Shown here piece by piece: positions 1-64,000 of a stretch of DNA of 64,000 nucleotides. Origin of the DNA: Hirudinaria manillensis (Eukaryota > Annelida > Clitellata > Hirudinida > Hirudinidae); the NCBI GenBank assembly GCA_034509925.1, contig CM067533.1:2744001-2808000 (forward strand). The letters are read 5' to 3'. The notes beneath the pieces were generated by a model. That model saw nothing but the letters and a program-made list of their open reading frames with translations, ran no database searches and was not told the DNA's origin. A program made the translations under genes and the position numbers. How positions within the stretch are numbered: the stretch's first letter is position 1; each line of letters opens with the position of its first letter.

Positions 1-570
1 CAATTTTCCAGATAACGTTCGACTGAAGGTAGGTCGCTCTCAGATAAGTTTATCTTCGCAACCTTCGCCACCTGAGATCAATACGAAAATTAACTCAAAA
101 TAAAATCACTACGACGAGCCAGCCATACCAACTTTAGAGATGACTCGGCGCTTCAAGCCCAGAATCATAATTGTTCGGATCGCTGTATATTATTAAAGGG
201 TTTCTGAAACCATTGAAAACATCAGAGCAGAAAAATTGCGATAAAACAAGACAATTTTTATTAAGGGCATGTTTTAAGTTGCAAACAAAGATTGGGTTAT
301 TTTCGGCCAAAGTAATTAAAGATGTTCTAATTATAAACCATTAAGCATAGTATAATTATAAATAAATGATTTCTAGAGTCTTAAACCCGCTGTTAATAAT
401 ATTCGTAACTTTTATTAAATGGAGATCACTGCAAAATAGTTTTCTAAAATTAGAAAAAAAACTCAATAAAAATAATATGAAATATTTTGCAAAGCAAATA
501 GAAAATATTATTACAACACAATCCTTTTTGTGGTCTCTCGAAGGTTTCACATTGAATTTTGACACCGGCG
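1..570. other. AT-rich upstream region, no gene recognised
   Basis: I see no supported coding exon here. The short open frames on both strands at 356-641 are AT-rich and match no family. The stretch presumably holds the promoter and 5' UTR of the GrpE gene that starts at 571, but no clear TATA box or initiator could be singled out. Confidence 0.5.
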
Positions 571-1587
571 ATGGCGATGTGCATGCGTAACTTGTGCTGC
601 TCTTTAAAGACAGCTTTTAAATGTGTTTCATCGAAAAACATAAGTCCCAGATATGTAGCAAGGTGAGCTTCTTGTAATACCTATTCAATAACTTTTGAGA
701 CTAGTTGATGGGTTACTAGGCCATTCCAGTTTGTCTTCTATCTGTGGTTGCATCAGTCTATCAACATGGGAATAATTTATTCTTATCACATTTTTGTTGT
801 TTATATGATTTATTTAGTTTGTAGTATAGTTTTGTTTCACGGTATAGTAAGGACATCAATATTAGTGCTTATCTATTTATGGCTTAAAGGACGTTTTCGA
901 CGACAAACTCTGACGCAACTGGTCGACAGCCTCCTCACGCAAATGAGAAGACCGAGAATGAGGCAATGGAAAAGAAAGAAATAAACTATGATGAACTAAT
1001 TGAAGAGAAAAACAAGCTGTCTGATAAAGTTTTGGAACTGGAGGTAAATTTATCTTACAATACTAATTTTTGAATAAATAGGCATTAGAAAATGTATCAT
1101 GATACATATAGCATTGGTCCAACTGCAGGATAAATACAAAAGAGCTCTGGCCGAGACTGAAAGTGTAAGGCAGAGGTTCAGAAACGAGGTGGAAGAGGCA
1201 AAGATCTTTGGAATTCGAAGCTTTTGCAAGGATCTCCTTCCAGTTGCTGATGTCCTTACAAAAATAAATTCGGTCGTCACAGATGAGGCATCACAGAAGA
1301 AAGATGCTGTTGCCCTTCTGAAGAGTATGCAGGAAGGCATTAAAAGCTTTGAGGCTCAACTGCAGCAGGTGTTCAAACGACACGGTCTCGTCAGGATCAC
1401 TCCTGTGGAAGGCGAAAAATTTGACCCCAAACTTCATCAATCTCTCTTCGAGGTTTCACTCCCAAAGACCGAAGAAGTTTCTGGAAAAGCAGCACCTACG
1501 TCTGGAAGTATCGTGGCAGTAACCGAATGTGGTTACAAGCTCCATGAGGAGACAATAAGGCCTGCTCGTGTAGGAATTTATGAGTAG
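571..1587 (+). CDS. GRPEL1: Mitochondrial GrpE co-chaperone (GRPEL1-like), 3 exons
   Basis: This is the nucleotide-exchange factor for mitochondrial Hsp70 in the matrix, where it releases ADP during protein import and folding. Exons are 571-662, 890-1043 and 1129-1587; phases join exactly to give 234 residues, the usual family length. Exon 1 encodes an Arg/Lys/Ser-rich N-terminus (MAMCMRNLCCSLKTAFK...) typical of a mitochondrial presequence. Exon 2 gives an acidic coiled-coil lead-in. Exon 3 carries the GrpE core: DKYKRALAETESVRQRF, then GIRSFCKDLLPVADVL, a KHG/RHGL-type beta entry (FKRHGLVRITP), FDPKLHQSLFEV, and the terminal GYKLHEETIRPARVGI. Donors GTGAGC and GTAAAT are good; the acceptor at 1128 (CTGCAG) was chosen because it alone keeps frame with exon 2. 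The first exon is assigned on presequence character and phase, so it is less certain than exons 2 and 3. Confidence 0.9.
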
Positions 1588-1593
1588 AATAAA
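1588..1593 (+). terminator. Polyadenylation signal of GrpE gene
   Basis: AATAAA lies immediately after the GrpE stop codon, implying a very short 3' UTR. Confidence 0.6.
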
Positions 1594-2371
1594 GGTTTTG
1601 CAATTTTTGTTAGTGACTTTGCCCCTCTGGAACTGTAATTGTCTACTGGGATTAAAAAATGTATTCTTGGAATATATGTCAATTCCTTGAGCTTCAATTA
1701 GTTGATGTTTATCATCTATCATTTATCGATGTGTTTCTTGAAGCATTATGGGAATTGATTAAGATTCACTGTTGTGTTTTCTTTCTATTGGTTGAGGGCC
1801 GTCGGGTCGGAGACGCACTTAGAATGCAGTCGGGGGACATGGATATTTTTCCAAAAAGCTTAGTAATTAAAAATTGCTAGTAAACTGTATCCAACAGTTA
1901 TATTTTCTATTCAATTTTATTATGGTGTGGTGTCAAACACCATAGGGTCCGCTGGAGCTTCGTGTACCCAGCGCTCTGTGCCAAAAATTCGTACGTGGTA
2001 AAGGTGTGCCACTCTGGAATGGCTGCTCCCAGTTATTACGATAAATTTTGAAGTTCTATCGCAGTGAATTTGAAAAAAACCCTCTGTTTGTGCGAAGCAG
2101 AATTGGTATTTGATAAAATTTTGCATGAAGAATATATAGTCATTTTAAATTAAATTCCCTATAAGAAACTCAATTTATCTGGTTCCCGGTAACATATGGT
2201 GAGTGACTGTTTACAAATAGCGAGTTTCCTTTTGCGGAGCGGAGCATAACAGGAGCATTAGGGGATCGGTCCGAGTTTGAGTGAAATCACGATTTATTCG
2301 AGTCTTTCGTACTATATGTTAACTTCACTTTCATCTTAAACTCCGTAGGATTTCTGTGCCAATAATTTAAT
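1594..2371. other. Intergenic, GrpE to syntaxin-5
   Basis: There is no recognised gene. A 68-codon minus-strand open frame (1920-2126) in a locally GC-richer patch matches nothing I know. The last part must contain the syntaxin promoter and 5' UTR. Confidence 0.4.
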
Positions 2372-4971
2372 ATGCTGACGAGGCGACGTGTGCCCTTCGG
2401 AACCGCAGATGATAACTTTCTCAATGGATTAAATCCGCCTTTCAATGATGCAAACTTTCATTTGGATAGTAGAGTTAGACCCTCCTCAGCCAAAGATTGC
2501 AACAGAATATCCCTTCAGGACCGTACCGTTGAGTTCCTGTCGGCCATCAGATATGCTCAAACAATAAATGTAAATATCCTTAAATTATCTCATATGATCA
2601 CTTAATTTCATTGCCTTGATTCATTTCATTGATTATGAAGATGTTCTTATTTTTATAGTTCTCTAGTAATAAATGCTACTAGTGCTGAAATCTGTATGAG
2701 GCCTATCCTAATTGTTGCTTCATTTTCAGCCAAGATATAATTCAGCTCCAAAGCAGAAACCGCCACCAGACGAATTCCAAGTAATATCAAGGTGAAGAGT
2801 CACATTATCTTCCTTAAACAATTATAACCAAATGTTTAATATTACAAGTGATGTTAATTGATTCATAATTGTGTCACAACTAATAACCTCATTCTCAAAG
2901 TTGCTGTCATTCTTACATAATTCTTACAAAATATTGCCTGTCAAACATATGAAATGGATTGATTTACTAACTGGTTATTAATTAACTTCTAAGAAATTAA
3001 TCGACTGAATGGAGCACCTAACATATGTAAAATTAGGGATGTTATGATATGGGTCTTATATATAAGAAGTTTTTTAAATGATAAACTCTTAAAAAAATTT
3101 GAAAGTAACTGTGGTGATATAATAACAGAACTACTTTTCATCAATATTTTTTAAACTTAATTTGTATTTAGCAAAATTGGCAAAGATATCAGCAGTACTT
3201 TTGAAAAATTAGAGTCCTTGAATCTCAGTGAGTGCGAGTTAATTAATTTCATTTCGTTTTATTCCATTTATCTAACATTATGCAATTAATCTTGTCTGTC
3301 TTTCGTAGACTTTATTTAGCAGGGATATTTCTAATGAATTAATCAATTTTCAAATCTTTAATCTAATAATTTTAAAACAAGCAGCTCCTTCGAAAAGGTT
3401 TCAGACACGTGTTTTAATTTCAGTCTTGAGCAAGAAACATGATGCTGAGAGCCAAGATGTTGCCAACCAATTGACAGAGATTATAAGGCAGGATCTGAAT
3501 GTGTTAAACAAACAGATCGCTCAGTTGCAACAGGTAAAGTACTGTAAAATATACCTCTATATAATTTTATTATTATTACATAATGTTATTATATAATTTC
3601 ATTACTGTTATTATTATGCAATTTTATTATTTTACACCTGTTTGACATTAATGCATTACATTTTTATGACATCCAGTTCTTAAGACATCAGATGTTCAAC
3701 AGGCAAAGAATGGCTCACTCCAATTCTGTCATTGTTGCGATGCAGGTAATTTCTTTTTCACGAGTCTGTATTTTGTTTTATGATGACGACGATGATGATG
3801 ATGACGACGACGATGACAATGACGTTGAACATGCAATGGCAGTTATAAATGCTTGCCAACGTCTGCAGATGAAATAGATTTTGTTCGGACACTTTTTCCT
3901 ATGGATTTGTTCGAGTTGTTGCAAGCAGACGATTTCATTTTCAGTCAAAACTCGTGAGAATGACAACGGATTTCAAAGTCATCCTTGAATTGAGACAGCG
4001 GGTTTGAAATCTGAGCCAATTTTTTTATTATTATTAAATTTCCAAATGCTTTAATTTTACAATGAAAATATAAAATCACAGTGTGTGTTAAATTATAATT
4101 ATGAATTTTCATTATAAAAATATGACAGTATCAATTGATATTGAACCTAAATGTAGATTATATTCAACTAGAATGTCAGGAACTCACTTAGGACAAACTC
4201 ACAGCAGAACATTCCAGGTATTAAGCAATGTGTCCCGATAATGTTACTTTTGATGAGTTCATTTGCAATTTTCCAATGTAAGAATGTCCAAAACAATTGC
4301 GATGTTGTTGCTTTAGGATACCAATCAAGCAGTTGGAAAGATGCCTCTAATGACACATACAACAATCAGAGTGTCATGCAACCTCGTAGTCAGAGACCAG
4401 TTCAATCCAACTATCCATCACCACCACCACCACCACAACATCATCAACAACAGCAACAACAACCACAACAATCTTCTTTGTACAACCGTCCACTGGAACA
4501 GACCTTCACTGCTCAACAACCCTATCCTATCCAAAGCAACCCGGTGTTCCACTCTCGTGACGAACATGGGCACCAAAGAGGAGGAGGAGGAGGAGGAGGA
4601 GGAGGATACCAACAGAGTCAAGCACTGAGGCAGAGATACGTCCAAGAGGACAGATCGAAAGATGAAATGGTGGAGATCGAGCAGACCATTGTGGAGCTCG
4701 GTGGAATATTCCAGCAACTCACCACGATGGTTCACGAGCAGGGGGAGATGGTGCAAAGGTCAGTTGAACATGGCAGCATGGATTGTGGACTTTAAGCTTT
4801 AGCTTGTCTGTTGTATTTAGTGTGAAAGTGTTTATTGTAGTTATTAATCAAAATGCACTTTGTTACTTCACCTGCATTATGAATTAAATTATGAATTATT
4901 AACAAATTATAACCCAAAACTTAACGAACTCTCTCGACAAATCAATAGCAGTCTCAGAAGCAATCTATCCT

Positions 4972-5002
<31 letters not shown>

Positions 5003-5215
5003 TACCATATTAATAGCATCACGTTTCATAATTTTTCTTATTTTCATAATTTCAGAATAGATTCACACGTCGACAATGCCCACCTGAACATAGACTTGGC
5101 ACACACGGAACTTGTCAAGTATTTCAGGTCCATGGCCTCAATGAGAGGTCTCATGCTCAAGGTCTTTGCAGTCCTCCTCATCTTCATCGTCTTCTTTTTC
5201 TTCTGTTACCTGTGA
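2372..5215 (+). CDS. STX5: Syntaxin-5 (Golgi Qa-SNARE), 9 exons
   Basis: Syntaxin-5 is the Qa-SNARE for ER-to-Golgi and intra-Golgi fusion. Exons: 2372-2569, 2730-2791, 3172-3227, 3424-3533, 3677-3745, 3945-4001, 4192-4217, 4333-4758, 5056-5215, giving about 387 residues. The N-terminus has RRRVPFGTADDNF and DRTVEFLSAIRYAQ; the Habc region has IGKDISSTFEKLESLN, NQLTEIIRQDLNVLNKQIAQLQ and the family-diagnostic AHSNSVIVAMQSKLVRMTTDFK. The SNARE helix has EQTIVELGGIFQQLTTMVHEQ with the zero-layer glutamine, followed by HVDNAHLNIDLAHTELVKYF and a C-terminal hydrophobic anchor rich in Phe. Exon 8 carries an unusual Pro/His/Gln tract and a run of nine glycines not found in vertebrate STX5. The 26-base exon 7 and the start of exon 8 (acceptor at 4332) were chosen by phase and are the least certain part. 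Confidence 0.9.
4418..4615 (+). repeat. CAA/CAC and GGA low-complexity tracts inside syntaxin-5 exon 8
   Basis: Runs of CAC/CAA triplets (about 4418-4470) and GGA triplets (about 4579-4608) encode Pro/His/Gln-rich and poly-Gly stretches between the Habc region and the SNARE helix. Such trinucleotide tracts are likely length-polymorphic. Confidence 0.8.
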
Positions 5216-6737
5216 TGGAGAGATCGTTTCGACCACAGGCAGGTGGGTGTATGGCTGGGTCATCGAGTGCTGCCACCTCATCAAAGAGAGATCCTCATGA
5301 CAGACTTCAATCAGTGATTAACTCTGCCTTTGATTGTTCAGACACGGCGTGACATTATAGGGGGTCATCTTATGTGTAGTTGTTGAATTGTTAGCGTGCG
5401 TCGGATGAATTGAGCGCTTGAAGTGAGCCATTGCCACAGAAACAATCGACCTGCAAGTTCTGCCCGTAATATTTGGATTTTCGTTTGATTTAAAAAGAGA
5501 TAAAATTGTTTAAATTTAAATCATTTAAATTATCATCAGAAATTTTGCAAAGATTTATTAATTCGTGCTTCACTGAATGATTCTCAAAGAAATTGTTTTA
5601 AATCGGACGAATAAAGTTGCCATCCGAGCCTGTCACTGCCATTGGCCATTAATCTAAATTAAGTCATTCCACAGTTTTGCTGCAATAACTTCCAAACAAA
5701 GTCGTGCAAATCAAGGATCAAACATTTGCATCTAATTGTATTAATAATTAATCTAATTTATTATTAACCTAATCATTATTAATGTATTAATAATTAGTCT
5801 AATTAACCGGTGACAATTGGTACATGTATTCCACAAGCAACAAGCTCTGGTCACCACAGCACCATAGGAATTCTCTTCTTAATAGTGAATGTTTTTTTCA
5901 ATGTCTTCCATGAACATTTGAATTTCAGAACAAATGGCACAAAAGTATAAAAAGGTGGCTTGTTGGATCTGTTTTATTTATTAAATATATATACATTATA
6001 TATAACTATACACGATATATTTTTGTCAAACATTTGTGTCTCATTTTTCAGATTAATTAAAAAAATTTCAAAAAAAGAAGACGAATCTGTGTCTTTTCAT
6101 TGCCAGTCCTTTTCGGGTAATCGAGTCGGTGCTCGTCGGGTTTAAATTATTATTTAAATTATTTTAATCTGCAAATAAATCGTGAGCAAAACAAAAACGT
6201 TCGCGATTCAAAAACATGTGACGGGTCAATCAGTGATGAGATGCCATTTTGGAAGAAATATGCAAATAGTTTGAAATCGGTACGTCAGTCAGTGCTTGAA
6301 AGAAGCACGAGTCATTGACATGGATGTCGGTTCCCTGACGGCGTTTTAAATTCTAAATAAAATTATGCATTTGACTTAAATATAATTTATATTATTTGTG
6401 AGATCTTCTCCAACTTATTATAAAAAAGTTTGAATTTTCAGTTATGAAAATCATAAAATTAAGCAAATATATGAAATAATAATAATAATATGTCAAGATA
6501 TAATAAGAATCATTATATGATCCAGTTTCTTATTTAAGACAAAAATTTGGTTTATTTCCAAAGATTCACTGGCATCAATTATTGTTTAGGTGGATCCAAT
6601 CACCTTATTAATTTCAGAAATGTTTTTGGGCTGATCTTCTAGCAAAATCAAGCACTGGACATACATTGATGACCATATTTTAAACAAAAACAAGCTATCA
6701 ATAATATTTACATTTTGTCGTTAACACGGTTGTAATT
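5216..6737. other. Intergenic, no gene recognised
   Basis: The first few hundred bases are the probable syntaxin-5 3' UTR. The rest is AT-rich with short ATTAAT/AATAAT repeats, for example 5735-5800 and 6477-6490. No exon with protein similarity was seen on either strand. Confidence 0.5.
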
Positions 6738-7484
6738 CTATTCTAACATGACCTGGTTATCAACGGAAATATCTGGCGATACAGTATGAGGAGTCCAGTT
6801 GTCACTCTTGTGAATATTTTGATTACACTTTGACTTTTGGAGGAAAGAAGCTTCAAACTCCTCTTCGATGGAGTGTACCACTTCTAGAAGTTGTCTTTTA
6901 AGTTTTCTTTTCAAGCCAGGATCACATATTTTTCTTATCTCGGCCGTAAGCATCTTGCCAAACAAGTCGTCTTCGTCGTCGGGCATGATAAGAGAATTGC
7001 CTGGCGATACTTTTGGTCTAAAATAATCTGATATTGATAACATGGTCTTTTCTTTTCCATTTTCCACCTTTCTGGTAGGAATTAATTGTCCAAAGCTTGG
7101 AGTCTGCCTGCTGTTGTTAATGAAACTTTCCACTTCCTCGATATCATGAGATTCCACAAGGCTTTCAATATTAACTTGAGCAGAATCAAACATATTCATC
7201 TGGATGCCATGCTTCTTTTCCTCTAGAGCCTTTTGCTTCAACTGTGCATATTGATCGAACAGAAGTTTGTGGTGCCTCTTAAGGTGTCTAAATTAAAACA
7301 TCTCTTTCAGTAAATGTAAGTGCTTTCAAGTTATATTTAATATAATTCACCTGACAAATCCTGATGTTGTACCCATCTTCTCACGTATGATAGTCTTGCA
7401 GAGATTGCACTCAGCCCTGTGTTTTCCATCTTGCACATTATATTTACTAAAAGCGAATTTAACAATAACTGGTAAACTGGGCAT
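6738..7484 (-). CDS. Small BED-type zinc-finger protein, 2 exons
   Basis: Exon 1 is 7351-7484 and exon 2 is 6738-7287, read on the minus strand, giving 227 residues. The N-terminus is a single BED finger: aromatic F10/F12/Y15, then C26-x2-C29 (AECNLCKTII), a short spacer, and HLKRHH with H46 and H50/H51 as the zinc-binding histidines. The finger is split by the intron between VR and HLKRHH. The rest is charged and largely disordered, followed by a conserved-looking helix (IRKICDPGLKRKLKRQLL, then an SIEEEFEA stretch) that may be a dimer or partner-binding segment. BED fingers bind DNA and often descend from hAT-type transposases, but no transposase catalytic domain is present here, so this looks like a host gene. 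Its targets cannot be inferred. Start chosen at the first Met with the finger intact. Confidence 0.75.
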
Positions 7485-8210
7485 TTTGGCAAGTCGACTA
7501 AACCCCCTGTTACTATTGCCTGGCGTAACTATGTAATTTAAATTTGGCGGGCCTAATTTCTTGTTAGATTTAAATAAAAACTTTAATCAGCTTAAGACCT
7601 TTTCAGAAAAAACACTCTCCGATAGCACAATCATGCAAGTTTTATTGTCAAAAAAACCCCTATTTTTGTTTACATCACGGACCAAAGATGTAGACTTAAA
7701 AACAAACTTTGGAGATGAAATTATTAATTTCACCACAATTCATTGAAAGCTGATGTTGCGAAATGTTGACAAATATTCCAATAAAAAATTAAGGAGTGGG
7801 GAAATAAAACCAATAGAAAATTCATCCCGAAAGGATCAAAATGTAAAAAAACATTCGCATATTGACTACAAAAGGCTAATTGGATTGAAGCTAAGTATTT
7901 TGCATGCTGGTATGGTGGCTTAGCGAGGATGTTTGGGATCCAGGGCAAATCCCCAAATTTGCGCTCCTGATAATCGGCTGCCTGTCCCATTGTTCCATAG
8001 CATACAGAGGTATCGTCCAATCGCAAACGTCAGTGCACAGTCTTTCCTTATCAACATTAGCAGCATGAAAGACATCAAAATCTTCATTCCTAAGAAGAGT
8101 TTGTGTAGAAGTTTTCAATTAAATCGCCTAAGCAGCAGACTGCAGACACGACTGTAATCCAGTCAACGTCTATACAACAGACATTGGCCAAATGGCATCG
8201 TTTGTATTGC
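7485..8210. other. Intergenic, mostly non-coding
   Basis: Short open frames exist on both strands (for example minus 7891-8118) but none shows a recognisable domain. The minus-strand piece near 8000-8060 could be decayed coding sequence linked to the candidate exon at 8216-8383. Confidence 0.35.
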
Positions 8211-8215
8211 CTTAC

Positions 8216-8383
8216 TTAAAATAAGTGTCCATTCCAGTCTGATGCCGAAATAATATCTCCAGAAGGCCCACAGATGTAGTCAAAGTAAATTATGAATGTA
8301 TAAATGCCAATTAACATGACTGGACTAAAGAAACCGAAAGCATATCGTATTAAAGGCTGGTATCGTGTAGGTTTAGCATGATT
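8216..8383 (-). pseudogene. Possible remnant exon of a multi-pass membrane transporter
   Basis: A minus-strand open stretch reads as a basic/aromatic lead-in (TRYQPLIRYAFGFFSP) and a hydrophobic helix (VMLIGIYTFIIYFDYICGP), ending in a stop just before a GTAAG that could have been a splice donor. The pattern of an aromatic, basic segment, an F-x-SP turn and a membrane helix is reminiscent of TM11 of SLC6-type transporters. No further exons were found upstream, and the downstream sequence is broken in all frames. I treat it as a possible gene fragment; it could also be chance. Confidence 0.25.
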
Positions 8384-8399
8384 ATTATTATTTGTATCC

Positions 8400-11271
8400 C
8401 ATGCGATTCAAACGTTAAATAATTTTTGTTATGCATAATTTTCCAGCTCTAGAATGTTTTACTCTTAATTTTTACAACAATAATAACAAGCTAATTTGCC
8501 TTTTACTTAAAGCTTTAATCGCGATGATATGTAATGATAAACAAACGTAAGACTATTTATCCTTTTATTATGAAAAATGTTTCAGCTTTTTTAAAAAACA
8601 CCACTGCTAGAGTAAATGCTAGTGATCAAATATTTAATGAAAGCTATCACAGCGGCTCCCTGGGTCTGTTGAGGCTCGTTGTTTGTTGAAGCTGAGTGGT
8701 CTCAGTCGCTTAACAAGTTGCAAGTTTTCTGTTATTGTTACGTTAAGAGATTACTTCTAGTCTTTTATCTGCAAATATTGGCAACGTTTCGCAATTTCTA
8801 CCACAGTGATTGAGAATAACGATAACGATGAAAAGTTAATATCAACTCACGTACCGTGATATATTATATATCTGAATGCATTATATCCCATGAATGCATT
8901 ATAAGTCATGTCATAAGTACGTATTTTACGTAATGAACGACATTTCACAATAACGATTTTATTTTTTTTATAAACGTTAAAGGTTGACCAAACGGGCATC
9001 GTTCGTTGTTCTGATTAAAAAAAAAAAGAAAACAAAACATGAAATTGAAAGGGCTCTCGCCTCCTGCCATTTCTTATCATTTTTTCACGATCATGTTCTG
9101 TTAGTAAATTGGTAATTTATATGAATAATAGGGAAATAATTAATTAACCATTTCCGTTGAATGTCAAATGAATGCCATCGGTTGACTTGCTGCTGAAGGC
9201 CGCGACGATCAATTTCTTGTTCGTTTAAAACATTCGTTAAGAATTGCATTAAGAATTTTTATTTAGTGTTTTTAGATGAATTTTCAGACTTTAAATCAGG
9301 AATTGAAATGCACAATTACATACCGCGAGATATCTTAGAATCTTATGATGGTTCATAGACCAATATTATATTATTATGAATATAATGTAATTTTATTTCG
9401 CTAAAATAAAATTTGTAAGAAATTAAGAAAAAAGTAATAATTAAGAAGTAATGAGGATTTTGTCATCACCACCATTGAGAAATATGACAGAATCGCTAGA
9501 TGTCTTTAATTTTAGTCTTTTATTCATTCGCTCACTCAATGCCACTCATTTAGAAATTAAAAATCTTTCATTTTTATGAAATACTACTTAAAAAAAGCAT
9601 AATTAACCAATGAATTATTCCAATCATCAAGTAAAATTATAGACATTTTATAGCAATCATTTCAAACTTTTTATTTATCAAAATCATTAATAATCAGGAG
9701 GAATTTTTTAAAAAGAAAACATAATCACAAATAATTCTTGTCTTCACGGCGATTACAATTTTAGCAACAATTATGCACTGATTATACAGAGTCGTGCAGG
9801 CAACAGGCCTTTATAAACGGTGGACTTTATAAGTTCTTTAACTGCCTCTTTAAGAACTCCACTAGTGCTGCAACTTTCTCGAAAATAAATAAGTGCTTTA
9901 AATTATTATTGCAATATTATTTGAAATAATTGATCATGAAAATATAGTCGGATATTGAATGAATTGGCTAGTTGAAGGAAGGTTTTGATAATAGTAAATT
10001 CAGGAGGTACTGGTAGGAATTTTGATTTCTCATTGTGCATTCAACATTAGAGATGGTTGTGAGTTCAACCGATCAATCATTCAATGAAAGGTTTTTAGCA
10101 ACTGATCTTAATTCTAGAAAAGTAACTTCCTGGACAAGGATAAATTGGGTTGTCAGCAGTAACAAGTAGACACTATTGGAAGACGTATTAAGTGTTAGCT
10201 TTAGAATTATAAATTCAAATTTTGATTTCAATATTTCACGTTTACATCCTCCTCATGATAATCACAGAATGCTGACTTCCCATTCATTACAAGTTTGCGT
10301 TGATAAAATGATTCTAGAACCTCAAATTGAATTGATTTCTCTTCAGTAAAAGTGCAAAATTATTTTACGTAGTGTTTTTTAACTGAAGACATCGATTTGG
10401 AATACAAAATTTTCTATATTTCTCATGCAATCGTTCATGTCGATGTCGAAATACGGTCATGTCGAACGAAAAAAAAAAACCCTTTTTCATAATTACTTTT
10501 GAATAAATGCTCATGTTTTCAATTGAAGAGAGCAAGGGACAGAACAAGCGACATTCACTTTTGAAATGAAGGACGCAATTCAGGTATGATGCCAATAAAC
10601 AATGCCAGATATTTACTTTTTGCCTCCATGACTCTTATGCTTACTTAATGTCAATAAAAATTAGCTTGCCCATGTGATAATTTGGGGAGGAGATTGATTG
10701 GGAATGAATTATTACTTATAGAACGTTGTTTCAGATACCACTAGCTGCTTCAAACTCTTGCGCAGCAACGAAGTGGACAGGCGAGATCACTTTAGGAGAA
10801 CCTAAAAGTACTTTGTTATGTCATCGTTTAAAATTATGCAGCAATTGAAACCCTAAATTAATATTCAATCTTGGAATCGGCTAAAGTATTAAAATTTAAG
10901 CTGCATTGAAACGGTTGAGTTAATAAGTTACATAAGTAAAAATAATATGGCCGGATTTAGGATTTCGGAACATCCCTAATAAAGTTACTTAGTTCATAAT
11001 GGTTTTACTTTACTAGAGAAATGCTATTGCCGTGCTGGATTTTAACTTTAATCAGAAAATTTGGAATCAAACCATTTATTTTCACGAAATAATTGATGTG
11101 ACACCATTAGACTATCATACATATAAGTTAACTTTTTGTAAGTAAACACCAGTATCGAAAACATATCATATGATCTCTCACGTTTCCCTCATATAATTAA
11201 ATGAGTGGCCTGGCATCACAGGATTTTAAGCCAAACGGCTCTTTTACTGAAACTTAATTCGTTTAGCCATC
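8400..11271. other. Large AT-rich intergenic region
   Basis: I see no supported exon, RNA gene or mobile element over almost 2.9 kb. The end of this stretch must hold the promoter of transporter gene A. Confidence 0.5.
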
Positions 11272-14200
11272 ATGGAAGATAAACGAGACATTGGGAATAC
11301 TACAATCAACGTAGTCGATGTTGGGACAGAAGAGCAGGATGATGAAGTTACTGAAAATACGCCCCTCATTACCAAAGTTTATCAGGGTAAGGAATTTTTA
11401 TAGATTTTTTTGAAAGGATAAAATGTTAAACATTTTATTGCATAATTAGGTGATAACTCGATTTTCTGTTTATTGTGGACATTAATTTTTATTTATTCGA
11501 TCTATTTGCAATAAATGATGAAATGCTGTCATCATTATCATAATGCAGGAACTCCATGGTACATCTCCATCTTCATCATTGTCAACTCCATTCTTGGGGC
11601 TGGCATGCTTAACTTTCCATCAGCCTTCCACGAATCTGGTGGAATAATCAGTTCGTTTGTTTGCCAACTGGTGAGTGATTGCTATCCTACCTGATTTGTT
11701 TAGACTCTTGCATTTATTATAATAAATATGCTGTTGACTGATCAATACCGTGATTGATTTATCACGAATAATTAACTTTAACCTAAGGACATAATTTAGT
11801 AATATCTCAACCTATCTATTGTTTAACATTTGTGTTAAGTGATTAAATGGTTTTTTTAAAAGCCTAAAAATGTAGATAGATTTCTGCTCATAATTAAGAT
11901 TTCATCTCAAATTGACTACCTGGATGATCTCCATAGGTGATAACAGTCATCATGGTGTTTTCTCTGATTGCTTTCGTGAGATGCGCCGGTCAGTTCAACA
12001 GCGCCTCCTACCAGGAAGTGGTCACCCGCTTCTGCGGAAAGAAGGCCAGCCACTTGTGTTCGGTCCTCATTCTGCTGTACACGTTCGGATCCAGCATCGC
12101 CTTCCTCATCATCATCGGAGACCAGATTCAAATATGTCGGTGGTTTTGTTGTCTTTGTTTTTCTTATCTTTGTCATTTTTATAATAATAATAATAATGGT
12201 AATGATAATGATAATGATAACGATAACAACAACAACAATAATAATGTTAACAATAATAATATGTCATTTGTATAGCGCCGTGCGCGTGAGCTAAAGGGCG
12301 CCGTAGTCAATTTTTGGCTTTCACACAAATCATTTTCAAGAGCTTTTATTTTTATTTTCATTTTTATCAGCCACAGTGCTCTAAAGTATAGAAACTGATT
12401 TAAAGAAATTTAATTGTAGCAATTGTAATTATGCAGTTTGTATTGTTTATTGCAGAGCTTAAAAATGAATAAAAATTTAATTCTATTTTCACATATAACA
12501 TCTATTAGTAGTTGCCACACAATTTTGTATAAGTGGTCTTTGGGTGACACATGATGATGTCTTTGGGTGACCCTTCGATTTGTTCTCATAAATAAAATAA
12601 AATAAAATAAAATAAAATAAGAATTAATAGAAATTCAATAGTTTGCATGTTCACATCATCTAAATGACTGTGTCTGAAATTAATAACAATAATAATAATA
12701 ATAATTATTATTTCTACAATAATAATAATAATTTCTATAATAATAATAACAATAATAATAATAATTATTATTATTACTATTATTATTATTATTTATTATT
12801 AATGTGCTGACCAATAAAGACTGAGTCAAAAGATTTTTAGGATTGCATGTTGTGTATTAATTAATTACTGGTTCTATCAAATTCTTAAATTAAATTAAAT
12901 TCTTTTTGGATGGTAATGCTGCAACATTCACACCAGATATGAAGGGAAATGTTAGCAAACAAATCCAAGAACAAAACAATACTATTTGGTTGATAATTGT
13001 AATAACAATACACAATACAAGTACATAATAAATAATTAATCAATGACAATGGTGATGATGATGATTGCATTCTAAACTAACAATGCCATTCCACGTTCCA
13101 GTCCTCCAGGCGGCCTGTCCGCACCTGGTTGCCGAGGCCCCCTGGTACCTGGATAGGAAATTCCTTCTTTCCGTCGTCTCCGTCACCACCGTCCTTCCCC
13201 TCTGCTACTCGAAGCGCATCGACTTCCTCAAGTACCCGAGGTGATGATGATGACGATCGCCATCTGATCAGTGATTTAATTATTTATTATTATCAAGTGT
13301 GAATCAGTAATTTATTTATTAATATGAATTTGTTTATTTTCTAAGTTAATAACAAATGGAATTATTATTACATATTTTAATATAATTTTTGTCATGTATT
13401 ATTTGTATTTAATACTTATTATTATTACGTTAATTTGTGGTTAATAATATTTTCTTTTAATCTTTTAATCCGTAGCTCCGTAGGAATTGTTGCTGTCATT
13501 TACTGCGTCCTTCTGGTCATCACAAAGTACTTCACTGGTGTCGATGGTGCACTTGTTGGACCGACAAGGAAAAGGTGGGTTTTGAACCTGCGACCCTCGG
13601 CCTTCGTGTGTCGCATTTAGAACGCTTAGTTAGAAGACGGTTATTAAAGTTGGACGTATTTTTTGGACATTTATGTGTATTTTCTAAATTTAAAATTTTT
13701 AATTGTTATAAAATAATTGTTGTGAAATAATTTGTGTTTTGATCGTATTCTATTTAAGAATAGAATACTACTATGGTTAGTTCCAAAGTCTTATTTATAT
13801 TATTATAAATATTATTACATATATTACATTATAAATATAAATCTTAAACATATTAATTTGTCCCTTGAAAAATACACATTTAAAAAAAATGATTATTAAA
13901 TAATTTAATTGAATTGCATTTTCTTATTATATACTATATTATATAATTTAATATATTATATATATTATTATGATTAGAAATAATTTTTTTATTATAATTT
14001 TCTTATAATAAGAAAATGTTCGTCATTGGTTCCTCGTGTGCCAATTTCGTTTTTTAAACTTTCTCTTTTAAGATTGCAAAAAAAATAATAAGTTCTGAAT
14101 GCCTCTCAAGGCAGATCAATTGGTTATTAACAGTATTTATAAAACTACTATTTCTTTTTTTTAATATATTTTATTTTATTTGTGTTATATTATTATTTTA

Positions 14201-16608
14201 TTTATTTATATTGTATATTTATTATTTATGTTGTATGTTATTTATATTGTTCTATTTATTTATTTTATCTATGTTATGTTATTGTTTTATTTCCAGCCCT
14301 GAAAACTTTGCTGACATTTTCTTGGTCATCCCTACAATTTGCTTCAGCTACCAGGTACTTTGCATTCCACATTATATTTTAGTTTAAATTAATCATCTTA
14401 ATACTAATTGTTTTTAATAATTAAATAATAATAATTTTAATTTTAAATAATTAAATTTAAAATAAATTTTAATGAAAAGTTTTAGAATAAAATCCACGAC
14501 TAATTCCATTTTACCCTGCAGTGCCATTTGAACATCATACCGATCTATGCCTGCACGAAGGATCGAGAAAGCAAGTGCTTTGACAAGGCCATCATCCTCT
14601 CAGTCATCATCTGCTTCATAATTTACAATTCATTCGCCATATTCGGTTACCTCACCTTCGGATCTGCCGTGCTGGTAATTCCATCGTTTGTTTCAATTTC
14701 AGTTGGGTTTGCAATTTGGCAATAGGTTCTAAACTGTTATAACTGATTAATTTAATTAGTTAAGTAGTACTGGGTGTGTATTTCTGGTTTAAGTGCTTTT
14801 TGCATCCAAATTACACAAGACTGCCACCTGGGGGCTGGATTTAAATGAGCCGACGGGTGGAATCGAAAATTGGATATGCTATTAAATTTCCTCTTTGACT
14901 TCTTAGTTTAACGAGCGTTTAATTCGATCTCGCTTCTGACAGAATAAAATTGAAACAGTACTTTACTTCAAAAAAAGGTGTCATCTTTATTGAACATTAT
15001 TTTGATCAGTTGACAAATTCACGTGACTGCATTATTGTCGTCATCATCATCAACAATACCAATATCCTTACAAAATAAAAATTGCCTAATAAGTGCCTTA
15101 TGGCTTTATTCTTGATTTTTTTAAATTATTGATTTTTTTAAAATTTAAACTTAAATTATTATAAATAATTCAAATTTAAACTGTAGCTCTTTAAATTTAA
15201 AATATAAATTAAAATGGTTAAACGATTTAAACTTAAATTCTAAACTAAATCGCTTAACGAATTTAAACTTTCACGAGTTCCGTTTTGTCCCTTCAGCCCG
15301 ACATCCTGTTGAACTACAAACCGACCCCCGAAGTCCTCGCCGGGGTCCTCGGCATCACCATCAAGATGGTCGTCTCGTATCCGCTGATGCAGTTTGTCGG
15401 GAGGTTGATTTTTTTTTTTTAATTCGTAATTCATTTTAAATTAATTTTAATTTTAAATGAATTCGTAAAATTGTATAATGTATAATTTCCATTTTCGTTT
15501 CCTTAATTTTCTTTCTTTTTAATGAATTTATAATGTCATTTGTTTTGCAACATATTCTCAACCTTTTTTTTCTTTGCTTTTGTTTGTGGCAATATTTAGT
15601 GTGCAATGCACACATCCATCTGGGTTTTAAAATTGGTTGAGGTATCGACACGGACCAATTTTAACCAAATAAATGGTTACCAGGTACTTTGCGTTCCATG
15701 TTTTTCAAGCTTCTTTGCTTCTTGCGACAAGAAGATGCAGTCACCAAAAGCTGATGATTGAATGAACGGACCTATTTGGGAGGACTTGCTTCCCCCAGTT
15801 CAAATGCCAGTGACTCAATAATGGCAATTAATACTTGTTTAACAATGCTGCCATCATTTCTGTCTTACCAGACATCTTTTTCAAAGATAAATATTTATAT
15901 TTTAGTTTTATTTTTAATAAATTAAAATTAAAAATCGATTTTTTTTGCAGGAAAGTTGCAGAGGATTTGGTGAAGAGTTTTGACAGAAGCGAAAGAAGGC
16001 TCGAGGACGTGGACAGGAACGAGAAGGTCGTCAGGGTCGCCGTGGCAACCGTTTGGTTCGCCGTGGCCCTCGCCATCTCCCTGTTCGTGCCCGACATCGA
16101 CAAAGTCATCGTCTACCTCGGGGGACTCGCTGCCTGCTTCATCTTCATCTTCCCAGGTCAGTGACGATTGGAATTTGAAGATCAACTTATTTTATGCAAA
16201 ATTAATTGTATATTAACCATAGGTACTGCTGTACTTTGTATATTTAGCTTATATATATGTATATATTTTGGTATTGTATATATAGTATATATAACTATAG
16301 GTTATATGTTTGCTTTTTGTGTCATATTTCTTTTAATAACTTTCATCCAATTATTATTAAAGGGATTAATATTATTTTAATTTTTAAGCCCATAATTGGA
16401 AAATTTGAATTAATGTTTTATATTATTTAATCAATCTTAACATTATATCTTCATAGGCTTCAGCGTGTTTGAATACATGTTCCTTGCACAAGACACCACG
16501 AAGTGCAGAAGATGGTCGGCCATCGTAGCAGGAATTATGTGCATTTCACTTGGTGGTTTCATCCTTGGTGTTACCACGACATCCAACATCATGAAAAACA
16601 TTTTTTAA
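11272..16608 (+). CDS. SLC38A7-like amino-acid transporter, paralogue A, 10 exons
   Basis: Exons: 11272-11386, 11549-11670, 11937-12135, 13102-13240, 13476-13574, 14297-14354, 14522-14674, 15297-15403, 15951-16156, 16457-16608 (449 residues). It is a member of the amino acid/auxin permease superfamily with about 11 membrane helices. TM1 keeps the family motif ([15 protein letters not shown]), exon 3 has [16 protein letters not shown], exon 4 has APWYLDRKF and PLCYSKRI, and exon 6 ends IPTICFSYQ leading into CHLNIIP. Exon 7 has YLTFGSAV, exon 8 has [13 protein letters not shown] and the last helix follows [12 protein letters not shown]. These match human SLC38A7 (SNAT7), a lysosomal glutamine/asparagine exporter; the same substrate is likely but inferred. 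The N-terminal tail is acidic and soluble, as in the family. All phases fit, with no frameshift. Confidence 0.92.
12181..12312 (-). repeat. Short dispersed LINE/SINE-like tail with AAT repeat, intron 3 of gene A
   Basis: Read on the minus strand, a GC-rich core (GGCGCCCTTTAGCTCACG, then GGCGCTATACAAATGACATA) runs into an (ATT)n-type tail. The same core followed by the same tail occurs in the opposite orientation at 18131-18215, so this is a dispersed repeat rather than gene sequence. The GCGCTATATAAAT-plus-microsatellite ending resembles the 3' ends of L2/CR1-type LINEs or SINEs derived from them. Confidence 0.6.
12590..12800. repeat. AAATA and AAT simple repeats
   Basis: Five-base (AAATA)n at about 12590-12620 is followed by several (AAT)n/(ATT)n blocks between 12687 and 12800, within intron 3 of gene A. 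Confidence 0.8.
13575..13625 (-). repeat. tRNA-like B-box segment at the start of intron 5, gene A
   Basis: On the minus strand the sequence contains CGCAGGTTCAAAACCC, which fits the RNA polymerase III B-box consensus GGTTCRANNCC. It abuts the splice donor of exon 5. The equivalent donor in gene B (20151) begins with a similar GTGGGT-TTGAAC sequence, so the segment may predate the A/B duplication. It may be an old tRNA-derived SINE edge; evidence is limited to the one box. Confidence 0.3.
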
Positions 16609-16626
16609 CCAATTATTAATATTCCG

Positions 16627-16632
16627 AATAAA
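16627..16632 (+). terminator. Polyadenylation signal of gene A
   Basis: AATAAA lies 19 bases after the stop codon of paralogue A. Confidence 0.55.
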
Positions 16633-17858
16633 TTCTCAATTATTCGTACACGACGTTTCTTTCTTTCTGATTTTGTTTCTTTGAAAGTGTCGTCGTCTTG
16701 TTTCTAGTTTGATGTCAGTTTTTTGTTGGACTGGAAATGATTAGAATCGAGGCATTAAAATATCGAGACAAACCCATGACCACCACGATTTTCTCTCAGC
16801 CTTTTGAATTCCTATTAAAACATGTTTTGAATAATCAGGTTTTATTCATTCATACATGCAGCATTAATTCCCAATTAGAGGAACCATTGCTTTTGTAACA
16901 TTCGTTAGTGAAATGTTTCATTTGCTTGTACTTAGGTGCCATCAGGTCTCGTCTCACTGTTATCCGGTAATAACGTGACTCGTAGCTGTTATGAGACTCG
17001 CTAAGATTTCAGGGCAGTTCTTCCCGTGACTATGCAATTATTTTTAAGCTCTGTACTGCTGACTTCGTTCCTGCATTGCTTTTCAGTCTGATCTGCTTTC
17101 GTCGGTTTAAGAAGTGTGCGTTTATTTTTTTTTCCAAATTAATAAAGGACTCCTGAAGATTCATCCAAATGGAAACATCTGAAAAATATTTGCCCCAGTT
17201 TTTTGAGCAATCACTTAATCAAATAATTTTAGATTTAATGAAAAGCTATGGTATTTATTTATAATGCTAATAACATTGATTATTAAAAATCCTCTCATAG
17301 ATACTTTTGAAAAAGCTGGCACTAAATATTTATGTAGCCCCATAAATGTACCGTATCTTACTCAGTTCATAAATTCATTGATTACAAAAAGCGTTCGCTA
17401 AAAGCTCTTAACTTCTGATAATCTTACGACCCTGCGAATATATTCCCCCATGCGATCATGACTTTTGTGGCCATATATCCGAAACCAGAGTATTCACCTG
17501 TTACGAGGCGTAAATTTAGGTTCTTTCGATTGTTACACTAGCGCCATTTGATCACAAAGTCTCAGGCCTTTTCGATGATGGATGTCGTTAAAGTCGATAT
17601 GATGAAATTTTATCGTCCACCACTTTTAATGACATCTGTTTTGCAATCGATGTTGAAGAATACTAATATCCCATATGTCTCAGATCTAATCTTTCTGTTA
17701 CATAGGGTTTCCAATGTCGATAATATTGACTAATACAAATAAATCGACAGTTTTATGGATATTTCTAAGAACAAAATCGTTTTAATTAAATAAATACTCA
17801 CTGATTACCATATTTTAGGAAATTCCTAAGCAATTATACGATTTATCAAATCGTTATA
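16633..17858. other. Spacer between transporter genes A and B
   Basis: About 1.2 kb of AT-rich sequence without a recognised exon or repeat. It must include the promoter of gene B. Confidence 0.5.
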
Positions 17859-20800
17859 ATGTCTTCTACGAAGGATGAGAAGTCTTTAGTGTCCAGTGCA
17901 TCGGAAAATGGTTGGTCCCTGTCTTGCAACCTATTAGTATGGTATCATTTCTCAATGCGCTTTTACTGGACAAGTGCGTTATTTTTGTTTAACATTTAGC
18001 AGCATAACAAATATCCGTGCATATCTTATTGATATAATAAATGTTTGTACTTTATGATGTTAGATCCGAAAGGTCCGCCGTCGATTTTAAGACGAGTCTC
18101 AAGACATTGTCTTTCAGGCGTTGATTTTAGGACTGGCATAGCGCCCCTGTAGGTCAAGCTCACGGCGCTATATAAATGACATATTATTATTATTATTATT
18201 ATTATTTATTATTGTTATGATTGTTTTTATAATCACAGCAGATAATATACACACACCGTTATGAAATTTAATTTCGGAATAGAAATTAAAAATTACAATG
18301 CTGACAATCCAGATTTGATCATCATCATCATCACCATTATCGTCACCATCACCATCATCGTCATGATCAAGACCGCCACGCAGCCACCACTAAAACCAAA
18401 ACAATCATCGTAGTCGTCGTCATCATCATCATCCAGGAACTTCGTGGTACATCTCCAGCTTCATCATCGTCAACAGCATCCTTGGAGCTGGAATGCTCAA
18501 CTTTCCTTCGTCCTTGCACGTATCTGGTGGCATAGTCTCGTCAATTGCTTGTCAAATTGTAGGCAGCCTTTATTTCTGTTTGGATTTGAATTAATAATAT
18601 TAATTAATTAATTAATTAATAATAATAATAATAATAATATATCGATAATAGATAATAATTAACATTATTTAGCATGAACTATTCTAATAAAAATAATAAT
18701 AATAACAATAATAATAATAGTAATAATAATATATATTATTTTTTGACAGTATATCATTGCGCATAATTACGAGATTGGTAATATAGCTTATCAAAAAACA
18801 CTATAATAATAATAATTGGTTTTATTTTATTTTTATTAATAATATTATTGCTAATAATTAAATAATGATAATATACTATTATTATTAATAATTATACTAT
18901 ATTATTATAATATCAAATATTATTATTTAATTATTGTAATATCTAATTATAATTTTATTATTGTTATTATTATTATTATTATTATTATTAACACAATATT
19001 ATTATTCTTCTTCTTATTATTAACATGCGTCTTGCAACTTATTAGTTGTTTATTATATCGATAGACTTAAATAGGCAGAAAAAAGAGTCAAACAGATGGA
19101 AAAAATCTGAAAAATAAGTTCATTCGACCTTATCAGGTAATCATCATCATCCTCATTGGCACGATGATTGGCTTCGTGAGATGCGCCCACCTGTTCAACT
19201 GCTGCTCCTATCAGGAGGTCATCAAGTGCTATTGCGGAAAAAGGGCGGGTTACGTCTGCTCGGCCCTAATCCTGATCTACACGTTCGGCATCGACGTCTT
19301 TATCCTCATCGTCGTCGGCAATTTGGTTCAGTTGTGTCGGTAGATGTAGCTATGCATTCGACGTCAGTGAATGATTTCAATAGCTTCTAATCGAATTTAT
19401 TTCAATTTATCATCATCATTCATTCAAAGTTGGCAAATAAAACATCTGGTAATTTACTTGTAAACATATTCCAGCCATCCCGATATGTAATTTATATTTT
19501 GAAAACATCGGGCATCAATTAATTTTTAGTCCTTCATTGCAGCAGAAGTTGATATTTTAAGAATGATGTATAGTATAAGATGATGTCTGCCATCAACGAT
19601 AGGGCGTCGTCTATGGTGACGACGACGACGATGACGACGATGATGACGACGATTATGATTTTTCATTGATTGAGTGACCAAAGCTAATGAAAGTCGTGAA
19701 GATGTTCCACGTTCCATGTTCCGTGTTTCAGTTTTCCAGGCAGCACTGCCCAACCTGGTTGCTGAGGCCCCCTGGTACCTGGGTAGGAAATTCCTTCTTT
19801 CCGTCGTCTCCGTCACCATCATCCTTCCCCTCTGCTACTCGAAACGCATCGACTTCCTCAAATACCCGAGGTGATTATGATGACGATCACTATCTATCGA
19901 TTTTATTAATTAAAATTAATATGATTATAAACTGCACTTGATCCTAGCATTATTCAGATATATGACCGATGTTATATGATTAATAAAATATAATATACAC
20001 ATTGTAATATATTGTTTAGCATGTAATAATGCTTTTAATTCTTTTAATAAGCTCCGTAGGAATTGTGGCCATAATTTACTGCGTTTTTCTGGTCATTGCA
20101 AAATACTTCACCGGCGTGGATGGTGCTCTTGTCGGACCGACGAAGACGAGGTGGGTATTGAACTCAAACCTCTTTGCATTCTGCTCCTCTTAGATGGGAA
20201 TGAGTTTCCCACGTCTTGTGCATGGTCTGCAGTAACTTGTAATGGCTGCTATTTTCAGTTCAAAGTGAAACGATTTGGCTTTCGATGGTCTTGCAATGCA
20301 CTTGCAATACTCACATCTCAATATTTTAAGCTCATTATAAACTCCCCTTTTTCTCTTTGTTGTCCTCTTCTTCAATAAGGACATCCGCCTGATCACCGGA
20401 TGAGGCCCATCCCCGGAGAACGTCAGGGGTTTCAAAGGGCTGAAATGTTCGAAGATGGGGACCTCCTCTGAGGATCCCTGTCGGAGAGCTCCGAGAAGGA
20501 GTTTCTAACATCATTTATAGCTGAAGTTCAAACATACTCAGACTTATCGTTAATTAAATTATTCTAAAAATATAGATCAATGGCATCGTACACTCTTCGA
20601 TCGCTATTGCTAGCAATTAATTTCATGTCAAGCAAAGAATATTTAATGAATATTTAATTAAATTAATCATAATTATTCAATTATTCAATCAACTCAAAAC
20701 ACATGGCTTATTCTCTCATCTATTTAAATAACCTTCCATGTTCTCAGACCAGATGAAGACATTGACGTCTTTCTAGCTATTCCAACGATATGCTTCTGTT

Positions 20801-22748
20801 ATCAGGTTACGTTAATGTGTTCTGATTCAAGACAAAATTAGGCTTTATAACAAATCTCTGTGATGTTTTTCTGTTCGAATTACTTTATAAAATATGAAAA
20901 GTTTATATTATTATATAATATTATATAATACCACAGAATTCATAGGATACAAATATATAAAGAAAAGTCAATTTACACTGGAAACTGTCAATTGAATTGA
21001 AAATGACGCCGAATGTCCGAGAATTTTTATTAAATTTTAAAATCTACTTCGAACCAGGGTCATCTGGGAATTGTGCCCATCTTTATCTGCACGAAGGATC
21101 GCGAAAGCAGACTATTCGATGTAGCCATAGCGCTATCATTGGTCCTCTGCTTCGTCATCCTCAATTCCTTTGGCATATTTAGCTACCTCACTTTTGGATC
21201 GGCCGTGCAGGTTACTGAATGAGTTAAGATCGCTGAACAAAACGTAACATAACAATAACAACAGTAACATTCATGCTGTAGATGACTTTAGGGTATATAT
21301 CTTTAGGCACCATATCCAAATCGTGACCAAAAGAAAGTAAATGAGCAAAGGAAAGTTTCGTAGACTCATACTGATTGCAATGCTATTCAAAGATTGTTAG
21401 GTAAAAAGGACAAGCAATGGGGCTGCCTTATTAGGACCAGAATTCTAAAATTGTTGTGGTTGCAAGAGGTTTATTGCATCCGTTGCGTGACATCGACTGC
21501 TTTTATCTTCACAAAGTGGATTGATTTAAAATTTAATAGGATACAGTTTGATGATTTAATACTTCATTCTCTCCGTAGACAAACATTTTGCTGAGCTACA
21601 AAGCAACTCCTGAAGTGATATGCGGTGTTGCGGCGTTCATTATAAAGGTGATCGTCACCTATCCATCGATGCAGTTCGTCGGAAGGTCAGTAATGAATAC
21701 AAATTTTATAAATCAATTTATTTTCTTTGAATATTCTAAACATCTTTTAAATAATCAAAGAATATTTAGTTTAAAATCGACATATGATTAGGTTCATGGC
21801 CAGGTGCTTTCTAACAAGATGTAGGTTGACAAAATGAATGGGTAGTATTCCAGAACTCAGAGGTAATGGCAGCAGTCGTTGTGTGTCGTGTTCGAAACCC
21901 AGCCCGCACCTCCGAGGTGAGCTTTCAAGTAGGGTCATGGCGGGTCGATTAGGAAGTGTTATAACCTACTCATAAAGCAACTAAGTAGTCTTGACTAGCA
22001 CTGCATGCAATTACCATTTATTCTTCTTAATATTATTATTACCGAACATAAAATACAAGCAAATTATGAATAATGATTTAGGAACGTCGTACAAGATTTT
22101 ATGGTGAAATTCGACAAGAACGAAGATCCAGAGGAGATCGTGAGGCGGGAGAGAGTGAGAAGATTCACCATAGCAACCGCGTGGTTTGTCCTCACTCTCA
22201 CCATCTCCCTGTTTGTGCCCGACATCGAAAAGGTCATAGTTCACCTAGGAGCTCTAGCCGGAATTTTCATCTTCATCTTTCCAGGTTCAATGGCTTTTTA
22301 GTGACAAGAATTGAAATGGATCTGAAAAGTGGATATTGTTATTCAACTTTTGTGTTTTCATCTTTTATCTTTCTTTAATCTTTCTCACATATTTCTCTCT
22401 AAAAGGTGAACATAAATCTAGTTGTCATATTCATATTCGATACAATCTTATTTAGACCATCATCGTTCTGTTCGTACTTTCTTGCAGGGCATCGACATAA
22501 TAATAAGCAAAACTAATTAACTTATCATGTAATAATGTTGAATTAATATTATAATATCAATTAATGGTAAATCGTAATTTTTTTATTTACCTTAAGGTCT
22601 TTCAATGATAGAATATTTATTGATCATGAAAGAGTCGACGAAATGGTTCCGTTGGAACGGCTTGTGGATCACAGTTGCCTGCACAGCATTCGGTGGTTTC
22701 ATATTGGGCGTGGTGACCACAAATAACATTTTGAAGATCATATATTGA
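17859..22748 (+). CDS. SLC38A7-like amino-acid transporter, paralogue B, 10 exons
   Basis: Exons: 17859-17910, 18437-18558, 19137-19335, 19732-19870, 20052-20150, 20748-20805, 21058-21210, 21579-21685, 22082-22284, 22597-22748 (427 residues). Exons 2-8 and 10 have exactly the lengths of paralogue A (122, 199, 139, 99, 58, 153, 107, 152) and every phase matches, so this is a tandem duplicate. TM1 keeps [15 protein letters not shown]; exon 4 ([19 protein letters not shown]) is almost identical to A. The TM region after exon 6 reads CYQGHLGIVPIFICTKDRES. The N-terminus is shorter than in A. The D-to-G change in the WYLDRKF motif is the most visible family deviation. Same membrane transporter role inferred; closest relative in the window is A. 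Confidence 0.9.
18131..18215 (+). repeat. Short dispersed LINE/SINE-like tail with ATT repeat, intron 1 of gene B
   Basis: A core AGCTCACGGCGCTATATAAA followed by TGACAT and (ATT)n. It is the second copy, in opposite orientation, of the element at 12181-12312. The copy is presumably 5'-truncated. Confidence 0.6.
18596..19020. repeat. AAT/ATT-rich simple repeats, intron 2 of gene B
   Basis: Several blocks of (AAT)n, (ATTA)n and (ATT)n fill most of this intron. No gene content. Confidence 0.75.
20370..20510. other. GC-rich island within intron 5 of gene B
   Basis: About 130 bases of markedly higher GC (for example CCGGATGAGGCCCATCCCCG and a GGGACCTCC-to-GGATCCC hairpin) interrupt an otherwise very AT-rich intron. 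On the minus strand an open frame spans 20190-20435 with several cysteines. It may be the edge of a mobile element; no family was recognised. Confidence 0.35.
21850..21990 (+). repeat. Possible tRNA-derived SINE, intron 8 of gene B
   Basis: TGGCAGCAGTCG (A-box-like) is followed by GTGTTCGAAACCC (B-box-like), in a locally GC-rich block inside an AT-rich intron. A/B-box spacing is shorter than in a true tRNA. No second full-length copy was found in the window, so this remains a suggestion. Confidence 0.35.
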
Positions 22749-23807
22749 TTTCTCCTTATATATATTGATGCCAATGCAAATAATGCTATTGCATACATAC
22801 AATTATATTAGTATAACATACTAACCCTGACCCTAACCCTAACCCTAACCCTTTATATTATGCATGTATACTAATCCAGCAGTTTTAATAATTGATTAAT
22901 ATTGGGTGATATATTGGTTTGTTGAAATTGTTATTTGTTTGTTATCATTACTTTAAAATAATAATCAGGACTTTCGTGTAATGATGGGTTTACTTAATTA
23001 ATTTTCAATGTTTATTTTTCAACTTCGGGTTGTTAAGCACTCCACAAATAATATTTCCTTTTATTTAGTTTATTCATTTTGTGATATCATAATAATTTAT
23101 GGTTGTGATTTCATAATAATTTATGCTGCTATAATTAAATATCAAAACTCCGCAATTGTGTTGTTTTTTCTGATTGAATTTCTGGAAATTTCCAATCTCG
23201 AACTTTTAGATGATAGTAGAAGCAGGGGATGCATCGTCCGATTACCGCTTTCGATAGAAATTCCTCAATGTTATCATGGAGTGTATTTCGGATACTTGAA
23301 TTGTTAATTGAAAACAATCAATGGTTGCAAACAGAAATAATAAGTTTATTTTAAAATTAGACCCTTTGACGGAGACATCATTAAGCCTCAAATTAACATT
23401 GCTTTTCGAAAGTTTGTGCTAGAATTACAAAATTTCAGCCTTATAAAACAATTTAGCACCTCAAGACGTACTGAGTTCGAAATGTTTTCAACTCACGAGG
23501 CACGAGTTGCGACAAAGTATTTCATCCAAATACGTCACCGAATACGAACATCTGTGTTTGAAATTCATTTAACGCCGAGCAATTTGCCAATAAATTGTCT
23601 CAAATTTTCTCGAAAGGTGTCGTCTTGTTGTCTACAAACAGCTGCTCGCAGTTGCTTCACTTGACTTTCAAAAGGCTTTCTTAATCTTGGAACACAACCA
23701 TTCAGAGGAAGCGAATGTTTAAACTAAACATTAAGTAAAGCTTTGTTGTTATTTTACCTTTAAGATATTATATAATCTTAAATTTTAAACGCAGTCGACA
23801 TTTGGAC
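22749..23807. other. Spacer between transporter genes B and C
   Basis: About 1 kb without a recognised gene. It contains the interstitial telomeric repeat. A 99-codon plus-strand open frame at 23008-23307 is AT-rich and unlike any known family. Confidence 0.45.
22821..22853. repeat. Interstitial telomeric repeat, (CCCTAA)n
   Basis: CTAACCCTGACCCTAACCCTAACCCTAACCC, about five units with one CCCTGA variant, corresponds to TTAGGG on the other strand. It lies 73 bases downstream of the gene B stop codon. Short interstitial copies of this kind commonly mark repaired double-strand breaks or old fusion points. Confidence 0.85.
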
Positions 23808-25172
23808 ATGATTTGCGAAAGTTTGAAAGCGCTTTTAGGAAGTTCTGAGGAAAAGGAAAAGATTGACGAGAACTCTTCTTTGTGCAAAAAAGAAATCCGT
23901 TAGTATGTTTTAGTTATTATATAGTTAGTATATTATAATCATTATATAATTAGTATATTATAATTATTATATAGTTAGTATATTATAGCTATTATATATA
24001 TAGTTAATATATTATAGTTGTTGTAAAGTTATATTGTAGTATATTATAGTTACTGTATAGTTATATTGTAGTATATTATAGTTTGTTTATTAGTCTTTAT
24101 TAATATTAGGCGTTCATTTGATAAATGCAATAATAATAATAATATCCTTAAGTCTAAGGCCATCTTTGCAATTCATTAAGATGACAGGTGAAGTCTGCAA
24201 CAAATGTTACAGCTATTGGGCGCTTCTAACCCGTGACTGCTATAACAAGACCTTGTAGGAAGGATTTCATCATCCATATGCATTTAATTAGTACAAATTA
24301 AAAACCTGCGACGATATGTAAGTGTCTGACCAGTGTCAGTGATTGCCCATCCAGGTATTCTGAAGGGATCCTAATCACTATGGTTAAATAATGCACTGCT
24401 AGGGCCTCGTGATTCAACCGCTTGCCTAAGTCCTTGAGTGTAGATGTTTGCAGTCCATGGACTGAAGTTTCTTTGATAATATATATCTTCAAGACTACCA
24501 GACAAATGAAGCACACATTAAAACTCTTTAACCAGGTTTAAAGGAGCGAATCCTTTGAAATAAAACCTTTCACTTTTCTTGTGATTTTGTTAAATGAAGT
24601 TTAATTGTAATGAAATCTTAATAATAAGAAAATAAATGCTCCAAATTAGTGTTAAGAAATCTCTACAACAGTTTTTGATTGATCTTTGCAGACAAAGAGA
24701 TTCCATGGTATTTGGCCGTTTTGATATTATTGAATGCTTTGATTGAAAGCACATCCCTCAATCTGCCATACATGTACTTCAAAGCAGGAGGAATCTTATT
24801 ATCGCTTATGCTTCAGCTGGTTGGTCTTAAAGCAATTGATATTCATATTTTAATAGTATTAAGTGAATGTTTAACATTACATTGAAATATTTTAAAAGTA
24901 AATTTAAATGCTATATTGAATGAAAGGCAAGCTATTTTAATTGTCTTGCTTAATGCGGTTCGCTCATTTTGGATAGAAATTGTAAGAATTTAAAGGTTTT
25001 TATAAAAATATATGGAATAAAATGACGCTTAAATTTGCACTAACGTCAGTGGATCGATAAAGAAGTTCTTAAAAAAAAACAAATTGTGAATAAATTATGT
25101 TAATTTCTCTGACCGACTTCTGCGTCATTTGATCAGTACATGTTCATCAAGTCCATCGACACTAAAAAATAA

Positions 25173-25204
<32 letters not shown>

Positions 25205-28086
25205 CAAAAAGCACATTCAAAATTCTCTCAGTGCGTCTTCCCTGTTCTCATCGGAACGGTATTTGTTTTGGTCGTGTGTGCCAAAAAGAGGAAATGTTCA
25301 TCGTATCAGGACGTGATGAAGAAATACATTGGACCCAAGTTCAGCAACGTGACCTCTGCTTTCATTGCTTTGTACCTTCTCGGGGCGACCACGTCCTACT
25401 TCGTGGCCATTGCCGACCAATGGCAGCAGTGTTGGTCAATCTGGAATTAAATACTTAATTTGTTTAAAGTCTTATTTATAGTCATTTATTTAGGTATTTA
25501 TGTGATATTTTGAATAAAATTGATAGAGGTCAGAATTAATAATTGACAAGTAATTGGAAGTAAATAAATAAATAAATAGAACATTTTGTTTAAAATATGA
25601 ATGAATATTTCTTAAAAATGAAATTTTTGACACTGAAATGGTCGTTGGTGTCGGATTGTAAATTATTTATCTTATTGTAACATCTAACTATTAATTAATT
25701 AATTATTATTGTTATTTATTAATTAATTAAACAGATTAATTAATTACTTAAGTTTAAAGAAAGTCTCCGCCAACAAAATGGGAACTCTCATTAAAAAATA
25801 TGAGAAATTAATGTTATTGTAATTAATTTTATTGTTTCTTGTAATTCAAGTGGTCCATGCCATGTTACCGGGTCTGGTTGAACCCTTGCCCTGGTACGTT
25901 GATAGGAAGTTTCTCATTTGTACCACTTCTGCTTGTATTATGTTACCTCTCAGTTTGTACAAGAATATTGATTCTCTAGAAATTCCGAGGTGAATTTATA
26001 AATTTATTAGTTTAATTCAACGTTTAAAATTCATATATATTCAATTATAATAATTGCAATGATAACAAATATTTTATTGAAATAAATTTTATTTTATGCA
26101 ATTATAAATTTATTCAGTTATAAAGGAATAATTATACCGAACAATTTCTCAAAATTAATTTCAATTTATATAAAATTCAAGAATCCGAGAATTGATAGAT
26201 TTATAAATTCTTAACAATTTCCCAGTTCAATTGCGTTCGTGGCCTATTTTTACTGCGTGTTTCTCGTCAGCGTGAAGTACTTCACTGGTGTTGATGGTTC
26301 AAAGATTGGAAGTATCGTAACCAAGTTTGTCATCAGATGTGACTGAATAATTATGTATTTATATTAATTTATTATTATGTACTTATATTAATTTATTATT
26401 ATGTACTTATATTAATTTATTATTATGTACTTATATTAATTTATTATTATGTACTTATATTAATTTATTATTATGTACTTATATTAATTTATTATTATGT
26501 ACTTATATTAATTTATTATTATGTACTTATATTAATTTATTATTATGTACTTATATTAATTTATTATTATGTACTTATATTAATTTATTATTATGTAAAT
26601 GTTAATTTATTATAATGAAACTTTTCTTGTACATTCTTTTCGATTAACCTCTTTTCAATTGACAAATTAAGTTAAATTGCAATTGATTCGGCTCGTAAAG
26701 TATTGGAATTAATAACCTTTGAAATATGCGGTGTTAAATTTATTACGTAATAGGAGGGCTGGAAACGGCAATGAATCTGATCTAATAGATTTCGTAAGGA
26801 CTTCTGAGACCATCATAGAACATGTTCATAAGACTTGATTTTGTAGAATTATGTAATTAAAGAATTCAATTACTGATATTTATTTGTGAATTTTAATCAT
26901 AAATGATTAAATTATTTTAAAAAATAAATTTTAAATTATTTTAAAAAATAAATTTTAAATTATTTAAAAAAATAAATTTTAAATAAAAATTAGTCGGAAA
27001 TAATATTTTTCCAGCGCACCGACATTTTACGATGCCATCTCAGTCATTCCAAATCTTGCCGTCCTCTGCGACGTAAAGTTTGATTTTGAATTTAATTTGA
27101 AGTAAATATTTAATTATAAATTGCTTGCTAAATAATTTTATGAAAATACTGATCAGGTTAAAATACTGAAATGGGATTCCATACCATTTGACTGAATAGA
27201 TACCTCATGTAACAATACCTCTTGTAGCAATACCTCTTGTGGTTATACATCCCTTAGTAATACCTATCGTCAAAAACAATATAGATATTTTTTTTTTAAT
27301 TCAGTATCGATTTTTTTAACCACATTATAGTTTTAATAATTAACTTAATTAATTTTAAATAATATTAATCAGTTCCACCTGCAAATCCTGCTCTTGTACG
27401 GAGAACGTGAAAATGGAGGTCATGGATATTTGAAGGCAATTGCCATGACATCATTTCTCAGTTTCTCGTTTTATAATCTCATCGGAATTTTTGGATTCCT
27501 CACTTTCGGTTCTTGCGTCCATGTAAGTTGAGATGGATTAATTAATTGATTGATTGATTGATTTAATGGTTACTTGATTAATTAATTGATTGATTGATTG
27601 ATTTAATGGTTACTTGATTAATTAATTCGCGGTTGTTTGGTCATCAAATTAACAAATAAATATTCAACTTATTTACTAATTAATTAAATTAATTAAATTA
27701 AGATAAATTTAATTTTCTAAAAATTAAGATACTAAAATGATACTGTTAAAATTATTGCAAAGACGAAAATGAAAAGAAAAATAAAATAGCGCCATCTCGT
27801 AAACATCTCTGAAATGCAATATTTTTTGGAATTAAAAATTTATGCGGTCGTTCATTGAACAACGATTTTACATTCAAGAATGCATTATTTATGCTTCAAT
27901 TTTTAAATTTAAATAAGTTTAAATTTTATTTATTAACAATTTATTAATAATTCCAGCCAGATATTTTGCTGTCATACAAACCCACAGCTGAAGTCTTGGT
28001 GGCCACTTTTGGAGTTGCGATAAAACTAGCTCTTGCTTATCCAATCATGTCTTTTGTTGCCAGGTAACAACATCCTTCAATAACAA

Positions 28087-28118
<32 letters not shown>

Positions 28119-28153
28119 GAAGAAAATGAATAATAATAATAATAACAAGAAAA

Positions 28154-28187
<34 letters not shown>

Positions 28188-28225
28188 GAAAATGAATAAT
28201 AATAATAATAATAATAACAAGAAAA

Positions 28226-28263
<38 letters not shown>

Positions 28264-28853
28264 TTACTTCCCCACTAGACACGTGACGTATTCCCTGATC
28301 GACAGCTGCACAAAGAAAGATTTCGAAGTTTCCGAAGGGTCGGAAGAGTTCAAAGTTCGTCTCGCGGTGACCTTTTTGTGGTTTGCAGCCTCGCTGCTCC
28401 TGTCGCTGGTCTTCACGGACATCGACAAAATCGCTGTCGTCGTCGGCGGCTTCATGTCGTTCTTGTCGCTCATCTTTCCAGGTTCGAATGTGCCTTTTTA
28501 TTTTTTTGGTTACATTCATTGCATTACCTACTTATTTAATTTATTATTTGTTATGATAATCAATTCCCTTAATGTACTCGATAATAATTAGGCATTGTAT
28601 TAATAGATAATTAATAATAATACATCAATACCATTAATTCATTATAAAATATCCTTATCTTTATTTTGTACCCCTTAAAGGCATTTTGTTCTTCAAATTC
28701 TCCTTAACCGAGTTTCCCAGCCTGAACAAGAAGATTTTTGGTGCAATGTTTTCAATCGCTTGCATCCTTTTGGGTTGCTTAACGGTAGTTTTGAGTCTCA
28801 CGGAGAAAGTCTTTCGGACCGTGCACCCGATGCAGCAAGAATGTAACAATTGA
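23808..28853 (+). CDS. Divergent SLC38A7-like transporter, paralogue C, 10 exons
   Basis: Exons: 23808-23898, 24692-24819, 25232-25430, 25851-25989, 26226-26324, 27015-27072, 27373-27522, 27957-28063, 28279-28481, 28681-28853 (448 residues). Exon lengths 199, 139, 99, 58 and 107 equal those of A and B, with all phases conserved. Retained family features include [37 protein letters not shown]-like FLTFGSCV, DILLSYKPTAEVL and the LSLIFPG exit. The TM1 glycine motif is gone (LLNALIESTSLNLPYMY) and the exon 6/7 junction reads LAVLCD-FHLQILLLYG instead of ICFSYQ-CH. Substrate selectivity has therefore probably changed. The first exon is assigned by an ATG, a GTTAGT donor and phase only, so its start is less sure. 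Confidence 0.85.
23920..24090 (+). repeat. Imperfect AT tandem repeat, intron 1 of gene C
   Basis: Repeated variants of TAGTTAGTATATTATAATTATTATA, about 20-25 bases each, over about 170 bases. Confidence 0.6.
25166..25203 (+). repeat. (AAAT)n microsatellite, intron 2 of gene C
   Basis: A run of AATA tetranucleotides just upstream of exon 3. Confidence 0.8.
26345..26600 (+). repeat. 24-bp minisatellite, intron 5 of gene C
   Basis: About ten near-perfect copies of a 24-base unit (TACTTATATTAATTTATTAT plus TATG) begin about 20 bases after the splice donor of exon 5. The high copy identity suggests recent expansion. Confidence 0.9.
27533..27630 (+). repeat. Two-copy tandem repeat, intron 7 of gene C
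   Basis: GATTAATTAATTGATTGATT followed by GATTGATTTAATGGTTACTT occurs twice in direct succession. Confidence 0.75.
28086..28263 (+). repeat. Compound (AAT)n microsatellite, intron 8 of gene C
   Basis: Four blocks of (AAT)n separated by AAGAAAATG-type interruptions make up almost the whole intron. Confidence 0.9.
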
Positions 28854-29408
28854 AAGCTTATTTCGAGTGGTCAAAGTATTCTATTTATTGAATTAACAAT
28901 ATTTTATTAGTTATATAATATTTTATATTACATAATTTGTCCACTTAATCATTTAAAACGTGAAACTTTCACAAATATTTAAACGATAATAATAGTTTCT
29001 TTTTTAAATTATCAGCTTTTTCTGGACTAAAATCAAATGTTTAGTGAGGCTTATATATTGTATATTTTTATATTTTATGTTCTTGGGCTTAACCATGGGG
29101 GAGAAAGCGCTGAGTCCTGAGATAATTTTTTTTTTATAAACTCGAATTATATTTTGCGGGGTGTTTTTAGCTACTCTCACGGATACAGCAAATAACCGTA
29201 ACTATTACAATTATTAAGTTTTCATCTTCTACGATTAAGTAATTTTCGAAAATTTTCGACTACGTTTAATCATTGTAAATCATGTGTAACAAGCACGTTA
29301 TTAACATTGCATGTTGAAATAAATTGGAAGTTGTGTCTAAATTGATAAATTACGTGCTTTCTTTGCATTGACGATCGATAGATGGAGTAACAGAGATAAC
29401 AGTAACAG

Positions 29409-29945
29409 AGAATTGTCTAAAATAGTGTTTAAGTGTTTATAAATGAGCAAAACTGAACTGAAGTGACGAAGTGGCATGAACACATTAAACCCCAATTCTG
29501 TAAAGGAAGTCATAAGGAACAAGTTGTCGAATGGAAATCGTCAACTAAACAAGTTTCATTATTAATCTTAAAAATAATAATATTTAATTTCCTCAATAGC
29601 TTTAGATATGTTTGAATACTCAACCTCGTGGACACCTACTCATTTTTATAAGTTTCTGTAATACCTGATTCTACAATGAATTATTAAGTTCTCAAAATAC
29701 AATCAGATATTGCTAATGAGATTCTACTTTACAACAAAGTTAATAGCTTAAATTTTGAATGAGCTATTGTTGATGTTCTACCTTTATGACTTCCGAGGTT
29801 TATGTTAAATGTGTATTTTTGAGGCTTAAATATTCGTCCGTTTGTGCCATATAATTATCTTATCGAAACAAATCTTGTAAATTTTTAAAATGTTATATTA
29901 CAATAATTATTAATAATATTTGGGGCTTCAATATTCGTCCTTTTG
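29409..29945. repeat. Duplicated block, copy 1, flanking the LRR gene
   Basis: Sequence starting GAGAATTGTCTAAAATAGTG is about 85-90% identical by eye to 33211-33690, in the same orientation. Both copies contain the minus-strand frame beginning MTSFTELGFNVFM. The LRR gene lies between them. Confidence 0.8.
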
Positions 29946-29993
29946 TGCCATATAATCATCTCATCGAAACAAATCTTTGTAAATATTTCCTAA
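29819..29993. repeat. Local ~65-base direct duplication
   Basis: ATATTCGTCC-G/T-TTTGTGCCATATAAT and its continuation TCGAAACAAATC occur at 29829-29878 and again about 110 bases later. This is a short tandem duplication within or beside duplicated block 1. Confidence 0.7.
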
Positions 29994-31225
29994 CAAGTGG
30001 TATTAGAAATCTTTGAGAAATTTCCGACATTTGAATAATTTACAACTACATAAGGGAGCGCTTTATAAGTATTAGTACATTTGCTTCGTTTCAATAATCC
30101 CACGTTGAAGGTTCACGACAATTTATTGAGACAGAAGATAATCAAGCAATAATACAATTTTATAGCCTGAAATTTGATTTTAATTTCATGAAGATTATTC
30201 GTTTTAAACATCTTGAATTTCATAGTATTTCGTAGAAGAAACTTCGCAAAAGATTTCAGTTGATATCTAAAAATGAATAAATTTAGCCAATAAATCGTTC
30301 CTTAATATTCGATTCTTATATAAAATTTATATCTAAATTATTTATAAGATGGTAAACACAATTCTAAGGAAAAATCTATGAAAATAAGGGTTTATGTAAT
30401 TTTAGCAACTCACGTTGACAATTTCTTTCTCACTGATGACAAAATTTTGGTAAATGTTGTTAAACAATATATATTTAAGATATAATTTAGCTAATCTTGT
30501 GTTCGCATTCTCCAATACATACGTTAAAATGAACTCAAAAATTTGTTGATACTTGAACTGAAATATTAAGAAAGCCTACATTTGATATTGGATCTAATTT
30601 ATATGAATAAACCGAAATGTTTTCTCTAGGTGGAGAATGAAATAAAGAAAAATTGATAATGTCTGACCAAGTCAAAGATCCAAATAAAATGTCCGTCTCT
30701 AAGGCTCTCACATATCGAGTACATGAAATCTGTCTTGTACTTCAATTATTAATATAAAAAAATTAAGAATATTAAAATTAACATATTATCTAAAATATAT
30801 ATACCCTTCGATGAAAAGCAAAATTGACGGCCAGATTGGAAAATTTCCTGCGAACAATTATTTTTTAGTTGGATTTTACGTTTAATAAAATAAATTGATA
30901 ATTACTGTAGAAATGTCGTGCTCCATTGGTAATTACTGTCGAGGGCAAACATAAAGAATCTGAAATTTTCGAATTGTTTAGCTTGATTTAGGCGGCATCC
31001 GATATTTATATACATTAAAATGGTGTTGGAAATATTTTTTAAAGTCATGCAATAGTAATTTATGATATGTAATTGTATACATTATACGAATTTATATGTG
31101 CAATAGACAATAGGGTGCAATAGGATGATGAAACCAAGATAGGTTCGATTTTGGATTACTTACCTTAACTGACGGTTTAGGTCAAAGTGGTTACAATTAT
31201 AATCTTCCATAGCTGTCAGAATTAC

Positions 31226-32824
31226 CTAATAATCGGTAATTATTGGTATACATATTTGCGAATAGCTTGAATAGTAATCATGACAAACCTTTTCCAAATT
31301 CTTCCACTGAGTATTTGTTATGTGACTTAATATAAATTTTAATCCTTGCGCAATACTATTTGTTACTAAGCGCTTACAAAGCCTGGTTTCATCATTGTTG
31401 AAGCTTGCCAGCATAGAATCCAAGTCCTTACCACAACCAACCTACAATGGGCTATTTATCAAAATTCAATGATACAAAATTCATTAATATGCTTAAACAA
31501 TCATTACTATTTTTGCAGTTGCTTCAATTCCAGGAAAGTTATCGCCTATAAACGAAAAAAAGCTGAAATATTCCAGATTTTTCGCTTTTAAAATTTCTAT
31601 ATCAGCAGTTCTTAACCTGTTAAAATTAGTAAAATATTTTTGTCAACAACGATAATAGTAATAAGGCCTGTTGCAAATACCAGAGCTTCTTGCAAATTTT
31701 AAGCAATTGATTCATTTATTTAAGAGGTGTATATAGAATAGTTAATAGAGACGATTGGATGTGCTCCCGCAAATTATGACTTCGCCTATATCGATTGGAG
31801 ATTCTAATTTTTATTGGGAGCAGTTCCAATCTTTGATTATAATGGTTATTAATTATAATATGATATATATTTGTTATAATACTGCATATTTTGTGAAACT
31901 TACTTTTGATTACCACCTCCCAAATGCGTAAAGCTTAGTCGTTTTAGATGTGGATAATTATTTAATTGGCCAAAATATTCGCATTCTTCCATAATAAATT
32001 GTGGATATACTACGGTTAAAGACCTAAGAAATAAAAAAATTGTTTGCTTTTTTATAAATGGTTCAATAATCATCTTATACAAAAGTTACTTTTCGACCTA
32101 CCTAAGTGTTTTAAGATGGCGAACGCATTTCCATAACGTTGGATCAAGCAATTTAACAAGAATAAGAGTTTTTAAATGTTCTAAGTATTCAATTGAATTC
32201 ATAAAATGTTGAATTTCCATTGTAGGCTCGTAACTACAAAGGTTGCATAATTCCATGTATTCCAAATTCTTGGAACAGGACTTAAAATCTATATGTAATA
32301 GTGTGTCCGCTGACGTCACTTCGAAATCTATTATTAACTTCTTTAACATTGGAAAGGAAAGTGGATTTTCCATACTTTCTAATCTTTTCGTATTACTGAA
32401 GTTAAATAATAAAATATACAATATCTTAAATATACATTAAAAGGATTAGATTTCTTATAACTTACGAAATATATTCATCCATAGAATCCATGGAAATTCT
32501 GTAACATCCAATGTGAAGAATTTCAAGATTTGGGGAAGCTACTCTCACTAAAGAATGTATCTCTGTGGTCATGACGATCTGGCGGATAGCTAATTGTTTG
32601 ATGGGCAAATGACTGTTTAAAAGTCCTATCAAGTCACTAGCTTTATAATATCCTATTAAAAGATCGATATTGACCCAATTAAGATTATCCCTAAAAGCAA
32701 GGCAGGGCCTCAGATATTGTGAAGGTATGTCCCAGCCAATTTTCTTTCCTTTTAGTTGTATATCTTCAAAAAGATGAGGGGGTAAGCGAATGCCTTCTTT
32801 TAGGACTGTTGGATAAAGAGACAT
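31226..32824 (-). CDS. Leucine-rich-repeat protein, 5 exons, function unknown
   Basis: Exons on the minus strand: 32466-32824, 32102-32395, 31904-32023, 31508-31616, 31226-31441; phases join perfectly to 365 residues. Introns are 66 to 287 bases. The protein contains irregular leucine-rich repeats with the spacing of F-box/LRR-type or RNI-like proteins: SPNLEILHIGCYRI, FPMLKKLIIDFEV, SKNLEYMELCNLC, LEHLKTLILVKLLDP, YPHLKRLSFTHLG and AKNLEYFSFFSFIG. A possible degenerate F-box-like start (LPPHLFEDIQLKGKK) is too weak to call. There is no signal peptide or membrane helix, so a cytosolic or nuclear scaffold role is likely. An in-frame stop lies just before the chosen ATG, which fixes the start. 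Direct repeats flank the gene, hinting at a local duplication. Orthologue not recognised. Confidence 0.8.
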
Positions 32825-33095
32825 TTTTTAAAGTTTTTTGAAAATATGAATTTGTTGGCTGTGAAACGATTGAATCGCTTTATTAATTGTCATTATATAA
32901 ATTAGTTTATTTTATTATTTAATGTTTTGTTTATTGTCTTATGTTTGATGGATTTGCATCAGTAAATCTAAATAATTTCTAGCTTATTCGAAAGAATGTA
33001 TGATTCTATAAATTTGAGTCGTTTTAGCCTAATAAACTCACTATTTAACATTATGAAAATATATAGTCTAATTCTTATTAAGTAAATTATTTAAA

Positions 33096-33311
33096 TCAGA
33101 TATTACCATGCCCTCGAAACTGATCAACGTTTAAGAACACTTGGTCAAAATTTATTGCTGCTATTTTCAAGAGGGTAGCTCTCAAACTTGTTAGCTTTGA
33201 CACCGGAGAATTGTCTAAAATAGTGTTTAAGTGTTTATAAATGAGCAAAACTGAACTGAAGTGACGAAGTGTCATGAACACATTAAACCCCAATTCTGTA
33301 AAGGAAGTCAT
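33096..33311 (-). CDS. Short hypothetical frame in duplicated block 2
   Basis: A 71-codon frame starts MTSFTELGFNVFM and continues with a hydrophobic helix-like segment (LRHFSSVLLIYKHLNTIL) and SLRATLLKIAAINFDQVF. A diverged copy of its first half is present at 29.3-29.5 kb. It lies upstream of the LRR gene on the same strand, but no splice joins them in frame. It could be the 5' exon of another LRR-family gene or a decaying duplicate. Confidence 0.3.
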   Translation of the reverse strand: MTSFTELGFNVFMTLRHFSSVLLIYKHLNTILDNSPVSKLTSLRATLLKIAAINFDQVFLNVDQFRGHGNI

Positions 33312-33690
33312 AAGGAACAAATTGTCTAATGGAAATCGTCAACTAAACAAGTAGAATTTTTATTATTAAAAATATAATATTTAATTTCCTCAATAGCTTT
33401 AGAAGTGTTTGAATACTCAACCTCGTGGATACCTACTCATTTTTTTAGGAAGGTCCTTAATACCTGAGTAACCAATGAACTCAAAACTTCCCGAAATATA
33501 AATCAGATATTGGAAGTGAGTTTCTCTCTTTGCAGTTCTGATTCTTTGTATGGTTTATACCTTAGATGTCAAAAGCGCTTTAGTTAAATCATTTCCTATT
33601 TAATTTGCGAAGATTTAAATGCTAGTAAATGATAATGTTTTATATTTTTATTGCTAAGTAATCAATAATAAATTTGGGGCTTCAAAATAT
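33211..33690. repeat. Duplicated block, copy 2, flanking the LRR gene
   Basis: Direct repeat of 29409-29945, including the shared segments CAACCTCGTGGATACCTACT and TTTGGGGCTTCAA. Identity falls off at both edges and small indels are present, so the duplication is not recent. Confidence 0.8.
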
Positions 33691-34296
33691 TTAAAAATAT
33701 AAAATTTAAAAAACTAGGGGTAGATTGTAATATCGGATCTGTAGGAGAGCAATAAAATTTTAATTTATACTAAAGTTATAAATATACCAGGCGTTGGGTA
33801 AGGTTGTGATACTTGCATGACCCTCTCTTCAACAGGCTATTGTGGTTTCATTTTTTTAGGAGAATTTTTATTAATGATGAATTTAGAGCCAAGATATAAA
33901 GCTTAAAAGATTCCTTAATAAAATAATAATAAATATTCTTTGAAATTTACTAGTTACTATTTCACGATCGATTTTCATAAATGATACAAAAAAAAATTAT
34001 CCCCAGCACACCCCTTGGATTATGAATTTACAGCATCAACGGAGAATGAAATGAGAGTGGAACATAAGCTCCCGTCTTCAAATCCCAGCAAGGGATGCGC
34101 TGCTCCATGTTTTCCATCAACACCTACTCAGGCGCCACCTACTGGGACGTGGAAAAGTATCCAAATCGCAGACATTTTCAGAATAAAAACATTGGAAAGA
34201 TGAGGAAAGAATGGCGTCGTTATTTATTCCTGCCGGTGCTTCGGGTTTTATTCATTTTCATTTAAAATATTTATTCATTTATAATTCGTGAATACT
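33691..34296. other. Intergenic, no gene recognised
   Basis: AT-rich. One short plus-strand frame (34015-34203) shows no family similarity. Confidence 0.45.
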
Positions 34297-34740
34297 AATA
34301 CCCGGACGAACACACCTTCGCTCTTCATCTCATCTCATGTTCCTTGTCCCCAGATCACACAGCGTCAAGTTTGGTGACCGCTTCTTCTACGTCAATTGTG
34401 CCAAAACATGGAACGCACTCCCCGTTCACATTCAAAAAGCCGCTACACCTGTCATTTTTAATGCCAATCAAAAGACTCATTTTTTTTTAATCAATGTTAT
34501 TCTTAATTAAATTAGACTATTTTATTATGATCATTAATTGTTCTTCATATTCTCATTTATTTATTTATTTTTTAATCGTCTTCGTCGTTTATTCTCACTA
34601 TTTCATTTTATTGTAATCGATTGTGTTTGTGCTAAAGTGCGTTGCAGTGCCTTGGCATCCTAGGACTTGGATAAAAAAGGCACTTAAAATATTTGCGGAA
34701 TTGAATTAAATTGAATTGAATTAATTCAATACATTACTTT
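34297..34740 (+). mobile_element. 3' fragment of a LINE (non-LTR retrotransposon)
   Basis: A plus-strand frame reads RSHSVKFGDRFFYVNCAKTW, then NALPVHIQKA and a phenylalanine-rich end. This is the C-terminal signature of CR1/RTE/L2-like ORF2 proteins (R-S-x-G-x-R-F, then WN-x-LP-x-x-I). It is followed by a 3' UTR and a tail of GAATT-type repeats (34690-34735). The upstream parts of ORF2 are missing, so this is a 5'-truncated, dead copy. Confidence 0.7.
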
Positions 34741-34766
34741 CCGACGAAGATAAAGTCACTAATGAA

Positions 34767-34805
<39 letters not shown>

Positions 34806-37680
34806 ACTACATTTGTTACATTATATTATATTTTTGGAATATTATAATGATATTAATTTTTCTAGTATATATTGACAATGTATTATAATAATGATCCCTC
34901 GACTTCCTTATTATTGAGTATATTATTATTAATGAGAAATAATAATATTGTTATTATTAATATTAAATAATAATTATATATATATAATAATAAATATTAT
35001 TAAATAATAATAATAAATCACGATCGAATTCTGCCATTTTTGGCTTCAAAGTGAGATGAAGGAAAGGGCATGGATTGTTTTATTGTTTCGACAGCAACAA
35101 CAACAACAGCAACAATAACAAAAATATTGGCTGCATGTGATGCTAGGACGCTGTTTCTCCGGTAAATCACAGACATTCCAAATGTCGTCTTTTGATTTAT
35201 GAACCACTCGTCCTGAACAAACATTTTCTCCCTTAACTTTTACGGTCAGTGTCAGCTGCCAAAGACTCTAAATATTCTTTGTTTATTTCAAGAATATAAA
35301 GCAATTAATTACTCTCATTTCAAAGCAAAACGTCTCGGGCCTAAGCACAAAAACATAGCGCTCCGAAAATTCATTCAAATACTGATTCTCGATAATCATT
35401 TATATTTGTAAAACAGATGAAGCGAGTGGTAACATAATGTTAACTTTTCATTCATCGATCTTGCACGTCATCTTAAACTAGGACCTTGAGCACAGAGAAG
35501 GCCAATATTACTAATGGATTTTCTTAAAGAGAATAATGTTTACCTTTTTTTAGTCTGAGAGACTGTGTTTTGTCCGCTGGGATGTCTAGGATGAATGGAT
35601 AGTGGATGGATGAAGGGGAAATAAAATTACGAATCGACGGATTGATGGGTGGACGAGAAAGGATATCTTGAAAAGATTTTGATGAATAGTCTATTTTTTT
35701 TTTTTATAGTATTTAAAAAATTCTGAATGATTGTCAACCCACAATAAAACAAGTTTCGCCAAAAATAATAAAATCAAACGCCTGCCAATATGAAAAACCT
35801 TGCACTGTGTCCACATACGCAGTAACAATTATGAAATCGATTGCCAGCCAGTTGATTTGAAGCTGGGGCTTAAAATAAGATTAACTCGCATTTAGCGAAG
35901 ATAAAAACTCGCCCCACTAGTGAAAACTACGTTTCAAAACGCATCCACATTTCACGGTCTCGCTCTCAAGGGTGCGGGGGTTGCGATTTTTGGGCGTGCG
36001 AATGAGACTCATTTCCCGTCGCGCAAGAGTGACCGTACTTTTCGATTGAAACGAAAACTGTCTTCCAAGGATTGTTCGACGTCTTGGATCTCAATCATAA
36101 TTCGCTGGTCTCCAATGAAGAACCTGAAGAATATAATTTTTTTGACAATTTGTATTGGAGTTGAGAGGAAATTTAAAAATTATTTCAAATTTGCCAAATC
36201 TCACCTCAAACGTAGTAAGGAATTTGTTCGATTCTTCAAGTTTGATTTCAAAACTAACAATTTAAGTTTAGGTCCTCAAATGTCCTTACTTCGAGCGTTA
36301 ATTTTTTAAGCAAGTGGGAACTGCATCCCGGCCGTGAAAAGGTTTTTTTATCTAAAGCCACCAGGAGAGCAGTTGTTGTTGTAGTTATGGAGATTATGGA
36401 CGAAGATTTCGATTCAGTTCGGCGACGTGCTATCAACCAATTATCCGGACTCTGTTTTGAGAGAAGACTTTCAAAACCATAAACGTGCACCTATCTATGT
36501 GCACCTATAAGTATCTCCACGTTAGCCTTGAGGCATTCAGCAATTCTTCAATTATAAAAAATCTCAGCAGACTTATCGGTAAAATTAATGTCTTGCATTT
36601 ATTTTCTAAGAGGTTTTGTTTAATTGGCAACTTTTTGCCTTAAAATCAGATAAATTTGATAATCCACTGATAATTCTATTAAATGATGATTATTTTATTT
36701 ATCTCTAACTTCAGTTTGAAACACTTATTAAGTCAATAATTTTACCTTATAATCAATAACAATAATTGATTTATTTCTGCCATGAACTACGAAAATTGAT
36801 CGGAATCCTTCCTCCATCTGGAAAATATGGCGGTTGCTATACAACTTATGTCGCCAAGTATCTCAAACGTAACAACTAATGATGAATTTTTACCTATTTG
36901 TAAAATATTGAGGGGGCTAGAGTCGAGTATTTGTCAACAATACCCGAGAAAAATATCAGACGCTTTTTAATAAGAAATGTGGTCAAATAAATAAGGCCAG
37001 TTTACCTGATATGCGGTCATCATTCATTAACAATTAAATCCCCACAATTGTTCAACTCAATTTCCTCGAATCAATGTCCGAATGTCATCAGTTTCTCTTC
37101 TAAAACGTCCTTGTAAATAGTATCATCATACTTATCAACGAACAAAGCGTCTGAGAAACTCTTAACAGTCGGGCAGCCTCTTCGCAGACCCCAGAAACAA
37201 TATTGATTTTAAGATCCTTTTTTAAGAGATCCAACAAGATTTTCAATCGGCTATTGATAACACCCCGAGTTTCACATGTTTTGCTTCACTGCTCTAAAAC
37301 TAATTACAAAGAGACTGATGACCAATATCAAGACAACTCCAAAGCGCCAATCATTCTCAGGCATCCTAGCCACTAATGGGGTAGCCAAAATCACCAAGTT
37401 TTATGAAAGGTGTAATGTATCTCGATAAAAAAAACCTCATACCAAATTCAAAACCTAGTCCATGACCAGCTTCAAATACGCATAATTCAAGTTCTCCTTC
37501 CCTTCCAATTTAATATAATAAATATACTTATTATAAATATAATTATTATCGGAAAATGAAAGTCATTTATTCCAAAAGACAAAACAAAACGAATTAAACC
37601 TACAGTTTTCTGCTAAACAACTTCTGACTGGACAAAAAAAATAACACAAAATGATTATGAAAGCCTGACTGTTTCCATAT
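34741..37680. other. Intergenic region with ATT repeats
   Basis: An (ATT)n block sits at about 34770-34802 and AT-rich repeats continue to 35020. A 129-codon plus-strand frame at 35920-36309 shows no domain and is probably chance. Nothing else is supported. Confidence 0.4.
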
Positions 37681-37977
37681 TGTTGGATCCCTAGATCCAA
37701 TAAATTGAATAATATTTAAAATTATATTGCCGATTAATTATTTTAATAATTAATTAAATTTAGTGGCAATATAATTTGAGAATTAAATTGGTGCTATTCA
37801 GACTCTTTGGTTATGTACCTTTGACAAATGGATTTATATCGGAAAGTAGAGCGAGAGTAATAGAAACAGCAGATTTCAAGACTTAATCAATTAAGCATTT
37901 TACATCTTCCAAGCCATCTGACAACGTTCAATAAACCTGACCTTCTATAATTAGTTTGAGGACCCCGGGTTATTACA
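37681..37977 (+). repeat. 5' LTR
   Basis: 297 bases, TG...CA ends, starting with a perfect inverted repeat TTGGATC-CCTA-GATCCAA. AATAAA lies about 50 bases before its end, a plausible polyadenylation signal for the element's transcript. Confidence 0.9.
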
Positions 37978-37978
37978 T

Positions 37979-37997
37979 TGGTGTCAGGAGTGGGATT
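37979..37997 (+). other. tRNA-Leu primer-binding site
   Basis: TGGTGTCAGGAGTGGGATT starts two bases after the LTR and is complementary to CCA plus the acceptor/T-arm end of leucine tRNAs. Confidence 0.8.
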
Positions 37998-38058
37998 TAG
38001 AGTTAAAGGGTATCCAAAAGTAACTAAAGTAGAAGCTTGTTTAGTTGAAAAGTGAACG

Positions 38059-39114
38059 ATGCCGAAGTACTTGGATGAATTGTACGTGCCTCGATTGAGA
38101 CAAGAATTGAGAGAGCGTGGCCTGGATTGGAAAGGCACGAAAGCTGAGATACGAGAGCGACTTGGGGCATGGCTGACAGAGAATGGCCATGACCCAGAGG
38201 AATACGAATTCGAGAATCCATCCCATAAAAAGATGGATGAATTTCTTGATTTTATGAAAAAGTCCGTAGATGAGATGAGGGAATGTATTAGGAGTATTAG
38301 GGGTGATTTGAAAAACAGAACGGTTCCGTGTCAGAATGCCTCTTTGGTTTCTGATGGAAACTCTACTGAGAAGAGTTCTGATGTTCCAAGTACCGTTTCT
38401 GGCAGCATTGGGATGGAGTCATTAGAAGGCACATCCAACCACAGTGCGTACGTGTCTCCAGAAACTCTGTGCGTGATGGCAGACTTAGAGAACTCGACGT
38501 TGGAGCCCATAGAGTTACCAGATCAGGTCGAGTCGTCAGCAGGGCCCAGAGAGCTCACGGAGGTTTTAGTGGAGCAAGTGGAACTTTCGGAGGAGCCTAT
38601 GGGATTGCCGGTGGATCATGTGGAGTTGTTGGTGCAGCCCGAGGAGTTACTGATGAGTCTCGTGGGGTTGCCGGTGGAGCGCACGGATTTGATGGTGGAA
38701 CAAGTAGAGTCTACAGAACAGCCCATGGATTTACCAGCGGATGTTTCGGCTCCATTGGAAATAACAGAAGGGAGCGCTCGGGATTTCAGGAGAGTGCCTA
38801 GCATGGAAAGTGGAGCAGGTGATCCTGAGGAGAGTCTGGGATCTGGCGACATCGTGGAGCAGGAGAGTGTGCATAGAAATGGCGATGTTCCGCGGCTGAA
38901 ACTTGCGGGACGCAGAAGTAAAAGGGAGGAGACAGAAATCCCAGAAGATGACAAAGCAAATGGATCTGGGATTTGCAGCCATGAGATTGTTGGAAGATCG
39001 GATCCTATTCCGAGAGTAAAAATGAAAATGGGAATAGATGTCTGTTCGGGACGAACAGATTTAAGGAGGGGGCAGTGTTGGATCCCTAGATCCAATAAAT
39101 TGAATAATATTTAA
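38059..39114 (+). CDS. SAP-domain Gag-like protein of the LTR element
   Basis: A single uninterrupted frame of 351 codons. Residues 4-40 form a SAP motif (LDELYVPRLRQELRERGLDW followed by KGTKAEIRERL), a helix-loop-helix that in host proteins binds AT-rich DNA and which also occurs at the start of some Ty3/gypsy Gag proteins. The middle is acidic and consists of degenerate repeats of about 12 residues with VEQVE/EEPMGLPV themes; the C-terminal part is basic (RRSKREE, RVKMKMG). No CCHC zinc knuckle is visible. The last codons and stop lie in the 3' LTR. It probably supplies a structural or nuclear-retention role; that is inference. Confidence 0.8.
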   Translation: MPKYLDELYVPRLRQELRERGLDWKGTKAEIRERLGAWLTENGHDPEEYEFENPSHKKMDEFLDFMKKSVDEMRECIRSIRGDLKNRTVPCQNASLVSDGNSTEKSSDVPSTVSGSIGMESLEGTSNHSAYVSPETLCVMADLENSTLEPIELPDQVESSAGPRELTEVLVEQVELSEEPMGLPVDHVELLVQPEELLMSLVGLPVERTDLMVEQVESTEQPMDLPADVSAPLEITEGSARDFRRVPSMESGAGDPEESLGSGDIVEQESVHRNGDVPRLKLAGRRSKREETEIPEDDKANGSGICSHEIVGRSDPIPRVKMKMGIDVCSGRTDLRRGQCWIPRSNKLNNI

Positions 39115-39372
39115 AATTATATTGCCGATTAATTATTTTAATAATTAATTAAATTTAGTGGCAATATAATTTGAGAATTAAATTGGTGCTATTCAGACTC
39201 TTTGGTTATGTACCTTTGACAAATGGATTTATATCGGAAAGTAGAGCGAGAGTAATAGAAACAGCAGATTTCAAGACTTAATCAATTAAGCATTTTACAT
39301 CTTCCAAGCCATCTGACAACGTTCAATAAACCTGACCTTCTATAATTAGTTTGAGGACCCCGGGTTATTACA
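39076..39372 (+). repeat. 3' LTR
   Basis: Copy of the 5' LTR with no mismatch seen. It is followed immediately by the ATAT target duplication. Confidence 0.9.
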
Positions 39373-39935
39373 ATATAATTGTAATGGCCAACACAAATGG
39401 AGATCATTCAATCACATGTTCAGAACTGATGTTGCCAAAATTTGGTGTTGAATAGAAGAAAAAGTAAAAGAAAAACCATGATATGTATGAGAGAGACGTA
39501 TGGGTGGATGGACGGAGAGATGTATGGTTGATTTGCACTTTGAAAACTTGAAAAGTGAGTAAAATGAGCCAAAGTTATGTAGGTTTTATAATATGGAATG
39601 CAGATTTGAGAGTTCAAAAATATTTCAGGATAGATTCAGAAACAAATAAAGTTAATACCTCATGATTTGTAAAAAAAAAATAACAACAGATTCACAGGTG
39701 GGTCTAAAGTAAACAATTCAGATTCTGCACAACCGGCAGTCAGATGTATTTGAACTGAGCATTTTCAGAATATATCGCAATAAATGAAAATGATAATCAA
39801 AGGTCTAATCCTATCCAAAATAAAGATTGTAAGTTTAAATGAAGAAATATAATTTAAAAAAAATATAAACAAAGCTGAGAAATCTTAATTAGCCTAACCA
39901 GATAATCTAATAATAATTAAATAATTAATTAAGGT
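39373..39935. other. Intergenic between LTR element and the unknown minus-strand gene
   Basis: No recognised features; presumably includes the 3' UTR of the minus-strand gene. Confidence 0.45.
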
Positions 39936-42399
39936 CTAATCCATCTTGAGTTTGTGGGACTTATTGGAACCTTCAGCCTTTTTGGGCCAGTGACCTTTGA
40001 GAATGGCTGTAATTCACAAAACACTTGAAAACAATAAGTTAAACACATGAGAATAAGGTTAAGCTTTTATCCCCTAAATGTGATCATTGTCATTACTCTC
40101 AGGGAGAACATCCCCTTGGAATATCCTCTTTTCTTTCGTTGATATTTGCATTTTTCTAAATAAATATACATAATCAAGGAAATAAAAAAGGCATTGCTAT
40201 GCTCCATCACTTACATGGCAAGAAATATACTATAAATGGAACCAGTACTCTCTCATTAGAGAATTTTATGCCACAGCACTCAATGATTATCATTTTCAAT
40301 ACCACTATAACTATAATTAGTTAATATATATATATATATAACATAATTATATAATTATAGTTAAACAAAAACCTAAAGCCGGCAATATCAGCAACTCACC
40401 ACCAATGCCACCATAGCCCACAAATTCACGACCTCTCGATGTAGACGTTGTCACAATGCGAAGTTCACAAGAGCCCAGTGAATGAATCCAGTGGATGATG
40501 CAGGTACGATCCCTCAGTCTCAGGTTGTTGACATTCTGAAAAGATAATTTCAATGTTATCAAAACTTCCATGCTATCCATTATTATATTATATTAATTAA
40601 TCACATCTGGATCTTCAGCGGGAAAATCTTCTTCGGGTTGCAAGAAGTAAACTTTTTCTGCTTCAAATAGAGATAAAAATACATGAAATAGCCATACAAA
40701 AGCATTATAACGTCAGTCCAATCAGTAAAACAAATCATAGTTAGATTCCAATGCGATGGATGACAATTCAAAATGACCAACACCCAATTCAATTTACCAT
40801 TTTGTTGGTCAAGAAAGACACATCTGTCCATCTTGAATGATTCCCAGACTAAAACCGTATCCACCGAATTGTAATTCAGTTCTTTGAGAGTCAATTCAAG
40901 ACCCATCGTTGCTGTCCAATTAGACTGGGCATCCTTAAATTCGTCTAATAGATATACAACTTCAAATTATTCAATAAGAATACTTTGCAAGAGTATTTGA
41001 CTCATAATGAATTAGTTAGTTATATATAATATATATTATTAGTATTATAAATTATAGAAAGTTATTTACAAACATCAGGAATGGATTCTTTCAAGGGTGT
41101 AGATTTTAAATGTCACAAAATTATCATCTAATAAAAATATGCAAATTTCACCTATTAACCGAATCTCTTCAGTAATATCCAACCCATATCTTTGAGGAAT
41201 TGTGAAGAAATCTTCCCACGTGGAGTCATCCACGCTGTCAATCTTTCTAGTTACAAGAGGCTTTGCTTCATCAGGCTGCAACGGAATCAACAAACATCCA
41301 AAAGCAACTCTAGAAGGAACAACAACATTTCATTCTTTACCAGGAACTGAGAAATGTTTTCCGGACTGGATGCCCAGGAACAGCCCCTTATGCGCTTCAG
41401 TGGACATTTCTTTGTATATGGCAAGAGTCGTCATTCTCTTACACATGGCTGTAATGTCTTCAGCTAATTAAACAAATTAAAATATATATTTCAGAGATTG
41501 ATATCATCTTCTTAGACTAACTGCTTGTCTCCAATTTTTAACTTATTAACCAAGCAATATAACTCAATTGTTTATAATTATGAAAAGTCTCACAAACCAT
41601 ATCTAATTATCAAATCACAAAATTCCTTAGTTCGTGCAATTCATTAGCATTGAAGAAAATCCAAATAAAATTGTGATTACTTTCTTCGTAATAGTCCTCG
41701 CACTTCAAACACCCGGAATCTCTTACAACATAAGAGATGATTCTCCACTTTCCAATCAGTATTACAATATATTGTGATGGCTTCTTAACCAACTGAGCCT
41801 TCAGCTTTTAAATTTAAAAACCAAGTCAGCAACTTGATGCTAATTAATACAACTTCATAACTATTTGTTAAATGGTTAGGCAATTAAAATGCCTCAAAAT
41901 TTGAAATTCCCAGTAAATTACTTACCAGTAAATCAATGGCAGATCCTAAATATACTGAGACTTTATCTGACACAACGTCATTGAGAGGCTCTATTAAAAT
42001 GAGTTCATCATCAGCCTCATAATCTGTTTGTTTCTTGTAGAAAACTAGTAATCCTCCACCTTGAAAACGCAGCATTTCATAAGGCTAAACAAAATAAACT
42101 AAAAGCAAATGAATTTGAAAATCTAACTCGGAATTGGGGGCCTGGTTTGCAGCAGACGCTTCAAAATAAATGTCAGGTAGTTTTGGATTTTTCCATTAGC
42201 ATCGTCAATACATGACGAAATTTCCCTTTCTATACTTTGCCAAGTAGATTCCGACCCGATGGTAAGTGACAAATATTTTCTTATAGACCTTAAACAATAA
42301 AAACTTTAGTGATAATATGAAGTTCTTAATCGATATGCATACGAAATACTACTTTATTAGAGGAAGTTTCAACTTCACAGCGTAAGACCTAAAATCCAT
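39936..42399 (-). CDS. Unrecognised multi-exon gene, about 357 residues, 9 exons proposed
   Basis: Proposed minus-strand exons: 42353-42399, 42128-42288, 41926-42059, 41681-41804, 41348-41463, 41152-41275, 40784-40944, 40400-40535, 39936-40006. All proposed splices keep phase. Segments with strong coding character include SESTWQSIEREISSCIDD, GGLLVFYKKQTDYEADDELI, SVYLGSAIDLL, QYIVILIGKWRIISYV, EDITAMCKRMTTLAIYKEMS, STWEDFFTIPQRYGLDITEE and LRLRDRTCIIHWIHSLGSCE followed by GREFVGYGGIG. There is no signal peptide and no obvious membrane helix, so it is likely intracellular. I do not recognise the family. The GLE...LVWESF and FVGYGGIG pieces faintly recall the B9 (C2-like) domain of ciliary transition-zone proteins, which is only a guess. 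The last exon and the exon 5/6 and 7/8 joins are provisional. Confidence 0.55.
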
Positions 42400-42850
42400 A
42401 TTAAATGCAAAACCTCTTTACGTACGGTCGTAATGTTTTTTTTTTGTTCAGAACAGACTGCCGCCAAAAGAAATATACATATCCAAGGCGCCTTTATTTT
42501 ACAATTATTTGGTTAAATAAAAAATATCCCTATATGTATCCCCTAATTCGTAAATTCGTTTCATTTCATGACAGCGTAAAATATGTGAGTAAAATTTAGT
42601 AGAACGTGAGAAATTCAATTAAATTTTATGAAAAGTAAAATTATTTTTTGTGATTGGGTATAGAAAGAAATGAGGCAGATTTTACTAAATCAGTAATTAC
42701 CATTTCCTAGAGCGACCACACCACTATTTTCAACATAAATAAAAAATAATTTATGAGTTCGCATATTAGTTTAAGAAAATGAGGATTAAAATCATTAAGT
42801 TCAATATGAGAAATCATCAATGAAATAATGCGACTGAAAAATGGAACTGA
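42400..42850. other. Intergenic, no gene recognised
   Basis: Promoter side of the unknown minus-strand gene. No clear regulatory motif. Confidence 0.4.
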
Positions 42851-42851
42851 A

Positions 42852-45180
42852 GCGGTTGAGTCAGACTGATTTTGTAGGTTTATTAGAGACAAGGTGACCG
42901 ATAAACCGATGCAACTCCTCTCCCTAGTATCTCTCCAAGGATTAAAGAAAACAGCTTTATGTACACTACAGTAGCCCCCCTTTCGAGTCATTTGAGACGG
43001 AACGAGGAGATGACCTCTGAGAGTAACTAATGTAGCCTGGGTTAGTGCGGAATTGCGCAAGTTGCCCTGCTCTCACGCGAAGGGGTTCAGTGTTCTCGGG
43101 TGAAGGCGTGGCCTTGTTGAGTGTCTGCAATGGCTTCGTTGTTGACTCAGGGTCTCTGATGGCAGGGTTGAGAGTTTGATGAGCTCCCTTGACGGTCAAG
43201 CTGTCAGGCAATTAAATCTTGACTATGTTTCCCTTCATGTCCAAAACCTTAAAAGAGCCCTTTTTAAAGGGCTTCTAATGGCTGCCTGACGCGGTCGATC
43301 AGAAGACAGACATAGTGGCCAGGCCGCAATAGAGCAATGTGGGGCGGAATTTTCGGCCTTGGGGAAAGAGTCGTGAAATCCAATTGGCGCATGTTACCGC
43401 GTAAGTGTTTGATGGCCTCCATTTGCTCTTTGGTGGAAGGGTTTGTCTGATGGAAGAATACGTGGGGCGTAAGAATAAGGTAAATAGGGAATAACTGTGT
43501 TCAGTCTTAGAGTCCTCGGCGCCAAACAAATCACTAACAAAAACCGTCTCACAAGATTGTGAGATGAAAACGTTCAATCATTACATTAGATTGGGAGTTA
43601 GGTAAGCATCAGTACGCAGATGGTGAGAACTAATGGAGTGAGGTAGGAAAAGACTGCTTTCGAAATGTCGGCATGATATGTGGTGAAACACAATGTTGTG
43701 CCAAACTTGCTAATCCAATGGGTTAGGAAAACCTCGTCTATGCATTTGCAATAAATGATTGATGGGGGATATCTGGGCGCATCCAAACTATCGAGTTGCT
43801 GTCAATGAACGTCACAACATATAGTGCCTTAGAGGTGAATACTCATCCAAGTGTTTTTGAGGTTTGAAGGATCCAACAATGTCCTTGTGAACAGACTGGA
43901 ATCGATCACTGATCGGGTACTTAGGTTGTTGTGGATTGTTCTTGTTGTGACGAATGACTTTGGTTTTCTGACAGTTCAACCAGTTGTTTATCCATTGTTT
44001 GATATCCCCTTTCATTTTAGTCTCAAAATAACATGCAGCAATCGACGTTATAGAACCTTTAATGCCTGGGTGTGCTAATAAAGGAGTTTGAAAACTGATT
44101 GCCAGTGGGCCCTTAAGAAAAAGTGGATGGAGGTAGCAGGAAGTGTTCTCACACAATATCGTCAGCTCTGGAGATAATTGGTATGTGGTGAGTGCTCTCT
44201 TACTTTTGAGCGGATTATCAATTTTCCATTTGACGATCCTGGCAAGGTCTGGGCAATCCAGATGTAAGGAATTACCCGCTCTTGAAACCGTGTCTAATCT
44301 ATATTTTCAGCCGATCCGTGACAGAAATGATAAACGTTGTCGTCGCTGCTGAGTGTGTATCTTTTGATCCCTGTTGGATTGAAAGGCTTGACGCAAGAGT
44401 TTATGATTTTTGAATGGGTGGACAACCCTGCCTCCAGCAATGTGTTTGAAATTTAGGATGGTTGAGTATACCGCCAGCAGTTTTCTAACAAAAGCCGAAT
44501 ACGTTAATTGTTATTTAAACAATCTTTTTGAATAAAAACCATCCGGTTGGGGTTTACCCAAAACGACTTGCACCTATGTCAAATGATGGTACATCAGTAA
44601 CCAGGTGATACTGTTACTGATGTTGCTGACTTAATGAAGGTTTAATGTACTGAACCTCTCTGCTTTGGTGAACTTCTCACGTCAATTGGTGGTTGCGTTG
44701 ATTTGTCGTGCCTAGGTATAGAAGGGTTATAGATATTTGAGCAAATTGTGGTATGAACAGTCGGGATCAACCTTTGGGAAATTTAGATATAATTTTGGAT
44801 GCTAAAACGCGTGCGAGTGAATTCGAATAAGCCTGACTGCCACTGCCGTTTTTGAAATGTCAGAAGGATGAATCAGGATGTTGTACTAAGTCTTTACCGA
44901 ATGAAGTTTGCTGAAGACGATGGGCAACTTTTTATTAAGAGGTTGGCATTGACCGGTTCACAACTACGGCCTCGAGCAGGTCGTAATCTAGTTGAAGGTT
45001 GAAGGGAGTGGTTTTACAGCGATCTCTGAGGTCTCCATGTCAGAGTGATGAACAGCTTCGCTGTAAGCAATGTCGGATTCAGCGGTGACGCGATTGAGTC
45101 AGACTGATTTTTTATATTTACTCGAAACAAGATGGCCGACTTACAAGAACAACTCTCCCTACTATCTCTCCAAAGATAAT
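42852..45180 (-). mobile_element. Decayed Ty3/gypsy LTR retrotransposon
   Basis: Read on the minus strand, broken frames carry RNase H remnants at 44.4-44.65 kb (an LVTDVPSFDIGASRFG-like stretch, then a degraded motif region). Next comes an integrase zinc-binding domain at 43.81-44.16 kb (LLAHPGIKGS, then WINNWLNCQKTK with H and CxxC-type positions). The chromodomain-less end of pol follows at about 43.2-43.4 kb (LLRPGHYVCLLIDRVRQPLE then FKVLDMKGNIVKI). Direct repeats of about 90 bases at 42852-42942 and 45091-45180 share TTGAGTCAGACTGATTTT and look like LTR remnants. Frameshifts and stops are frequent, so it is a dead element; only fragments of reverse transcriptase, if any, remain. Confidence 0.75.
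43812..44156 (-). pseudogene. Integrase fragment of the decayed gypsy element
   Basis: The longest surviving frame of the element. It holds the His-Cys zinc-binding part (HPG...NWLNCQKTK) and the beginning of the catalytic core (SDRFQSVHKDIVGSF, where the catalytic Asp is expected in the D-I-V-G position). The frame ends before the rest of the DDE triad. Confidence 0.7.
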
Positions 45181-45640
45181 CAAATAATAATTTTATGAAT
45201 AATTCAGATTTATCTCATCGGGGAGTGGACAAAGCTTCATAATTGCATTGCATTTATAATTGCGTGATCATTAAAGAGCTATCACGTTTCTTTGATACCA
45301 TCAAATATTTAAACTATAACTTTTAAAATTCAGCTGCTCAATTAAAAACAGTGGTTTATTATGTATGCTTTAGTCGGCTTAAAACAATATAAATTATAAT
45401 TAAGTTAAGTTACCGACTAACTACTGCAATAATTAATACAATAGATCTACATACTTTGAAGAAATCTCGGAATAAAACCTTTTTCCTGAACAGGCAAACT
45501 GTTTGATTTTGAAATAGTATTTGATATAATCAGAAATTTTCCCCCGGATCACGTCTGAAAAAGATTGTAAATAGTTTACAACGTTAATAGTTAATAGTTT
45601 AATCTCGTTCTCTAAGTTCTTCGATTCCCTCTGTTTTCCA
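45181..45640. other. Short intergenic spacer
   Basis: AT-rich sequence without recognised features. Confidence 0.4.
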
Positions 45641-45644
45641 ATTC

Positions 45645-46311
45645 CTATTATTATTATTATTATTATTATTATTTTTTTTTTTCCTTTATTTTCTCGGCCA
45701 AAAAAATCATCCAACAGCAAACGCGATCATCAAACACCTCAACTAACATCCACTGTCCCCCATCCGGGCCCGAGATCACCCCGGGACATATTGCAACCGC
45801 ATTCCCCAGCGCCAACAACACCGCGCTATAAACAAGCGACATCAACCAAAATCAATCACTATAGTCCAATTCGCCGGCGCCAACGTTTATGAGTTCTGCG
45901 CTTATGGAATTTCCACATAAGGTAGGTGTCCAGCAAAACCGATGTTGCCAGGTACATCATGCCGTTTCTGGACAGACCGATGCCCCGCCATGACGAGTAA
46001 GATCTGGAAGATATCACTCCTCTGAAGTTGCATACAAAGGCGGTTACTATGATCTTCGGAGAGAGAGCACCCCCAGGGTTATTGTTAGACATCCAGATGT
46101 GGATGTCTTTGGAGTTATATTTTCCTGTCTTGGATGAGTGGACCTCGTCCAGTGAGGCGGTATCAGAGACAATGGTGACGTCGCATACGATTGAATCGTC
46201 CTTACTCCATGCGACTAGATCAGGGACTCTGATGCCTTCCTCAACACGTATCCTCGGCTCGATTTTGGTGAAGTACCCTTTCTCGGCCAACTTCGTTTCC
46301 AGCCGATGGAA
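45645..46311 (-). mobile_element. 5'-truncated R4/Dong-like LINE with restriction-like endonuclease, set in an ATT microsatellite
   Basis: On the minus strand this is a LINE 3' end: coding for a restriction-like endonuclease C-terminus followed by a GC-rich 3' UTR (45720-45858) and a tail that passes through A-rich sequence into (AAT)n at 45645-45675. On its 5' side the copy begins directly at a long (ATT)n array (46312-46400). Flanking by the same trinucleotide on both sides suggests insertion into a TAA microsatellite, the known preference of Dong elements of the R4 clade. The reverse transcriptase is missing. Confidence 0.7.
45859..46311 (-). pseudogene. Restriction-like endonuclease domain (LINE ORF C-terminus, truncated)
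   Basis: About 150 intact codons. The pattern RLETKLAEKGYFTKIEPRIR, then GIRVPDLVAWSKDDSIVCDV followed by TIVSD, is the PD-(x)n-D/E core of the endonuclease of R2/R4/NeSL-type LINEs, with PDLV and CDVTI holding the acidic residues. The frame stays open through the C-terminal basic tail (FHKRRTHKRWRRR). Lacking an RT and a start, it is not functional by itself. Confidence 0.75.

Positions 46312-46402
<91 letters not shown>
46312..46402 (+). repeat. Long (ATT)n microsatellite
   Basis: About thirty perfect ATT units bordering the 5' end of the LINE fragment. Confidence 0.95.
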
Positions 46403-46406
<4 letters not shown>

Positions 46407-47355
46407 CTATTAATTTGATTTTGTATTGATTTAAGGACTCACCTTAATAATAGTAATAATAATAATAATAATATGAATATGAATAATTTATTCAATAATA
46501 TTTTTAATTTTTAATTAATTAACTTAATTTTTAAACTCATAACAAACGCTTCTCGGGTATCTTAAACATGCAATCGATGTCAACCTTTGATTGACGTGCT
46601 TCACAAAGACTCAGGTGAGTCCTTAAATCAATATAAAATCTCTTCGCTGCAAAATAGAAAGAAATAAAAACTGTCACGGAATCGTATTTGATCGTCTTTT
46701 CGTAGCACATTCGTATTTTTCTTAAAAATTCTGTTAAATCGTCAAAAAGTTTTGCTTTTTCAAATTCATGTCTTCAACGGAAAATCAAACCGATGAAAAA
46801 TCATCAATTGTTGGAGAGAAAGGTCTTGGATATTGATTCATTTTGTTGTGATAATGAGTTTTAATTTATTAATGCGAACTGTTGAAATAAGAGGTCAGGA
46901 GGCAAATGGTCTTGCCAGTTAATAATTGATTAACTAATTGATTTTCTAACGATTACTAATTATAAACTTTTTAGCATTTATCATGGTATAAATATTAACT
47001 GGGTCACAAATTTACAAGCACCGCATGCTATTGGAATAAAATAATGACGTACTTATTTAGTATTATTTGCAAGGAGCTTTTAGATGTAATATTGGCTGTC
47101 AATAGATGCTAATGATTACTAGTATTTAAAAATGGTTACTAATGCATAATAATGGTTATAAATATTTGATAATAATTACTGACGTTTAATAATTAAAATA
47201 TAATACTGGTTATTATCCTAAATATTATAAATCCTAAATATCATAAATCCTATGTATATAATGATATTTGTTGTGATATCCATGATTTTCGTAATACAAA
47301 TAACAAATAAACTAGAAATATAAATGATGAATGTAAATTTATAATATCATTTATA
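46403..47355. other. Spacer upstream of transporter gene D
   Basis: AT-rich, no recognised exon. If gene D has a separate first exon it must lie here, but none could be identified. Confidence 0.4.
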
Positions 47356-49698
47356 ATGATGTTAGCAACAAGCAATCAAGATAAAGAAGTTCCATGGGGT
47401 TATGCGGTCCTTCTCATGTTGAATGCACTCATTGGAATGGCATCTCTCAATCTTCCTTTTGTTTACCACAAAAGCGGTGGAATCGCTGTCGCCTTGGGTC
47501 TCCAAGTGGTTAATAAATAATTAGCGACGATGAATAATAACGTATGAAAATATTAATTGTAATAAACAATTATAAAAGATATGTTAAGTAATTGTTCTTA
47601 AATTCTATTTTTTCTCCCTTACAGTTGATATGTCCGTTGATAATAACTTCGTTCGTCGTCATGGTGACTTGTGCCCAAATGAAGAACTGTACCTCCTACC
47701 AGGAGGTAATAGAACGATGGATTGGTGCCAAGTTTGCAGTGGCTGCAAACGTCTTCATCTTCCTCGTCTTGTACGGTTTGTCCATTTCCTTCTTCATAGT
47801 CGTCATGGACCAGTGGCAGAAAGGCGAGTCCTTTTTAATAGTTGTCAACAATAATTGATTGATGATGTATCGATGCACTTTAATGCCTGCAATACATATG
47901 CATAGGAATGTATATATTATATTAACTATAAATTAAATATTTTAATATAGATATATATTTTAAATATCTAGTTCATAATTTTCAATTTTCCATTCATTCC
48001 ATTTTAAACTATTTTATTCCGTATTGGGATCCTAAATTTAACTTATATTTATGCAAGTTCTTATATGCACTATATTTATATATTTGTGTAGGAATTGGAA
48101 AATATGGGCTTTGTTAAAAATTCTGGGATAAATAATAAACATCAAGTATTTAAATTGAAATTGATTGGAAAGAACTCATAACTTGTTACGGATTTGATTC
48201 TCTAGTTGAACAATCACTTCAATCAGACGAAGAAAATCAATCCTTGCCATGGTACTTGGACAAAAGATTTCTTGGAGTCAGCAGTTCTTTGGTTCTTGTT
48301 CTTCCTTTCTGTTTCTACAGGAAGATTGATTCATTGAAACACATTAGGTTGTCGGCAAATTACCATAGTAACATTACAACAATTATTAATTATAATTATA
48401 ATTACATTTCTATTTTCATTGGTGATGCATTAGTAATTGTAATGAATAATACTACCAAATTAAAATTACAGTCAAGCATTATTATTGCAATAAAACTTCC
48501 AAATTTTCAATGACCTCTTATCAAATGGAAGTTCATTAGGTACATTGGCGTACGTGTACATCGTTATCTTGGTTGTTGTTAAATACTTCACTGGGATCGA
48601 TGCGGCAAAAACAGGAAGCATCAGAACGAAGTGATTTATTTTATTGATAAATTTTTGATAAATAAAAAAAAAAAGTTTACTAAGTATATTTTTAAATTGA
48701 TAATAAATAATTAAGCATTTATTTATAATTTATTTATAATTTATTATAATTTATGATATAATTGAAAATAATTACCTCGATTAACCTCGACGATGTAATT
48801 AATAACAGATTAAAGAAAGTATAAAATTTCAGACCAGAACATTCCTACGATCCAATCCTTGTTATTCCAAACGTGATTATCTGTTATCAGGTTTTGCAAT
48901 TTGCTTTTAGAAAAATGGGTTTCCATAATTTAACTATTATTATTATTATTATTATTATTAATATCTATCGATCAATGAGAAAATGAATATTATTAAATAT
49001 TAGATTAATTAAATATTAGATTAAAATAGTTATTAAATAGTGGATTATTTAAATATAATTTAGATAAAAGCAGAAAACAAGTTAAAAATAAAATAATCTA
49101 TGAACAGGGCACGTTGCAAATAGTCCTGTTGTACGGAGGAAGAGAATGTAAAGGCAGGAATCACTTGAAAACAACTTTCACCTCGATTTTCTTCTGCGCC
49201 ACTTTCTACAATTTGATGTCCATTTTCGGATTCCTCAGCTTTGGATCGTGCATTAGTGTCGGTTCTTTATTATTCACAAATTATTTATTGTTTAATATAA
49301 TTTTGACGATTTAATTTTCAATTCAAACAATTTAATGCAACATTATCGTTGAGAAATTAATTTAATTTGGTAAAAACGTTTGACAGTTTAATGAGACGTA
49401 ATTTAATGAATTATTTTAATATTTTTATTAATTTAATAATTTCATTAAAATATCCATAATTAAATATTTCATAATTTCATTCCAGGCAGACATCTTATTG
49501 TCGTACAAACCTGTCCCGGAAGTGATTGTTGGAATAGTTGCTGTGGTTGTTAAAATTCTCTTCACCTTTCCAATAATTGCAGTGATGTTGAGGTGAGAAT
49601 TGTACAATTTCAACAAAAAAGTTTCATGTAATAATAACAATAATAATAACAGTTCTTAAAATGGCGACTGTCTTAATTAATTAAGTAACCATACAATA

Positions 49699-49731
<33 letters not shown>

Positions 49732-49893
49732 ATTAGTATGAAATTAAATGCTAATATATATTATATTAATATTATGAGTAAAATTAAAATGAAAATCATT
49801 AATTTAATAACCAATATCGATATATATAGCTCTGCCTTTTCCCAAATGTTGGCCACTGCAAATTGTTCTCTGTCCACCATCAATTATAATTAC

Positions 49894-49932
<39 letters not shown>

Positions 49933-50597
49933 ACATTACATATTATACTTAAAAATTATACTTACAGAAGTGTATTACAAACGATTTTGGAGAAAGTGAT
50001 GAGAAAGGGAGAAGAGCTGACAGAAGCGGACGAGTCGAAGTTCAGAATCCTGGCGACCATAGTTTGGTTCTTTTCCTCGTTGATGATTTCAATTGTGGTG
50101 CCCGACGTCGACAAGATGTGTTCGATTGTTGGCAGTTTTGCTTCCGTCTTGAGTTTGGCTCTCCCAGGTTTGTTGTTTTTGTTGCTGCTGTTGTTGTTGA
50201 TGCTGCCTAGTGGTTTTGGAGAATACGTTAAATCCATATAATTATATTTTTACGTTTATTATTGCCCTGTTGATGTATTATTTTGAAGGTATACATTTTA
50301 AATCACCATCTATGACTTTATTAATACGATATTTAATAATAATGTCAATAATAATAAACTTGCGATAATTAAAATTAAAACATTAAATCGTAATTTCTTG
50401 TTTGACATATTAAATTATTTTTTTTCAAAGGGTTGTGCATGATAAAACTAGCCGGATTGTCGTCTAAGATGAAAAAGACTTTAGGAATAATTTTAGGCGT
50501 CATCTTCGTCACATTTGGTGTCTTTGTGTCCTTGTTGACCTTTGTGGAAAGGATCATTATCATCACCAGCTCAAAAAAGGAAATGCAATGTACATAA
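47356..50597 (+). CDS. Divergent SLC38A7-like transporter, paralogue D, 9 exons
   Basis: Exons: 47356-47508, 47625-47823, 48206-48347, 48532-48630, 48833-48890, 49108-49257, 49486-49592, 49968-50167, 50431-50597 (about 424 residues). Internal lengths 199, 99, 58, 150 and 107 equal paralogue C. Family features: YQEVIERWIGAKF, LPWYLDKRF, VKYFTGIDA, YQGTLQIVLLYGGRE, GFLSFGSCI, DILLSYKPVPEVIVG, VPDVDKM. TM1 reads NALIGMASLNLPFVY, without the glycine pair of A and B. The first exon reads straight from ATG into the TM1 segment with no intron, unlike the other three genes, so the start may be an intron-loss form or an unidentified upstream exon may exist. The intron after exon 2 has a GC donor. Membrane amino-acid transporter role inferred, substrate unknown. 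Confidence 0.85.
48940..48963 (+). repeat. (ATT)n microsatellite, intron of gene D
   Basis: Short perfect array. Similar arrays occur at 49700-49728 and 49892-49931 in neighbouring introns. Confidence 0.8.
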
Positions 50598-53500
50598 AGG
50601 AAGAAAGATACCGAAGATGTTCAAAATCTTAAATCTTAAAATCATGAAAATGTAATTTGAGAAATTTATTTGCAAAAAGTTTGCCTTGAAAACGATTTTT
50701 TGTTGATTTCTTTTCGAAGTTAATTTTTTTTTTAAATTCATTTTTTAAGCTGAAAAACTCACTTTTTTAAAAATTTCCACAGAATTACATATAAATGTCA
50801 AAATATCATCATCATCAGCGTTTTGTCGTTACAAAATTGTCCAGTACAGAAAGGTTAACACACCAATGCCGTTACTACATTAATAGTCATCGTCATCATT
50901 ATCATCGCCACCATAATATCACCCACAAACACGTTAACATCACAACAACAACATTGTCAAAACGATCAACTGCCAGTTGGCGCCAAATAGGAATCGAAAT
51001 CACATATGATGCATAAGAGCAACGGTATAGGACAGTCTTAAGAATATCAGGTCGAGGAAGATAACAGGAAGAGGTGTTTTTGATTGATTTTATAAAAATT
51101 ATTATTAATAAAATTTATAAGGCAAGACAATCAACGTCGCCACTCGCTGCGCTAGCCAAATATTTTGTTCGGCAATCTTGTATCCCTTGGAATATTTTAA
51201 TATTCACACTACATAATTATATTTATATAAAAATTATAAACATATAAAATAGAACAATTTGTTTTACCATTCAACGTTGTTGATGATAATTTGTTTATAT
51301 ATAACTTTTGATCAAATTAATTGTTGCATTAAATCGAAAAGGTTAGGTTTGTAATTTGTCATATTTTGTCGCTAGGTGGCTTATGTTGGAAACGCAATCA
51401 CATCATTTTAGCGATACCTATGATAACATCAACATTGGATGCATTTTAAATTGGCCCCAACACGTGTTCTTGAAACACCTCTCCCAATGTTCAAGTTAAT
51501 CCTTAAACACTTAAGACTTAACAATTAAGAGAAATTTGAATAATTTTTAAAAAATAAATAAACAATAAATTAGATGTCATCGTCATCACCACCACACTCA
51601 TAATTTTTTTCAAATATTTTGATTATATTTTGTTAAATATTTAAAAAAAATTAATTCACTTGCTAAGAGGAGAAACAAAAACATCGTCACTAGAGTAAAA
51701 TTTCGCAATCGTTCGGTAGAGGGTTTGTTTTTGAAGCGCGTCACATTGATTTAACATTAGCCAGGTTGGCAAATTTATTGATGACGATGTCGGTGAAGAT
51801 GTTGATGACGATGATGATAATATAGATTATCATTGACTTTGACGGAATTTCAAGACGTATCAGTTTGAAACACCTTTTTAATGATCCAGGTAAACAGGAA
51901 ATAATTAAATTTAAAACTTCTCGATTTTTGGGACCCCGATGGAAACTTCGATCGTCCCTGTCCGTGTCGTTGTTGCTGTTTTTACTGTTGGTGGTATTAA
52001 TGCTACGGTTACTGCCAATTTGGTGGTTACTGTTAGTTTTAATAAAATTATTTGTCCACCCAGCGGGATGTAAATCCCTTCTGGCCTACTGGTGTTACAA
52101 CATTGTTCATATGCTTTTTTTCATTGAATAAAGAATGTGTTTCATTATATTTAATAAATATCTCTTTAAAATAATTGCGATTATATACATACCAAGCTAT
52201 TCAATTGAACCAAATTTGAATATTTCAAATTTCAGACATGAATTCAATTCAATGAATATAAAAAAATACCACAATTGACTAAAAGAACATGTGGTCCAAT
52301 CTCATTTTTTTTATAATTAGACGTTTGTAATTAATGTCATTGCTAATAATATTGCGGTTATGAATAATCTCTTACAATCTAACCGATATCGCTTCAAACT
52401 ACAACTATAATAAACTATATAACAAAGCAAAAGCACAAAACTGCCATCATTTGGGCGTCTGCAAGACACATCTGGACGATGAACTGACTTGGAACAAATT
52501 TTTTGAATGGATTCCAACCGACTCCGTTACGATCCATTTGGATCTTTACTTCTTATTTCTTACTTGCTTGAATGTTACTGACTTGTTGATCTCTTTCTAA
52601 GCTCCCTTGCTGATGTAAAATATCAGTTCCAAATAACCTTCAAAATATTTATTGAATGAAATTAATAAAGATGAATAGTCCTGCCATCTATCGCATGACT
52701 TCGAACTATTTGTGTTTAGCTTTTTTCTGATTTTGCTCCATGTAGAGTCATTTGCATCAAAATCGGAAAAAGGTTAAGTTTAAAAATTTATGAAATAAAT
52801 ATTAATCTTTATTATTGTAGGTTGCGCTAAGCGACTCAAAGATCTCTTTCATGAAGGCTTTGGTGCAGATCCATTAAACCCATTGAATGCCGTAGTTTTG
52901 TTTTATTAATAAAACAGATTAAATTATAATTATCATGAGCGTCTGATTTGTTTAAAAATGGAAAATCAATGTGAACTCCTTCGAAGTGAAATTTAATGAA
53001 ACCGATGAGAGTTGGTAACCGATGTTCGATATCGATGTTACACGTGGAAGGCAACTGAAGCTGCAATAATTTGATTTAGGCCAGTACTCATCATTATCAA
53101 CATCGTCGTCGTTGTCGTCATCGTCGTCATCGCTGTCAAGTCGTCACCACCGCCATAATCATCATCATCATCATCATCGTACCAGATGACCAATTTTTAA
53201 ATTCGAAAGTATTCCTTGAAGACATGAGAAAGACAATAGAATTAATTTGATAAACCTGAAATTATTCGACAAAACATTATTCAAATTGCATTCCATTTTA
53301 AAGACTCTAACATTGAAACCTTATCCAGGTTCACCAATAGAATATTTATTACAATATTATTATGGCAATTTTTCTAATCATTACGACCACCTTATTATGA
53401 ACATCTTATGAATATTCATTAATAATAAATTATCATTACAATTATTTCTACTTTATTTATATTAATTACGATTGAATTAGTAATTTAAAGCAATTATAAT

Positions 53501-53770
53501 GAACTCGTTACAAGTTATAATTGCTTGTTTATGCTAATAAATACAAGCACAGATGAATTGTAGGCTCATCAAGTTATGGAATTTGAATGGGAGTTATCTT
53601 GGAGATTATCCAATTGGAAAATAAACAGAATTTTAATTATTATTAATAATTACACTTGATATAATAATTATTATAAATTATAATAAATTATATTTCACCG
53701 GTACGTTATTGATCTTGAACTCGAAGGAAAGTTTTAATTGGAAACTTTGGAATCAATCATTTATCGATCG
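50598..53770. other. Large intergenic region
   Basis: About 3.2 kb with CAT/ATC-type simple repeats (50800-50960 and 53090-53180). Short open frames (for example 51865-52131 plus and 52836-53066 minus) show no domain. No gene is supported. Confidence 0.5.
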
Positions 53771-53777
53771 TGCACAG

Positions 53778-53785
53778 TATAAAAG
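53778..53785 (+). promoter_or_regulatory. TATA box of the TEP/A2M gene
   Basis: TATAAAAG, followed 25-30 bases later by an initiator-like CAGTCGG at about 53806. A likely non-coding first exon runs from there to a GTGAAT donor at 53853, spliced to the ATG-bearing exon at 53924. A strong TATA promoter fits an inducible or tissue-specific secreted protein. Confidence 0.7.
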
Positions 53786-53923
53786 GGAGTCAGAACAGAC
53801 CGTTGGCAGTCGGTAACAAAAATTGCTTCTTGCGATTTCTTGTTACATTCGGGGTGAATTATTACATTATATATTATTTAATCTAATATACTAATTAAAT
53901 TATTGTTTTTTTTTTATTTTCAG

Positions 53924-56900
53924 ATGGAAAGACATCCGTTGTTCCTGTTCCTGTTGTCAGCGTTCGCGGCAACCAGTTTGGCCATCCATGCTGTTCCAAC
54001 AAGCAACACGTACGTTGGAAGTGAATGTTGATGTCTGAGGTGTTGATATTTTTAAATGTTTAAATATTCTTTTCCAGGTCTTACGTCGTCGTCACAAGCG
54101 ATGTTCTCGTACCCGGCTCCGAACTTCTGATTAACCTGAACCTGCTTGACCTCGTCCGATCTGACCCCACGGAAGAAGACAACAAGACACCTGAGGATGA
54201 ATGCCTTCTCGATCTCAGTGTATCTGCTGACGACCATCTGTGGCATCGCTCTGTTTGGAAACTCGAGCTGGACAAGACTCCGAAAAGTAAATTATATTAT
54301 GACTTGTTTTATAATATAACGTGAAGTTATAATTGACTCGAAATTTTACGTTGCAGGTTTTTCCAAAACTCTCAGAATCTTGGTAAGAAAGAAACATTAG
54401 AAATATTTTCAATTGCTTATAATAAAATTAAGTTTCATTAATAAAAAAGTTTCCATATGATCGACAGGTGTCGCCCGATGGATGGTCATTAGGAGACAAG
54501 ACAGTCCTGAAGATAGAGTCGAAGTCATGCTTCAAGTTCTCCCGTTCAGTCAAAGTTCCAACTGCGTGGAAGGAGTTGCTGGTTTCACTGCGCACTGACA
54601 AAGTGAAATATCGCCCTGGAGATCTTGGTTAGCATTGAAATAATATTTACATAATTTATTAATATTGATGTTACTAATTATTTGTTAAATAATCCTCTTT
54701 TATATTTCAGTGTTGATTGAGTCACTCGTCCTCACTGAAGAGCTGCTACCGCACTGGAAGCCTGTAAACCTGTCCATCCACGTTCGTTTCGACTTAATTA
54801 TCATAAAATATTCAAACGTGTAGTATAATAATAATTACCATTTGTTTTTCAGAACTCCAGAGATGTCGCGGTGATCAAATGGTTGAACGTCATCGCCGAA
54901 AATGGTTTGCATTTTTAATTTTTTTTCTGCAACTTATTTCTTCAGTTAACTCTAAAATTAATTTATATTTATTTTATTTTATATTCAGGTCTCATCAGGA
55001 AAGAATACTTGCTTCCACTTCTGGCTCAATCGGACGAATTCGTTCTCACCTTCGAGAGTCACGTAAGAACTCTTCATTACATTTAGCTGGATATTTAGTT
55101 GAATAATAATAATATGTCATTATTAATTTATTATAGTGGATTTACAGATAAAAATTTATATTTTTTTGTTTTCCAATTTAGAACCAAGTGATCAACCATA
55201 CCTTCCACGTCGAACAACCCGCTGGACCTTACGGTAAGAAAATTATTTTATTTTCATTTCAATGAGTTCTAACTTCGACTTAATATTTTTCAGATCACGA
55301 AAGCTTCCTGGTTGACGTTAGATGTCCAAAGTACCACACTCTTCATTCGGGCGACGAGAGCAAAAGTCCAAGCCTAGAACTGAGTGTGCTGGCGAGGTAA
55401 TTATTATTATTTTTTAATATTATACCATGTAGTCATATTAATTTATTTTACATTTTTTTCGTTGCTCAGCCATCAATCTGGTGCTCCGTTGAAAGGAAAC
55501 GTCGAACTTCAATTTTCTCTTGTGAACTCGACGAAATCAGGATCACTGCCACGAGCTGGGGTTAAATTTGAATTTCTATTATTACTATATATTTTATTTT
55601 TTATTGAAATGCATCACAAGTTATTGACTGACAAGCGACATTGTTTTTGACAGCTCGATGCCGGTCTCAAGGTCTTCTCTCTGAAACTTGATGAAATCAA
55701 AAATATTCTCGGATTGAAAACTGAGGAAACTCTGGTGGGACACGAGGTCAGAGTTCAAGTTACGGTTGAGGAAGAGAGACCACTGCCTGGACAAGAAAAG
55801 GAAAAGGAGGAAGACGACGAAATGAAAGACCGAGAAATAAGTGGTGACGATGAAGATGAGAACGACAAGAAAAAGGACAGAAGCGATGGTGATAGCAAGA
55901 AGCAAAATGAAAAAAGCGAAGAAATGAAGGACAGAGAAAAGAAGGAGAGTGACAGAAGAACAAAGTCAACGGTTCCTGTCGTCACAGAAGTCTTTGTCAA
56001 TTTTGTCGATCAATCTCACGTCCTGTTCTTCAGCGAGTTCACCCCTCAGTTCTTCAAACCTGGATTGTCGTACGTCGGGCAGGTTAAAGGATAAACTCTT
56101 AATGATTACACATTCAATTTTCTAACGGTATTATTAAATTTCAGGTTTTGTTGAAACCAGTCGAGAAAATACTTCCTGCGAGTTCAGAGGTAAAAGAGGT
56201 GTCAGTCAATGTCATTCACTACACTTCGAACTCAGGAATTCCTGGAGAAGAGAAATTCACTCTGAAACTGAATGCAAACTCACTCGGCGAGTTTTCACTC
56301 AGGGTTCCCAAGGAAACCATCAAACTTGAACTGGAGGTAATAACTTTTTAACTAGTACATTATCATAACTTCAAATTTCTAATATATGCCTACTTTTTAC
56401 TCCAGGCACAATTTGAAGACAAAGATTCGGGCAAGGTCGTGAGAGCTCATGTGAAAGAAGTTCTGCCATTCGTCACCAAAAACGAAGAGGGACATCATGT
56501 GCAAGTCTTGACGGAACTGAAGCCTCCGAAAGTTGTTGTAAGTGAAAAATAAAATAAAACTATTTCGTTAAATTCATGCATTAGTGAGAATGTTAATTTA
56601 TTGTAAATATTTTACCCTCAGGTCGGTGAAACACTGAAAGCCAATGTAGAGACAACGTTCCCGACCGATAAAGTTCTTTATCAGGTTGTCTGTCAATCGG
56701 GATTGGTTCTCTCAGGAAAGCTGGTCGCTCCATCTCCGTCAACAAAACACGATCTGTCTGTGCTACTTCCACAAAATGTCAGCCATCTTCTGTCAAATCC
56801 TCGGCTTGTTGTGGAAGTCGTCAGTCCCACCAATGAGATTCTTTCTGACAGTCTCAGAATTGTTGTCGAACAGAAGAGGAAACTATCTGTAAACATTACC

Positions 56901-59900
56901 TGTTTCATTAAGTTTAATTGGTTTTTCGTTGCAATTTAACATTCTCTTCATTACATTTAGCTGGAAGTGTCCGTGAAACCAGAAGTTGCCGAACCAGGAG
57001 ATGTCGTTGAGTTGCTTGTGAGGGCAGAACCATTCACAAGAGTGTATCTAATGTCTTTTAACGACCTTCTCGCATTCGATCCAAAAGAGCAGGAAGCCCG
57101 TAAACAGATGGTTAGCTGAAAACTTATAAATTAACTTGTCATAGCGTATTAATTTAATATTTTTACCTTAAAGGCCCACCAGAGGATGCTGAGATATCTT
57201 CGCAACTTGAATACAACTGTGTTCTCGAGAACCGTTGACGGATTGGGAGAAATGTTCTCGACTATGCCCTCGTTGTCTCCTGATTCTCAAAGAGTGCACA
57301 ATGTCAGTTGATGTCGTTTCGTTACGACATAATTTTGCATTAATCTAATATCAAAGAGAATGTTTATTTTACAGGAATCAGAAAGTCTCCTTCTTATTGA
57401 TGGACTCCTGTTCATCGATCAAAGTACATTTATATTTGCATAGATTCTTGTTCTTGAGTAAATAATTAATTTATTTATTTATTTCAGGCAGACAATGGCC
57501 AATTCCTACCTCTACAAATGGAACTCTGGACGACCTTGAACCTTCGAGTTTCACCAACATCGAAGAATTTGATGCGAATTTTTGGAAGCTCAATGTCACC
57601 GTTGGGTATGTTCATTGCTTTATTAGGTTGCATGTGTAGCATTGTGAAACATTCATCGTTGACAACCTTTATCAGACCATCAGGTGAAGAGAAACTTCTC
57701 TTGGTTCTCCCCGTGGAAGCGCGACTTTACACTCTTTCTGCGTTTGGTCTCAGGCCTGGAAAGGGTCTTGTGGTTATTGATAAACCTCTGCAGGTATTAC
57801 AATAGAAACAATATTATAAATACTGCAACATAACATTCTTCAATTTCTAGTCTTACTTACTCATGTTTTTCGTTTTACAGCTGATGTCAACATCCAAGAT
57901 TTTGACCGCTCTGAAACATCCCGAATCCGTGGTGTGTGGTGAAGAGGTTGTTCTGGAAGTGCACCTGTTCAACAACCAGGAAAAAGAAGCTAAGGTTCAA
58001 AATGAAATTGGAACGGAAGTTGTCCAAAAACAGTGATAATAATGAAATCATTCACAGGTTCAAGTGACTGTGGGAGAAAGTCGTGGTTGGCCCATCGAGC
58101 ATGAAGACAATGATAACGAAAGCAGAGTTTCTGAACTTGTCGTAAGTTACATGAATACTTTAATAATATAATAATTATTAAAACATATAAATAATTTCAG
58201 TTGAAGCCCAAACATGTGATTGTCACTCAGTTTCCTGTCAAAACACCTGCAACAGCCCAGGAACCACTGAAGTTTGAAGTTGAAGTAGTCTCAGAAGGTG
58301 TTCACCACAAACTGAATTCATCCGTTGAGCTTAAAGTAAGCATTTGAGATTTTTAAAGTTACTTTGTTATATTTAATAAACTGTAAATTAATTGCAGTAC
58401 CAAGGATACGAAGTGGTGCCGTCAGAAACTTTGTTGCTCGACAATTTCAACGGAACACAAGTCCTTATTGTTGACGTTCCAAAGAACATCACAAACCCCA
58501 TAGAAAAGTCTGAAAGAGTCCATGTCAAAATTTACGGTAAATGGCATGAATTTAATCATTAAAATTGACCTCACCGGATATGTATTAATTTCATAAATTA
58601 ACAATTTGTTAATGTCACAGGTCATCCATTGGGTCCTGCCATTGAATATGTCTGCCAACATTTGAATGAATTGAGTGTTTTGGAGGAGAGAACGAAATTA
58701 GATTTTATCCTTGCTGTCAACGTACTCGAGCACATCGCCAACAATTCGTTATTCGACAATTCAGTTCCTGTAGACTACGACGAGAGAAAACTTTTCAATG
58801 TTTCATTGAAAACTACAGCCGCAAGAGATGAATGCGTTCGGACTCTTCAGATAAGTAAGCTCAGCTACTTCTGCTGTTACTATTATATTATTATTATTAT
58901 TATTATTATTATCATTATTATTATTATAAATGGGCTTAATAATAATCACTGTATGCTTTTTTCAGCTCTGCAACGTCAGCTAAACAACAACGAGAATGGA
59001 TACTTTTCTTTCTACCCAAACGAGACTGGTGATATTTGGTAAAAAATGTTTTTCCATGTTTTAATTGTTTTCTTAGACATTAATTTAAATTGATTATTTG
59101 TAGGCTCACTTGCGTGATGTTGGACTCGACAGTTCTGTTGAGAAATGTGGTCTCTTGGGACAAAAATAAAGTCGTCAAAACAGTTACCTGGCTAGCCAAT
59201 CAACAGCACGATGATGGGTTTTTTGTCCAGCATTATAGAGGCCTTCTTGGCGCGGTATAGACATTATATAATTGAATTTGTGTTAAACTGAAGTTAAACT
59301 CTAAAATTCGATTATTGAAACAGGATTTGAGCTATGTACCGTTAACACTGAAAGTGGCTGCCTCACTTCTAGAAGTTTCAAACGTTCTTCATGTATGTAG
59401 TTCAATTAATGACGACGAATAATTACATTCACATTGACTATAAATTATTTGCAGCATTCTGTTAAACCATAATATATCTATTTTACATACTCAAACAGCT
59501 TCCAAAAGAGACAACCATCTTGGTCGATTCAGTGGCAAAGAAAGCATTAGAATTCTTCGAATCGGTCTTTTGGAGGATAAATCTCGTTAAGAAATCCTAC
59601 AACTACAACCTTGCTGCCTACGTCTACGCACTTGCAAAGAAGGAGGACATTTTGAAATCTCTGAAAAAAAGGGACCAATCAGTAGTTCAAGGTGGTACTT
59701 CCGTTATGAAAATATAGGACTGTGATTACAGTGATTAAATATTTTAATTTTTTGTTTTATTTTCAGGCGATGGTTCAAAATACTGGATTGTTGGAGAAGA
59801 AGAGAACGTGAAAAAATGTCCGTTGTCAATCGAAGCAACATCCTACGCAATTCTCACGTCTTTGGCGATGAATGATTTGGACAGCGCACGACCCTTCGTA

Positions 59901-61110
59901 AATTTTGTCTTGAGTGCCATGGAGCCTAACGGAATGTTCGGCACATCACAGGTGCAGTTCCCATAAATTGCTCATATTGCTGTATTATCAATTGATCACT
60001 ATTACTGTTTTGGAGTGATAACGTTTCTTGCCCATTTCAGAGTACTCATGTTGCATTGAAAGCATTGTCACAGTTTTTTCGCCTGTCCAACGAATACCAC
60101 AAGCATGATCATGTCAACCTTGATGTCAACGTCACTTTGTCGAACCAGAGACAACATTCAATGAAAGTCGTCAGTCCACTCTTTGTCGGAAGCTTGTATT
60201 TTGACGTAGGGCGTTTAACTTATTTAATGGTATTTAATATTATGATAATTACATTCATAATTTTTCAAAGCACTCCAACATAAGTCTCAGTTTACCTCTG
60301 AGGGTGGAATCTTCAGGAAAAGGTTTCCTTCTTGTACAGGTTTGTCCAGTTGTCAAGTTATTGGCAAATGAATCCAAATGTTATTTAATATTGAATTCCT
60401 TTTTCCAGAACGTTCCAGAGTTCAATGAGGCCTTTCCACCAATTACAACAACATTAACCGATCTGAAAGTTGAAGTGAAACAGACTGATCCTGAACATCT
60501 GACCTTGACAGTCTGTGAATCGTATGTCACAGCTAAGTCTCTTAACTTTTCTTTATACTGTATCCTGGTGGCCATCATGATTCTATCAATTATTTGTCAA
60601 CTACTATTGTAATATTTTCTTTTACTACTCAGCGACAACCGGAGGACGGGTCTGGACAGTTTCCTCATCGGCGAAGTTCAGGTGCTGAGTGGATACGAAC
60701 TAGAATGCGATCCAAAGCAATGCAACCACAATTCCGACCCACAAGTTCTCAAGCAGGGAGATGAATTGTACCTTATTTTCAACAAGGTATATCAAATTAT
60801 AGTAATGATTAATTACATGACGTAAATTGTAATATTTATTTCCATCTTTAGGAGATACCACGTCACTGCGTGAACCTGAACATGACCAAGCGCTACCGAG
60901 TTGGAAACCTTCAACCCAGATTTGTCAAGGTGTACTGGAACACCAAACCAGGTTTTGATAAATGTTTGAACATAGTTATTTGGTTTAATAACTGAGACGG
61001 TTTGATATTCTATTTGCCATTATTTTTTAACATCTTTAACCTTTCATTGTGATTTTTATTTTTCAGGCAAACCAGTCTACATTCGTTATGGAGAAGCCAA
61101 GTTGAATTAA
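53924..61110 (+). CDS. Secreted alpha-2-macroglobulin/thioester-protein family member lacking the thioester motif, 35 coding exons
   Basis: It is about 1,510 residues, the normal family length; every splice keeps phase from ATG 53924 to TAA 61108. A signal peptide (HPLFLFLLSAFAATSLA) precedes macroglobulin domains. MG4 begins HVLFFSEFTPQFFKPGLSYV; MG6/7 include EPGDVVELLVRAEP and KHPESVVCGEEVVLEVHLFN. The thioester-domain fold is present: GYFSFYPNETGDIWLTCVML, TWLANQQHDDGFF, NLAAYVYALAKKE, SIEATSYAILTSLAMND and STHVALKALSQF. The receptor-binding domain has RRTGLDSFLIGEVQVLSGYE. At the place of the GCGEQ thioester the sequence is HPLGPAIEYVCQHLNEL, so covalent target binding is impossible. An acidic/basic repeat-like insert of about 60 residues lies just before MG4. 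Probable role: extracellular innate-immune or structural TEP. One donor (59691 or 59694) is ambiguous by one codon. Confidence 0.9.
58877..58927 (+). repeat. (ATT)n microsatellite in a TEP intron
   Basis: Short simple repeat between the exon ending 58854 and the one starting 58966. Confidence 0.8.
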
Positions 61111-61183
61111 GATGAACAACCAAACGAATGACATATTTCCCCGAATTTTGGCTTAAATCAATGACATGACATTGAATATTCTG

Positions 61184-61189
61184 AATAAA
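61184..61189 (+). terminator. Polyadenylation signal of the TEP gene
   Basis: AATAAA about 75 bases after the stop codon. Confidence 0.6.
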
Positions 61190-62430
61190 TTCATGTCAAC
61201 TGCAACTTATTTTCTTACTTTTTACTTCAAAAATTCGTGATCGGTATGGCCTTCTCATTAGTTGAGAAATATTTAAGTGGAGCTGAGCAGAGTGTAAAAT
61301 TCTTGTATGACATTAAATTTCTTATTGCATTCGTCAAATATTAAAATTCAAATTTTAGAAACTTTAAGAAGGTTTGAACGCTCAAATTTTACAAAACTTT
61401 GTGTATCTGCAACAACATTTCGAAAGAAAAATAAATAAAATAATCTCATTTCAATATTTATTTTTAAATAAAATAAATTAAAAGACTTTATGATGTTTAT
61501 AAATAATAAATACAGTGCCACAAAAATGCGTCAGTGAATTGAAGGAAGGACGGACAGATGGATGGATCGATCAATGGATGAAATAGACACAATGAGAAAC
61601 AGAAATCCTGGAAGTAAAAATTGAAAGTAAAACATTTCATTCGATGGAAAATTTCCTCTCGTTTTGTTTTGTTATACGTTACCATCGTCCTCAATGACCT
61701 TGAAAATGTGAGGATGTCGTCATTTATTTATATCATATATTTATTAACATTTAATATCGATAATAAATAATATTGATTTATAATTATTAATTAATTATTT
61801 GTATATTTAAAATCCATGCATCATTCGTGTGCTTGTCGGTTTAAATAGTACCTCTTGACTTGAGGTAATAATAGCGAACTCACGCATCGTCTTAATTGTT
61901 CTATGATAGCGAAATTATGATAATAATAATTGTTGTGATTATTAAATCATGATAAAGACAGTGGGATAAGAGAGTCATAATCGAGATATTAAGGCAAATA
62001 ATTATTATACAATAAATTAACCTATTTTCGTAATTTCATCCAAGCACGATCGTCGAAATATCCATGTGGAAATGCATGCAAATGAGAAACGCATGGAATG
62101 TGTTCAAGCGAGGGCACCTTGACCTGGGCGTAGCCCGACTCAGCCCAGATTGGTTGAGGCGAAAACAGCTTAAATCTAAATGAGTCACACTCGAACACGT
62201 GATGATAACACGACGCGGCGTTTGATATGAAAACTTTAATCTGCATTTTCACATGAATTAATGTCGGAAATGTTGAGAATTTATTCGATAGTTCGTTGAA
62301 AAGCTTTCTAAAAAATGTTTCTTTTAAAGATTTGAAATGAACAACTGGATTAAAGCGACAATCGTTGGAATTTTATTATTTTTATTTAGAAAAACAGGTT
62401 TGAGAGAAAAATTCATGACGTTTGAATGTC
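61190..62430. other. Intergenic, with one GC-richer patch
   Basis: Mostly AT-rich. The patch 62030-62230 is GC-richer and holds a minus-strand frame of 76 codons (including SFRFKLFSPQPIWAESGYAQ) that might be a coding exon, but it has no recognisable family and no clear splice partners. Confidence 0.35.
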
Positions 62431-62600
62431 TTATTTAATGGTCGCCTCGTCCTCTTCTGTCTATAAATTAACATAATCAGTGACAGTTAATTAATCACGG
62501 AAATACCGACGTAATCATCAAGAATCATAGTGTCGCTTAGTTTATCAACAATTTTCTTAAGGATAGTTTCAAGTTCTTCGAGAGCTATAGATTTGGCCAT
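62431..62600 (-). CDS. Possible very small gene or terminal exons
   Basis: Minus-strand frame MAKSIALEELETILKKIVDK continuing LSDTMILDDY (62511-62600) can splice over a 50-base intron (GTCGGT...TATAG) to a 30-base exon ending TEEDEATIK and a stop. The amphipathic, acidic-ended sequence looks coding. Upstream (to about 62720) the same frame is open apart from one stop codon directly before the start and reads SNIYHCEFENVGDDIGKSSS, so this may be the 3' part of a longer gene. No family recognised. Confidence 0.35.
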
Positions 62601-62921
62601 AAGGAATAAATCCTACGACAAGAGCTTAAAAAATAATATACAGCATAAACTTGAGCTTTTGCCTATATCATCTCCAACATTCTCAAATTCACAATGGTAT
62701 ATATTGGAAAAATTGCGAAACTGGCTGTAGATCTAAATTTTAGATGACAAATTATCCTGTGATTTTCTGAATATATTATAATAATAATAATCTTTTGAAC
62801 GAACTTCAGAACTATATGTTTTAATCGAAAATATTTATTAATTTACAAAAATTTATTTTAGCATTAAGGCTTCAATTTGAAGCAATTTCACAAGTTTTAT
62901 GAAAGCATCAATTCCGTCTCT

Positions 62922-64000
<1,079 letters not shown>

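What the first reader, a model, noticed from the sequence alone, without database searches (positions are those of the whole stretch)
37681..39372. Young non-autonomous LTR element coding only for a SAP-domain protein
297-base LTRs without a visible mismatch, ATAT target duplication, tRNA-Leu primer site and polypurine tract show an intact, recently active element. Its only gene encodes a SAP motif plus acidic repeats, with no zinc knuckle and no pol. Gag-only elements (TR-GAG type) are known in plants; an animal version keeping a DNA-binding SAP protein under an open frame may be an undescribed family. The protein may help the parasite's particles or target it to AT-rich chromatin.
Basis: partly seen in the sequence, partly recalled or inferred. 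Interest (0 to 1): 0.7.

Follow-up and report, generated by a model that had tools for sequence, protein, structure and literature searches.

The report
Retrotransposon parasite keeping Gag's SAP domain
A short jumping element in an animal genome carries no enzymes of its own, most likely copies itself with the machinery of a full-length relative in the same genome, and still codes for a small protein built on the DNA-binding head of that relative's coat protein.

Summary
Window 37681-39372 is an intact LTR element: 297-nt LTRs identical, ATAT duplication, tRNA-Leu-type PBS, polypurine tract, one 351-aa ORF with a Pfam SAP domain, no pol. It is no lone deletion: 116 related places were scored, and of 20 exact junctions examined on contig C1, 9 keep the whole frame.

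The partner asked for exists: a 5.5-kb Gypsy element whose Gag also begins with a SAP domain, followed by a coiled-coil-like stretch, zinc knuckle, PR, RT, RNaseH and IN. Window element and partner share the first 12 LTR bases, the PBS, a 33-nt PPT block read in different frames, and 4-nt target duplications centred on TA. One chimera joins short-element U5 to the partner's leader and Gag at the PBS, as reverse transcription of two co-packaged RNAs would give.

So it is a non-autonomous element mobilised by a SAP-Gag Gypsy. Its protein keeps Gag's SAP and helix plus an acidic, probably disordered tail; constraint within the family is weak. Wheat Quinta/Cereba is the closest printed parallel (PMC11302176). 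New variant of a known kind.

The parts
37677..37680 (.). left copy of the 4-nt target duplication, ATAT
   Evidence: sequence
37681..37977 (+). 5' LTR, 297 nt, TGTTGGATCC...TTATTACA
   Evidence: 297/297 identical to the 3' LTR
37719..37777 (.). AT-rich inverted repeat inside the LTR (29-nt arms, 79% complementary)
   Evidence: repeated at 39114-39172
37979..37998 (+). primer binding site, complementary to the 3' end of a tRNA-Leu-type gene with one G.U mismatch; identical in the partner copies shown
38059..39114 (+). ORF, 351 aa: SAP domain (residues 7-35), long helix (56-85), acidic tail predicted disordered; stop in the 3' LTR
38059..38226 (+). SAP region, homologous to the N-terminus of the partner's Gag (alignment of 42/88 identical residues, E 7e-21, extends to about residue 85)
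38579..38731 (+). acidic repeats with 21-nt (7-aa) spacing, six copies in register
39042..39074 (+). 33-nt block with palindrome TGTTCG-GGA-CGAACA and polypurine tract; identical to partner copy L027, where it is read in another frame
39076..39372 (+). 3' LTR, 297 nt
39373..39376 (.). right copy of the target duplication, ATAT
   Evidence: sequence

Best explanation
It is one copy of a young, high-copy family of non-autonomous LTR retrotransposons that is mobilised in trans by a Gypsy element of the same genome whose Gag begins with a SAP domain. Its RNA is taken into the partner's particles, primed by the same tRNA, copied by the partner's RT/RNaseH (shared PBS and 33-nt PPT block) and inserted by the partner's integrase (shared LTR start and target preference). 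The ORF is a reduced Gag head, SAP plus helix, on an unrelated acidic tail; most likely it joins the partner's Gag through the helix and favours packaging or nuclear/chromatin delivery of its own RNA or cDNA, without being able to build a particle alone. Shown: shared signals, partner with complete domains, one U5/interior chimera, common target preference. Inferred: co-packaging as the source of the chimera, and every step that involves the SAP protein (I put its having any role at about 0.5).
For: Partner: five complete copies of 5487-5595 nt in the fetched loci, LTR pairs identical in 4 of 5; one frame of 1674 aa in L027 and 1644 aa in L032; Pfam on four pieces of the L027 frame gives SAP E 1.2e-11, zf-CCHC, aspartyl protease, RVT_1, RNaseH, H2C2, rve, p58_C. 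33/33 identity at the PPT against 9, 10 and 7 of 30 in the three 30-nt steps upstream, read in a different frame in the partner. Target duplications: NTAN in 16 of the 17 short copies with a perfect 4-nt duplication (of 19) and in the 4 partners with one (of 5), against 8.9% of window 4-mers. Chimera L058: 60 bases of LTR end plus PBS region identical to the window element, then the partner's leader and SAP-Gag start, RT match with a 1479-aa open frame 2.6 kb downstream; 1 exact place in the genome. SAP frame: pS 0.73 against pN 0.26 between element and partner.
Against: No expression, particle or mobilisation data. LTR interiors of the two are largely unlike; [quoted passage not shown] Within the family the constraint is weak: 199 nonsynonymous changes against 214.4 expected (50 of 2000 placements as low), none detectable at residues 57-110. 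Of 20 C1 copies examined, 9 have a broken or altered frame and 2 are truncated. The chimera rests on one clear copy; its U3 could not be read. The pS/pN contrast could reflect divergence between two autonomous lineages before the short element lost pol. More than one Gypsy lineage carries the 33-nt block (L030), so the partner may not be unique.
Confidence: 0.82

Rival explanations
1. The ORF is a passenger: the element spreads by its RNA signals alone, and frames look intact only because the copies are young.
For: 12 of 19 complete copies have identical LTR pairs; overall constraint weak and absent at residues 57-110; 11 of 20 C1 junction copies examined lack the whole frame.
Against: SAP region and tail both lean to fewer amino-acid changes (20 against 24.3; 102 against 112.9), though singly not strong; intact frames that differ by many length changes in multiples of three exist, but these frames were chosen for being open; the 16 SAP-only SAP domains compared split from 6 Gag ones by a branch of support 1.000 and are still recognisable SAPs.
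Confidence: 0.35
2. The element is a recent simple internal deletion of the Gypsy partner.
For: Same start of LTR, PBS, SAP start and PPT end.
Against: LTR interiors differ; the ORF tail has no DNA match in the partner beyond the 33-nt block and no protein match in L027, L038 or L030, the Gypsy loci without a short element; SAP identity is 48% over 88 aa, and diverged SAP-only copies exist.
Confidence: 0.04
3. The SAP protein is an antagonist: a Gag fragment that poisons or regulates the partner's particles, as truncated Ty1 Gag does in yeast (recalled).
For: It keeps the likely multimerising head of Gag without the zinc knuckle or the rest of Gag.
Against: An inhibitor would also harm its own spread (argument, not a test); no test made.
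Confidence: 0.1
4. The chimera at C3:10941600 arose by DNA recombination or gene conversion between integrated copies, so it says nothing on co-packaging.
For: The switch lies in a stretch of about 26 bases identical in both elements, so a short crossover is possible; a single clear copy.
Against: The switch falls at the PBS, where first-strand transfer between two RNAs would put it (general knowledge); shared signals point the same way.
Confidence: 0.25

Closest known systems
RLG_Quinta / RLG_Cereba, Triticeae (PMC11302176; abstract and section 5 read)
   Same: Non-autonomous partner with one ORF made of a Gag-related part plus a domain of unknown origin; PBS, LTR termini and PPT shared with an autonomous Gypsy in the same genome.
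   Different: Quinta keeps a Gag domain and the second half of its LTR; here only Gag's SAP head and helix remain, LTR interiors differ, the host is an animal and the Gag carries a SAP domain.
RLG_Sabrina / WHAM / Wilma complex, wheat (PMC9744471; passages read)
   Different: Plant, much longer elements (6.6-8.3 kb for Sabrina), Gag-Pro or unrelated short proteins in place of a SAP head.
Non-autonomous pararetroviruses of grasses (PMC5491270; abstract read)
   Same: Defective partners that share regulatory sequences with autonomous ones, homogenised by recombination.
   Different: Plant viruses, no LTR retrotransposon; here homogenisation is only suggested, by the 33-nt block and one chimera.
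TR-GAG elements of plants (search listing only; definition recalled)
   Same: Short LTR element coding for a Gag-related protein only.
   Different: The ORF here has no zinc knuckle and no part of Gag beyond its head.
TRIMs, including Helenus and Ajax (PMC10886601; abstract read)
   Same: Short non-autonomous LTR elements, some in animals; 4-nt duplications in animal Helenus.
   Different: TRIMs are non-coding (recalled); Helenus and Ajax carry small-RNA-derived sequence in the LTR.
HeT-A / TART of Drosophila telomeres (recalled)
   Same: An animal element coding only for Gag and dependent on another element's RT.
   Different: Non-LTR elements, full Gag, telomere role.

Membership tests
Non-autonomous LTR retrotransposon | Two LTRs, target duplication, PBS and PPT | tested here: met
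Non-autonomous LTR retrotransposon | No protease, RT, RNaseH or integrase coding | tested here: met
   Pfam on the long ORF up to E 1: SAP and a sub-threshold SAP-like family alone; internal region 1098 nt
Autonomous/non-autonomous pair by the wheat criteria (PMC11302176, section 5) | Identical PBS | tested here: met
Autonomous/non-autonomous pair by the wheat criteria (PMC11302176, section 5) | Identical LTR termini (integrase sites) | tested here: inconclusive
   first 12 nt identical; last 8 nt TTATTACA against TTACAACA, 6 of 8
Autonomous/non-autonomous pair by the wheat criteria (PMC11302176, section 5) | Second half of the LTR strongly conserved | tested here: not met
   alignment with the L027 LTR shows only short shared stretches such as CAATAAA and GACCCC
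Autonomous/non-autonomous pair by the wheat criteria (PMC11302176, section 5) | Only one autonomous family in the genome fits | tested here: inconclusive
   L030 holds a Gypsy copy with another LTR start and the same 33-nt block, so more than one lineage may serve
TR-GAG (definition recalled) | ORF codes for Gag (capsid part, usually with zinc knuckle) | tested here: not met
   no zf-CCHC or other Gag match in Pfam; similarity to the partner's Gag ends near residue 88; model, of low confidence, shows no folded part after the helix at 56-85
Ty3/Gypsy (the partner) | Gag-PR-RT-RNaseH-IN order in one element with LTRs | tested here: met
   no RT tree was made
SAP domain | Score over the Pfam gathering cut-off, two helices | tested here: met
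   28.5 against 23.9 bits; helices 2-19 and 28-41, block pLDDT 79-82 over residues 11-40; solved SAP chains 1zrj E 2.2e-5, 2kvu 2.3e-4, 2do1 2.7e-3

The most novel reading that the evidence does not exclude
The short element is semi-autonomous: its SAP-helix protein co-assembles with the SAP-Gag of the Gypsy partner and acts as an adaptor that steers short-element RNA into particles or tethers the incoming cDNA to chromatin. It would be a long-lived animal system in which a parasite keeps only the head of Gag as a tool, with a recombinant between parasite and host element caught in the genome.
Probability: 0.3. Interest if true: 0.72.

Novelty: new variant of a known kind. Interest (0 to 1): 0.5.

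Why it matters
It gives an animal counterpart to the wheat autonomous/semi-autonomous pairs, with the pair identified by shared signals and one recombinant. It shows which bases the partner's machinery is likely to need (12-nt LTR start, PBS, 33-nt PPT block kept in spite of a different reading frame) and asks a testable question: why does a parasite that seems to need no protein keep the SAP head of Gag? A Gypsy Gag that starts with a SAP domain is itself something that the listings of my paper searches did not show.

Tried and rejected
Considered and rejected: a bare internal deletion; a TRIM without coding (an ORF is present); L049 and L050 as a third, ORF-less kind (they are truncated copies); chance likeness (506 places with the LTR-end/PBS pattern, reversed control 0). 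An origin of the acidic tail in the partner: no match in the Gypsy loci L027, L038 and L030; its source remains unknown. Host identity: 59 Wnt matches, by my count in about 17 clusters, mean an animal; Chitin_bind_4 found nothing, but its control rang nowhere, so 'not an arthropod' is only a hint. A ctenophore host, guessed from contig number, was dropped after the Wnt count (recalled that ctenophores have few). A first tRNA pattern found nothing. ARAGORN without introns found no tRNA in L045. A SAP alignment with rows out of register (three, one) was redone. The second match (C12:3077114, one mismatch) is more likely a partner copy with one change and is not counted as a chimera. The 27- and 56-codon frames were left out of the selection counts, which used intact frames only.

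Sampling caveats: the 116 scored places are the best of 907 candidates and lean to intact frames; their frame lengths are the tool's figures, and most of them were not read. The 19 complete copies were fetched for likeness to the window or. The counts overlap, since the two LTR ends differ at two bases and two mismatches were allowed. The chimera was found by comparing by eye the 100 exact places listed (C1-C7 only) with the 150 RT places scored (of 1478 candidates).

Full report
1. Observation. The element at 37681-39372 is as described: LTRs of 297 nt identical throughout, ATAT duplication on both sides, PBS one base downstream of the 5' LTR, one ORF of 351 aa with a SAP domain over the Pfam cut-off, and a purine tract at the 3' end. 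The internal region is 48% GC against 33% for the window, and its longest ATG frame in 2000 base shuffles is 164 aa. The ORF runs through the PPT into the 3' LTR.

2. Copies. The window lies in a 148.4-Mb genome of 23 contigs. An LTR-end/PBS pattern with up to 2 mismatches occurs at 506 places (231 forward, 275 reverse; reversed control 0); this number includes part of the partner family. A protein search scored 116 of 907 candidates and reported many open frames of 341-456 aa. In the fetched loci 19 copies have two LTRs (the window copy is one of them); 12 of the 19 have identical LTR pairs and 17 of 19 a perfect 4-nt duplication (two further rows of that output pair LTRs of different elements and were dropped). 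For a sample less tied to intactness I took the 24 exact junctions of contig C1 listed and could examine 20, four of them only through the frame lengths: 9 keep the whole frame, 9 have a broken or altered one (two of these, L056 and L057, have a rearranged SAP start but a long open frame), 2 are truncated elements. The family is young and many copies still code, but defective copies are common.

3. The partner. Loci chosen for RT hits or for nearness of RT and SAP matches carry a 5487-5595-nt element with LTRs of 217-235 nt (five complete copies; LTR pairs identical in 4 of 5). Gag and Pol form one frame in L027 (1674 aa) and L032 (1644 aa), lie in two overlapping frames in L028 and L038 (473 or 451 aa and 1229 aa), and are interrupted in L033. 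Searched in four pieces, the L027 frame holds SAP, a coiled-coil-like stretch (sub-threshold Pfam matches), zinc knuckle, aspartyl protease, RT, RNaseH, H2C2, integrase core and p58_C. The short element's protein aligns with its N-terminus at 48% over 88 aa, E 7e-21, with no significant match beyond. The acidic tail has no match in L027, L038 or L030.

4. Shared signals. The first 12 LTR bases, PBS and some bases beyond are the same in both. A 33-nt block ending in the PPT is identical between window and L027, and identity falls to 9, 10 and 7 of 30 in the three ungapped steps upstream; a few other copies differ from it at one base (L033 partner, L039, L046). In the partner a stop codon lies inside this block, in another frame, so shared protein coding cannot explain the identity; it looks like a signal kept at nucleotide level. 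It contains the palindrome TGTTCG-GGA-CGAACA. A Gypsy copy with another LTR start (L030) has it too. A PPT-LTR pattern with up to 2 mismatches occurs at 455 places, 74 of them exactly of partner type; of the 26 one-mismatch rows listed, all on C1, 24 are of the short-element type. Perfect target duplications have TA in the middle in 16 of 17 short copies and 4 of 4 partners, against 8.9% of window 4-mers.

5. Chimera. One exact LTR junction of the short type on C3 lies 2.6 kb upstream of an RT match with a 1479-aa open frame. Its 301 fetched bases have 60 consecutive bases (LTR end and PBS region) identical to the window element, then the partner's leader and SAP-Gag start; over the whole stretch it aligns at 90% of 295 columns to L027 and 70% of 306 to the window element. 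The exact 41-base junction occurs once in the genome. From general knowledge of reverse transcription, U5 from one RNA and the interior from another is what first-strand transfer between two co-packaged RNAs gives. U3 could not be read, so DNA recombination remains possible.

6. The protein. AlphaFold2 on a ten-row alignment gives two SAP helices and a helix at 56-85, with nearly everything from residue 86 on below pLDDT 50 (mean 43, low confidence overall). No capsid-like fold appears. The SAP matches solved SAP domains of E1B-AP5, MKL1 and Hcc-1 by sequence. Constraint: pooled pN/pS over 13 intact frames is 0.36 for residues 1-56, 0.72 for 57-110, 0.53 for 111-335. By parsimony on 15 intact frames, 199 nonsynonymous changes against 214.4 expected (50 of 2000 placements as low); SAP 20 against 24.3 (107 of 2000), 111-300 102 against 112.9 (72 of 2000), 301-end 4 against 7.4 (44 of 2000, but the PPT block overlaps it), 57-110 73 against 71.2 (1428 of 2000). 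Between element and partner the SAP has pS 0.73 and pN 0.26. The 6 Gag SAPs split from all 16 SAP-only sequences compared with support 1.000, three diverged copies included. This fits an old lineage with a weakly to moderately kept SAP, but part of the divergence may predate the loss of pol.

7. Comparison. The wheat pair Cereba/Quinta (PMC11302176, abstract and section 5 read) is the nearest printed case: shared PBS, LTR termini and PPT, with a short partner coding for Gag plus an unknown domain. Here only the head of Gag is kept and most of the LTR has diverged. Recombination-driven sharing of regulatory sequence between defective and autonomous partners is described for plant pararetroviruses (PMC5491270, abstract). 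Four searches of the paper library for SAP with gag or Gypsy terms listed no paper that by its title or abstract start describes a SAP-bearing Gag (one, one and two papers, not opened; 20 of 154 listed, none of them holding 'SAP domain'). Repbase and subscription journals were not searched.

8. Verdict. Observation confirmed; interpretation partly supported; a non-autonomous family with an identified likely partner. The mobilisation model is well supported by sequence, the protein's role open.

Noticed in passing
L045; G000 C1:4489177 onward: Tandem array of a tRNA gene with an intron (I read tRNA-Leu CAA), mostly 246-bp spacing; 324 minus-strand matches and 1 plus-strand match in the genome, the 100 listed ones all in one stretch of about 25 kb. 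Its 3' end fits the PBS of both elements.
   Followed up: partly
L030 (33-nt block at 2812-2844, minus strand): A Gypsy copy with a different LTR start (TGTTATAACCC) ends in the same 33-nt PPT block: a further lineage sharing the signal.
   Followed up: partly
L027 and L032 against L028 and L038: Two arrangements of the partner: Gag and Pol in one long frame, or in two frames overlapping by about 85 nt with a 1229-aa Pol frame, a length that recurs among the RT places. Mutation or a frameshifting subfamily was not decided.
   Followed up: no
L056 and L057 (C1:9073119 and 9074866): Two short elements about 1.75 kb apart with the same rearranged SAP start, which suggests a local duplication or a tandem of elements.
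   Followed up: no
window 37719-37777 and 39114-39172: AT-rich inverted repeat with 29-nt arms inside each LTR.
   Followed up: no
window 43812-44306, minus strand: Fragment with an integrase H2C2 zinc-binding match, E 1.2e-5, probably a remnant of another retroelement.
   Followed up: partly
window 1078-1587, plus strand: Frame matching the GrpE co-chaperone family (PF01025, E 4.3e-34).
   Followed up: no
window 26350-26617: 24-bp AT-rich tandem array, 11.2 copies, 97% matches.
   Followed up: no
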